Made by a program: the position numbers and the translations under genes
Source of the DNA: Branchiostoma lanceolatum
Lineage: Eukaryota > Chordata > Leptocardii > Amphioxiformes > Branchiostomatidae
Reading direction: 5' to 3'
DNA: 64,000 bases
Assembly: GCF_035083965.1 (NCBI RefSeq)
Contig: NC_089737.1
Span: 13,505,029-13,569,028, forward strand
The notes under the pieces: generated by a model
Database searches by the model: none
Told to the model about the DNA's origin: nothing
What the model saw: the letters and a program-made list of their open reading frames with translations, nothing else
Shown: positions 1 through 64,000 of the stretch, piece by piece
Layout of the letters: the number at the start of each line of letters is the position of its first letter
How positions within the stretch are numbered: position 1 is the first letter of the stretch

Positions 1-60
1 TCTACTTTGTCATTTTTCTTTTGGTCTGACAAAGTAGAAAGCCCGACAAAAACGCATAAA
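1..60. repeat. Dispersed repeat with hairpin (TGACAAAGTAGAAAG family), copy 1
   Basis: TCTACTTTGTCA at the very start is the inverse of TGACAAAGTAGA at about 28-39, followed by GCCCGACAAAAACG. The same core recurs at ~37031-37057 and ~51950-51977, so it is a dispersed element, not part of the ankyrin gene. Confidence 0.6.
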
Positions 61-155
61 ACACGTCAAAAACCAACAGGAATCCCTCCTCTGCTTGGAG
101 AGTACTTCTAGTGAGAAAGTTGAGAAAAGATTGACAATTTTCTGATCATAATTAC

Positions 156-3100
156 CCAATCTTTGCAGTTAATTTCCGCTCCTCGGTCCAGCAGTTTTTC
201 CACCATGTCAGGCCACCAGCCTACACGCACGGCAACGTGCAACGGTGTAGCTCCGCTCTGGGAAACATAAAAAAAGTACGTAGATTAACATTTTACTCGT
301 AACAGGAGGTGAAAATACATTATCACTGCACGAAATGGCCTCGTACTAATATGGAGGGGTTTCTATGAGGCTTACAAGCTGATACTGAGTTACGTAATTA
401 AACGTTGAAGCTGATGACAACATGCAGGTGCGTCAATCTAGCCTTTCAGTCGCACGATGTTTCACGGTTAATCTAATGTTCTCGTTAATCGAAGCTAAGT
501 GGTCGAATATACCTAGAACATTAGTCATCACAATTACTTCTCAATTTGATATTGATAATAATTACTCAATATCATATGTAGCCTAGACAATTGTCGTGAT
601 GCCACATCCTCGACTACATTGAGCCACAGAGTTAGTGTCTCGTATGTTCATTTGAATAATCAAAGAATTATGTTCCCTATCTTTATTAAAGAAATCGACC
701 TATTTTCTTGACACTTATGATTGCTCACCCTGTCCTTGGCATTTATCTTGGCGCCGTTGTCGATGAGGTAGTCCACGATGGGTTTCCGGCCAAACCTGGT
801 GGCCCAGTGGAGTGCGCTACTTCCCAGCTGAAAAAGGGTTTAGAGTTTTAATCATTAACGTTCAGTCCATAATGAAAGACGAACTATTCTGATAAATGCT
901 TATTAGATCTAGAGATCGTGCTAGTCTAAACATTATTGCAAGATACTGTCTATATTTCAAATCTGTTCAGTTACGTCCGTTCAGTTAGCATTGAAACATA
1001 ACGTTATACTTTCGTCTATTAGCTAGACTTTAGACACACTAGCTAGACTTTAGCAGCTAGACTTTAGCTAGACTTTAGACATACTATTCTGAGAAATACA
1101 AGATACAGTGTATGTTTCAAATCTGTTCAGTTACGTCCGTTCAGTTAGAATTGAAACAAAACGTTAGACTTTCGTCCTTATATTTACTGGTAAAACAATG
1201 AGGTTCACCAGAATACAAGTTCTTTACTGTCACACAATTTTTTTCATACACAACTAGAAGGCAAAACAACTTAAAGCATTGCAAATCGTGGCCTTTTTTT
1301 AAAGATAAAGACGGTCGCCTTAAAAGAAGTTTGTAGACAGACATCATCTGTGACTTACGTCTTGTGGCAATCGATGAAACCTGATGGAACTATCAACGGT
1401 TGTAAGATAGACTCTGCGATGAAGGTTAGACATCCAGGTCATGAGGTACTTTATAACAAAGGTTACTCATTGACAAGCAACTGGATACGTTTTGTGAACA
1501 GTTTGTTAGCCTCTACCAGTCTCCGCGGGTCGCTGGGAGAATAGTAGAAATTTGCCAAATAGAGCCAATTGTATGAAGGGAGTCGGCTACGGAGATAGGG
1601 TCAAATAGGCTGCGAATGAAACCCTCCATGGTCAAAGTCCCACGGCAAATATTCTCCCTATACCCGGCGCGGTTAGTCTGGTAGAGACTACAGTTTTGTA
1701 ACTTTTGTATAGATTACGATGTCCCTGTTGGACCATAACATGTAAAACGTAGATCAGCGGATATTGCAAAGCGGGCAGCTTGGTTAATTCTCCTCTACCT
1801 CACCTTGTCTGAACTGTCCAGCTTGATGCCGTTGCTGACCAGATGCTTCACGATCCGAATGTGTCCCTCACAGGCCGACCTGTGCAAGGCGTTCCTTTGG
1901 AACTGTGCACGGCAGAAGCAAGCAAAGCACTTATATAACGTGAGCAATCTACTCTGGATATTCTATCGATACTCACAGTTGTGTTGTAGCATCTTCGTCA
2001 CGTGACTGTTGCCATGGAGAATCAAAACAAGTCGTTAGCAAATCACAAGACGTTACGTCATTCCTTTGACAGTTTCCCTTGATCGGTTTCTAAGAAACAT
2101 GGGCGAAAAGTATTTTTTATTTGTATAATTGATTTGTGCCACATAGAATGATACGATAGTACGAACCAGACAATATTGCGTCAGAGGAATGACGTCAGAA
2201 GCGTCATAATGTGAACATACTTCCCATCGCGCCTGCTGATTGGTCACTGCTCGCTAGCCTATACCTGCGCAGTAGCGCTCCGCGCAGCTTACCTTATCCT
2301 TCGTATCGACGTTGGCGCCGCTGACTACCAAATGCTTGACGATGCGCATGTGTCCCTCGCAAGCCGACCTGTGCAAGGCGTTCCTTTGGAACTATAGATG
2401 AGGTCGTGAATGAAAGTGGTCAAAGAACGTTGGAAAAGTGAAATGTTTATTACATTGCTTGTACTTTTTGCGTGAAAGGTTGACAGGTAGGAATAGTTAT
2501 TCAGTGCAGCATTTTAGTATTTTTGTCTCAATGACTCTGATAACGCTACGCGCGTGCAAGGTGCTATATTTGACTTCGAAAGCGTTACCGAAAGCGTTAT
2601 GCCAAAGCGCTAGCGAGCTTAAAGCCTAAGTGAAACGAAACAACTCGCTGAAAGCATTCGCTGCACTAGCTGCACTACTAGGCGATGAAGCGGTTTCCTG
2701 ACGCATATATGCAAGGCAAATATGACTTGGCAATATGATGTTCATTGAGCGCTCAAGTGCTGTCCCCTTAAAAAAAGTGAGAAGGTGACGTGGGCGTCAC
2801 TGAAAAGTGCGAGAATCAAAGCATTAGTTATGAAGCGCGATTGTACAAGCAAGTGTACGTAGATAAAGACTAAGGCAGCTTCATAATCTCGCAATATATA
2901 AGCCTATATGATAGTTTAGTTCGCATCATGCATGAGCCCAAAAGCCTTTAGATGGTATAGAACCCTGTTGAGAAAATGCTGCGTCAGCCCTGAAGCATCA
3001 AAAGAAATGTGTTAGGTAAAGAAAGGAGTAACAAGTGTAGCAACAAACAATCAAACAAACGAACAAATAGACACAAATGAATGATCAACAAAGGACATAC

Positions 3101-5091
3101 AATGACAAACCATATAAAAATAACGGCTCATTAGCATAATCGACTAATGTAAAACTCATACATACTCAGGAATTTTGCAATGTGAATCATATAACACGCC
3201 ATCTATTTATTCGGTATACGGTGATGTAGCTTTACTCCTTCATTTTAATATTGCTATGGAAACTACACTTAATCTAACTTTTTTTTTCGAGCAACAAAAT
3301 ATTGTCTAAGCGACGTCGTTTTTATTGTTAACTAGCGCTGTCTACAGCTAGCGGAATGAACTGTACAAAGGGTATATACATGTAAGTAGCGGTTCTTTAA
3401 TTGTACATTTGCATTTGCCTTCATTAATTGTTGCTATTTGGTAATGTCGAAAAGAAAATGAACTATATTAAGTAAATGAAATGAAATCATAAAAAAAATT
3501 AAATGCCGTGCATGCCGATAATATGATCGCAAGCATTTACATTATGGCCTGTGCCCAGATTCTAGCCTGGAGTCTATCCTTGTTAGCTTTGGCCCTCTCC
3601 TAACGTCTGTAGCCGCCAAAGCTAACAAGGCTGGACTCAAGGCTACCGAGATTCCAGATGTGTTGGTCCGCACGTTAAGGACTCCTTACCTCGTCCCCGC
3701 CGTTGATGTCTATCCCCCGCTGCACGATGTCCTTTACAGTCATGATGTCCCCGGTAACCGCGGCCTCTAGCAGCTCGAACTTCAGGTCATCCTGCAGGGC
3801 AGAGAGTATGCAGAATTCAAAGACCACATTATTCTCAGACGAGTGAATGAAGTTATCTTTGAAATAAAATCTTTACTGACACAACAAGGGACTTTCGAAA
3901 GGCCTTCTACAACTACGAACAAACAAGCGGATAAATTGATAGATCTACGTACAAGTATATGAATAAATCAACATGTGGAGTTTGGCGTATCGCATATACT
4001 ACTTGTTCTAAGGTCTACAAATTTTTTGCTACAACAACATTACGACATTTTTTTCTTTTTTTCAGGATATACAAAAGACTGGAAAAAAAGAATTGCGAAT
4101 ACAGACCCTGGTCTTCCATAGTTTGTCTTCTCCCTTTTCCTCCTCTTCCTTTCTCCTCTTCTCCTCCTCTTCCTTCTGTTTCGCCTCGTAGATTCCGGCA
4201 ACTTCGTCCATTTCCTCCATCTCCTCTTCATGCACTTCTTCTTTCTTCTCCGGCTCTTCGGCGGGTTGTTCCTCAAGAGGAGGGGGTCTAGTGTCTTCCG
4301 TTACAGGCGTTTCCTCAGATACCGGTGGAGAAGGTTCTTCGGCGGGTGCTGAGGGTTCTTCAGCGGGAGCCTCGGTCTCAGCCGGCGCAGGCGCACTGGG
4401 TGCTTCATCCGGGACCTGTGCTTCATCCGGGGCCTGTGCTACATCCGGGGCCTGCGCAGGTCCGTTGGTCTCCATCGGCGGTGGAGCTTCGGGGCGGGGA
4501 GGGCCGAAGGCGGAGACGGGTTCGGGCGAAGGAGACATACCTACAAGAAAACTGGGAATCAGTGCACATTGTCTACAAAGTGAAAAGGGTCGACACCACA
4601 TCATACCATCAATTCAGAGACTGTGTCCCACAGGTCATGAAAAAATCGAAGATAAATGTCATTTTGTGATGACTTGTCCTTCTTACAGTAAAGGAACAGA
4701 GAGAAGTGATGTTACCACTAACTAAGAGAAACTTCACCCAATCTGGTACACAGAACGATATTTTCCCATGTATGACGTATGTATTGTTGTCATGTCCAAA
4801 CTTCTATATTCGCCTACATGGTATATACGTAAATGTCTTAATACTTCAATCCAAAAGCGAGACCAAATCATCAATAGTGACTATGATATCTTGTAGTTCT
4901 ATTTGTTGATTAAAAGCTGTTGCCATAAATTGTACCATGTACGATTGTTGAAAAATAATGTTCATTAACTCAATACCCGGTTCGGGGGCGTGTGGCCTCT
5001 CAGGCCCGGGTGCCGAGGGTCGTTCGGCCGGCCCATTTGCTGCCCAGCCACCGAACTCTTCGAACTCCAACTCGTCCTCTTCGTCCGCCAT
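156..5091 (-). CDS. MARP-family ankyrin repeat protein (ANKRD1/ANKRD2-like), 3' end beyond window
   Basis: Seven minus-strand exons join in frame: 5091-4977 (ATG, ends phase 1), 4540-4107, 3791-3690, 2391-2293, 1902-1804, 827-729 and 257-156, giving 350 residues before the left edge. Residues 1-183 are acidic and proline-rich with PAPDEAQ/PAEEPS-type repeats, ending in a Glu/Lys/Arg-rich helical stretch before LWKTR. Residues 184-350 are consecutive ankyrin repeats, one per exon; the motifs NALHRSACEGH, SALHWATRFG and TPLHVAVRVG follow the order of vertebrate ANKRD1/ANKRD2/ANKRD23 (ALHRACLEGH, AIHWASRGG, ALHVAVRTG). In vertebrates that family links titin-N2A mechanosensing with nuclear transcription control in muscle; a like role here is inference. 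Oddity: exons 2391-2293 and 1902-1804 are near-copies, giving one ankyrin unit more than vertebrate MARPs, or mutually exclusive exons. At least one further exon is expected to the left. Confidence 0.85.
3560..3655. repeat. Short fold-back repeat in ankyrin gene intron
   Basis: CTTGTTAGCTTTGG on the left and CCAAAGCTAACAAG on the right are inverted copies flanking a short loop, with imperfect extension on both sides. It lies in the intron between the second and third coding exons. Confidence 0.6.
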
Positions 5092-8000
5092 CTTGGTTCG
5101 AAAATACGATCAGAAAGAAAGTAAATACAAATCGTAAGCTTTGAAGATATTCGCACAAAGGATCCTTCTACATACGTAAATGTTGTAGTAATGCACCAAT
5201 CTGTCAGTATACAATGACAAGAAATATTTTTCTGATATAGATTGCTAAATTACATGCACGCTGTATGCGTAAGGCTGTTTGTCGTTTGCCGACGATGACG
5301 CGTTTTACACCCACTTGAAAAGAACTTAACCTTGACCTCACATTATGATAAATAAACTGCATGACTTCCTGTAACCATAAATCAGATTCCTGCAACTATC
5401 TAAAATTGACTAATAATTAGAGGCATTAGGAAATTCTAATATAAGGGGCTGGAATATTTGATAATGGCATTTTGCTAGCCTCCCAATGTAACAAACGTAA
5501 TACACAAATAACATAATGATTACTCTAGTCATGAAACCAAAAACAATGAAAGTGTTGCATGACTGAAAGTAGACCGAAGAGACACAGTAATATAAAACGT
5601 TCACCAATCCCTCTTTGAACGATAGGAGAGAAATACAACTATTATTTCCACTTTCTATTCTTTTTCTTTAAGAGTTTGTGTCTGCAGCTGGTTAGAACGA
5701 ATTTCAGTATTCAAGAAGGCCTGGATTGCCTGTCCCAGAAAGTAGTTTCCCTGATGATATTAGATCGTTTGTTTTGCATAAATTTAGAAATACCATACGG
5801 CCCCCTCCTATGGTGTATTCACCACGCCTCACCCCCTATCCGTATACGGCCGATACCCGATACGGAAAACAAGCCCTGTGCTGAGAAAATACCAGCAGTA
5901 TACGCCCTCTATATACCCTTGCCTATAGTATGAACCCACTCTCTTCAACTAGAAATGGTCGACAATTTCATGACTTTTGCTTCGGTTTTGTGGTTGAGCA
6001 TTGTCAGAACGTTGCGAGGTTGGGACACGATTGCACCCGAGTTGAACATGATACATCCATACAGATGGTATTCTGAAATGACGTTCCACGCATTCCCAGG
6101 GGACGGGGAAACTGACAGCACAGATGCGCAAAAATCGATAGTTTCAGAATCGGATATAAAAAACGCAATCTTTCTCAAACTAAAGACAGGAAATACACAA
6201 ACATGATTACACTAGTCGACTCTGCGATCACCAGCATAAAGCATTGTACTATTTATCTATAACAAACATAATCTATTGTTTAGTTGCTCTGTTACAAAAC
6301 GCACGTTTACGAATAGACCATAGAGCACTTTCTCCCCAAAGTGCCCTAATTCAACGTCAACACAACTCCCAAATTCGGTCACACGTCAATCAAGTTTCTT
6401 GTGGTACATTCTTACGAATTCTACCTGAACAATTTGGGACATGGTTGAGATTTTGCGTATAAGAAATAGGGTGTAAAGTAGAGAGATGGTACCTACCGTT
6501 CCCTATGCTGACATAGAATCCTTAGTTGTCATGTTTCCAAAATTTCTATCTTTAGGATACCGACCCCCCTCCCACCATCTAGTGGCTGAAAATAGCAACG
6601 CCCCATGGTGGAGTATTCATGAGTGCACCGATCATATTTCTTACAAAAACATCGTTACATTTCCCGCCATATGCGGTCAAGTGACGTGTGCATGTTAATT
6701 AGGTCATTAGCCAATCATCAACATTTGGAACATATCCAGATGTTAAAGCAATCAGAGGAATTAGATCCCTTTTTTTCGTAGTTTCGTTCGTCATAAATTT
6801 CAACCATGACGGTTTTCCGTAATTTTCTCATAGAGAAAACACTGTTGAGCGCAAAAACGTGCCGTTTTGCCGCAGTCTAAACAACTGAGTATATCAGAAC
6901 AGCTGGACCACCAAGGAACTCGTTAAAAGCAAATACGTATATGTTTAGCTTAGTTTTGCTTTCTTTCATATATGGATTGGGGTGGGGGAAGGGCGGTGGT
7001 ATTCAATATTTCCTATGTTGTTTTTGTGTCCTGTTGTCTAACTTGTTACCCATAGTCAAATGATCATTCATAAGTTTGTAGAGGTTTGCGGGTTACATCC
7101 GTCAGATCGTTTCCTTGACTTTCATAAGATAACATGTTTTGAAGAGCGAATGTCATTTTGTGAGCATTATCAATCTCCCTTTATTGTGATATTAACTCCT
7201 TTTAGGAAAATTGTTCCTTGTCATGACTCTTATTAAAAAAGCAACTACTAGTAGACGAATAACGAAATGATAATTACAAAATACAATTTATTTCAAAATT
7301 TATTACAACACATCAATAGAAAAATACATTTTAATGGAACAATGAATTTCTGACGTAATCGCAGGTTCGTTATGTCGTAAAAGACCAATATAGCTATTCA
7401 CGACTGTTACAGCATGGACGTTTTGCGGCTGCCATAAACAACAAAATCATGACGAGAATGCCTATTGACGGGATCATCCTGTCAACATTGGAAGAATTCG
7501 CACTGCAAACAGGGTGATCCTGTCAGCAGTAGAACAATTTGCACTGTTGACAGGATGAGCCTGTCAGCAGTAGAAAAATTTGCACTTTTACAGGGTGATC
7601 CTGTCTGCAATAGAAAAAGTTGCACTGTTGACAGAATCATCCCACCAATAGCCTCAGGCCAGAATGTAATTTTGTTGCTTTCTGGTGTCAAGGTGAACTA
7701 TAGTGACGTTCTTAATAGGAAATAGTACGTCATTAATTGGATACTCTAGCTTTAAATGGCTGTATAGACACGTTTATCATCATACATGACGGCAAACTCA
7801 GTTGAAAAACAGGACAAAATAAGATCAAGCACGTCATTGGAGATACTTTAGGGAATATTATTGACCGCTGTGACATCACGTGCTACAGTTTAGTTGGCAA
7901 AGTAAAATATGGCTTCCATAGTTGTAGCCTGTTATAAATTATGCCTTCTTGATTTGTTACAAAATTCATGAAATGGGAACACAAAAGTGCTGCCTTGTAT

Positions 8001-8387
8001 ATGACAGCAATGTCAAGCAAGCCTTTGTGTCGTTAACATGATTTGGTATTGATGCTTGTAATGTAGAATTCAAATATGTGAAAATTATGTAAACATACAT
8101 TACGTCATATGTTCGTCATGCGCAATCCATGATGCCAAACATCGACTATAATCTAGTGAAAACAGAAAACTATCATACTTAGAAAACTACTATTAGAGTT
8201 ATGATAAAGAGTAGCTTTTCGGTCACATTCACGAAATAAACTAATTCCGCTGCAATTTTCGTAAGCAACTAATAGTTCCATTCACATGCCGATGCCACTT
8301 GTGATGTCAGTTACGTTTGATTAATGGCTTTCTGTAAACGATATATTTTCCTGTGCATTTCTTTCGACATTGTTTCATAACACTTAC
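5092..8387. other. Intergenic or intronic region without recognised exons
   Basis: Only short frames occur here, none with convincing splice context or homology. It holds the 7470-7645 minisatellite and AT-rich unique DNA. If the exon at 8388-8708 belongs to the ankyrin gene, this is an intron; otherwise it is the ankyrin promoter region. Confidence 0.5.
7470..7645. repeat. Minisatellite, ~53-bp unit, about three copies
   Basis: Units read approximately GGATCATCCTGTCAGCAGTA followed by GAA.AATTTGCACTGTTGACA; the phrases CTGTCAGCAGTAGAA and TTGCACT recur at even spacing. No coding role is seen. Confidence 0.7.
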
Positions 8388-8708
8388 CCTTGAAGGTGAA
8401 GGTGATGCTGTAGACGGACTTCGAGAGTCGTATCTGGCTAAGAACCTTCTTTCCAGCTCCCCCGGGCTGATGAGTTCGTCTGTAGGGGTGCGACAATCTT
8501 CTCGCTTGCCGGTGCGACTCCAGAGCCAGCGAAGTCTTCGGCGTCTGCTCTGCAGCACCGGCTGATCGAGCTCGAGCGAGTTCTTCCTCAGCAGAGGCGT
8601 TGGAGGCGGCGAGAGGTCATCGAAAGACTGTTTCGGGTTGTCCCGAGAAGTTTGTTCGGAAGAAGGTCGGTCGAGAGCATTGGAATCGACACACACTGCA
8701 CAGGCCAT
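8388..8708 (-). CDS. Orphan 5' coding exon, 107 codons, unknown protein
   Basis: An ATG at 8708 in good context (GTTATGG) opens 107 codons that end at a strong donor (AGG|GTAAGT, donor at 8387-8382) in phase 0. The peptide is basic and Ser/Pro-rich, with SPPPTPLLRKNS, an Arg/Trp patch RRRRLRWLWSR and SPGELERRFLARYDSRSPS; it has no signal peptide or membrane span and I recognise no domain. No clear downstream partner exon is visible between 5.1 and 8.4 kb. The next phase-0 acceptors on this strand are the ankyrin exons starting at 3791, so this may be an alternative first exon of the MARP gene that replaces its acidic N-terminus. A separate gene with unseen small exons is equally possible. Donor quality and codon content support a real exon; the gene assignment is open. 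Confidence 0.5.
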
Positions 8709-10182
8709 AACCCGGTCTCCTTGTAAATCGAGTATAGGATAGAAATGACACGAGAGAGCCGGGATTAGAGTTCGCCTTATCCGTCTTAGACTCTCCGTAT
8801 GGGCGCGCTGGGGCTCGACATCTTTTCGCCTTTTCTGGAGACAGATATGTGGCGCTATTTATCCAATGATTGAAGAGGCTATGTGGGTTCAAACATTTAG
8901 GTACATGAATAGCTTCCATCGGCTTGGTAAGTCATTTGAAGGTAAAAGTTTTCTTATAGAACCAAAAGGCACATTTAAGATCACATTCTTCTTGCCGCAA
9001 TGCCACCATGCGACAAGGAGTAGTAGGGTTTACTTAATTCCGACGAAGGGAGTGGACAAGTTAATTAAACCTTTGTAGGTAAAAAGGTTTTGGTTGCATT
9101 AGAAGAATTCATAAAGGTTATCTATACGCACAACCGTGTGACAACACTTTTGCTAGACATGCAAGTTCATAGAAAATCATGGTGTTGGAAATCAGTAAGA
9201 CAATTCTGCGTGCAAACTATATTACGAAGGAACTTTCCTTTTTGCCTCAAGATAATTTTGCAGGTATATTTATATCATGTATACATCATAATGACTTGCA
9301 GGGTTTCTTTTATTCTTTCTTCTAAATGGAAGTGAAAGAACTCAATTTTGTCAGAACCCGGGCGTCTTCCCTCAGCCGATCAGGAGCGTGCATTTCTTGT
9401 GACTAAATCCACATAACGTGGCTCGGTAGTTTGTTGGCATACTTCGGACTTCGCCCTCAGGAGCCATCAACACCTCGGGTGGGGGGAGCAGTACCAAATC
9501 CACTAAGGCACCCAGTTCTCGGGATCTACATGTATGTATTACTTGTTATAGCCGCCTAAAACGACGTTAAGACAATGAATGTACAGAGCGTCTAGAAACA
9601 AGGTTACAAATACAATTAAATAAGACCAGCAGAAAAAAAGGAAAAGTGCACATCTTTATTCCTAAGCATCAAAATAACATCTCAACGTTAAGAACAGGTT
9701 ATATGGTCATTGCCTGTACAAGACATCCAACATCAAACCAATTCCTTAAATCGGCGGACCCTCAACTTCTTAACTATTGACCCCTAACGTAATATGTTTC
9801 CCGTAATCGTTTAAGTCTCGACATTAAGGTTGACAGTTTGTTGCATCAACTGCAAGTAAAAAACATCCCTTGAGAGATCATTGATTAATCTTTAAAAGAT
9901 TTTTAAGAAATCAAATAAGAAGGAAACATTAATCTACAAAAAATTTGCAGTAACAACATCCTCTGTTACACAGCAACAACCATTTTATTAGACTAATTTA
10001 CCTTACAAAAGACAATTTATAGTATGGGTTGAGAGTGTGTTTTTACAGTTCTTGGTGAGTATTCTGACTTTCATGCATTCTTTTATACAACGTCCTATAT
10101 GTACAATGCACGGGGTGTCACATGTCAATATGATTTGCTATTTGAATTCATTGAGAAAAATCCCGGTATGGAAGATTATAGA
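8709..10182. other. Upstream of orphan exon and 3'UTR of the membrane-protein gene
   Basis: From 10182 down to about 9640 is the likely minus-strand 3'UTR, with AATAAA at 9989-9984 and 9660-9655. From ~9350 to 9530 is a GC-richer block of unknown nature. The rest shows no gene. Confidence 0.5.
9655..9660 (-). terminator. Candidate poly(A) signal of the membrane-protein gene
   Basis: AATAAA on the minus strand, 523 bp past the TGA at 10183; an alternative AATAAA lies at 9989-9984. Confidence 0.4.
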
Positions 10183-13157
10183 CTAAGAGATGCATTCTTC
10201 AGTACCAAGAAGTTTTCGTGCTTCCCAGTCCGGTGGTACAAAAGCCTTGGTTGGGAAAGGTTTTGGAACCTTACTTTTCGTTTCCATTTCTCTCCACATA
10301 GTGACCAAATCAGGCATCGATCGATGCATCCTAGACGAACCAACCGGCTTGATCCTTGGTAAAGGAGGTCGACTTGACGTCACCGGTCGAAGATCCGAGA
10401 TTGCTTCGAACAGCCCTAAATGTTTCTTGACTGACAAGCCGGACGAATCTCGCCCAATCTCGCCTGCTCTCGCGAGATAGCGCTGCTTCTCTACTGGCAT
10501 CAGCTGATGACCTTGCCCTTTCTTGTCAACTTGCGGCTGACCTTTACGAATCGGGTGTGAAGCGTCGACCTTCCTCCAAACATTCGATGGAGATGTGAAC
10601 ATGACAGAATCTTTGATTGGTTGTGGAGTCATTGCGATTGGTTTCAGTTTGGCAATCGGACGTACCACTTCAAGAGACTTCTCAAGCTTTTCTTCAGTTT
10701 TATTCTTGATGGTATCGGTCTCTGGCTGTTCCTTAGTAATGCTTACAGCAGGCTTTAACATCTCTTTGAAGCGAGACACTCTTGCATGTTGTTCTTGCTC
10801 TCTCTTTTCTTTTCCAGTGTTCGTTGATGGAGGGCCTTTAGAATTGCTGATACCAACAGAGGAGTCAACACTAAGTTTAGTAGCCGTCCCACTTCGCATG
10901 TTGCTTGTCAACGGGGACTGATTGACACCAACTTCAGGCGATTTTCTGTCTAATAAGACAGGAGTGGGAGTGGACAACTGTCTGCCAGTATACGATTGTA
11001 AGAAATCGTCATCTTCGTCGCTTGACTCTGACTCAAAAATGTGTTGAGCAAGGCTCTTAGGCTCGGTAATAACTGAGAGGGCTTGCACATTGCTATCATG
11101 CTTGAAAGCTTGCTTAGTAATTGGGCTTAGAGTTTGAGTTAGTTTGCTCTCTGGTGGTGTTCTCAGGTGAGTGTCTGCACCATCGATATCAGACTGATTC
11201 TTTTCTATACCTGAAGCATTATTATTGTCTTGTAAGATGTGTTTTGAGATTGCAGTCTGGCTTTTTAGCTTCGGGATTTGACTTTGCCCAAATGTAGGCG
11301 TTTTTGTCCCCACTATTTCCACAGATTCTCCATCTTGTTGTTTATTTGCCATTTCTTTTGACACCGTTTGGTCACCATACGACATTGGTCGTGGGCTTGG
11401 GCTCCTGCCTTTCAAACTTATGTCATCTGCTTCATCCTCTGGAGTGTCAAGGAAGGATTCTTTCCAAGCAGTAAATGGAGATTTCATTCCTTCTTTTGCT
11501 CCTGTTGGGATGGGGTTTGAATCTGTGATGACTGTATCTGGTTGAGTCTTCTTGTCGCCATTTTGTTTCCAATCAGCAACAGCTGCTAAGATCGTCACAA
11601 CTTCGTCATCGATGTCGTTTGCAAACGGCAGATGTTCATCGCTTTCTTCAACATCAACCTCGTCTTTTACGTCTTCGGCGATGTCTTCGTTTTCGGCTGA
11701 CGGAATCGGAGTCAGTCGGTGCCGAACGTTTTGTCCCGGCACCACTCGGTACTCCTCGGGTCGCCGACGCACCCATCGGTCAAGTTCGTCCTCGCTCGAC
11801 ATGTACCCTCGGTCCTCGTCGCTCGAGTCGAAGTCCCCTCGTCTGAACAGGTATTGGTACCGCGAGAACCTCAACTCCTCCGGTATCTCAAACACGAGAT
11901 CATCCTCTTCATATTCCTCAACGTTTATTTCTTTCTTACCATCTTCGGCATCTTTTTCCTCCTCAACTTCCGGTGTCGTTGGCGGACCCAACAGATCCCC
12001 ATAATCCAGTTCGACTTCCGGTTCCACGCTGCTTGCATCGCTGCTTGACCGCTCTGTGGACGGCTTAGGTGATTGGCCAATCGACGTTTGCGTCACAGGG
12101 AACTGTAAGACCGTCACACGGTTGGTGCTTGCTGATTGGTCAGCTTTCTCTTCTTCGGGTTTTTCAGTAGCATCCTCGGACTTGGATACGCCATCTTTAC
12201 TTTCTGTGACGTCAACCGTTCCCTCGATGTTCTTGACGATGCTTATGATCGTGTTGGTGTCGTTTTCAGCTGATTCGTCGTTGATATCATTTTCGATTTC
12301 CCAGTCAGATTCTTCATCAGTTTCTTCTTCTTTCTGTAAAGAGGTAAATATGGCATATTTGCCATGTACGATTGAGACATAGTGATCAATTAATAGATAT
12401 ACTATGTATATGTTGCATCACATTTTAGCAACTATCAGGATCAAACCAGTGATGGGATGCCGAAATTGAGGTCATGTGTCGTTATTGCATAGTCGATATA
12501 GCAATACTCTATATATCAAGATAGCTACAAAACTGCTATCTAAGTGACAGAAACTACATGCTTTTACAACGTGTGAAAAGATTCATTCATAGTTATTGTG
12601 GGTAAAATCATTCTAGTCGGAAATTTTGCCGGTGGCTACAGGCATAGAGCATACCACAGACGATACCCATTTCAGTCTTACGAATACCAGCTTCCAAATG
12701 AGATCGATGCTACTGAGTATGTGGCATTTTCGACCTGTCCATATTCTTCAAGTACACTGTATGTCACCCTTTATGTGCGCACAACGTTTTTGCTATTTCG
12801 CCGCGCCAAATTATTGGATACATATAAATCATACTAAACAACTGTAACTGTATAGCACAACTAAGCGCTGCCAGGAACAGCTATATATCATGGTTACATA
12901 TAAGACATGTCTGTCTACTAGGTTAGACATGTCTGTCTACTAGGTCACACGTTCAAGCAACCACCGCCATCTTTACATGACGTTTACCACAAAACTATGT
13001 CACCAAAAACGCTTACGTTTTCCTTGCGACCAGGCCAAAGAACTTTGACCCCCATCCATCCTATCAGGACCACGGCCGACGTCACGGACAGAACGAGAAC
13101 AATCAAAAGAAACAACACAACGAACAGTACGAACAGGTCTGTCACGGGGTCCGCCAT
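10183..13157 (-). CDS. Single-pass membrane protein with long acidic disordered cytosolic tail (763 aa)
   Basis: Two exons: 13157-13017 (47 codons; donor AAC|GTAAGC) and 12333-10183 (716 codons plus stop; acceptor tttacag), joined in phase 0. Residues about 7-36 form one long hydrophobic segment (DLFVLFVVLFLLIVLVLSV...) followed by a basic stretch (WPGRKEN), so the remaining ~715 residues are predicted cytosolic. That tail begins with Glu/Asp-rich sequence (KEEETDEESDWEIEND). It then has acidic blocks around EEYEEDDLVFEIPEELRFSRYQYLFRRGD and SSDEDRGYMSSEDELDRWVRRR, long Ser/Thr/Pro-rich low-complexity sequence, and a conserved-looking basic C-terminus (KQRYLARAGEIGRD, RSMPDLVTMWREMETK, FVPPDWEARKLLG). 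I do not recognise the family; a membrane-anchored scaffold is a guess. Upstream DNA at 13380-13660 is GC-rich and may hold its 5'UTR. Minus-strand AATAAA sites lie at 9989-9984 and 9660-9655. Confidence 0.8.
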
Positions 13158-13379
13158 CTTGGTTTTCTTCTGGTGTCTGGTGGTGTTCGATCTTTACAGA
13201 ATCCGCAGTTCCAAACAAATATGGACGGCGTTCGCTCGCCATGCTGACTCCATACTTTATCCTTTACTGGTAGACTAAGCCATAGGTACGTATTCGTTAT
13301 GGAAATGGTATGGTTATACTTTGAACCAGTCAGGGAGATAACCAGCAGACTCAAACTCAAAGGAGGGAGGGGGTCGAAT

Positions 13380-13665
13380 CATGGGCAGTAGGCCTCAGCT
13401 CCGCGGACTCAAAACGATAGCGAGTTTGTCTTCCCCGCTGAGCAATTGCGGAAGACATCCTACGGGATTCCTACCCCATAGTTATGCAAATACTCCCGAC
13501 GGCCCCCCGTCGTCCAATGTGAGACAGCCGCTCGGAGGAGCTAACTTCAAAATATCTAAGGGTACGAAATCAGCACTCCTGGTCACCGTTACTTACCAGA
13601 AGGGGTGTCTTCGATCTTTCGGGGGCCAATCCGGACCTATTACTGTCCATTGCAGTCCCCATTTT
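13380..13665. promoter_or_regulatory. GC-rich block with octamer ATTTGCAT, possible promoter or 5'UTR
   Basis: This block stands out from AT-rich flanks. It contains ATTTGCAT (minus strand, 13491-13484), a short GC-rich hairpin around 13429-13455 and runs such as CCCCCCGTCG. It lies 220-500 bp upstream of the minus-strand ATG at 13157, so a promoter or leader exon is plausible. An uncharacterised small RNA gene cannot be excluded. Confidence 0.3.
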
Positions 13666-13969
13666 GTAACGTAACAAAGTAACAGGATGCTCACAAAAGA
13701 TGTGTCACACTGAAGATACGTCATAGTCGTTTTAATCAAAATTAATGGAAGGTTTAGCACGTTTATCGTCTGATTTAAGCTGGTAAATCTGGCTAGAAGT
13801 ACGATATCTAGTGAGTACGTACGAAGCAAATAGGAACGCATGTACAATGCTGGTAGACAAATATATGATGAATAAGATATCTATGTTCACAATCCTGACA
13901 TTTCCAACGCTTATCATAATGATAGCTTAGTTAATAGCGGTGCCGAAACCCCTTGCGTGCATGGCACCG

Positions 13970-14420
<451 letters not shown>

Positions 14421-14763
14421 TATCTAAAGCTTACAATGATATTACATATCGTCAGTAACGTATACAATGATACATTTGTAACACTAGAGTATTTCATCAA
14501 TAGTCTACCATACAATCTATAGTGTTATCTTAGAATCCCACCAGACACATAATATATACATATATTGACGGACAGAATTGTCTCCTCTGTACTCAAAGAA
14601 CGGTAACAGATACGTTACAGTATTTCGGCTTACATTATCATGTATATTCTATTATGTACATATGCCACAATGCCCCGAGCCACGCAATGAAATAGAATAA
14701 AGGTCCTAGCAAGAAAGAGTATGAAAATTAAGAATGGGAAAGTGCGCAAAGAAATATTCTTCA

Positions 14764-17700
14764 CTAGTCTAGGCAAATTCCCAGTGATTTCAAGCATCTA
14801 CATCCCGGAAAGCATTCAAATCTACAACGACATGACCTTGGCCTGTTCTTGGGTTTACACTTTCCTGTATAGGCCAATGTCCACTGTATCTTTCCGCAAA
14901 TGGACGGATTGCCCGATTGCGTCATACCGCGATCATATCGCTTAACAATATTGTGGAACGTTTCTGTGCTTTCTCCAGCTTTCGTATCCTGTCCCAAATA
15001 ATCTGAAATGTAACAAACATTATAATATTGTAACATTATTTTTTGCTGATATGTCACTGCACGAAATGGCCTCGTTTCCCGGCGTATACGTACCGGTATT
15101 TTTCTGTATTTTTGTCGGATACTGACGGATACTGACGGATACAGGCGGATTCGTGTAAGATATCCGACAATTTCCGCACCGGTATATGGAATATTTCCGG
15201 AAGAATCCGAAAGTAAGGTATATTCGACGAATACGGAGCCGTACACTGCACGGAAATGCCACCGATCCTGACGGATACGAACAGGAAATTTTCTGTATTT
15301 TTGGCGGATACTGACGGATACAGGCGGATCCAACCTGACGGATCCGACTAAATGCGCACTGGGATATGGAATATTTCCGGAAGAATCCGAAAGTAAGGTA
15401 TTTTCGACGAATACGGAGCCGTACACTGTACGGAAATGCCACAGATCCTGACGGATGCGTACAGGGATTTTTCTGTATTTTTGGCGGATACTGACGGATA
15501 CTGACGAATCCAACCTAACAAATCCGAAAATTTCCGCACCGGGATCGTGAATATTTCCGGAGGAATCCGAAAATGAGGTATTTTCGACGGATACGGAGCC
15601 GTACACTGTACGGAAATGCCAGCGATCCTGACGGATACGTGTAGGAAGTTTTCTGTATTTTTTAAAAGAAAATTGCGGATACTGACGGATACAAGCGGAC
15701 TGTGATCCGGAACCTCAGATCCGGAGGAATACAAAAATAGGAATTTTCGACGGATATGGGGCCGTACATTGCACGAAATTGCCCAAGATCCTGACAGATA
15801 CGTACAGTATGTATTTGCCACGGATACAGACTGATCCAACATACAGACTTTCTACAATCTTTGACATATTGTGACTCTGAATATGTTTGTATTTGCCACG
15901 AATATGTACAAATCAAACACACAAAGTTTGATAGAATGGTTGATTATTCATAAATACGCGTGCATTCTTAATTTAACGAATTATTATTCAATGACAGGAA
16001 GTTTTGGGAAAGCATGAATGTAACATCATTTCATATTTCAACATATATGCATTTCTAAGTTCAAAAACTATCAAATACAATACGGAAGTTCTATGTGGCT
16101 AAATAATCCATTTCGTTTAAGACAGGCCGAGGGACATCCACATACTCAAAGCACCTCTGCATATGCAGGTTAATGTCGGTAAATTGGGGTTGTGTAAGCA
16201 CAATTGTTATAAAATGTATTACAATCAACAACCATCACATCATGGTGGTAATATTTACTGCCGTATAGTGCACTTGGACCAAAAATTTCTACATGTTCTA
16301 CATATTCTACTAAAGTAATGAAAGCCTTATTTGTGGCCAGTTCTTCGTCTAAAAGATATCAGATACAAATAATTTCAAATACAGAGGTTGAAAATAGAAA
16401 CTTCAAAGTAACATTATACTGTCTGAAAAACTCCCATGATGACACGCCACATTTTACACGTAAGTAGTATATGCCGTGGAACTGCATGTGTATAATCGTC
16501 CTCTCCCCATTCTATGACTACATCTGAGTTCACTTCTTCCATGCACTCTTGGTAAGGTACAGGCAAGGCTGATTTCTTCTGTATCTAGCATGTTGGACTC
16601 AGCTTGGAGTTCATCTTGTGATGAACCAGTTCCTATATGATAAAACCAAATGATGAATAAATATCATTTCACATACTTAGTATTTAAGTAAAATGTCACA
16701 TGATTTTGACATAACTGTGATCAAGGAGGTTATATAGACTATATAACCTCCTTGCTGTGATGGGCTTCGTTTCATCACAGCAGCTAACTAAAAACAAGGG
16801 ACAATGGGTATCCATCATGCCTGTCTCAGCTAACATTGAAGTGTACCGATGATGGACTTAAGCCTTACCGAAGGAGCCTGAGGTACTCTGAGCATCTGAC
16901 AGCTGATTGCTTTGTTCCAAGCCAAGCTAAGGTCCTCACAACATGTGCTGCATTTGTGAAGGAAGTATCTGCCGATGCTGTATAGGATATATATATAAAG
17001 GGAATCAATGACAAATATTAAACATATCACATAATCACATTTGTAAAAAATGAATCTGGCATCGTTTAATTGAATACGTAAAACTTACATTCATAACTTG
17101 AATATGATATTGATCAAATATGTACAGCTACAACTTAATGCAATAATCACTGAAACACACTACTACCTCCACATAAGTTCCAGCTCACTATCCACAAACG
17201 GTGGGACCTTTGTGGGACAAATACTTATGACATTCTCTTCCGTTACAGGATATCTTTAATTATCTTTCCCTCAACCGCTTGCTATGTTGTATCTGAAACG
17301 TTAACCAGACACAAATGTCTGTTGACCATTGGCAAGAACGAACAAATTGAAAGCTATAAATTTCATAGATCCTAACGGTGTAGAAGTGCAGGTCGACTGG
17401 ACAATTCTTAATGTCATGCAAATGCGATGATATGTCAAGCCACAATAGGAGGATAACTGACGTTCAAACTAGTTAGAAACATGAATTTTCCAATTTGTAC
17501 TTACCAAAGGGCAGTCTCTCTAAATGATGAATCGACTCCCTACCAACTTTACAAGGGGGAGGGGGGCGACGAATATTGCATGCACGAAGAAGACTACTTC
17601 GCAATGCCGCGCGTTTGAGTTTACACCGAATCCCCTTCGACTCTCAAGTCACTAAAAATCACTGGTCGACCATGGTAGACTCTGACGATGCCATGTTAAG

Positions 17701-20700
17701 CACAGAGAGTGATGAAACGCCGTTCTTGTCTCCGTGCTGTTCACCGACAAAACCGTTTCTCGCGCCTGACGTCATGACACGCAGTGTCTTGTGGGAGATT
17801 GGGCACGAATCCGTATTCCGGAAACGTCAGGATTCGTCAGAATTGTTGGATCTGAGGTGCATCGGATCCAATCGGAAACGTTCCGTATCTGCTATTATGC
17901 ACGATTGCGGATCCGCTGGATTTTTCAGGATCTGAGATCATGCCGTGCAGTGTGTATTTGTTGGTTAGAATCCGAAGCAACTACCGACAAACAAACAATC
18001 CGATTAATATCTCTGCCATATTGACAAATATCTGAAAACGAAGGATCCGCGCAAATATCCTCAGGTATCCGAGGCGCATCACGGATCCAGACGTATACGG
18101 CGTCGGAATTGCCGGATCTGAGCTGTACCTGGTATTTGTCTGAATTTGCTCGGAAACGTTCCGTATCTGTACCCGAAACGTATGAAGGATCCAGACGTAT
18201 ACGGCGCCGGAATTGTCGGATCTGAGGTGCATCGGATTCAATCGGAAACGTTCCGTGTCTGCTATAATGCATAATTCCGGATCTGCTGGATTCGTCAGGA
18301 AATGAGATCATGCCGTGCCGTGTGTATTTATTCGTCAGGATCCGAAACAACTACCGACATACAAACAATCCGAACATTCCAAATATAAAAAAAACGAGGG
18401 ATCCGCACAAATATTTTCGGGTATCCGAGGCGCATCACGGATCCAGAGGAATACGGCGTCGGAATTGGTCGGATCTGCGGGCACCTCAGTATCCGAGCAG
18501 TGAACTGGGATTTTTTCGGATTCGTTCGGAAACGCCATGAGGCCCGATTCCGGATACGTGGGATCCGTCAGGATACGTGGCCATTTCGTGCAGTGTGTCC
18601 AACAAATATTGATCCCCACCGAAGATGGTCAACATCATAAAAAAAAAACACTAAGAATGGGAATGCCGTGTGTACAAGTAGAAGTGGCGCTAGTGAGGTA
18701 GCCATGAGTGAGAAGTGCACCAAAACCAGCGTTTGCTTAGATGTATTATGCATGTATGTATGTTTTACATGACAGACCACGTGGTCTTATGCTACATGCT
18801 TACAGTATTTAGACATTTGCTAATCTAATTCACCAGCCAATCCAAATTCTACCCACTTCGGCATCAATGCCAATCGTTGCAAAATTGAATGCCGATTCGA
18901 TTAAATCGGAAATGATTACTTACATCTAAGCACTTACCTGGAAAAGCATATATAATATATATACAATATATTAAGTCACTTTATCCTATTGGTTTTGGCA
19001 TTCCACATCCGCCAGTTTCTTGCTTTTCTAGGTACGTGCTTAGATGTAAGTAATCATTTCCGATTTAATCGAATCGGCATTCAATTTTGCAACGATTGGC
19101 ATTGATGTCGAAGTGGGTAGAATTTGGATTGGCTGGTGAATTAGATTAGCAAATGTTGCCGCTTAATACTGATGGCATACATCATTCTTTTTCATTGTTC
19201 ATTTTGGCGGAATATGATTTTGTTCTTTAATGCTTATATCAACAATTAACGATTTTGTAATATAAAATGAGGCATGTTTGTAAGGCCACCCGACATTTTC
19301 ATATAATCTAGATGTACCTCTAGCGTCCTCCTCTTGGACCCGGTACAGAGCGGCGTCACGACACACGGGCTGCAGCTGTGATCGCAGGATGACGTCATCT
19401 TCGGGGCTAACCGGAACGGACCGGTTCAGGAAGACGAGTTGGTCAACGTCAATACTTGCAACATCATCTTCCTGTCAACAGAAGACGAAGCAACAAAATA
19501 ATTGTACGTTGCTGTTGCTTGACATACGACACGTCAGTTGATAATCGCAGCTTTAGTGGCTCTTTTTTTTGCCTAGATTCTTTTTCGTTAGAACATGTGA
19601 TCTATCTTTTTCTTGGCTTAAGATAACAAACGCAATCAATAACTTGAAGCTCCTGAATAACTCATAAAAGTAACAAAGCACTTAAAACATTAGATCATAC
19701 TCACCGACAAGGACTTCATTGCGTCTTCCGCTTCGTCGAAGTCAAAGTCGCTTGTCTGGTTGTTCTTTTCGTCCTCCAACAGGTAACAGCTACCCCGGCG
19801 GTAGAGCACGGACAATCCCTGTGTAAATGGCATTTTATCAGAATTAAACGTCAGCTTGAAATATCCGTATGAAATATGAAATTGTATATTGGCATTGTAC
19901 CACAAAAACATGTTTCTACGGTTTGTACACTTTCAGCTTTTTCCATTCAATCTTTTATTATCTTTTAAAATGTCCATTTAATCAGCTAATGATTGCTTAC
20001 AATTGATAACGACATTAACCGCAAAAAAATAGACTATTGTATCATATTCTTATATCTACCTCCTTGGTTTGTATAATCTCCCCGTCCTCAGTGCTGACGT
20101 CATCCCGGTACACCACCATGCCGTTCTCCCGGTCCACCTCCACCTCCTCTGTAAACGTCTGGCCATTCACGGATGCCTTAATGGTGAACTGTTTGTGCAA
20201 CAGTAACAACAAACATTTATTTAGAAATCACTATATATAGCCAACAAGTAGTTTCAATTCGAGGAGATTCTTTTTTCACAACCAGGTAATCTCACTTGCT
20301 GACGTTTCGATGTCTATGAGACACCTTCTTCAGAGCTTCTGACTGGAGTACTGCTTCTCACCGCTATAAGTAGCCAATGTAGGTGGCGCTTTTGGGACAG
20401 TGTTTTCACCGCAAAAGCGCCAACCACATCGGCTACTTATAGCGGTGAGAAGCAGTACTCCAGTCAGAAGCTCTGAAGAAGGTGTCTAACAGACATCGAA
20501 ATGTTAGCAGGTGAGATTACCTGGTTGTGTAATAAGAATCTCCTATATCCTATATTCTACCAACCTGATGAAATTATTTTCGGTAGTTTCAATTCTATTT
20601 TGAATGGCCGATAATTATTTTCATATTATACATTTTGACGACAACATTTAAATGGCGTCATGCGGGGTCTTGCGGAACTGCAGCCGTCTCACCCCGGCCG

Positions 20701-21985
20701 TCAGCTGTAAAGGTCACGCGTATTTATGAGTCGAAACTACCATACAATAAAGTTCGTGTCTCGCTGGCTTTCACGTTAAGGGCTTACATGCGTACGGTTC
20801 AAGATTTAGGGGCGCGACGTTTTTACCGCTATGTGAAAGACACCGGGGGTCGCAGATAAATACTGTGTGTTTGTGTGTGTTTTTTATTTTTGCTATCTGT
20901 TTGGAAAAAAAGTTTCCAGCGACCAAAACAGGAATAGATGACTGTTTAAAGCCTTTGAATCGCGTTTAGAGAAATGAATAGTTGAATTTAATTTGCGGAT
21001 GATATTTTGACGTCACAGATAGCATGGTTAGTTGTTTTCAATTGTTTTGTAAATTTTGCCCTCAACTTCCACACATTCGTTTATCGTACTTCTCTAGGGT
21101 ACCCTACTATAATTTATTCCGCATCGATGGCAATCAGTCAACTATAGAAATCCCCGCAGGCGAAAACTGTGTTTTTCTACCTTACGTCCGCATTTCCCCC
21201 GGAAGTACGTCATCAGTCCACCAGCCGCCACTGCGCAGGTCACAAGCAGCAAGGCTACAGCCAATCCCGCGGCGATCCTGAAACGAGGCTGGAACCTGGT
21301 TTTTCCGGTTTTCTTGTCCTCTGGGTCTATCTGTCAACAACAGTGGAACAATGGCAGCTATGAATTTTTGTGCACGCCCTTTTTGACTATCTTTCATAAA
21401 AACAACCAAGTAAATACTACAGATACTTCTCAACTGCTAGCTACCTATTGTAAATATCAGGTTGAAAATAGATTACATTGTTTCTTATTTAGCTCTTTTG
21501 AAGGTGGATGTAACCAGCTAGCTACAGTCAGACATAACTCTAAATCCCGAAAAACTTTGAAATTGAATTTCTGAAAGCTGTGGTTATTTAAGTGAATCTA
21601 AACTAAGGCAGCTTGTAGTGAGGGGACTTAAATTAGAGTAATAAGTCAGGTTGAGACATCATCTTAATTAGGTGGTGTAACTGTGGAAGGAATAAGTTTG
21701 TCTACAAAGCGACGACTGACATACATGTATGCACAGCGTCGAAAAGTATGCCAACTTTTAACTTCTAGTGTAACGCGTAGATCCCTAGTGGCTTTTAACC
21801 CCCTACCATAACAATTCTGTCTTTTGTGGGCAAATGCGGCGGCCATAGTAAACTAAAAAGGATGGCACCAAGCCTATGATTCTACACCGCCCATGTGACG
21901 ACGAGCGAACGTGCTGCTGGATTGTGACGCAGTACTGAAAATAAACAAAATGTACACTTACTTTGACTTCAGGTTTCTGATCCAT
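14764..21985 (-). CDS. BRICHOS-domain type II membrane protein A with 8-Cys C-terminal peptide (269 aa)
   Basis: Six exons: 21985-21962 (MDQKPEVK), 21330-21181, 20188-20060, 19818-19705, 19471-19318 and 15002-14764 (stop). Introns are phase 0 except the last (phase 1). There is no signal peptide; a hydrophobic segment at residues 27-51 (IAAGLAVALLLVTCAVAAGGLMTYF) after a Lys/Arg-rich stretch predicts a type II protein. Residues ~59-190 fit a BRICHOS domain: FTIKASVNGQTFTEEVEVD, VVYRDD, then the paired cysteines C112 (GSCYLLED) and C176 (QPVCRDAAL). NQT and NRS are possible N-glycosylation sites. A dibasic IVKRY at residues ~209-213 could be a cleavage site. The last 44 residues contain eight cysteines (226, 239, 248, 250, 254, 258, 260, 267) and many Lys/Arg. 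BRICHOS domains act as intramolecular chaperones for such C-terminal peptides. It is a tandem paralogue of the gene at 24143-27318. Its last intron (4.3 kb) carries a ~3.5 kb mobile element. Confidence 0.82.
15054..15800. repeat. Left subterminal array, ~180-bp units, 4-5 copies
   Basis: Unit starts are spaced 181, 180, 177 and 162 bp. Shared landmarks are GATCCTGACGGATACG, TTTTCTGTATTTTTGGCGG, AATATTTCCGGA and TTCGACG.ATACGGAGCCGT. Open frames across it are a by-product of the periodicity. Confidence 0.85.
15055..18600. mobile_element. ~3.5-kb element with inverted termini and subterminal satellite arrays
   Basis: The left end (from ~15055) and the inverted right end (to ~18596) share CACTGCACGAAATGGCC plus several further bases. 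Inside each end are arrays of diverged units that start with a terminus-like CACTGCACGGAAATGCC and are full of CGGATACTGACGGAT or GGATCCG words. The left array has units at ~15054, 15243, 15424, 15601 and 15763. The right array spans ~17775-18598 with ~370-bp units in the opposite sense. The middle (~15900-17770) is AT-rich with no intact transposase frame. It sits wholly inside the last intron of BRICHOS gene A, between exons 19318 and 15002. A solitary terminus-like CACTGCACGAAATGGCC also occurs at ~324. The class is unknown. Confidence 0.6.
18814..19155. mobile_element. Fold-back element (inverted repeat arms ~135 bp)
   Basis: The left arm CATTTGCTAATCTAATTCAC... is repeated in inverse as ...GTGAATTAGATTAGCAAATG at the right, with near-perfect pairing through the whole arm and a ~70-bp centre. 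No clean target duplication was seen. Confidence 0.85.
20261..20582. mobile_element. Fold-back element with 13-bp target duplication, intron of BRICHOS A
   Basis: Inverted arms run from ~20261 to ~20544 (AGGAGATTCTT at left, AAGAATCTCCT at right; inner arms TCAGAGCTTCTGACTGGAGT and its inverse). A one-sided tail ACCAACCTGATGAAATTATT follows. The element is flanked by exact GTAGTTTCAATTC at 20248-20260 and 20583-20595. The same tail occurs at ~33664 after another fold-back. Confidence 0.85.
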
Positions 21986-24142
21986 GATGGCTTCTTTTAG
22001 ATCAGTTGCGCCTGATTCAGACAGTGACAAACTTTAAGTTCCGACCGCCTGCACGGGGTTATAACTGTGGTATGCACTGTCGAGAACAACAACTACACCT
22101 ATTATCCTAAGGCTTGCATAATTATTTCACATGATTGAAAAATTTCTTTGTTCTGTGGATCATAGACTTGAATAGCCCCTAGCTCATTTCTGATTTCTTT
22201 CTTGACCTCCGCTAACGTCATGATTATGGACGTTTGCTAAGAGAATCTTAATGACAAACGTTTTAACGTAAACAATGCAGAACATAAAATCATGCATTAC
22301 ACAACATGACAAGAAGGTAGTCTCTTTGTCGTCTCTGTGAAAAATGCCAATGGGCTCAAACCTGTTGCTGAGATACTGTGACCTACGAATTCCATTTTTG
22401 ACCTCTACAAATGTCATGTTGCGATGGTACCTTATTAGGTGTGCCAATGTGTTTTCAAATCATTCAAGACATGAAAAATGTAGGCAATTCGCCACACTGT
22501 TCATCTATTTGGTTAAAAATCAATAGCACTGGCATCCCTAAGTTAAAGGCAAACATTAAAAAGATGAGAGGCTTTCTTTGTGCATGCCACAAGTATCATC
22601 CAAATGTTCGTTCATGAAAGCACTGAAGCGGAAATTGTAAACATACTACCCCAGATATGGTATATATACCAACGAAGTCTAAACGTGATCTAAAGGTAAA
22701 GGATACTAGTTTTGACAGGTTTTCACGTCAAATCGAAGCTGTCAGAATTTAAGAAATAGTCGATTAGCAACCTAGATCGTCTTTTACAGAAAAACACCAT
22801 CACTGAGAAAACCAGCATTTGCAAGCAAACGCAGGGTATTTCACTCCCATTTCTTCCCAGTGCAAATTAAAGATGTAACAGAGGCATGAGAATTTCCTCG
22901 AGGCCTCGTAATAAAATGTATTATTTAGGTAAGATTTTATCTTGTAAGATACGTGTCAAACAATGTTTGACCCTTTAGTGAGACGACAATTACGTCGAAG
23001 ATAGCATGCTCTATTGGTACCTTTTGTAAATCAGGTCCAAAGCTCGGCCTACCGACCCGAATCTGTTGTATACAATGCATAATTATATAAAGCCGAACGG
23101 CGCCTGGTCTACTGTACTGCAGCAGCAACCGTGGGGATTTTAGATAATGTTAATAAGGATAAAATGATCTCCAAAATCAACACTTCGACCAATTCAGACA
23201 AACAAAAACATACCACATTCACATTGCCATGAGAATATGCATCTTTAGTGTTCTTGAATCAGTATTTTCATATGTGTAGGGTGACACAATGATAAAACTG
23301 GAAGCCCTCAAATTTGTTTTTTATACCTTTATTCCAAGACAAACCACCATTGAATTATTGCTACATTGAAGTAACAGAGCAATCAGAAACAGAATTTGTT
23401 GATACAACAAAAATACCCCTCAAGAAAAAACATGAAACAAACAAGCGAACGACCTGGCGTAAGCGGTATGGTTAGTTTAGTTTAAAAGTTTCTGTCAAAT
23501 CTTTTATATAAAACTAAAATGTCAACTTAGACATTAGATACCTATTTACCCCATAATACTAGTACACACTACATCTTTAATAAGATATACTAGAGCAAAA
23601 AGGATATTGTGTTCCGTTTATATAAATGATACTTTTGCCATTTCCACAATCAAATCAAAACAAGAATACATGCATTTTATTTGGAATACGAAGCAACCTT
23701 TATTCTATGAGATTACTACAAAGGTATAATGAATATACAAATGCTCAGCTAAGGTTACTGTTAACATTTCTGTCAATTCTTTTCGTTAAAGCTAAAATGC
23801 CAAATGAATACTAACTCTATATACCCCATAATACAAAATACCTAGCATGTTTATCTAGCTATTATAGAGCATAAGAGAATTACGTTTCTACGTATATAAT
23901 ATTTATGTATATAAAGCATTATAGCTATAATATTTGTTGACATTAAAGCCATTTAGTCGTCTACATCAAAACTACACATCAAAAGTTTAGAACTGTGTAA
24001 TCAAATACTAGAGTGCTATTATTCATAATCAGGATAAAGAATTAAGTTTTTGAGAAGAGAAAAAGAAGAAAGAGGGCCACAGATAAAGACTCTAAGAGAG
24101 GGCGTGAAGGCAAACGGCATCTCTGCATATATACCCCGGGAA
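21986..24142. other. Spacer between BRICHOS genes: duplicated 5' flank of A, then 3' flank of B
   Basis: 22050-23110 aligns by eye with 27480-28510 upstream of gene B: CTAAGAGAATCTT, ATTCCATTTTTGACCTCTACAAA, GAAGCGGAAATTGTAAACATACTA and TCGATTAGC..C.TAGATC are shared. No coding region is seen. From ~23.2 to 24.1 kb the DNA is AT-rich, probably 3'UTR and downstream DNA of B. Confidence 0.6.
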
Positions 24143-27100
24143 TCAATCGCAAGAAGTCATGAATTTATAGCATCTGCACGACCTACTGCACTGAAATTGG
24201 CAGGAACACCGGCGGCGCCAACCCCAGCGGTACCTATACCAGTACCGGTAACATCGTCCAACATACAAAAGCCTAGGTAAAATCATGCATGTTGTAGGTT
24301 CATCTTCCACACCGTCATCCACATCGTCCAAGCCAACGGGAGCCTGAGCGTCCGGTAAGGCCCAGCGCCGCTTGACACGACTTTGCGATGTTTCCATCAT
24401 ATCTCCATCGTCATTTTCCTGTCCCAAATAATCTGAAATCCAGTCAAGTTTACAGAGTTATCTTATCTAAACATATTGCAATCATCTATCAACCACATAA
24501 TAATAGATACTGCAAATAAGACTAACGTCAGTAGTGAAGGATGACACGTTATTAGTTACATGTAAGACAAAAACTTTAACGAACGATAGCAAATGGGACT
24601 CTGAGTAGATCGGGAGCTTTGAAAAGTGATTACGAATTCAACCAATTGCTCGCTATTAGTTCTTGTTGTATACTAATGAGACCTGCACTATAATTTAGAA
24701 TTTTACTATGTTCAGACCGAGGTAAGATTGGTGTTAATAGTTTTACCTCTAGCGTCCTCCTCTTGGACCCGGTACAGAGGCGCGTCATGACACACAGGCG
24801 GCAGCTGTGGTCGCAGGATGACGTCATCTTCAGGACTAACCAGAACTGACCGGTTCAGGAAGACGACTCGGTCAACGTCAAAGCTCGGCACGTCACTGTC
24901 ATCCTTTCGAAAATGATTAAATCAATAATATCATTAGTTTCTTTTTCTCGACTAAGGCTTTCAGAAAGGCGAATATGTTCATTTTCATATATGAGGAGGT
25001 GCCTCGAACACGTTAAACAGCCTCATTACCCTACACATTGGGTACCTGCCTGTGGCACTGGCTGCAAATACACCTGACATTATTATTATATCATTATATT
25101 AGGTCACGGCAAGTAAATTTTATGGATGACATCCTCTGCAGACTCTGAAGTCGTGATTGAATATGAACATCAATCATGATCATGAGGAATTATCGTTCTT
25201 TGCTAGCATGCTATTGACAGGTCATGAAAGCAAAAAGACACACGCAAACGTTTATACTTAGTCTATTATTGTATATAGTGCCAGTAACCTATTGTTACAG
25301 CAAAGTCAGACACAGTTTACTGACGCATGTATGTTTTTCCTATGTTTTTATCATGTATTTGCAATTAGCCCACGGGCATGAACTTGCAATAAACTTCTTC
25401 TATTATCATTTGAACATTATGGTACTTACAGATAAAGACTCCATCGCAGCCTCCGCCTCATCAATGTCAAATTCGCTCGTCTGGTTGTTCTTTTCGTCCT
25501 CCATCAGATAGCAGTTGCCTCTCTGGTAGAGCACGGACAATCCCTGTCACAAAGTCAACCAGATGACATTCCTATTACGATGATTCAATAGCCTAGTACA
25601 TAACAAAGTTTTTTGGTCTACAGCCCGTAGTTTGCAATGTAGTCATTTTTCAATTACATTTTTTCTTTAATTTCTTACATTCTGTTTCTTTTACCCATGG
25701 TGGCCCAACTCAGCGTGAGACAGTGCAGTGGGACCCTTGTCATTTTTTGTTTTGCCTTTTTTAAAAAGTGATCTATTGATTCGATCAACTCCATTCAAGT
25801 AACAGAAAAATACAGACTTTTATCTTAGATCTGAAGCCCCACGCTTTAACTGATGGGTAATGTTGCTACCCACCTCTTTGGTTTGTATGATCTCCCCGTC
25901 CTCAGTGCTGACGTCATCACGGTACACCACCATGCCGTTCTCCCGGTCCACTTCCACCTCCTCTGTGAACGTCTGGCCATTCATGGAGGTCTTTATGGTG
26001 AACTGTGCGCACAATAATAATAATAGAAAATTTAAAAAAAAAATCCATAATATTATGTACGTCGATGAAGGTTAGACATCCAAGTAATAAGGAACAAGCA
26101 AGGTAACTATTACTCAAGCAACTGGTTAGATTTTGGCATTCAAAAGTTCCTTGTTATTGTTACCTTGCTTATTCCTAATGTAGCCACAAAGTATGCATAT
26201 TGTTTTGATTTCACAATTCTATCCAAACAAAAGGTCCGATGACAAAGTAAACTTTCATTTACTGGCTGTAAACTTACAAAAACAAAGAGCAACTGTATCG
26301 ACCGTCCACATTTAAACCGCGTTCCTGCTTATGTTGTGCACAACATGTCAGAATTAACAGCGTCAAAAATAAACAAATATATGATAAACAAACAAACAAG
26401 AAGTCACACCCGTTTATTTCCGCATTTCCCCCGAAAGTACATCATCAGTCCACCGGCCGCCACTGCGCAGGTCACAAGCAGCAACCCAACAGCCAATCCC
26501 ACGGCGAGCCTGAAACGAGGCTGGGACCAGGTTTTTCCGGTTTTCTTGGCCTCGGGTTCTATCTGTCAACGGCAGTGTAACAGTTGCCACTATTGATATT
26601 TGTACACGCCCCTTTTTGACTATCTTTGAGAAAAACAACCAGGTAAAGACTGGGGTGATTCACAACTGCTAGCTAGCTGCTCGCATACATCAGGTTGAAA
26701 ACAGTGCTTCTTATTTCGCTGTTTTCTATGTGTGAGGTATCCAGTCAGACATACCTCTTAGACATGTCATCAATTCAGTGATGATAAACAAAATTTTCAA
26801 TTGAATTTTGTAGAAAAAAAGTTTTTCTGTCAAATAATCTCACAGCTTGAAAGCTCTCTGAAATAAGGGAGGAGCCTTTAACGAGAATGAGCCCGATGAA
26901 TAAGTCTACGACATGCTTTTCCTTATATGCTACATGCTAGAATGTGGTAGAAAGAAAGGGGTCTGCGATGAACCTATGCACAGTACTAGTGTGGACAAGT
27001 ATGCCAGATTTTGGATTTCTAGTGATCCGCAAAGATCCCTAGCCTAGTTTCTTCGTGACCTTCTTTGCCTTCCTTCTCTCCGTTTCGTGGAGCCTATTAA

Positions 27101-27318
27101 AGCGCTGGCTTTAAGACATTTTACTAGCCCGGGTGCTCAAGTAGGGAAGCGAATATGGGAGCCCGGCTGGTAAACTAAATAGAATCATTATATTCACGAT
27201 ATATGATTCTACACCGTCAACGTTCCGGGGAACGTGTGATGAGCATCAGATTATGTTTTGACTCAATGGTGAGAACAGAAAAATGTGCACTTACTTTGAC
27301 TTCAGGTTTCTGATCCAT
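24143..27318 (-). CDS. BRICHOS-domain type II membrane protein B with Arg/Tyr/Trp-rich 8-Cys C-terminal peptide (288 aa)
   Basis: Six exons matching paralogue A in size and phase: 27318-27295, 26562-26410, 26002-25874, 25543-25430, 24903-24747 and 24432-24143 (stop). Exon 2 encodes the membrane segment (LAVGLAVGLLLVTCAVAAGG) and ends at a weak donor (CGG|GTGTGA). The BRICHOS region spans residues ~60-192 with cysteines 113 and 178; the sequence around VEVDRENGMVVYRDDVSTED is identical to A. A furin-type site RVKRR (residues 211-215) is followed by an acidic spacer (LDDVDDGVEDE) and a cationic tail with eight cysteines at 241, 253, 268, 270, 274, 278, 280 and 287. Between cysteines 2 and 3 lie 14 residues, YRYWYRYRWGWRRR, alternating aromatic and arginine around a Gly turn. 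That is the composition of beta-hairpin antimicrobial peptides released from polychaete BRICHOS precursors such as arenicin. The antimicrobial role is inference from family precedent. Confidence is high for the gene, lower for function. Confidence 0.82.
26040..26175. mobile_element. Degenerate fold-back element (GATGAAGGTTAGACATCC family)
   Basis: GTCGATGAAGGTTAGACATCCAAG begins the copy, and AAGGAACAAGCAAGGTAAC pairs with the inverted GTTACCTTGCTTATTCC at the end. It is related to the elements at 41912, 59070 and 60587. Confidence 0.6.
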
Positions 27319-29299
27319 GATGGCTTCTTTTCGATCTTTTGCGTCCGATTCCAACAAATATCAACTACAAGTGCCGACCGTCTGTGCGGGGCTACAGCTC
27401 AGGTATGCAGTCGAGAACAATGCCAGCACCTTATTAGGCTTGGTATAATTACGTCAGTCGGCGGAGGGGAAGGGAATCTCTTTGTTCTGTAGATCAAAAT
27501 TTCAATAGCCAGAAGCTTGTTGGCAGGATACCACAATCTTCTAATTTCTCTCTTGACCTACGCTTGCGTCATAATTATCTAAGTTTGCTAAGAGAATCTT
27601 CAATGACCAAACTTAAACAATGCAAAACATTAAGGTATGTATTACACAACTTGACAACAAGGTAATCTCTTTATCTTCTCTGTGAAAAATGCCAATGTAC
27701 TCGAAATTGTTGGTAAGCTACCATGACCTACGGATTCCATTTTTGACCTCTACAAAGGCCATGTTGCGACGGTCCCTCATTAGGGGAACCAAGGTGTTTC
27801 AAAATACTTCAAGTCTTCAAAACATTGAAATATAAACAGTTCGCCACACAGTCTATCTCCTTGATTATAAAAATTATAGTAACTACCCTAATTAGAGAGG
27901 GGATTGTTGATGTAAAGAAATTGGAGGCTTGTTGTGTGTAATAGGTATCAGGCACCAAGCCAACGACAGCGCTGAAGCGGAAATTGTAAACATACTATCT
28001 CAGGAGGGTTTTAAATCTAACGAAGTCTAAACGTACTCTGGGGGTATATGATTCTTGTTTCTACGGATTTTCACGTCAAATAAAAACTGTGAAAAATTAA
28101 GAAATAGTCGATTAGCGACTTAGATCATCGATTGCAGAAAGAGCAAATTAATGATAAACCCAACATTTGCGAGTAAATGCAGGGTATTTCACGCCCAATC
28201 TTTCCCCAGTGCAAAATGTAACTTGTGCATGATAATTTCCTCATCAACAGATGTATCAATTTGGTAGGCTTTTATAATGTAAGATACGTGTAGAACGATT
28301 TTATCTTGCGAAATATGTGTCATCCAATGTATCCAATTTTTCGGTGAGTATGAGACAAGATTTATTTGGTAGGTAGCACGGTCCATTGATTAAGCTGGTG
28401 TGTTACGTTTCAGGGTGGTTAAACCAGCTATACAGATACGAATACAGAAGACGCATTTTGTAGAGCAGGTCTAAAGCTTCACCTACCGACCCAAATCTGT
28501 AGTACACCCACCTCTCACTGGACCCGCGGCACGCTGGCGACATCGCTGCGGCCGATCGAATCGACAAAGCACTCAACGAATTTCATCCAAAAAAAAACGA
28601 ATCTTTTTAAACTTTGTGTGTTTTGGCATCTTTTTGGCCATACTTGTACGTTTTGAATGATATTCCCATTATAAAGTCAAGGGTAAAGAATGTACTGGTG
28701 GGCATGAGGACAAATTAAAGTTATCATTTACTCATTTATTCCGTGAAACGTGGTAATACCAAGTCAACATTTATTCTTATTCATATGCACATTGCGATGT
28801 GTGAGACCGTCATTTCCTTACAAAGATATCAATCCATCTCTCCATATACTTCAATTTCTCTTTGTCTCTCTCTTTGCATCATGAAATCAATGTATATATA
28901 GCATGCGCACTAGGCTAGGTTTTACGAAACTTTCCGATAATGCCATGTATGTCTTTGATATTTTGCCGGTCACCTTCACTGACTTATTTGACTTATGTGG
29001 AGTGTCAGACATGCTCCGCCACTCTGTCAGCCCAGAATCGTCTGTCCTCCATTGCCTTCTCCAATGACTCAAAACAATATCCCTATTTTTCATGGAGATA
29101 ATGAAGCCCTGCTGGGCAGGGTATTGGAAACCGCAGCCGCCAACATGTTCCCCCCCAGTGAGATAGGGCTTTAGTGGGCCACGCAGTATTGAGTATTAAC
29201 ACAAGCCAGGTGCGGTCATTTCAGGACACTGACCTTCAGTCCTAACCTGCCCGTGTCCTAACTCGACCTCAGTAAACATAAGTGCCAAACGAAGACAAC
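27319..29299. other. 5' flank of BRICHOS B and promoter region of SLC7 copy 1
   Basis: 27480-28510 is the copy of the flank upstream of gene A. 28.5-29.2 kb holds no recognisable gene. The divergent arrangement means regulatory DNA for both genes may lie here. No TATA box is convincing. Confidence 0.5.
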
Positions 29300-32200
29300 A
29301 TGGAAGAAAGCGGGAGCAAACCCGAAGAGCTTGCAAGGAAACAATCTGAACCGGCGACTGGCGTCCGTCTGAAAAGGCAACTGACCCTAACCAACGGGGT
29401 AGCGACCACAGTGAGCATTATCATCGGGTCGGGGATCTTCTTATCACCGAAGGGAGTCTTGCGGGGGACCGGTTCCGTGGGCTTGTCTCTCATCGTGTGG
29501 AGTTTGAGCGGGGTGCTGTCCCTACTCGGAGCGCTTTGCTATGTGGAGCTTGGCACGACCATCCCCAAGTCGGGCGGAACCTACACGTATCTATACGAGA
29601 TTTTTGGACCGTGGGTGGGCTTTATGAGAGTGTGGCAGAGGTTTCTCCTCTCGGCCCCTGCAGGCCGCGCCGTTATGTCCATCACCATTGCAAACTACGC
29701 GCTGTATCCCTTCTTCGCACCTTGCCCTGTACCTTACCTGGCCACACGGCTGATTGCGGCAGCTTCTATGGGTATGTGCGTCCTTTTTACTGCATGAAAA
29801 ATTGAGATGTTGTTTTGGGTGTGTCTGTGTTTCCTGACTTTTGTACTTAGCTTAACTTAAGAACTTCTTCGTGTATTGTGATGATATTTGGTATGTGGGT
29901 AGGTGTTGGGAAGACGAAGGTCAAGGTCGATTTTGTGCACCCTGGTGTGTGACCTTGGTACTGCAGCAGAACTTCCGTTTTTTCGTATCTTTTGACCTGG
30001 ACGTGCTATGGTCTTGATTTTTTGGTGGCAGGTAGCTTGTGATGTAAGGAAGAAGTGGTGTAGGTTTCCTCTGGAACTGCACGGGCGCTTTTTCCACTGC
30101 AAAGTATAGAGACGAGCTACATGTAATACACGGCGGTTCAGTGCTCAATCATACTGTTTTTCTGAGCTACTTCGCGGTGTAATTTATTCAAAACGAGACA
30201 AAAACAGCATTAACAGTATCAAACTGTATATTTCAGCTTTGATAGGCTTTCTCAACTACTACAGTGTCCGCTTGGCGGCGCAAATGAACAACGCCCTGAC
30301 GCTCCTGAAGGTTGGAGCACTCGGTATCATCATAATCTTCGGTGGGATTCAGCTCGCTAGAGGTTAGTGGTATTGAAAGAATGAATGAATAAATGAATGA
30401 ATGTATGTTATGTATTACATATCAGTGCCCATAGACTATATACGGTGACGTTTAACCTGCACCAATGAATGTATTTGTCACAATAAGGTCGTTCCCTTTC
30501 CTAGTACGCATGCGCGAGGTCAAAGGTGAAAGACCCTGATTTGTAAACAGCTCTAATCTCGACCATTGTATCGATATGCATAACAATGTCTAGGCATATT
30601 ATGTTTAGGTCTCAGGGTCCTTCACCTTTGACATATTACCCACAATGCATGTCGCTGCGCATGCGTACTCGGAACCGTGAAACACAAACGATATTTTCCA
30701 GGGCAAACAGAAAACTTGGAGCCAACCAAGGCCTTTGAGGGAACCACCTCTTCTGTTGGGGATGCCGTGGTGTCGTTTTACTCAGCACTGTGGGCGTTTA
30801 ATGGATGGTGAGTTTAAAGCTGTACTATGTAGGAATTTAGGCCCAAGACTTAAAACATTCTTGTGAACAAATCTTAATGTGTAGGACATGTGCTATCACT
30901 TTTCAGTATATTTTCATCATTATGTTGTCTATTTTTGGTGTTTGTGTACTGTGAAGGAAATACATCAAAGGGATCTTGAGTTATAGCTTCGAACACAACC
31001 CTAACGATAACAGTACCCCCACGAAGGAGGTTTACTGCCTTCACGGATGTAATAATGTCTTGTTGATGGGTTTTGTTTTGTTTTGTCACTACAGGCAAGC
31101 CCTCAATGCTTTGATCGAAGAGGTGATCAATCCAACAAGGTATGAGAAATGACACTTTAAGCTTTAGATAATCTTAACTCCGTGAAATACATCTACACTT
31201 TCTCTTCTTAAATTACATCAAGACTTTCTTTGGACAAAAGAAAAATAGAGATATCAAGCCAAAAAAATGTTGAGTGGCGTTTCTATATCGTTATGGAACA
31301 TCTATAGCAACAGTTATACAACAAACTAACGGTACGCATATATGATAGATTAAGTAAGGTAATGCACTGTACATTGACTATACACAAGCTTTGATATTCA
31401 ATTCGCAGTACATTTCCCCCTACACACACACAGAAGGAAAGCACTGTTGTAACTTTTTCTAATAGCATGAAAGTCTCTCAACTGGGACGGGGAGTGGTAT
31501 CGACTTCCGACGAACTTTGACCCTGTGCTGACGTCACACATGTGTAATCACGTGTCTTCAGGACCTGGGTCAGATAGTTAATGAAGACCGGGTGATTTGT
31601 TCGGACATTCCGGTGACTCAATTTTCTTGAGTTCGATAACAGTTATATTTTCCATAACTTCTTGTTGCCCTATGACGTCCCCAGAAACCTGGTCTTGACC
31701 ATAGTGATATCGATGCCGATCGTCACAACCATCTACCTGCTCACGAACATCGCGTACTTCACCGCCATGACTCCCGCAGAACTGCTCGCATCTGATGCCG
31801 TCGCAGTAGTAAGTAATAGATATAGAATACAACACGGTGTGTTCCGTATCGCCCGAGGTACCGCGGAAGACCGGGTAATGCGGAATACACCGTGTTGTAT
31901 AATATTTTATTCATGTCATACCCACCCGAAAAAACATTTTATTGCAAAATGCTCCAGAAGTTTAAAAAATTTGGTGTCCTCCCACAAAGAATTTTAACAG
32001 CGGTAATTCCAACGTCCGAATCCGCTATTCGACTTTTCGACGGCGGCAATTCTGACTGGTTCCCTTTGCACTGCATAGGTGTCGCTGCTGACAGATGAGG
32101 TCCCAATAATGGATTATTTACATATATACAGATATAGTCGATGCGATGTTTACAATGTGATCCCTGACGTGAAGGAATGTATTATATACATAAATGTTGC

Positions 32201-35200
32201 CAAGTCACATTAACACAGCAACAATATCACATACTTCCCTGAGGATTGCCATGCGGAATCATCAGACGGTAACCGAAACGACGTCGCTGTGAATAAAACA
32301 CTCGGTTGTGTACAAAAACATTTTATTTAATAACATATCAACCTATAGTAGTTCTTACATTTTGTTTTGTCAGACGTTTGGTAATCGTCTTCTGGGAGTT
32401 ATGAGTTGGGTCATACCTTTGGCTGTCGCAGTTTCTACTTTTGCAAGTCTTTTAATCGGCCACCTGGCTTTTTCAAGGTAAGTACGAATAAGGCGTAATT
32501 AAACTTTACAAAGCAGTTGTAACATAGAAGATAGAGGCTCCTAATGTCAAAATTCTTTTTAGTCATCTCTCCAAACTTTTGAAAATCAAGGTGACCTGAA
32601 AGCTCTTAATGATAGTTTTGTAAATGGCTTTGCCACTACTCATTGTGAGAACTTCAATTCAGTTTTGTGCTGTGTTCTATTCTGCAAATACACCATTACT
32701 GAAGTACGATTAAAGGAGGAATATAGCCTGTTTCATGTTTGCTTTGTCACATAACAGCTTTTTCTCTGAAGGGTTTATATGGTAGCGGCAAGAGACGGGA
32801 TCATGCCGCGAATCCTGTCAATGATCCAGGTGGACCGACTGACACCCGCACCAGCTGTTATACTGCCGGTACGAACAAGCTAGATTATCATTATTATTAT
32901 TAAAGGGTACATAACGTTATAATCAGAAGTATATATATGTTGTATATATACTGTAGGCATGTTAGCATAAGACCATGGATTTGTAATGCAAATCATACAT
33001 ACATATATCAGAATTAGCAGTAGTAATGACAGTTGTGTTAATGTCTATAACAGTTGTGGTAAAACTAGTAATGGTGATAGTTCTTGTAGCAATAGGTGGT
33101 TCTTGTAGCAATAGGTTGGTGCCGAAGTTCGGAGCATGATCCGAAATGAAGTACTCGGGTATCACCCTAGCGGGTGAGAGTTCCGAGGGAAGCATTGTCG
33201 ATAAGAGGTAGGGGAATTTTACCTGTACAATGAACCTGTAAAATTGAACATACATGTAGCGTCTGTCTTCTCCGTCACGACCAGCGGAAGAATAGCTCTT
33301 TAGTGAGCTAAACTGGTTCGAGATCAAACTGGTTCGAGATCAGTGAATAAAAATACTCTTTTTTTCACAACCAAGTGATTTATTCAACCGACATTGATCA
33401 TCTGTCACCTTCATCAATGTAATTCTGACTGGTTCGCGTTGCGCTGCAGGACAGGTGTCGCTACTTATAGATGCGTTCCCAAACGCAAAGTATTCACATT
33501 TACAGTTTGGGAACGCATCTGCAAGAAGCGACACCTGTGCTGCAGTGTAATGTGAACCAGTCAGAATTACCTCGATGAAGGCGAGTGACAGATGGTCACC
33601 AAAACGTCGGTTGAATAAATCACAAGGTTGTATAAAAAGAGTCTTTTTTTATTCAGTGACTTACCAACCTGATGAAACTATTTACTGGTTCGAGATCAAA
33701 CTGGTGCGAGATCAAACTGGTTCGAGATCAAACTTGTTCGAGATCAAACTGGTTCGAGATCAAACTGATTCGAGATCAAACTGGTTCGAGATCAAACTGA
33801 TTAGAGATGGAACTGATTAGAGATCAAACTGGTTCGAGATCAAACTGATTCGAGATCAAACTGGTTCGAGATCAAACTGATTCGAGAGCAAACTGGTTCG
33901 AGATCAAACTGGTTCGAGATCATTTTCACGTTTTTTTCTGCAGATTCTCTTGAGCCTGATCATGCTGATACCGGAAGACGTGTACAAGCTGCTGAGTCTG
34001 CTCGGGTTCGTTAGCTGGCTCAGCTATGCCGTGGTGGTCAGCGGTCTGCTGTGGTGGCGGTACAAGAAACCAGATCTGCCGAGACCCATAAAGGTGGTAC
34101 ATAGGGGTGGCTTATGGCTGGGGGGGGGGGGGTGTGATGTCTTAGTTAGTTAAAATCCTCCCACACCATAATTGATGTATAGGGCGGTGCCCATCTCCGT
34201 TTCATAGCCCTGGGGCCACACTGTGGTGCAATCACTGTAGCAGGGGGCTAGTCCACTGGCAGTGAAGTGTGTTTAACTTCCATACTGTTTCATTATAAGT
34301 ATGTACCATTTTTATAAAGTCTTTGGTATGACTCAATGCGCCTCTTGTCCAGAGGTGCCCTACCTGGGACTAGAACCCCAGACCTTCTGGTCCAAGTAAT
34401 TTGAACCAGATGTGGCAGAGTAGCAAAGGCGCAGACCACTACACCACAGGGACACCCCGGGTGATGTCTTAAAAATACTTTATTCATGCTATCGTCCAGG
34501 ATTTATCTAAATGGACTTGAATAGCAAATTTAAGTACATAATGACATGTGACAACCCATGTATGGTATACATTGGGAGGTATATCAAAGAATGTCTATAC
34601 GTTAGAAACTCCTCCAATGATTGTAAAATTCCATTGTCATCCCATAATACTACACCATATTGTATCAGATAGACTGATTAGCCTAACAGAATGTTATCTA
34701 TCTACCCGTGAATGCCATACTTTGTACCTTGTACAATTGTTGTGCAATAAAGTTATTATTATGTCTGTGTATGATAGTATAACTCATAGAATACAACACG
34801 GTGCATCGTTGGGACATTGTTGTATTTTTTCTATATCATACCTATCTGGAAAAAAATTCAATGCGAAATGCACTAGAAGTTGAAAGGCTTTGGTGTCCTC
34901 GAAAATAAAAGTAGCAACATCGATTCCAACGTCTGAATCTTGTATTCTTATTTTGGGTTGCTTCTGATTTCCAGTTGAACCTGGCCATTCCTGTGATTTT
35001 CGTCTGCCTGTGCCTGTTCATGGTGGTGGTGTCATTTATGTCTGCCCCGGTGGAGTGCGGCATTGGTGTCGCCGTCCTGTGCAGTGCCATACCGGTCTAC
35101 GCCATCTTTGTACACTGGGAATACAAGCCAGCCTGGTTCCTGTCCTTCGAAGGTCAGAATTTGCCCTTTTCTATCAAACACTGCACGACAAGTGGGTTTT

Positions 35201-35915
35201 TCTAATGATTAAGAATGCAATGTAATGCTTCGGTCGCAATTGGGGAAAAAGGCCCTGTCGGGCAGTTTACCTCTTTTTTTTTGCATTTTCGGGCATTACC
35301 CCTATGTATTTTATTTTATCATCTTTATTTCAATTTCCACAGTATAATAGACATAAGCGTCAAACAGAGCTAGTTTGTACATTTTCAAGCTTTTTCACGG
35401 TACAATGATTTACAAGTAGTGGTGCGAGAGTATAGATAACTAGATTAAATGCATGTTCTAGCATTACTATTCAGATCGATAACATTCTTGGGAATAAGCA
35501 TATAAATAGCATGACAGCATTTAAATAAAGCTGTTTGATAATTTTCCATTACGTAAAACATGCGTTCTTGTGCATTACCCCTACGTGGCCCCACGGGTTA
35601 GTTTCACATGCTAGGCACTTAGGGGACACTGAAATAAAACTGAGTCAAAGTCCCGGTCAGAAAGATTCCAGAATATATTCATCATAAAGGGTGTGCCATT
35701 TCCTACTGTATATATGTCATCTGCCAGTGGAAAAGGGCATAGACATCACCATACTGATAATCATAGAATCTCTAAAGATTCCATGGAGGTATAAGGTCTT
35801 CAGTTTCTTGTTTTATCATCAGTTATCTTTTTTAAATCTTTCAGCCTACGTCACTTCTCGTCTCCAACTCATTCTGCACGTCGTGCCACAAGATCCAGCA
35901 CTGAAGATAAACTGA
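29300..35915 (+). CDS. SLC7 light-chain amino acid transporter, copy 1 (xCT/b0,+AT-like, 490 aa)
   Basis: Ten exons: 29300-29771, 30237-30362, 30702-30807, 31095-31139, 31685-31808, 32374-32477, 32772-32868, 33944-34093, 34975-35152 and 35845-35915. All splice sites are GT-AG and the reading frame is continuous to TGA. The protein has the APC/LeuT-fold features of heteromeric amino acid transporter light chains: [12 protein letters not shown] in helix 1, [21 protein letters not shown] in helices 2-3, [22 protein letters not shown], and the C-terminal [14 protein letters not shown] like xCT. The Cys in PFFAPCP sits where family members form the disulfide to the SLC3 heavy chain. Expected location is the plasma membrane, exchanging neutral amino acids or cystine; substrate cannot be read from sequence. 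About twelve membrane helices are expected and the length matches the family (~490-510). The start MEESG matches copy 2. A tandem paralogue lies 1.2 kb downstream. Introns hold a SINE, fold-back elements and a minisatellite. Confidence 0.9.
30495..30685. mobile_element. Fold-back element, intron 2 of SLC7 copy 1
   Basis: GTACGCATGCGC..GGTCAAAGGTGAA pairs with TTCACCTTTGAC...GCGCATGCGTAC. A related copy lies at ~41725-41875 in intron 6 of copy 2 (GCGCATGCTCAGGTCAAAGG and its inverse). Confidence 0.7.
31810..32110. mobile_element. Repeat with ACACGGTGTGTTCCG hairpin and downstream body
   Basis: GAATACAACACGGTGTGTTCCG is inverted at CGGAATACACCGTGTTGTAT within 80 bp. A body then follows that resembles ~34785-34960 (GAATACAACACGGTG, TTTGGTGTCCTC, ATTCCAACGTC), so this is a two-copy dispersed element in introns 5 and 8. 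Confidence 0.55.
33310..33925. repeat. 16/17-bp minisatellite interrupted by a fold-back element
   Basis: GGTTCGAGATCAAACT is repeated about 15 times from 33675 to 33922 and about twice at 33308-33342. Between these blocks (about 33343-33672) lies a fold-back with arms containing GTCAGAATTAC and GCAGATGCGTTCCCAAAC-type sequence and the tail ACCAACCTGATGAAACTATT. The array ends 22 bp before the exon 8 acceptor. Confidence 0.85.
34145..34460 (-). mobile_element. tRNA-derived SINE, intron 8 of SLC7 copy 1, antisense to host
   Basis: On the minus strand the head reads GGGGTGTCCCTGTGGTGTAG with an A-box-like TGGTGTAGTGG and a B-box-like GGTTCTAGTCCC, followed by a non-tRNA body. Exact 11-bp duplications GTGATGTCTTA at 34134-34144 and 34461-34471 define the ends. 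A sister copy lies at 48332-48653. Confidence 0.85.
34560..34762 (+). mobile_element. 3' tail of a non-LTR retrotransposon
   Basis: CATACTTTGTACCTTGTACAATTGTTGTGCAATAAAGTTATTATT-type end (34710-34760) preceded by ~150 bp of repeat. A second, diverged copy is at ~38785-38945. The tail style (short A/T microrepeat after AATAAAG) suggests a 5'-truncated LINE; no reverse transcriptase frame is present. Confidence 0.55.
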
Positions 35916-37164
35916 TCTATTTATTGTTTGGGCAGACATACGTATATTATATAGTGGTGCGTACCTAAACCCCGGACCTGTTCCGGACCTGTTCCTAACC
36001 CTAGTAGGTTCAAGTCCAAAAAAACCTAAACATCTGGAATTAAGTCCGGACTTGAAAAAAAATCTCTAGCTTTTACACTCCTTTTTGATTTAAACCATCT
36101 GAAAACTTCCTTAGATCGTGAAATTTGCACTGGAAAAATGTGAAAACATTGCTGTCTTTTGTTTATAACTGAAATTGCATGTAAAATATGTGCCAACATG
36201 CAATTTTACATGAAACAGGAAAAAATATTCGTAGCACACATATTACATTGTTTCCAGTCCGGACTTTCAAGTCCAAACCTAAACCTAAACTCGGGTTTAG
36301 GTACGCACCACTACGTATATACGTATAGGGGCTTACCTTCTGAGAAATACAAAATGACGACACAGTTCCTACATAATGCATGATACAATCAACGTAATCA
36401 ATCTTATGCTATCTTGGTATACAACTGCTGTTTATAATGTCTATATCACTAGGCTCATGAATTCTTTGTGTATTCAATACCGAGCTGAATTATCATAGGC
36501 CATAAGTTTTTTTTTAATATTGTCGGGGAAAGTTATTTAATTTTCTTTTTCAAGTAGTGCTTGTATTACATAATGCACATGTCAAAAAATTGCCAGGTGT
36601 CAGGCGGTCACAGAAACGTCGGCTACGTATTGATACTTGTATGTGTACAAAGCTTATTAAAATAAGAACATTGCTATCCATTAATTTCTGTAGTTTTGTA
36701 TGGACAGCGATAAGCGTTGATGTCATGCGACTGGTATTAAACGATACAAAATTATTTTTGTGAACCAAAATAAACGTTTTCAACACCAACAAAGAATGGC
36801 TCTTGTATTTCAATGACATTACTGTCTTTTGGAGGTTGACGTCATATCAAGGCGAACTGGAAGTCAATACTCATGACAGAAGGTAACAGTGTATAACAGC
36901 GTGCTCTCCAAGTCGAGGTCAGGCTCTGCCAGGCTTCTGTCTGAGCGATCAAATATTTGACAGGTGAACAAATTTCATGGAAAAAGAACAAATCGCATTT
37001 GTTTAGCTTTCTTTTGTGTTTAAAGAAATGCTGACAAAGTAGAAAGTCCGACAAAACAAATGAAAAGACGTTCAAACAAGAGCCTAACTTTAGCTTGGAT
37101 AGTACAGCAGAGTTCATCTAAGGTCGCGCACAAAGTTCAAGGATACAGAGTAACAAAAAACAAG
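35916..37164. other. Spacer between the two SLC7 genes
   Basis: It contains the MITE at 35955-36313, an AATAAA at 36769-36774 that may serve copy 1, and a TGCTGACAAAGTAGAAAG repeat at ~37029-37060. The last ~300 bp are likely the promoter and leader of copy 2. Confidence 0.5.
35955..36313. mobile_element. MITE with ~20-bp terminal inverted repeats (hAT-like ends)
   Basis: TAGTGGTGCGTACCTAAACCC at the left is inverted at GGGTTTAGGTACGCACCACTA at the right. Internal AAGTCCGGACTTG words are subterminal. It lies just after the stop codon of SLC7 copy 1. No clean 8-bp duplication is evident in the AT-rich flank, so the superfamily is a guess. Confidence 0.7.
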
Positions 37165-39131
37165 ATGGAGGAAAGTACAGAGAAACCCACAAGCCAAGAG
37201 TCTGGATCTGCGACTGGCGTCCGTATGAAAAGACAGCTGACCCTAACCAACGGGATAGCGACCACGGTTAGCATCATTATCGGGTCGGGGATCTTCCTCT
37301 CCCCAAAGGGAGTTTTGCGGCGGACCGGTTCCGTGGGCTTGTCCCTCATCGTGTGGAGTTTGAGTGGAATTCTTTCCATGCTCGGAGCTCTTTGCTATGT
37401 GGAGCTCGGCACGACTATTCCTAAATCAGGCGGAACCTACACGTACCTTCACGAGATTTTCGGACCGTGGGTGGCTTTCGTTAAGATCTGGCAGAACTTC
37501 ATCATTGGAGGTCCCTGTGCGACTGCTGTTTTGGCTATCACTATCGCTCAGTATGTCCTGTACCCTTTCTTTACACCGTGCCCGGCGACCTACCTGGCTG
37601 TTCGCCTTGTGGCGGCTGTTTGTTTAGGTAAGTATTAACGTTATCAACATTGATCACCATTGGAACTACAACTGCAGTTTTTAGATTGATATTTCAGACA
37701 ATAGACCGATCCCGAAGCTACTCCCCCTGTCAAAAACAGCGCTCGACGGACAGAAATGCACAGGCGGACTTTGTAGTAGTTGACATGTCGTACAAGCTCC
37801 TTCCACTTGACTGCCCGAGCTGTTTTCTTTTCCATTTGTTTTTATCCTGAGCATGCATGCAGCCAATACAATGGGGAATCTGTCACAGATATACGTACCC
37901 TGTTTAACACCTGCCATTTATGTACTACTAGCGCTATTTTTGACAGAGGCGAGTTCGAAATAGAACAGGAGGGGGGTCATATGTTCGATTTGTTTTTCGA
38001 CCGGAACGGTTTATTTGACAACATAGTTGACTATGAAATATCAAATAGTAAACAAAGTCAAACATGTAGTTATAGTTCATCTGAAAGAGTAACGTGTGTG
38101 CAATACGCTATTGACCTTTGATTGTCTTCAATAAACAAAGTTCAAAGTTCGCTCAAACGTCAACATGGTAAATGTCTAACCTCTAGATCTGTAGCAGACT
38201 GATCCTGTTGTTTTCTTTTAACTACTTAAGTTACCATCTTCTTATTAACGTTAAATTGAAAAAAAATGCAATTTTAAAACGGAGATTTAAAAGAAAAGAA
38301 CCGGAAGCCTGAGATTGAACCGGAGGCTACTAAAGGTCGATCTATTAGCCTCTGTGTTCTTGATAGCCTGTGTATGGCCGCACGTCTGGCTGGGTGCCCA
38401 GTCTTATGCATCGCTGAAGGAAACATCTGTTTTAGTTTTCCACTGTCCTTGAGCGCCCTGCCAAGTTCTTTGAACCACAAAAGCATTCACTGTGATTGTC
38501 TTCGACGTTTTCGTCTTATTTAACTCAGCGCAATCATTTGTTTTCAACTACCGTGTGGCAATCACAGTTATTGAAACTCGTGAAAAATATCACTGCTCGT
38601 TTGACGTATTCAGAACAGTAGTATAGTGATTGTCTTCGACATTTCCTCCCATTTCGCTCAGCGCAATCATTTGTATGCAACTACATATAATAACATTCAG
38701 TGTCATTGAAACTCGTAAAAGATGTTACTGCTTGTTTGACGCATTCAGAAGAGTAGTGTAATAGTTGCATATATATCATAGAATGTATAGACGTTAGAAA
38801 TTCTTCCAACTCAAGGATTGTGCTCATTATCCCATACTACACTCTCTTGTATTCGGTAGATTAGCCATAAAAAACTGTAGTTAAGTACCAGTAGATGACA
38901 TACTTTGTACCTTGTACAATTGTTGTGCAATGAAGTTATATATTCTTATTTATTCAAACTATGGCATCAATGCGTTTTTGCAGGCCTGATAGGGTTCGCT
39001 AACTGCTACAGTGTCCGCTTGGCGGCGCGAATGAACAACGTTTTGACGTTTCTGAAAGTCGGAGCTCTAAGTATCATCATAGTCTTCGGTGGGATTCAAC
39101 TGGCCAAAGGTGAGCGTATTCCTTACCTCTC

Positions 39132-39187
<56 letters not shown>

Positions 39188-39257
39188 GTGTGTGTGTATG
39201 TGTGTGTGTGTGTGTGTGTGTATGTGTGTATGTGTGTATGTGTGTGTGTGTGTATGT

Positions 39258-39345
<88 letters not shown>

Positions 39346-42300
39346 GTGTATGTCTGTACATGTTCACTTTGATATGGGCTCCTTAATCGCCAAAGTATGG
39401 TAGTAGTAGTAGTACGGAAATTTCTTTCATCCAATATTCAATACTACGATTTTAGAATTTCACAGCAATGTGATTGTCGGTAAATCATTCTATGTGTAGC
39501 ATCTCCAAGTTCAACGACAGGAACTCATGAAAACACTAGCTATAGAACCAACAAAAATACATTTAAACAGCCATAATCATGCCTGGTTGAGGTTCACAAC
39601 AATAGAGCTAGGTCGCTTGCATGTGTTCACTCAGGAATGGACATTGAGATGTAAAAGAGCTTGTTCTCCTATTCATGAATATCTAGGTGCGTTTTTTTTT
39701 CATTCTACGCAAACATTTCAGATATTAGATAGATCATAGTTATAACACACTGTTACAGCTATAGACGAGGTACTAAAATTCGTCATTACTCATACCTATA
39801 GGGCACACCCTCAGCATAGATCCAGCCAGCGCGTTCGAAGGAACCACATCTTCCGTCGCAGATGCCATGGTGTCTTTTTATTCCGCACTTTGGGCATACA
39901 GCGGATGGTAGGTTTTGGAAAATGATTTACAATTTTGACAATATGCTACTAAGGACACTTTCTTTGGCGAAATATACATAGCTGCATGGGCATTGTACCT
40001 CGTATACAATGTAATACTAATAGTCACATATGCAATTACGCAAACATGTTGAAAGCATCGACGTATATACATTGAATTAACTCATAACTAATACCTCACA
40101 ACTGTTAAATGATTATCAAGATAAATTACTAAGCAAAACTATCCAAGGTTGAGGGACTGGGCAATTTAGTGGCACCGTGGCCTATGCCTAAGAATGGTGA
40201 AGTAAGTAAAGTAATCAAGCAAAATACGTTTTGTACGTTACTCAAATGGATTCCTAAGTCGTTTTGTGTTTATGTTTTTTGTTTTTATGTTACTACAGGC
40301 AAAGCCTTAATACTATGACAGAGGAGCTGAAAAACCCCACGAGGTGTGATTTACATCTATTTCTGAACTTTCACGGCGAACTGCAGTCAACTTCTGATCA
40401 ATGCGATTAAATGCTTTAAGTGCTACATTGCTTAATTCTAGTAGACGTTTGTTTATTGCCATACATTTCGAGAACCGTTAGTCAATATAAGATTTTTTTG
40501 TAACAGGTTTTATATGGTTCATTTTGTAACAGGTTGAAACTGTATTTTTTCAACACAAAGAAATAATATTACTTAGACTTTCTATTGAACAGAATAAGTC
40601 TTTGTCATGTAATAATTTTTCACGTCACAATTAATGCAGACACAACACGTGAGCAGTGGATTAAAAGTAGTATACTAAAACGTTTATGGGGTTCCCTGCT
40701 TTTACCACGGGACGAAGTTGTACGACCCTAATATGGTGACTGTTATGAAAGTGACTTTAGTTAGATCTCCCCGCACCTCTGTTGCATAGGTCGACGTAAG
40801 CTGTTCAGAATCTGAAAACCATTATTGTGACCCTGTTTGCAGTATTCCATACTTAATCTTTCAGAAAGATTGCAATTCGTAATCTTAATCTAAGTTCTCC
40901 ATTGTTTCTATTCCCCAGAAACCTAGTACTGAGCATAGCAATATCGTTGCCTCTTGTGACGATCATCTACATACTGACAAACATCGCCTACTTCACCGCT
41001 ATGACCCCAGTTGAACTGCTCGCATCTGACGCTGTCGCAGTGGTACGTATGTATTTTACGCGTACAACACATACAAAACCTTTTGCAACGCAAGAAAGGT
41101 CATATCTAACGAATGCAAAAACCCTATGCGGCGTAAACAACTCAAAAGCCAAGGCACAACAAAAGCAAGACCCTATATATTGTAAGCAAAGCCCTACTCA
41201 ACGTAAGTAAACCCCTATATAACGTGGGCAAAATCCTACTCAACAAAACCTTTATTAACAGTTGCAAAACCCTGCATTAACATAGCACAGACCTACATGT
41301 AGCCAAACCTCTTAAACTTGTCCATATTTGAAGACAAATATATAAACTAAGTGATCAAAACAAAGCACAAACTACTAAAAGTATTTCAACTGCAAAAATG
41401 TTGATATTGAAGGTTATTCTATTTTTTTCTGTCAGACTTTCGCCAACCGTCTGCTCGGTATTATGAGCTGGATCATACCCGTAGCCGTGGCTGTCTCCAC
41501 GTTTGGAACCCTGCTAACCAGCACTTTGGCCTTTTCAAGGTGAAAATAGATGGTATTTGTGCTACCTCGTTATGACATAATCATCTTATTTTCTATTCAC
41601 ATACCTGTTTATTCAATTTGGTTAATCGATGGAATTTAACAAGCCTCCTGATCTTCTCTATTCCATTTTGTATGAACACTACATGCAAGTGAAAGTGTTA
41701 CTAGTACTATACGCGTGTTCACTGATCATACTGCGCATGCTCAGGTCAAAGGTGAAGTCCCCTGAGACATAAACAAAACGCACGTCTGGACATGTATCAA
41801 TCATAGTCGAGACTGTTTTCAAGTCAGAGGCCTTCATCTTCGACCTGCGCAGTCGGATCCGTGAAACCCTTATAGTAACAATTCTACTTGCAAGTAGTGT
41901 TCATAATATACGTTGATGAAGGTTAGACATCCAGGTAATAAGATACGCCAAAAATAATTACTCAAGCAACTGAATAAGATTTTGAAACAGTCAGACATTT
42001 CAGATAGCATCCCCTATCTTTCGTCAGTGACTAAAGATCCTTCTTTAGTCACTGACGAAAGATAGCGGATGCTATCTGAAACGTCTGACTATTTCAAAAT
42101 CTTATCCAGTTGCTTAATGAGTAATTATTTCTGGTGTTCATAATATACCTTGCATAGAATTCATCAAGAGGCCTGCTAAAAGCTACTAAGTATTATTACC
42201 TTCGCCAAAAATTTTATGTTTTCGGTCTCTGTCCGTGTACAACATAACTCGAGAAGCAGTGGATAAATCCTTATAATATTTGGCAGGTGGGTAGGGGTCG

Positions 42301-45300
42301 GGGAAATGAAGATCAACTTCGATAATTGATCCTCTAGCGGAATTCTAAGGTACTGCAGGGGAACTTCCCGATTTTTTTTTCATCTCGTTAAACATTTTGC
42401 TTATTCATCCTTCCTCCACAGACCCTGGATGGTAGCGGCAAGAGGAGGAACTCTGCCGAGAATCCTGTCCATGATACAGATCGACCGGCTGACACCGGCT
42501 CCTGCTGTAATACTACGGGTACGAACAACTTTTTTCAAGTTTTTCTAGATGCTTTATTGACACGATAAAAAAACACAGTGACTTTATTACAGTCAACTAC
42601 AAACTACGAAAAAGAAATGCAAAATGAATCTTTAAATCCTTATTTCTGAGCAGCAAGAGTACATCCGATCCCTAATGTTATCTTACAATCACTTTCGGCT
42701 TGTGGGTTTCAATATATTTTCTTATAACAAAGCATGTCTAAACATCGCTTAAAGCAAAATCAATTATGCTGGCACCTAAAGATAGGATCTGTCGGATTTC
42801 CGTGCGTTGCAAAATTTAGCCGCTAGGTGCTGAAAACAATTACACTCGTTGAACAGAGTGGCGAAGCCCTTACAAAGAAATCAAAGAGTACTTCCGCTCC
42901 CCGGCTCTCTTGTTCAAGCCCTTGACGTATGTCCCTGCGGCCTTCTGGCGTCTGCATGAAAAATACATAATGCATCAGAATAAGATTATGTGAAGTATAT
43001 CATATACAACGTTTGGATAATACATATATAAGGGTGGCAGGCTTTGCCATATGTACTGTATACTAGAATTTGCCCGAGTGCGTACACACATACGCACACA
43101 CACACACAGACACACACACACACACAAACGATGGATGCAAATACACACGCGCATGCAAATACACACGGTACATACACACATGCACACGCACACACACAGA
43201 ATTAACGATGAAAGGGTCACTGCGAAAGTTTCAAGATTTGCACTATATAGTAAATTACTATACCTTATTTTCTCCCTACTCCTGCAACCAACAACACTTG
43301 CCCTGATGGCTTTCTCGATGGCTTTGATACCGGTTGCCGAGCTCAGGGTTGGACACCAGACCAGCATCTGTGGATATGATCAAAGTTTTAACACATATGA
43401 TTGCACGCCTTTGTGATAAAAACGCCTTATTTGCAACAATAGAAACACCTTGACATGAACTACAGTAAATGCAAAAATGTTCGCGGTGGTTTTGTGTGCG
43501 TGGTTTTCACGGTAAGCTCTTCGCCGCGAACCTAAAACCACCGCGAACATTTTTGCCCTCCCACCCCTTTGTCTACTATTGTCTGAAGTGCGAATTTAAA
43601 GCCGGCGCAAACACTCCGGTACCCCTCTTATCTCTGTCTGGTGTATAGAAATATGAACATGACGTTTCGGCAGAAAACAAAACATAAACAACAGTAGGTG
43701 GAAAAACCACAAGCTAAATGATGTACCTCGTTCACTGCTACGTCAAAGTTCTCGTCCCGAGCACCGGTCACCTCGTATTTCTTGATCACGTTGCGAATAT
43801 TCTCCTGCGAAAGAAAGGTGAAAACAGTCATTTATTGCAACCACCAGGCTCAAACACTGATATTTTTATAGATAAGATCAAAAAGTGGCGGCAAATGCAA
43901 ATGGTGCATTTCTGTAAGTTTCAAGCTCTACCGACCTGATGCTACCAATTGATCCATTTCTATAATACATTTATCAATCTTGAAATTGGAACTAGGGTAT
44001 GGACAAAACCTGATTTTGTTACTCTTCCACCACCCCTCTGCATTTATTTTTTGAGTAGCCAGTACAAATTGCGATCGGAAGTTAAATAATCTGGGCTGAT
44101 TTCCATGGGAGCCCGTAACAGGTAAACAGAAAACAATCATGGATAATACAAGTGAAGTGAAATAAAATTCAATTGTTCAAACAAAAATACAAAGTAGATA
44201 AACAACAATGGCAAAACTAGATTGTACAACTATGAAATATAGATATGTTAAAACGAGTCATAATTGGACATGAGATTCTCCTGTGCGGCGTACTTACGCA
44301 GAAATAAGCTCTTCCCGGCCTTCCTTTCCTGCCCGTCTGCAGTAACATCTCAGCATCGTAACACTTGAAAAACAGCAGCTCCATGTTAATCCACCCTACG
44401 TAGTCACGGAACGTCTCGCTGTGGACAGACGGCGGCAGAGGGTACAATCTTCCGTAGATGACGACAGCGCCCGGGTGTCCGGGGACGGGGTGGTGGGGGT
44501 ACGGCCTGTGGTAGTAGTAGTAGAAGGACTAGCTTTAAATATTGCTTCATTTCAACAACAACATAGCTTACGTGGCTCCTGGTAGTCGTATTAGAGGCCT
44601 GGATTGCAAGGTAGTTTACAGCCAATAAAAGAATTATACTTGCAAGTTGCCATCATTTTGTAAACTACATATCAAAACATATTCTGATTCAGCTATAAAG
44701 ATTCAAGAAAACAATCTGATTAAAATGCATGTATAATTTTCTAAACAGTGCTACATGTATGTAACATTGATTACCATGATCAATAATAAAGATTGTGTTA
44801 AAGTTCAAGTTCTAAGGGTTCCGTCACTATACCTGCTTGTGTACTCAGCGAAAGGCAGACGATTCGAGTTGTAGTCGCTGCGAGGCGTGCTGCAAGCTTG
44901 AGGGCCAGCGGACGACCACTCTCGGTTCCCGGCAGTGTTCCACTGGTCGTCCAAGGAACCGTACGCGCCCTGCCCACCATTGGGCTGGTGGTGGTACGGC
45001 CTGTTCGAATACTCGGCAAATGGCAAACGGTTTGAGTTGTAGTCGCTGTGGGGCGGGCGCCAGGTCTGAGCGCCGGCGGGCGACCCCTCTCTGTCCCCGG
45101 TAGCGTTCGGCTGATTGTCCCGCGAAACTTGCGCGTCTTGCCCGTTCCCTGCCGCTGCACGAACAACGGCCTCGATGAACGGCAGACGGTTCAAGAAGTA
45201 GTCGCTGTGTGGAAGCGATATCCGGGTCTGGGTGCCGGCGGACGACGTCTCACGGTTCCCGGCAACGTTCGACTGGTCACCCCGGGAAGCGAACCCGTCC

Positions 45301-48300
45301 TGTCCCTTCCTCGCTGCTGCCCTAACAACGGCTTCGATGAAGGACAGACAGTTCGAGTAGTCGCTGAGAGTCGGTGGCCTCCAGGTCTGAGCGCCGGCGG
45401 AGGACACTCCCTGGCTCCCGACAAAGTTCGACTGATCCCGCCCGTCCATGGCGACGTCCTTCCCACCCTCTGTCACAGCGCTACCAACGACTGCGTCAAA
45501 CGATAACCTTCGTCTAGGCTTAGTGCGGTTTCGATAGGGTCTTGAAAACATTTAGGAGCTCTAAGCAAGGAGGTTAAAAAGTTGTTCCGATCCTCGGACT
45601 TAGTCAAGTAACGCACGCACGCAAGATTGAGAGTGAAATGACGGAATTCAACAAAATCAACATGTTTTCCTCTATCCACATCCGTTATAATGCAAATGGT
45701 AACAAAGGTATTGCTCATTGTGATACCTGTTAACCGTTTCACACTTTTCTGTCTGACACCTAACAATAGGGTCTGCCGGGTTTCCGTGCGTTGCAAAGTG
45801 TAGCTGCTAGGTGCTGAAAACAATTGTACTGTTTTACCTCGTGGCGAAGCCGTTACAAAGAAATCAAAGAGTCTTTGATTCTTTTGTAATGGGTAAGACA
45901 CACGGAAGGCCGCTAAGGTTAGAATAGTTTTGTTTTCAACACCTACGTTTTACATATTACCACATTTTCGAGGACAAAGAGTCTTTGGTTTCTTTGTAAA
46001 TGTTATGCGACAAGGAAGGCCGCTAAGGTTAAAATAGTTTTGTTTGAACACCTGCATTTTTTATACTGTCACATTTTCGAAATCAAAGAGTCTTTGATTC
46101 TTTCGTTAGGGCTACGCCACAAGGAAGGCTGCTACGGTTAGAATAGTTCTGTTTTCAACACTTACATTATATATATTACCACATTTTCGAGATCAAGTCT
46201 TTGATTTCTTTTGTAAGGGGTACGACACACGGAACCCCGCTACGATTAAAATAGTTTTGTTTTAACACCTAGATTTTGCATACCACCACATTTTCGAAAT
46301 CAAAGAGTCTTTGTTTTCTTTGTAAAGGGTACGACACACGAAAGGCCGCTTCGGTTAAAATATTTTTGTTTTAACACCTTCATTTTGCATACCACCACAT
46401 TTTCGAAATCAAAAAGTCTTTGATTGCTTTGTAAGGGGTACGACACAAGGCAAACTGCTACGATTAAAATAGTCTTGTTTTCAGCACCTAGATTTTGCAT
46501 ATTACCACATTTTCACAACCATTCTGATATGCATTCCAGGTGAGGGTTACAATAGCTTCAGTTCAAATAGACGAAAAAGGTGTAACTTCGAAAGTACCAT
46601 GAAGCAAAAATTGTTTTTGATATCTTTACAAAATAAAGATGAAAAAAAACATTGTAGTAGCCGTTGATTAATAGAAACCACCACATTGCCTGTGTTGTTG
46701 TCTTGATAAATATAGCTTCCATGTTTTATGAAGAAGGTTTTATATACTAGTATATGAAAGTGAGACACTTTCTAACACTCTACTTTTTTAAAATTATCTA
46801 TATTCTTATGTATATACAGACAACGGGTTTTATTGTTACTAAACAGCTGGAAAACTGATATAGTATACGCTTGTTTTTTATGAGTATTTCGAAATATTTG
46901 ATTACTTTGATACTTACACTGTATTAGTTCGCCCTCATGAGAGTGAAGCATTGTTGTTGGCTTCTTTTTTCCGCACTGCACTTTTAGTATGTTCCGCCAG
47001 AGGGGCTTAAGTATGCTATCTATTACCTTGTTTTATACGTACTGTGCAAGTTCAAAAAAACTTGGGAAAAAACTTTAAGGGACGTTGTTTGCCTGGGTGA
47101 ATTGTAGTGTATGGACAAGGGCAGGGAAAGGCGACATATTGAAATAACCGTGCGTTATCAAAGAACCCAAGATATCTAAAGTTGCATCATGAACTTCCAA
47201 TATGGAATAGCCTTTTCCAAAATGATGAAAGTACATTAAACTACAGTGGGTTTTTAGCGCGGCACAAAGCCAGCATTTGCCACCTTTAGTATGGACATCT
47301 TATGAAACTGCATTGATTCATAGAAATTCTTTGTAGAGCGCACATCGTTACGATAATGCCTGTATAGAACAGTATTAGATGGAACGAATTAGATCAGCGA
47401 CGGTTTTATTTACATGAATTCGTACATTTTGTATGTTACAAACGCTGTCATCATACACCTGTTCTATAAGTTTGTTTCACTCGTTCATGATTGCAACCTC
47501 ACTGTCTTCCTTTCCTTATATTAAGAATAACTGTACCCATGGCCATATGCTTATATTCACCATGGACATAACATCTTCTTCCTTCCCCAAAACTTGCAGA
47601 TTTTGTTCGGACTCTTGATGCTGATCCCCGATGACGTGTACAAGGTGCTGAACCTGATGGGATTCGCCAGCTGGCTCAGCCTGGCCGTGACGGTGATCGG
47701 TCTGCTCTGGTGGAGGTACAAGAAACCGGATTTACCAAGGCCTATCAAGGTTTTACTTTCTCTGTGGTTTAAATTAACGGTTTAAACAATTAAAGCCCTA
47801 GACCATTATTTTGATTTCTTTTTAATGGTGTAATAGATTCGCGTTAGAGAGGTCTGCACGGAAATAAAGCCATCTCGAAAGATTCAAGATTTACACAAAA
47901 TGTGTACCGTTGAAATAGTCTTGTGCCTTTCTTATTGTATTGGTTGTGCGTTCAAACCCTGGCCAGGTCACACAAACAGTGCTCGAATTTAGTAGATATA
48001 TGTGTTTGAAATTTGAACTGTTCCAGATCTTTGCAAATGAACTACTGTAAATGCATTTAAGTTCGCGTGTTTTTTTTCGCGGTAGGGAGAAAATGGATTG
48101 GTTGCGGTGGTTTTAAGTTCGCATTTGAAGCAGTAGTAGTGCTAGAGTCATAGGTGGGTAAAAAGTTTCGCTGTGGTTTTAAGTTCGCGCTAAAACCGTG
48201 AACATAAAACCACCGCGAACATTTCTGAATTTACAGTACAATTTCACATACTATAGATAAAGATTTTTCAATACCCTCCGTCACTATCTTGGTACTTATT

Positions 48301-50499
48301 TTTAAATTTTGGATGTGCTTTTGGTTTTCAGGGGGGGTGTCCCTGTGGTGTAGTAGTCTGCGCCTTCTGCCTCTCACTACATCGGGTTCAAATGACTTAG
48401 TTGAACCAGAAGGACTGGGGTTCAAGCCCCGGGTAAGACACCTCTGGACAAGAGGCGCATTGAGTCATACCAAATACTTTATAAAAATGGTGCATACTTC
48501 TGAAACAGTATGTTAGTTAAACACACTTCACTGCCAGTGGACTAGCCCCCTGCTACAGTGATTGCAAAACAGTGTGGCCCCAGGGCTATGAAACGGAGAT
48601 GGGCGCCGCCCTATACATCAATAATGGTGTGGGAGGATTTTAACTTTTTAACTTTTTGGTTTTCAGGTGAACATCGTCATCCCAGTTCTGTTCGTCCTTC
48701 TGAGCCTGTTCATGGTGGTGGTGTCCTTCGTGTCGGCGCCGGTGGAGTGTGGCATGGGGCTGGTCATCCTGGCCAGTGCCGTTCCGGTATATGCCGTCTT
48801 TGTACACTGGGAAAACAAGCCGGCATGGTTCCTGTCGTTTGAAGGTTAGGATCGACTGTTTATATCTGATAGTGGGATTAAACCTTTAGCGCACTGAAGT
48901 AGCCGTTTGACAACCGATTATCAAGTAGAGTGTGGCATGGGGCTGGTCATATATATGCATCCTGGCCAGCGCCGTTCCGGTATACGCCGTCTTCGTGCAT
49001 TGGGAAAACAAACCGGCATGGTTCCTGTCCGTTGAAGGTTAGGATCGACTGTTTATATCTGATAGTGAGATTAAACATTTAGCACACTGAAGTAGCCGTT
49101 TGACAACCAATTCTCTATTGGAGTGTGGCATGGGGCTGGTCATACTAGCAAGTGCCGTTCCGGTATATGCCGTCTTTGTACACTGGGAAAGCAAGCCGGC
49201 ATGGTTCCTGTCGTTTGAAGGTTAGGATCGACTGTTTATATCTGATAGTGAGATTAAACATTTAGCACACTGAAGTAGCCGTTTGACAACCGATTCTCTA
49301 TTGGAGTGGGATGGGGCTGGTCATTCTAGTCAGTGCCGTTCCGGTCTACGCCATCTTTGTACACTGGGAAAATAAGCCGGCATGGTTCCTGTCTTTTGAA
49401 GGTTAGGATCGACTGTTTATATCCGATAACCTTTAGCACACCTCACTGAAGTAGCCGTTTGACACCCGATTATCAAGTAGAGTGTGGCATGGGGCTGGTC
49501 ATCCTAGCAAGTGCCGTTCCGGTCTACGCTGTCTTTGTACACTGGGAAAGCAAGTCGACCTGGTTCCTGTCGTTTGAAGGTTAGGATCGACTGGTTATAT
49601 CTGATAGTGAGATTAAACATTTAGCGCACTGAAGTAGCCGTTTGACAACCGATTCTCTATTGGAGTGTGGCATGGGGCTGGTCATATATATGCATCCTGG
49701 CCAGCGCCGTTCCGGTATACGCCGTCTTCGTGCACTGGGAGAATAAGCCGGCATGGTTCCTGTTGTTTGAAGGTTAGGATCGACTGTTTATATCTGATAG
49801 TGAGATTAAACATTTAGCACACTGAAGTAGCCGTTTGACACCCGATTCTCTATTGGAGTGGGATGGGGCTGGTCATTCTAGTCAGTGCCTTTCCGATCTA
49901 CGCCATCTTTGTACGCTGGGAAAGCAAGCCGGCATGGTTCCTGTCGTTTGAAGGTGATAACTTCCTGTTTAGCTTTAATTGCAGACATCCACTCCTAGAG
50001 TGGGGCGAGTCTGCTAGATCTAATATTGAGAGATGATTGAATTACAATGGACAATTTTGAACTGTGAAGCTTTTAGTTGTTTTGCGTTTCAGAAACATAA
50101 TTGCTTTAATTGAGAATCGACTTTTGCATATTACAACTAATGGTTTTGTAGGGACATACCTTTACAGGTAAAGATAGGCTCATATGGGAGGTCCATTAGA
50201 GGTGGAGACAGGAAATTTCGTATTGGGAGGGGGGCTAAGTTAAATGAAATCCCTAATTTATTTAGGGAAAGAATACGCAAGTATTTCAGGTTGATGGGGG
50301 GGGGGGCGACACCCCCAACATATTTTGTTTTGAGGGGGACGTATTTCAAAGGGTAACAGCGCTTTCAGCGTGCAGCTTTTCTAATTATGATTGCATCACT
50401 GGTATTTTCCTCTTTATTTGTCTTTCAGCCTACGTGACATCACGTCTCCAGCTGATACTGAACGTCGTGCCGCAGAATCCAACGGAGAAAATAAATTAA
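37165..50499 (+). CDS. SLC7 light-chain amino acid transporter, copy 2 (xCT/b0,+AT-like, 487 aa)
   Basis: Ten exons with the sizes and phases of copy 1: 37165-37627, 38984-39109, 39802-39907, 40299-40343, 40919-41042, 41436-41539, 42422-42518, 47600-47749, 48667-48844 and 50429-50499 (TAA). Key motifs persist: [27 protein letters not shown], the heavy-chain Cys in [27 protein letters not shown] and [14 protein letters not shown]. An in-frame ATG at 37060 would add 35 residues, but ATG 37165 gives MEEST as in copy 1 and is preferred. The second half of the gene is heavily remodelled. Intron 7 (5.1 kb) contains an antisense gene. Intron 8 ends in a SINE whose target duplication copied the acceptor of exon 9. 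Intron 9 contains six further partial copies of exon 9. An AATAAA at 50941 lies 440 bp past the stop. Function is as for copy 1; different loop residues suggest divergence in substrate or expression, which is inference. Confidence 0.9.
38490..38765. repeat. Tandem duplication, ~130-bp unit, two copies
   Basis: GTGATTGTCTTCGAC, CAGCGCAATCATTTGT, ATTGAAACTCGT and GTTTGACG.ATTCAGAA occur twice in order, in intron 1 of SLC7 copy 2. Confidence 0.8.
39129..39357. repeat. (CT)n(GT)n microsatellite
   Basis: About 50 bp of CT followed by about 170 bp of GT with GTAT interruptions. It starts 20 bp after the exon 2 donor of SLC7 copy 2. Confidence 0.95.
41912..42133. mobile_element. Fold-back element with exact 15-bp target duplication
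   Basis: It begins GTTGATGAAGGTTAGACATC. Arms with ACTCAAGCAACTGAATAAG, AGACATTTCAGATAGCATCC and TTTCGTCAGTGACTAAAG are inverted across 222 bp. Flanks are identical GTGTTCATAATATAC at 41897-41911 and 42134-42148. It lies in intron 6 of SLC7 copy 2. Confidence 0.9.
42780..42875. repeat. Dispersed repeat overlapping the 3' end of the nested gene
   Basis: GATTTCCGTGCGTTGCAAA, GCTAGGTGCTGAAAACAATT, GTGGCGAAGCC.TTACAAAG and AAATCAAAGAGT match ~45770-45870. The TAA of the nested gene (42872-42870) lies within it. Confidence 0.75.
42870..45551 (-). CDS. Nested antisense gene in intron 7 of SLC7 copy 2: unrecognised repeat-bearing protein (396 aa)
   Basis: Five exons assemble in frame: 45551-44833, 44505-44298, 43804-43727, 43367-43264 and 42951-42870. 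Residues 1-239 contain about four imperfect ~46-residue units built around [26 protein letters not shown] and [13 protein letters not shown]; they are polar and Gly/Asn/Gln-rich. Exon 2 has a His/Pro segment ([12 protein letters not shown]) and then a compact region ([23 protein letters not shown]). Exons 3-4 encode [26 protein letters not shown] and a short Cys-containing stretch. No signal peptide, membrane span or known domain is recognised. An alternative GC donor (AGG|GCAAGT) in exon 4 would change the reading frame of exon 5; the GT donor at 43263 is used here because it keeps phase. The final codons and stop (YSLISL*) fall inside a dispersed repeat that also occurs near 45.8 kb. It is transcribed opposite to its host gene. 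Confidence 0.65.
43085..43200. repeat. (CA)n microsatellite
   Basis: ACACACAC runs with CGCACG and TGCAAA interruptions, in the intron between exons 4 and 5 of the nested gene. Confidence 0.9.
43457..43562. mobile_element. MITE (ACTGTAAATGCA / TTCGCGGTGGTTTT family)
   Basis: ACAGTAAATGCAAAAATGTTCGCGGTGGTTTT is in part inverted as AAAACCACCGCGAACATTTTTG. The same termini bound 48050-48238. Confidence 0.7.
45840..46520. repeat. Tandem array, ~115-bp unit, about six copies
   Basis: TCAAAGAGTCTTTGATT, TTTGTAA.GGGTACGACACA, AAGGCCGCTA, AAAATAGTTTTGTTTT.AACACCT and ACCACATTTTCG recur at ~45845, 45965, 46082, 46190, 46305 and 46413. The first unit is joined to the dispersed repeat shared with 42780-42875. 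Confidence 0.85.
48050..48238. mobile_element. MITE (ACTGTAAATGCA family), intron 8 of SLC7 copy 2
   Basis: TACTGTAAATGCATTTAAGTTCGCG at the left is inverted as CGCGAACATTTCTGAATTTACAGTA at the right, with GCGGTGGTTTTAAGTTCGC inside. It is bounded by TA. Confidence 0.75.
48332..48653 (+). mobile_element. tRNA-derived SINE abutting exon 9 of SLC7 copy 2, sense orientation
   Basis: The head is GGGGTGTCCCTGTGGTGTAG, the A-box-like TGGTGTAGTAGT, and the B-box-like GGTTCAAGCCCC; the body matches the 34145-34460 copy. Exact 13-bp duplications TTTTGGTTTTCAG at 48319-48331 and 48654-48666 flank it. The right-hand one is the functional polypyrimidine tract and AG of exon 9, so the acceptor has been duplicated. 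Confidence 0.9.
48740..49955 (+). repeat. Seven-copy array derived from the 3' half of SLC7 copy 2 exon 9
   Basis: The first unit is the real exon (from GAGTGTGGCATGGGGCTG to the donor GAAG|GTTAGG) plus ~85 bp of intron. Further units start near 48930, 49122, 49303, 49480, 49663 and 49856, ~175-192 bp each. Units at 48930 and 49663 carry a TATATATGCAT insertion; those at 49303 and 49856 lack TGGC. The unit at 49480 keeps an open frame to its donor. Confidence 0.9.
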
Positions 50500-50940
50500 C
50501 TCGCTATGTTTTCTATACCGTAAAATGTACCCAACGAATAGGTAAACAATGTTATTAATTAACGATAAACGGCTTTGTGTTTTAATGCCTATATCACGGT
50601 ACTACCTGTTCGTATATCTTGAATAATTTAATTAATTTAATTGAATAATGTGTTATTGATCGCTGCTGATTATCTTTTGTTTGATGTTTAAAAAAGTTAA
50701 GTTAGGGAACGAACTTATTCAGTTATTGGATATTTTCATGTTGCTTTCATTTCAAGTTGAAGTATTCTCTGATTTGATATCATATTGTTATCATTCGTTA
50801 TCGTTTATCATCATTACTATTTTGTGACGAGTTAGATTTATGTTATCATTTGTTAACTTAGATGGGGAAGACCTTGAAAAGCCATCATGGCTTTTTTTTT
50901 CTTTCCCAGCACTTTTATTGTGTGCAAATTTACATGTGCA

Positions 50941-50946
50941 AATAAA
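50941..50946 (+). terminator. Candidate poly(A) signal of SLC7 copy 2
   Basis: AATAAA 442 bp beyond the TAA stop at 50497-50499, followed by A-rich sequence. Confidence 0.4.
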
Positions 50947-51374
50947 TAAGAAAAAAAATAGAAAAAAATCAAATCAATATTTTTCTGTCGGTAAGTCTAG
51001 ATATTGATATAAATGCAACAATCAGTGCTATAATTTGCTGTGCAGATATTATTACACACACACATGAAACACATAATCATAAATTGAATCTGCTGACTTT
51101 CTAATATGTATCTATACGTGCGCATTTTACAGAATCTTTTCTGTTGGCTTTGCTTGATCAAGGGTCGTCCTCCTTCTAGTGTCCCTAGACGACTTTTCAC
51201 CCGATATCTCTCTTCCGACACATCAGTTTATTTTGGTCAGCAAATCGCGTGTGACAAAGATGATAACACGAATAACTTCCTGGAGGAATCGTTGAAACAG
51301 CTGCGTTATCATGTCAATCATATGACGTCACTGACAAAGATACAGAGTGATGACAAAACTTATCGCATACGCTC

Positions 51375-51475
51375 GATAGAACGTATACTTCGATAGAACG
51401 TATCTTCGATAGAACTTACACTTTGATAGAACGTATGTTCGATAGAACTAACACTTCGATAGAACGTATCATAAT
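51375..51475. repeat. Minisatellite, ~19-bp unit (TTCGATAGAACGTATAC)
   Basis: TCGATAGAACGTAT or TCGATAGAACTTACAC recurs six times in a row with small indels. Confidence 0.85.
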
Positions 51476-54394
51476 CGTGTGTATAAAGATGATATCCCGT
51501 CAAGAGATTTCAAATGTTGTTTTGGAAAACATATTGCACGCAGCGGCCAAAATTCTGATTCAACTTTGATTAGACATTCAACAGAAACTGTGACGAATTC
51601 CACTGATAATCAATTCACCAGCCAAGCTGATCGCCCAGAATACTGCGTATTCACATCACGTTTTGGGACAGCGATTGGTTAGCGGAACACGGTGATAGAT
51701 TTCGGTGTTTTTGTCAAGGTCAGCCGTTAGGAGGAAATTTATGGCCGCCATTTTTAAAACTTGGCATGAGCAGCGTGGGTAAGGACCGCAGTAATCTCAT
51801 AAAGTCTGTCTGGTATTCAAGCACACGTGTCATTGGGATGAGTTTGCGGGCGGATGGTACACTCCAAGCAGATGTTAGGCTCTGGATTGTTTTAGACGTC
51901 TTTTAGACTTTATTGTCGGTCTTTTAATGCAAGGACACGCAACATAATGCTGACAAAATAGAAAGGCGGACAAAAACGTCTAAAATAAGACCTCTGATTG
52001 GATTGTAGGTCAGTGGCAGAAATAATTCATTTTCAGTCTTAATCAAATCTCAGCAAATTGTTAATGACTTTTCATTCTTGTTTCGTGCAGAATGTCGACA
52101 ATCTAAACAGACGCATCGTTTCGGCCTGAACTCTTCATTAGAATGATAATGTATGATCTCCTCGAATAAAGCTGTAACGTTACACTTACTTTTAGGGTCG
52201 CACTCAAATCTATTGAACAAGAAAATTTACATTCGTTCTAAACAAAGTACTGTTCTACATACTTCGACTTGTTGTCTACACAAGTGCCTTGGCAATCTAC
52301 GCAGTTTGTATTGTGTATACTAAAAATTCATGTGTCCAGTAGTGAAAGGCACGTCCTTGATCTTAATCTTGGACGGGGCTTTTATAAAAGCTACGTTATC
52401 GTTCATATGTACTACAAAATCCTGATGTCCTTTGTTTAATCATAACATCTCTGCAAATGAGGTATGACCGGAAGGATATGTCCTCGACACGATATACTTG
52501 TTATCAGTGTCTATAGCTATCCTCTTAGTCAGTGATAGGATGATTTCCTATTAAGAAACCCTAATGATCGGACAAAGCAAACGCATGGCAGATGCTGCAT
52601 TTATATAATTATGCTAACGAATAATTTTAAACTCCAAGCAGATCTCCACGGTGCCAAAATCGTGCAAGCTAGCCAGAGAAGCTCCAGTCAGCCAGAGAAG
52701 TTGTCAGGCACCGTCGGTTGCAATAAAAACTCCTTCTGCCAGTTGGATACGGTCTTTGCAACCGCTGGGTCTGCTTGGAGACTAGATGAATTTGTGCATT
52801 TTTACTTTTGCCTGGCATTTCTTTCTATCAGCTTTCTGTTGCAATCTGCTAGATCTGTGATCTTTTCAATGTATTACTTTTTCTTTCGAGCCCAATATCC
52901 CCCCGGTCCGTGAGTATGTTTATTAACTGTTCACATGCCATGGTTTGTATATTTGAAATTCACATCGCGTCAGTGTCAGGGTACACGCGACATAGGAGGA
53001 CAAAAAGATATGGTTACAGCGATGTATCTATTCTGTAATACAGATGCAAAGGAAAGAAAATGGCACACACTTCTTGCTGGATCTAGCACGTACGGCTAGA
53101 TGGCTACAATAAACATTTCCGATTGACAAGGAATCAGCAGTATATCATGCCGTTGACCGTTTGAGTGTTTATGGGTTAATGACCTTCAACCAGGTCATTA
53201 TTGGGTTAATGACCCTCAACTAGGTCATTAATTTATTTTTGATGGACAGATTTAGTCACAAAATACTCAAGTTAAACAAACATGAAATGCTTTGACATTT
53301 TCTAGACTAAACAAAATGTGAAGGCCACATTACAAGTACAGCTGTATTATATCTATAGGGAAGACCGATACACAGAGGAACCAATATATATATATATATA
53401 TATATATATGCGTGGCAAGTTATAATTACGTAAAAAAAACATTTTTAAAGCATGCAACAGCTACCTTTGATTTTGATAAGTGACTATATTACCTTCGTTT
53501 ATGTTTTAGATTTCATTTGCTTATTGTTTACTTGTTTGTTGTAGGAAAGCATAACACGAGAAGCTGCGAATTCATTTGTACTGTATTTAAACATTAAAAT
53601 AGATATAAGATAAAGGACATATTTGAGTATAGGCCCCTAGCGGCTTTCTATGGTACTGCAGGATAACGGTTTATCTCTTTTCCACCTTGTTCTAAAATCT
53701 GTAATTGAAGAACAAACATTTTCTATTTTTTCTTGCCATCCCTGTTCCGACTTCCAGTGTTCTAGTTAGCTGGGCCGTCATGCACTTCAAACGAATGTAA
53801 ATCAACGACGGGGCAGACTGGTCAATCCGTTGACATTGTCCGAGGAGACCTCTACATGCATATGTAATCCAGATATATGCTTAACCGTAAATAATCTAAG
53901 AGACAAATTGTTTGCCTGTCCTTCTAATTCTACCCAGGAGAGATCGACCAATGACTATAATCGAACGCTCAGGCAGCAAGCGTTGACAATATTATCATTC
54001 AAAGTGCCAACAACGGACACGAACGCGGCCCGATCTTCTCACCAAGCAGAGGTTGGTGGAGAAGATTGTGGCCTTGTTATCATATATCAAAGCAGAGATT
54101 GGTGGAGAGTACCGACAGACAACATAGCATATAAGAACTTATTATGAAGGTCACAATCTTCTCCACCAACCTCTGCTTGTAGAGTAGCCCGACCGTCTGA
54201 CTAATGTGTTTTGTACAGATAAAGCCGGTAGCCTGGGGCACTCTGTCCTACATATCTACAATCATGTCGTGTCATTCATAGTTAGAATATCACATAGCTG
54301 ATCTTGTCTCCAGGGGCAAAGTTTATCGGGATATTCACTTGAACTGACCTTACTATTTCTGCCTTTTACGGCGTGTGTGCGCACTTTGCAGTGC

Positions 54395-54800
54395 GATAGA
54401 TTGAGTTTTTAAACGCTGAATAACGAGTTGACTAACGACTTTGCCATGTACATTTTTATGATACCCTCGTTTACGTAAATGTTTAAGTTGTGTGCGTAGT
54501 TTAAGTGCACCCTGAATGCTGAAAATTGACTGACCCATTGGCTATGTACATTTTTATGCTCCCCTTATATACGCATACTATTAGATACAAGTTGTGTGCG
54601 TCGTCAGAGAGGGATTGAGATGTTTTTTCAATGCTGAAAATTGACATGGCTGACGAATTTGCCATGTACATCTTTATGCTCCCCTTATATACACATTGAA
54701 ACACGTAGTGTGCGTAGTTGTAGTAGGTTTTATAAAGCTTTTGAATGTTGAATATTGACATAGTCGACGCATTTGCCGTGCTCATTCTAATGATGCCTCC
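54395..54800. repeat. Tandem array, ~115-bp unit, about four copies
   Basis: GCTGAAAATTGAC, TTTGCCATGTACAT, TTTATGCTCCCCTTATATAC and GTGTGCGTAGTT repeat in order with moderate divergence. Confidence 0.8.
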
Positions 54801-55144
54801 ATATACAGTATGTGAAACACATTATTGGAATGTCAATTATCAGATTCCGTCAAACTGGTCAGCCAATGTTTCTGTCAAAAGTTATCAAAAGCGCCTTCCC
54901 TTAAAATGAAATCTTAAGAATAAAAAAAAAAATGTACTGAACATTGAAAGGTTTGGTGCTATATAACGAAATAAGTATTCTATTACCAAATCTGCACATT
55001 CAATTCAGGTGAAATCTCAAAAGAAGTCTCCCGTACTAAATGCAGGTTTGATACTAGTGACTTAGTTCTACTTCCACAGAAGTAACCACTGGATTGTCAT
55101 TTGCATATAGAATCACGTCCCAGGGGGAATCCAATAGCTTTTTT

Positions 55145-55750
55145 ATTGAAACAACGAGACAGAATATGCAAATCAGTGACGGAAACGTGAATGGCAAACT
55201 TCACCCTTGACAAAAATATGACAGTTAAACGTTTTGAACTCTTCGTGACGCCAGGAAAGAATTACGGGAACCATTTCAAAGTAATCAGACACTTAACGCC
55301 AGAGCAAACAGTTCTAGTGTAACCTGCATCGACCTATCGAATAACCGAAACAACGAGACAGAATATGCAAATCAGTGACGGACACGTGAAAGACAAACTT
55401 TACCCTCGACAAAAATATGACAGTTAAGCAAACGTTTTCGTCTCCCCATGACGTTAGGATATGGTCACTGGAACCAACACAAAGTAACCAGAAACTTCGA
55501 GCCAGGACAAATAGTTCTAGTGTAACCTGGTTCGACCTATCGAATAACCGAAACAACGAGACAAAATATGCAAATCAGTGACGGATATGTGAAAGACAAA
55601 CTTTAGCCTTGACAAAATATGACAGTTAAGCAAACATTATCGTCTCTTCATGACGTTAGGCTATGGTCACTGGAACCATCTCAAAGTAACCGGAAACTAC
55701 AAGCCAGGACAAACAGGTCTAGAGTAACCTTTTTCGACCTATCACATAAC
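55145..55750. repeat. Tandem array, ~201-bp unit, three copies
   Basis: GAAACAACGAGACAGAATAT followed by GCAAATCAGTGACGG occurs at ~55147, 55347 and 55548; each copy also has AAAATATGACAGTTAA and AAAGTAA.C.GAAACT. Confidence 0.9.
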
Positions 55751-56534
55751 CACGTTCAAGAATATTTCCCAAATGGGACCTGACTTAGTACGTTCAAATA
55801 ATATTCCACAACGTGACACTTCGCACGTTTTGAAAACCTCGTTAACTTTCCCACGGAGTCCCCCAGACTTTCTTAAAGTATCCGCCAAGACTTAGAAGAG
55901 AAATCCTTGGCATTAGAGTGGAGAGGTCATTGGCCCGGGGAGGTATTTATGTGGATCGTGTTTCATCTCAGGCCAAAGGAATACAAGACGATCAACTAAT
56001 CCACATACCACTGGTCGGAAGGCTTTAGCAGTTACAAAGTCGTACTTGCCACACAGGGGTGTTCCTTTGCTTTGCTACATTTTATGCCTATTTACACGTT
56101 CCAATCTGCACACACACAACAAATAGATTAGTAACATTCTTGTCTATGATTTGTTTTTAAAGATGTAAGAACGAAAAAGGTTGAACAGTAGACTATTCGG
56201 ATGTGAGGAATGCTTCTATACCCCCTCCGTGGATGATGGTACCGTCCCGGCACACAAAAATATTTGAACTTCCAACCGCGACGACAGGCGCCATATATAG
56301 CGATGGAGTCAGCGCGCCTGTGAAACCAGAGCCCGGGGGCGACTGTGATTTTCCAGTCCGGATTGCACTGGCCGGAAAACAAGTGCAGCTAGATTAAGAC
56401 TAGCACGGCTCACATCGGCAGACAGTTCAAAGGGACGACAGTGACACTGAAGACGGAACTACTGCAGAGTTGTGCAAAGAGGGAAATCTTATCCACTCAC
56501 TGAAGAAGTGATTCAATACGACGAAGATTCCAAA

Positions 56535-59500
56535 ATGGCTGGTAGGGTGTTTTCTTTTCTTTTATCATCCCATTCATTTCCGCCAATGGTTGATTATTCT
56601 TTCCTTGGAGAGAAAAATGGATTAGATACATTGGACATGATTACAATATAGAATTGGGAGATTATAATTTGCAAAATTGATTTTAATCCTTTAAAACCTA
56701 TTGCCATTGGGCGTTTGCTATACAGTTCCACCAATACGCTCTTGAAATAATGGTATTGTCATAACAGCAATGTATTAATATTCTCATATCTATAACGTTT
56801 CTTGTTCATTATATACCTACATTAGTATAGTATTCTTTCAAATTATTTTGGGTGTGTTTTTTTTCATTCTTTTTTTTTTCTAACTACAGATTACAGCACT
56901 CATTACATGTATATAGTACCACTAGGTCTGACATAAATGTATCAGTTCCTAAATACTTCAGATTTGATATACAACTTTAACACCAAAACGATAGTGAACA
57001 GCTTTATCAGAAACAGCTGCAGGGTATTTTCAATGAAGAAAGACGCAGTTCCGGTAATATACATGTGTAGAGTGACCCTAGCCTGAATATATCGCTTCTA
57101 AATGTCTAAATGTTTTATCTTTGATATACAACTATTGCAACACCATAAAAGTAGTGAACAACTATATCAGAATCAGCTGCAATATATCTTTAATGCAGAT
57201 TCATAGATTTATAAGGCCGATTACAAGTATAGAGTGTCCCTGGCCTGAATATATCATTTCCTAAATGTTCCATCTTTGATATACAACTATTGAAACACCA
57301 TAAATGAAGTGAACAGCTTTATTACAAACAGCTGGAAGATGTTTTTGTTTGTATCTACGTATTGGAACCCCTAGATATTTAAAATTGAGAAGGACACTTC
57401 TCCGGTTCGATGATCATGTTTAGTGTGTCCCTGGCCAGAAAATATTAATCCCTAAATGTTTCATCCTGTATATACAACTTTCAAACCAAAAAAGACAATG
57501 AAAAGCTTTATTACAAACAGCTGGAAGATATTTTTGTTTGCATCTACGTATCAATCCCAAGTGTGATGCAGAGATCGTTTGCAGAATGACGCAATAGCCG
57601 GCCGGCGAAGCCTGATCGAAAAAATGCCGCCGTGGTTTTTCTAAAAATAACGTGGGCAAGAACTGGCAACAAGCCTGGTCATCCACAAAGAACTAATCAT
57701 TCTCTCAGCGTGTCTTTTTAAATTATGTTAGATAATAAATGTAGAGAAAAGATATACTATACATTAATGACTGACCGTTTGGAACAACAAAGGGACACTC
57801 TTAGGCGACAAATTGGTGTTCATTATGCCTCGATTTATCATATTTCTTTGCTGTCGACGCAATACCCTTGTGTTCACTTCACATTAGGGAGTCGTGGGTT
57901 TAAACTACGGTGTGGTCACACCAAAGACTTAGAAATGATATATTCTAATTCTGCGTAGCACTCATCACTTTTGGGGAAGTTTGAAGAACGTCTATGGGAG
58001 TTAAACACAGTGGATTAAGCCCCTGCTGTAGTGGCCCAACGCTATAGACACGGAGATGGGCACAGCCCCTATACGCCGAAAGCCCGTGGGATTATCATTT
58101 CACACATCAAACTTTTACAAACGACCTAGACAGTCCATAACATGTCCACAAGCCCATTACATAATTCAGCATTTTGTTAATACCTTACCTAAACCAACAT
58201 TCTTATTGACTTTTACGAGAAGCCTTTGAGATCAGTGATCAAGAGTCTAACACCAAAACCGGCTTTCCTCTGAACGTGCCATTGGCTAAACCTTTTCGTG
58301 TTTAGTCTACTGTGTATCATGTTTTCCAAATATATAAAGGGCGCCCATAGCGTACTCCCTTGCCCTTAAAACCTTTTCATACCATGTTATCAAAGCCTAT
58401 GTTGCATAAGGATCATTTGATACCAAAGCTGGCTTTCCTCTAAACTTACAACTCGTCGTGTTAGGTCTTCTGTGTACTAGCGTCATGTTTATCTAAATCT
58501 GAGGGGCGCCATAGCATATTTTCTTGTCTTATAAATCTTCAGATCATGTCATCAAAGCAAAATTGAATAATGATTCTTTATAATCTGGCTTTCCTCTGAA
58601 CGTGCATTGGCTAAAAACCTTTTCGTGTTTAGTCAACTGTGTATTATGTTTTCCAAATATATAAAGGACGCCCATAGCCATGATAGCGTACTCCCTTGCC
58701 CTTAAAACCCTTTGAGATTATGTTATCAAAACTGCTTTGAATAAGATCACATTTTAAAGCCTAACACCAAAGCTGGGTTTCCTCTGAACTTGCAATCGGC
58801 TAATCTCTCTCATCTGTAGTCAACTTGTTTTATGTTTTTCCAAATCTGCGGGGCCCCCACTGCGCGCTTCCTTGCCCTTACGGTTTAAAAGTTCATATTT
58901 GAATGACGGGCTGCTGTTCAAGTAATTTAGCAGCCCTTGTGTAACCGCCATGTCTGGTCGCTTGCATAGTAAGAAATCCCTTAAGGATATAGAGCTCAAA
59001 AGACGGTGTGATAGCAATAGAGAAGTTTATACGGCTTTATAACATTAGTGTGTAGTAGTAGTCGATTGTTACGTTGATGAAGTTAGACATCCAGGTAACA
59101 AGATACGCCAAAAATAGTTACTCAAGCAACTGGATAAAATTTTGAAACAGTCAGACTTTTCAGACAGCATCCTCTATCTATCGTCAGACTAAAGAAAGAT
59201 CTGGCAGAACTAGGTTTTATACCAAAACTCTGAATAGATATCTTAATGAAGTGAAGACAATTTCAGATGGTTCAATAGAATGTCTGAAACGTCTGACTGT
59301 TTTATCCAGTTGCTTGAGTAACTATTTTTGGAGAAGTCGTTTTTGTTCTGCTGCTGCAGAGGTCTGAACACCCTGCAGCTGCAATCAGTCATTAGATGTC
59401 TTCAAATCTCTCCACTTTGTCCGGGTCATCACACGCATCCATAGTTCCTGTAGTTTTCTTTCCGACCGCAACGGTCCTAGTCCGGACTTTCTTTCAGGTC

Positions 59501-61607
59501 TGCCCTCTGTAGACCCAGTAGGTGTGTGCTTCCAACAAAACGGTTCCAAACTGTACAAAATTTGAGGAAACTGATCGGCATTATTTTGTCGATGATGCAC
59601 ACACGTTAACAAATATATTTATAGGGGGATTCTATTCTGCCAAAGAGGCTACTTTAGGATCATAAATCTAAAATCTTGGCCCCTCTATGCCCTGTTTGTT
59701 GATGTAACAAATATCTAACCGCTGATACAACGGCAGTAGGTTCGAAGAAGGGCTGTTCATTACAGAGACATCAACACATTAGAATTTACGACCAGCATGG
59801 TTTATGTATGCAGTTCTAAACTTATACATTGCTTGATTTCTTGTAAGCAACGTCAGGAGTAAACGCAATAAATGTGAAATGAAGAAGGCAAGGATATGAG
59901 CATATATTTTGCCTAATGTCATAGTAGATGGATATGATTAGTGAAATGTGATCATGTACTTCAAACACGAAAACTTGATAATAAGATATAATCGATGAGA
60001 CGAGATGATGATACAATGTGTAGATTGAGATAGTTCCGACTTAGAGATTTATCCCCTTGCATGATGTAACAGTATCCTTCACAATCGACATACCGTAACA
60101 GAACACAAGACAGTGACCGGGTCGTCTCGAGTTCTCACATCTCGCTGGTTGAACTTTGCGTGTGCTCGCTATGTTTACCACCGCGCTTAGGACGTAATTA
60201 GCCCAAATTCCGAACCTTCACAAAAGTGTATTTCCACTAAACATAAAAGGCATGCTCTATACACGATTTGCAAGTCATTGAGATGGCATGTTTGATAGAT
60301 AATTGTCATTGCCACATAGATGAATAAATATATCTACTCCAAAATTTAGAGTTTACAGTTGTACGATATAATGAAGGAATACATAGTGTGAGTGGTAAAA
60401 GTAAAATAGTAACAACATAGACGCTTCTAGCCATTATCTCTAATCCCCGCCCCCACGAGCAAATAGAGAGTTCCGGCTAGTTATACTGCAGTAAATATCA
60501 AGTGTCATACTACACGTGTTAAAGGGAAATCCCTTTGGATTTCTATGTAAGAAACATCTGGAAATGATCTAACATCCACAGATTGTTGATGAAGGTTAGA
60601 CATCCAGGTAATAAGATACGCCAAAAATAATTACTCAAGCAACTGGATAAGATTTTGAAACAGTCAGACGTTTCAGACAGTATCCACTGTCTTTCGTCAG
60701 TGACTAACGATAGGACTGAGAACACCAGCTTTATACCAAAACTCTGAATAGATATGTTAATGAGGCAAAGACAATTTAGGATGTCTTGAAGTAGTCTTCA
60801 AAAAGAAGATTAATTCAAGACAAAGTTATGCCAATAGTTCAATTAGCTACTGTTGTTCTAGTACAGTAACTAAATGTTGCTTGTCCGGGGGTGGGGGGTG
60901 GTGGGCAGTGCATTATCCCAGGTGCCTGAAAGTTGAACGCGTAGACCGCCTTTCCTGTTGAGGGCGGGGTTGTACATCCTCTCATATATTGAGGAGGATG
61001 TACAACCCCGCCCTCAACAGGAAAGGCGGTCTACGCGTTCAACTTTCAGGCACCTGGGATAATGCACTGCCCACCACCCCCCACCCCCGGACAAGCAACA
61101 TTTAGTTACTGTACTAGAACAACAGTAGCTAATTGAACTATTGGCATAACTTTGTCTTGAATTAATCTTCTTTTTGAAGACTACTTCAAGACATCCTAAA
61201 TTGTCTTTACCTCATTAACATATCTATTCAGAGTTTTGGTATAAAGCTGGTGTTCTCAGTCCTATCGTTAGTCACTGACGAAAGACAGTGGATACTGTCT
61301 GAAACGTCTGACTGTTTCAAAATCTTATCCAGTTGCTTGAGTAATTATTTTTGGCGTATCCACAGATTGTATTCCCCATGGCCTTTTTAGCATGCATTGT
61401 AACCGAATGAATTATATTATTTGCAGTTTTTTTTCTGTTCTATAAATTCTGTGCCATGACTTGATGTGCTGTTTATTTTTTTATACAAATATTTTCTGTG
61501 AATATGAATGGGTAGCTATTTTGTTAGCTATTAGAACAGCCTTCTCACAATTGCAATTTGCATCAATACATAGCACGTAATTTTGAATTACTGAATCACA
61601 GTGTGCG

Positions 61608-61649
<42 letters not shown>

Positions 61650-63776
61650 ACTGTGATATATTTGCAATAGTGTGGCACAGACTAAGCTTATCACGATAAG
61701 TAACAATATCTCTCTGACGTTGCTTTTGACGCACATGGTGTGTGAGGGATTAATCACGATGCCACGTCATCCACATGTCCTTGCAACTTCTTTCTTCGTC
61801 ATGTGATTTTGAATATGGCTGAAAGAAGGGTCGCTGTACGCATCCCCTGATGTCTGGGTATTTTCAACGTTCCTGAGTGTCTCAAACTATGATAAGATCT
61901 ACCCCGAGGCGGTCTTTCTATCAGTTCTATTCCCCGCTCTTGCCATATATGTTGACGTCAATATAGTCTTAATGAGTTTGCGGCTGTAGTCTTCCGTTTG
62001 ATAACTGATCATGTTCCAATTTGTTTGACGTAGAATCTTAGACCAATGAATAGCAGAGGTTTAGGTTAAATATCAAGTACATGTATCAGGCACATTGATT
62101 AAGCAAAAGGAATGATTGCTCATGCTAGATCTTTGGCTGTACGCTCTGAAGACAAGATTATTGCTACATTTAGTAGAATGTTTATCGCACTGATTTTAAA
62201 GAAAGAGTGAATAATGATACTAACTTTAGTGCAAAGTCTTGCCCGTAGACTAAAATCGACTACACGATAAATACGATGAATGATAGTTTGAAGCAAAATT
62301 TTTAGATACATTATTACTAAATAAGGCATGTACAGCAACGGCTTTATTTTCAAGCTGTTTTCATTGGTTTTCAGGATACTACCTTTCCCAGCGGCTGACG
62401 CCGTACGAAAAAATGATGAATGAGGAAAGAGGTCTCGGGGCAGCCGATCCAAGAGCAGAGATCCACGAAAAAGTGCAACAAGCAGGTAAATAAGAAGCTT
62501 AAGAAAAATTGCTGATTTTCAAACGGAGATGTACCAGTAGGAGTTCATGAGTCTTTGTCACAATGGAAATCAGTCCTATGGGAGCTTGGGATTCTCTAAC
62601 ACCATAGTACAATTCCAAGTTAATTGTTAGCACATATATGTATGCGTAAATTAACAGCCCTAAGATTCCCCAATTCTCCTGACTTAGAGGTATTTTTTTC
62701 AAGCTTCTGGGGGTCTGACTAGTGGAAGAGCTACAATAAGCATGATTAAGTTATCCCCTGTCATTTCAAAAGCTTAAGATTGCTAGCCTCCATAGCAGGC
62801 TCCATGGGCTTATATACACCTTTTGTTGATGATTTCTTCCGGGTCGTTGGTGCAGCGGTAAATAAACAGATCATCAGCAAAAGGTGTATTATAAGACAAA
62901 TGCCCCAAAGAGCCTGCTATGAAGGTTATAGATTGCCTCATCTGTTTTTCTTCGTAGTAAAGAGAGGAATTTCTTCATTCGAACATTTAAAATTACATCT
63001 TTCTTTTGTCTAATTTCCAGGAATTCCTCTGATCCAGGAAACCGACTACCAGATTGTCGAGAACGGCCTTGTCGGGGTGGGAACCTTCGGGAAGGTCTAC
63101 AAGGGGACATATGACGAGGACGAGGTGGCCGTCAAGGAGATACAGATGGGGAGGAAAGTCAAGCTGACTGACCACCAGATCCGCGAAATACAAATCCACG
63201 GGTATGTTATCTTAATAAAAAAAATTGATTATTAGTTTACTTGCATTGCTCTTGTTCTAATGCTTGTTTTCTTATTACGCAAATGATTCCAATAAGCACT
63301 TTGTACTTGCTAACATGAACATGTAAATATATAGATTCGCAGATGAGACCGTTTGTGTTCATATAGCTGACTATTACGTATTGCTAACTTCCCCGTTAAT
63401 AATAACTTTCCTCTTCCGTTGACCCCCATGACCTGAATGGACTGTCCGTCATGTCTGACTAGTTCTATGAACTCTGAACTTTACTTCCCTACTTCACTCC
63501 TGCAGGACCATTGCAGTGACCCCATCTTTCCGCTCACTTCCTGCTTGCCTACTTACAGTGTGTGCGAATAACAACAACAAAAACCGGAAACCAGCAGTGA
63601 CATAAAATTCAAACGAATGTTTTCTCGTTCCCAGGCTGCTACCTGGCCACAAGAACGTTGCCAGTCTTCTCGTGGTGTCCATCGGGAAGAACTTGAGGAT
63701 GATCTGCAACTACATCGACGGCAGGAGTCTGGACGAGATCATCTTTGAAGAGGACGAAATTCCTAAAATCCTCAAG
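56535..63776 (+). CDS. Protein kinase, N-terminal part (TKL-like), continues past right edge
   Basis: Exons 56535-56541 (ATGGCTG, phase 1), 62375-62485, 63021-63201 and 63635-63776 give 147 residues in frame; the gene continues beyond 64000. A short N-terminal region (YYLSQRLTPYEKMMNEERG) precedes the kinase N-lobe. The nucleotide-binding loop is GVGTFGKVYKG (G58, G60, G63), the ATP-anchoring lysine is K78 in VAVKEI, a likely alphaC glutamate is in QIREIQIH, and HKNVASLL matches the beta4 HxN region typical of tyrosine-kinase-like and RAF/RIPK-type kinases. YIDGRSLDEIIFEED is the hinge and alphaD region. The catalytic HRD and DFG motifs are out of view, so activity cannot be judged. Exons 2-4 are secure. 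The tiny first exon rests on matching phase, a transcribed-looking leader at ~56400-56534, and a mediocre donor (G|GTAGGG), so it is tentative; it implies a 5.8 kb first intron full of tandem repeats. Confidence 0.72.
56940..57560. repeat. Tandem array, ~165-bp unit, about four copies
   Basis: TTTGATATACAACT, ACACCA.AA..TAGTGAACAGC, AAACAGCTG.A and GTCCCTGGCC.GAATAT recur at ~56950, 57115, 57270 and 57455, in the first intron of the kinase gene. Confidence 0.8.
57880..58115 (+). mobile_element. Degenerate SINE related to the SLC7-intron copies
   Basis: The tail TTAAACACAGTGGATTAAGC, CCCTGCTGTAGTGG, GACACGGAGATGGGC and CCTATAC match the 3' body of the SINEs at 34145 and 48332. The B-box region is GTCGTGGGTTTAAAC. 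The head is eroded. Confidence 0.55.
58200..58890. repeat. Tandem array, ~180-bp unit, four copies
   Basis: GGCTTTCCTCTGAACGTGC, CTTTTCGTGTTTAGTC, ATGTTTTCCAAATATATAAA, GGGCGCCCATAGCGTACTC and CCTTGCCCTTAAAACC repeat in order. Confidence 0.85.
59068..59335. mobile_element. Fold-back element (GATGAAGTTAGACATCC family), partial
   Basis: Same family as 41912-42133: GTTACTCAAGCAACTGGATA and its inverse, with CAGTCAGAC.TTTCAGACA inside. The arms are damaged and no clear target duplication remains. Confidence 0.75.
60587..61357. mobile_element. Long fold-back element: ~370-bp near-identical arms, 13-bp target duplication
   Basis: Arms of ~370 bp are almost perfect inverted copies around a centre near 60985 (TCATATATTGA). 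They carry the family words ACTCAAGCAACTGGATAAG and CAGTCAGACGTTTCAGACAG at the outside and GAGGATGTACAACCCCGCCC at the centre. ATCCACAGATTGT flanks the element exactly at 60574-60586 and 61358-61370. Confidence 0.92.
61603..61648. repeat. AT/ATGT microsatellite
   Basis: ATATAT run followed by GTATGTATGTAT in the first intron of the kinase gene. Confidence 0.9.
62486..63020 (+). other. Kinase intron with an inverted repeat
   Basis: Around 62790-62930, AGCAGGCTC..GGGC and TACACCTTTTGTTGATGATTT are inverted as AAATAAACAGATCATCAGCAAAAGGTGTA and AGAGCCTGCT, a small fold-back. No coding sequence is seen. Confidence 0.5.
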
Positions 63777-64000
63777 GTAGGCATTCTAGGTCTTTTTGAT
63801 CTTTGTGGTACCAAGCTACGCATTGAAAGGCGTTGCTACAGAGGTTGAGGCTTCTTGCAATAAGTGGACATTAGCGTACCACTTGTTTAGCTGCAGTGCT
63901 AAGACCAGGACCTACTCCGTCACTGGCAGTGTTGTCTTCAGTCACCGCTTTTGCGACTTCAAGTGCTAGTCCAGTGGCTTGTTATCTTGGTCTAGTACTA

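Follow-up and report, generated by a model that had tools for sequence, protein, structure and literature searches.

Antimicrobial peptides of the BRICHOS type are described, in the parts of the literature covered here, from polychaete and spoon worms, and the question raised by one locus of the lancelet Branchiostoma lanceolatum is whether a chordate lineage encodes precursors of a comparable kind. The window, meaning the whole stretch of 64,000 nucleotides that was analysed (contig NC_089737.1, positions 13,505,029 to 13,569,028), is marked as eukaryotic by its spliced genes and carries a gene that a preliminary description had taken for a BRICHOS precursor with an arenicin-like hairpin in its C-terminal peptide. 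A secreted host-defence peptide, which would have to be released, disulfide-bonded and active, is the best single reading of this gene, with a probability of about 45%. It is based on the charge, the aromatic/Arg hairpin, the cysteine scaffold, a gene structure in common with alvinellacin and the fact that the peptide has diverged rapidly next to a proregion that is conserved.

The gene in question, gene B, spans 27318-24143 on the minus strand and comprises six exons with GT/AG borders, which join in a splice reconstruction from the DNA to an uninterrupted frame of 288 residues, the introns being of phases 0, 0, 0, 0 and 1 in order. Exon 1 (27295..27318, -) contains the start codon and encodes MDQKPEVK, a peptide that is the same in the neighbouring gene A, and exon 2 (26410..26562, -) encodes a basic juxtamembrane stretch and a hydrophobic segment, the best 19-residue window of which starts at residue 27 with a mean Kyte-Doolittle value of 2.39. 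The linker and the start of the BRICHOS-like region are encoded by exon 3 (25874..26002, -), which shows 95% identity with gene A, the first conserved cysteine, C113, lies within an NCYL motif in exon 4 (25430..25543, -), and the second, C178, lies within a CHDAPLY motif in exon 5 (24747..24903, -), which is followed by the phase 1 intron.

Exon 6, the last, encodes residues 193-288. Reading of its frame confirmed RVKRR, an acidic spacer and YRYWYRYRWGWRRR between two cysteines in an eight-cysteine cationic tail, all as first described; the exon itself (24143..24432, -) also stands, with the refinement that these coordinates include the stop codon and that the last intron interrupts codon 193. 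The putative convertase-type site RVKRR is located at 24365..24379 (-), and the spacer at 24290..24367 (-) has 26 residues and a net charge of -7 when counted from after RVKR, so that it opens with the codon for the last R of RVKRR. The tail (24146..24289, -) is 48 residues long with a net charge of +10 and a cysteine spacing of 11,14,1,3,3,1,6, and the 14 residues of YRYWYRYRWGWRRR (24209..24250, -), predicted to form a beta-hairpin, are flanked by Cys253 and Cys268, the second and third cysteines of the tail.

Gene A is a second intact gene at 21985-14764 (-), which starts 5.3 kb past the start of gene B in tandem on the same strand and has the same exon plan and phases, with a frame of 269 residues. 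In the splice reconstruction its six exons lie at 21962..21985, 21181..21330, 20060..20188, 19705..19818, 19318..19471 and 14764..15002, all on the minus strand, and the last one carries a VKR site at 14938-14946 and an eight-cysteine tail at 14767-14898 of 44 residues and net charge +8. The duplication also covers DNA upstream of the start codon and the exon flanks. When a profile of A and B was run against 2126 six-frame pieces of the window, only the exons of the two genes scored above threshold, and a third paralogue at 41.4-41.5 kb, suggested by weak matches to exon 2, was dropped for want of a fitting exon context in the surrounding sequence. A search for relatives in prokaryote and viral collections, which hold no animal genomes, gave 23 and 3 pattern matches respectively, none of them confirmed, and none of 4227 Rfam families reached the cut-off.

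Whether the proregion is a BRICHOS domain was judged from several lines of evidence that do not all agree. Pfam BRICHOS (PF04089) gave no match in A or B, either with the full proteins or with the exon 3-to-6 pieces, at E limits of 1 and 10, although the search filters drop most matches above 0.1; all five human BRICHOS proteins used as positive controls did match, their sequences, like the other human sequences used for comparison, having been typed in and not fetched from a database. NCBIfam gave no match with the two pieces searched, and the five human controls all scored at or below zero bits against the A+B profile. An unanchored profile of the BRICHOS domains of the five controls gave 1.5 bits for B and 1.1 bits for A, values reached by 114 and 110 of 2000 shuffles each, where 379 (B) and 415 (A) shuffles were unscored and counted as lower. 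None of the five profile-profile comparisons had a probability above about 1%, and column shuffling attained the score in 4 of 200 trials for the five families together and in 31 of 200 for chondromodulin/tenomodulin. The near-invariant BRICHOS Asp, 16 residues before the first cysteine, is out of register in both genes, which have Ile there and the nearest Asp three residues further; according to the portion of PMC9627735 consulted, 97% of single-BRICHOS domains have Asp at this position and the others have Asn, Glu or Ser.

On the other side, the spacing of the two conserved cysteines, 65 residues in B and 64 in A, falls within the 58-68 of the five human controls, and the surroundings are alike in the two paralogues, with NCYL or SCYL at the first cysteine and CHDAPLY or CRDAALY at the second. 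A cysteine-anchored signature scored 28.0 for B and 25.0 for A, reached by none of 2000 shuffles in either case, in windows picked after the motifs had been seen. The order of elements, with a hydrophobic segment, a linker, the domain, a convertase site and a cysteine-containing C-terminal piece, is that given for the BRICHOS superfamily in PMC2751770 and PMC9714404, as far as these were covered, and the six exons with phases 0,0,0,0,1 correspond to the gene structure of alvinellacin published in the legend of Figure S6 of PMC4002450, the only gene among the BRICHOS families with which this likeness was compared. The cysteine-anchored signature and the gene structure thus support a divergent BRICHOS-like proprotein. 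Since the Pfam match and the Asp register are both lacking, the proteins are termed BRICHOS-like and are not filed as members, and the 'BRICHOS' label first proposed is weaker than it then seemed. The precursor architecture of A and B is very probable. The linker motif NG..E.D also lines up with human chondromodulin (CNMD), and a chondromodulin/tenomodulin ancestry of the linker is possible, with statistics that are not significant.

The two genes have diverged very unequally along their length. Of the 189 positions aligned over residues 1-191 of B, 160 have the same residue in A, while the tails agree at 17 of 42, made up of all eight cysteines and 9 of the 34 other positions; Fisher P is 1.6e-8 for the regional contrast and 2e-4 for that between cysteines and other tail columns, bearing in mind that the alignment itself favours matched cysteines. 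The final five cysteine gaps are equal (1,3,3,1,6), and the opening gaps are 12,8 in A and 11,14 in B. In 5000 full shuffles the tail-to-tail score was matched once, and in 5000 shuffles with fixed cysteines it was matched 103 times, so the likeness beyond the cysteines is modest. By the Nei-Gojobori method, dN/dS between A and B is 0.13 in the linker and BRICHOS-like region, 0.61 in the N-terminal and membrane part and 0.79 in residues 192-215. Synonymous sites are saturated in the tail, so a dN/dS for the tail is omitted and positive selection is not claimed; over residues 1-191 dS is about 0.38. From the same difference in saturation, the tails may predate the rest, the front having been gene-converted, or one last exon may have been swapped. 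A conserved cysteine scaffold in a fast-changing, separately cleavable piece would be hard to explain without translation of exon 6, and the tail is very probably, as judged from the sequence, a translated, fast-changing and disulfide-scaffolded product.

The convertase-type site reported just ahead of the last domain is supported, since VKR precedes the tail at the same position in the two genes and gene B has the fuller RXKR form; cutting at RVKRR in gene B is a plausible step. The ectodomain up to the site is acidic in both proteins, with net charges of -21 in B (tail +10) and -17 in A (tail +8). One cut would free from gene A a product of 57 residues and +8, whereas the once-cut product of gene B, after RVKR, would have 74 residues and only +3. 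A single RVKR cut keeps the -7 spacer attached, so a strongly cationic peptide from gene B would need a second cut. The claim of a cationic eight-cysteine tail is borne out, and the hairpin segment is absent from the paralogue.

An alternative is that the protein stays uncleaved at the membrane and presents the eight-cysteine tail as a tethered module that binds or adheres to glycosaminoglycans or microbes. The hydrophobic, membrane-type segment present in both genes would suit such a module, as would the acidic spacer that holds the once-cut product of B to +3 and the cleavage motif of gene A, which consists of VKR only with Ile at P4. Ile at this position makes a poorer site given the preference of furin. 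The tethered module is nevertheless quite improbable in view of the placement of VKR in both genes and the RXKR site in B, and BRICHOS proteins are as a rule cut ahead of their C-terminal piece (PMC9714404, in part). Release of the C-terminal peptide is the probable outcome, and the genes are likely to encode BRICHOS-like precursors that can be cleaved and have a defence-like tail.

Only gene B has the hairpin segment; gene A has KPKNRPRS in place of the aromatic/Arg segment, and two copies cannot tell which state is older. In the AlphaFold model of the exon 6 product, strands at 57-67 and 70-80 are the only secondary structure (mean pLDDT 44), and the tail alone was modelled with four strands, including 14-20 and 23-29, at a mean pLDDT of 72.5 in the best model and of 43-57 in the other four. 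The structure prediction proposed as a check thus gave a hairpin in both jobs, at low to middling confidence, and the gene B hairpin is somewhat favoured on these models. The strand limits of both models, taken as limits and not as coordinates, put the turn at Arg261-Trp262, so that Cys253 would face Cys270 (24200..24253, -) and not Cys268. Such a bond would close an 18-residue ring, which is the ring size of arenicin. The Gly turn first described depends on this pairing: Gly263 would lie beside the predicted turn only if Cys253 pairs with Cys270, and it is off centre in the Cys253-Cys268 ring, with nine residues before it and four after. Foldseek found no match of the tail model in the PDB, a PDB sequence search with the tail found nothing, and that with the whole protein found only two S-layer chains (E 1.8 and 2.1), which were taken as chance.

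The segment could instead have grown neutrally, through local expansion of a hexamer similar to TACYGG where the loop tolerates it, and be functionless in itself, with the cysteine scaffold alone being of importance. The 42-nt loop indeed shows 58% identity at period 6, which none of 20000 base shuffles reach, and the segment is absent from gene A. A composition scan of 62605 stop-free 14-mers in six frames, with a threshold set after the loop had been seen, was passed at two separate places, YRYWYRYRWGWRRR and +4293. The second of these, VFRYRRFLRYRWRRFFG, is an aromatic/Arg-rich stretch at 4293-4343 (+) antisense to an acidic Glu/Pro-rich frame at 4062-4613 (-); it serves as a chance control and shows that a comparable segment can arise by chance. 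Against this, synonymous recoding of the loop peptide gave a mean period-6 identity of 0.62, and 16984 of 20000 recodings equalled or exceeded the observed value; the loop DNA thus shows no repeat beyond what the peptide demands, and repeat expansion was rejected as the sole source of the loop. The residue order is also mildly unusual, as among 200000 shuffles of the segment only 5733 alternate aromatic residues and Arg as well. A functionless expansion is an improbable account of the segment.

The closest known parallels to a host-defence precursor are the polychaete BRICHOS antimicrobial peptides, namely arenicin, alvinellacin, capitellacin, abarenicin, nicomicin, HfBRI and AmBRI-44a, which share with A and B a hydrophobic N-terminal segment, an acidic proregion, a dibasic site and a cationic C-terminal peptide. 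In the excerpts of PMC10745061, the polychaete precursors have a dibasic site, a cationic C-terminal peptide and in some cases a transmembrane character. The pattern of a fast-changing peptide behind a better conserved proregion is also common to both, as described for alvinellacin (PMC4002450, in part), the gene of which has six exons with phases 0,0,0,0,1. AmBRI-44a is presented in the relevant part of PMC11767717 as a defensin-like peptide with four disulfides and is likened to the tails by description, not by sequence. There are differences as well. The polychaete peptides are hairpins of 20-22 residues, in contrast to eight-cysteine tails of 48 residues in B and 44 in A, the proregions of A and B have no Pfam BRICHOS match, a signal peptide is reported for alvinellacin, capitellacin and nicomicin where A and B appear to have a membrane anchor, and the cationic peptide stands directly behind the dibasic site in A, whereas in B the acidic spacer intervenes between site and tail. 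As a name for the whole peptide 'arenicin-like' has to be given up, as arenicins have 21 residues and one or two disulfides (PMC13001179, in part) compared with 48 residues and eight cysteines here; an arenicin-type antimicrobial peptide is possible from the sequence.

Other BRICHOS proteins resemble A and B in part. OAF (out at first) belongs to the BRICHOS family and has a predicted mature piece of 70 residues with four disulfides, a likeness of description and not of sequence, and it differs in the signal peptide at its start and in its high conservation across animals (PMC9714404, in the part covered). ITM2B (Bri2) is a transmembrane BRICHOS protein from which furin frees a 23-residue peptide (same source and part). 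Its CHDxxxYxxQ motif after the second cysteine is common to gene B, and the freed peptide does not align with the tails, its score being matched by 973 of 1000 shuffles in the case of B and by 777 of 1000 in that of A. Of the four human C-termini tried, that of the BRICHOS protein gastrokine-1 (GKN1) gave the least poor tail alignment, although 90 of 1000 shuffles in the case of B and 134 of 1000 in that of A still reached its score.

The strongest rival comes from chondromodulin-I and tenomodulin, the precursors of which have a convertase site. It holds that the freed tail is an extracellular signalling or matrix factor comparable to their aromatic loop, with no antimicrobial role, and it draws on a common plan of membrane anchor, chaperone-like domain, convertase site and eight-cysteine C-terminal domain. 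Both are membrane precursors with an aromatic-rich disulfide loop in that domain, and the activity of chondromodulin-I is reported to be carried by a Tyr/Trp-rich disulfide ring (PMC3492907, in part). The resemblance does not extend to the tail sequence. In the typed-in sequences the order and spacing of cysteines are unlike 11,14,1,3,3,1,6, with the long loop between cysteines 2 and 3 here and between cysteines 5 and 6 in CNMD, and Arg and Lys are both missing from the CNMD loop, as opposed to six Arg in the loop of B. The B tail scored 33 against the human CNMD tail, a value reached by 363 of 1000 cysteine-fixed shuffles, and 955 of 1000 reached the score against tenomodulin (TNMD); for the A tail the corresponding counts were 817 of 1000 (CNMD) and 747 of 1000 (TNMD). 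A chondromodulin/tenomodulin ancestry of the tail was rejected on the cysteine order and these shuffle tests, and a signalling or matrix role of the tail is regarded as unlikely.

For the host-defence reading, a mechanism can be proposed in which both genes encode type II, signal-anchored proproteins. In the secretory pathway the divergent BRICHOS-like domain, if so folded, would hold an aggregation-prone, disulfide-rich C-terminal peptide folded and quiet until a furin/PC-type protease cuts at (R)VKR and frees it. The product of gene A would be complete after this one cut. In the product of gene B, the acidic spacer would partly neutralise the +10 eight-cysteine domain with its Arg/aromatic beta-hairpin, and a second cut that removes the spacer would arm the domain to bind negatively charged membranes as a secreted host-defence peptide. 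A neutralising role of this kind is ascribed, in the part of PMC10608444 concerned, to the anionic propeptides of 15-30 residues in the sea urchin centrocins and strongylocins.

In the excerpted text of the reviews consulted, the cephalochordate antimicrobial peptides named are BjAMP1 (PMC11767717, PMC12466427), to which PMC10608444 adds big defensins and the ribosomal protein RPS23; none of the three names a BRICHOS-type peptide there. Among the open-licence PMC papers examined, and in the portions covered, BRICHOS and amphioxus are joined only in a two-sequence 'divergent group' of an echinoderm and an amphioxus protein (PMC2751770), and the two terms stand in unrelated places in PMC7350206 and PMC8887668. 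A more far-reaching possibility, though a doubtful one, is that tandem genes for BRICHOS-type host-defence precursors with eight cysteines in the tail form a family peculiar to a deuterostome lineage, and that one copy gained an Arg/aromatic hairpin of arenicin size. If true, and given the gene structure in common with alvinellacin, the pairing of a BRICHOS chaperone with an antimicrobial peptide would either predate the annelid/chordate split or have arisen twice. A BRICHOS-like precursor with a cationic eight-cysteine tail outside the annelids would bear on the antiquity of the chaperone-peptide pairing and on the shifts of BRICHOS clients among signalling, structural and defence peptides, and A and B, with one cysteine scaffold without and with the hairpin, offer a natural comparison of what the hairpin contributes.

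Several features of the neighbourhood were recorded besides. The last intron of gene A (15003-19317, -) is about 4.3 kb long and contains several repeat families rich in ATCCG-type words, compared with about 0.3 kb for that of gene B. Exon 6 of gene A runs on upstream without a stop, giving an open stretch of 237 codons at 14764-15714 (-) that consists mostly of 180-nt (60-codon) repeats; stops are few in the other two frames of the same strand as well, with 1 and 2 over 15055-15714, and this stretch may therefore be a chance product of the repeat composition, or else an alternative long last exon. Two inverted-repeat pairs that resemble small foldback elements lie in the introns of gene A, at 18813-18948 / 19021-19156 (136 nt, 98%) and at 20262-20394 / 20412-20544 (133 nt, 92%). 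Adjoining gene B, an open stretch at 29300-29797 (+) encodes an amino acid permease domain (Pfam AA_permease_2, E 1.2e-16).
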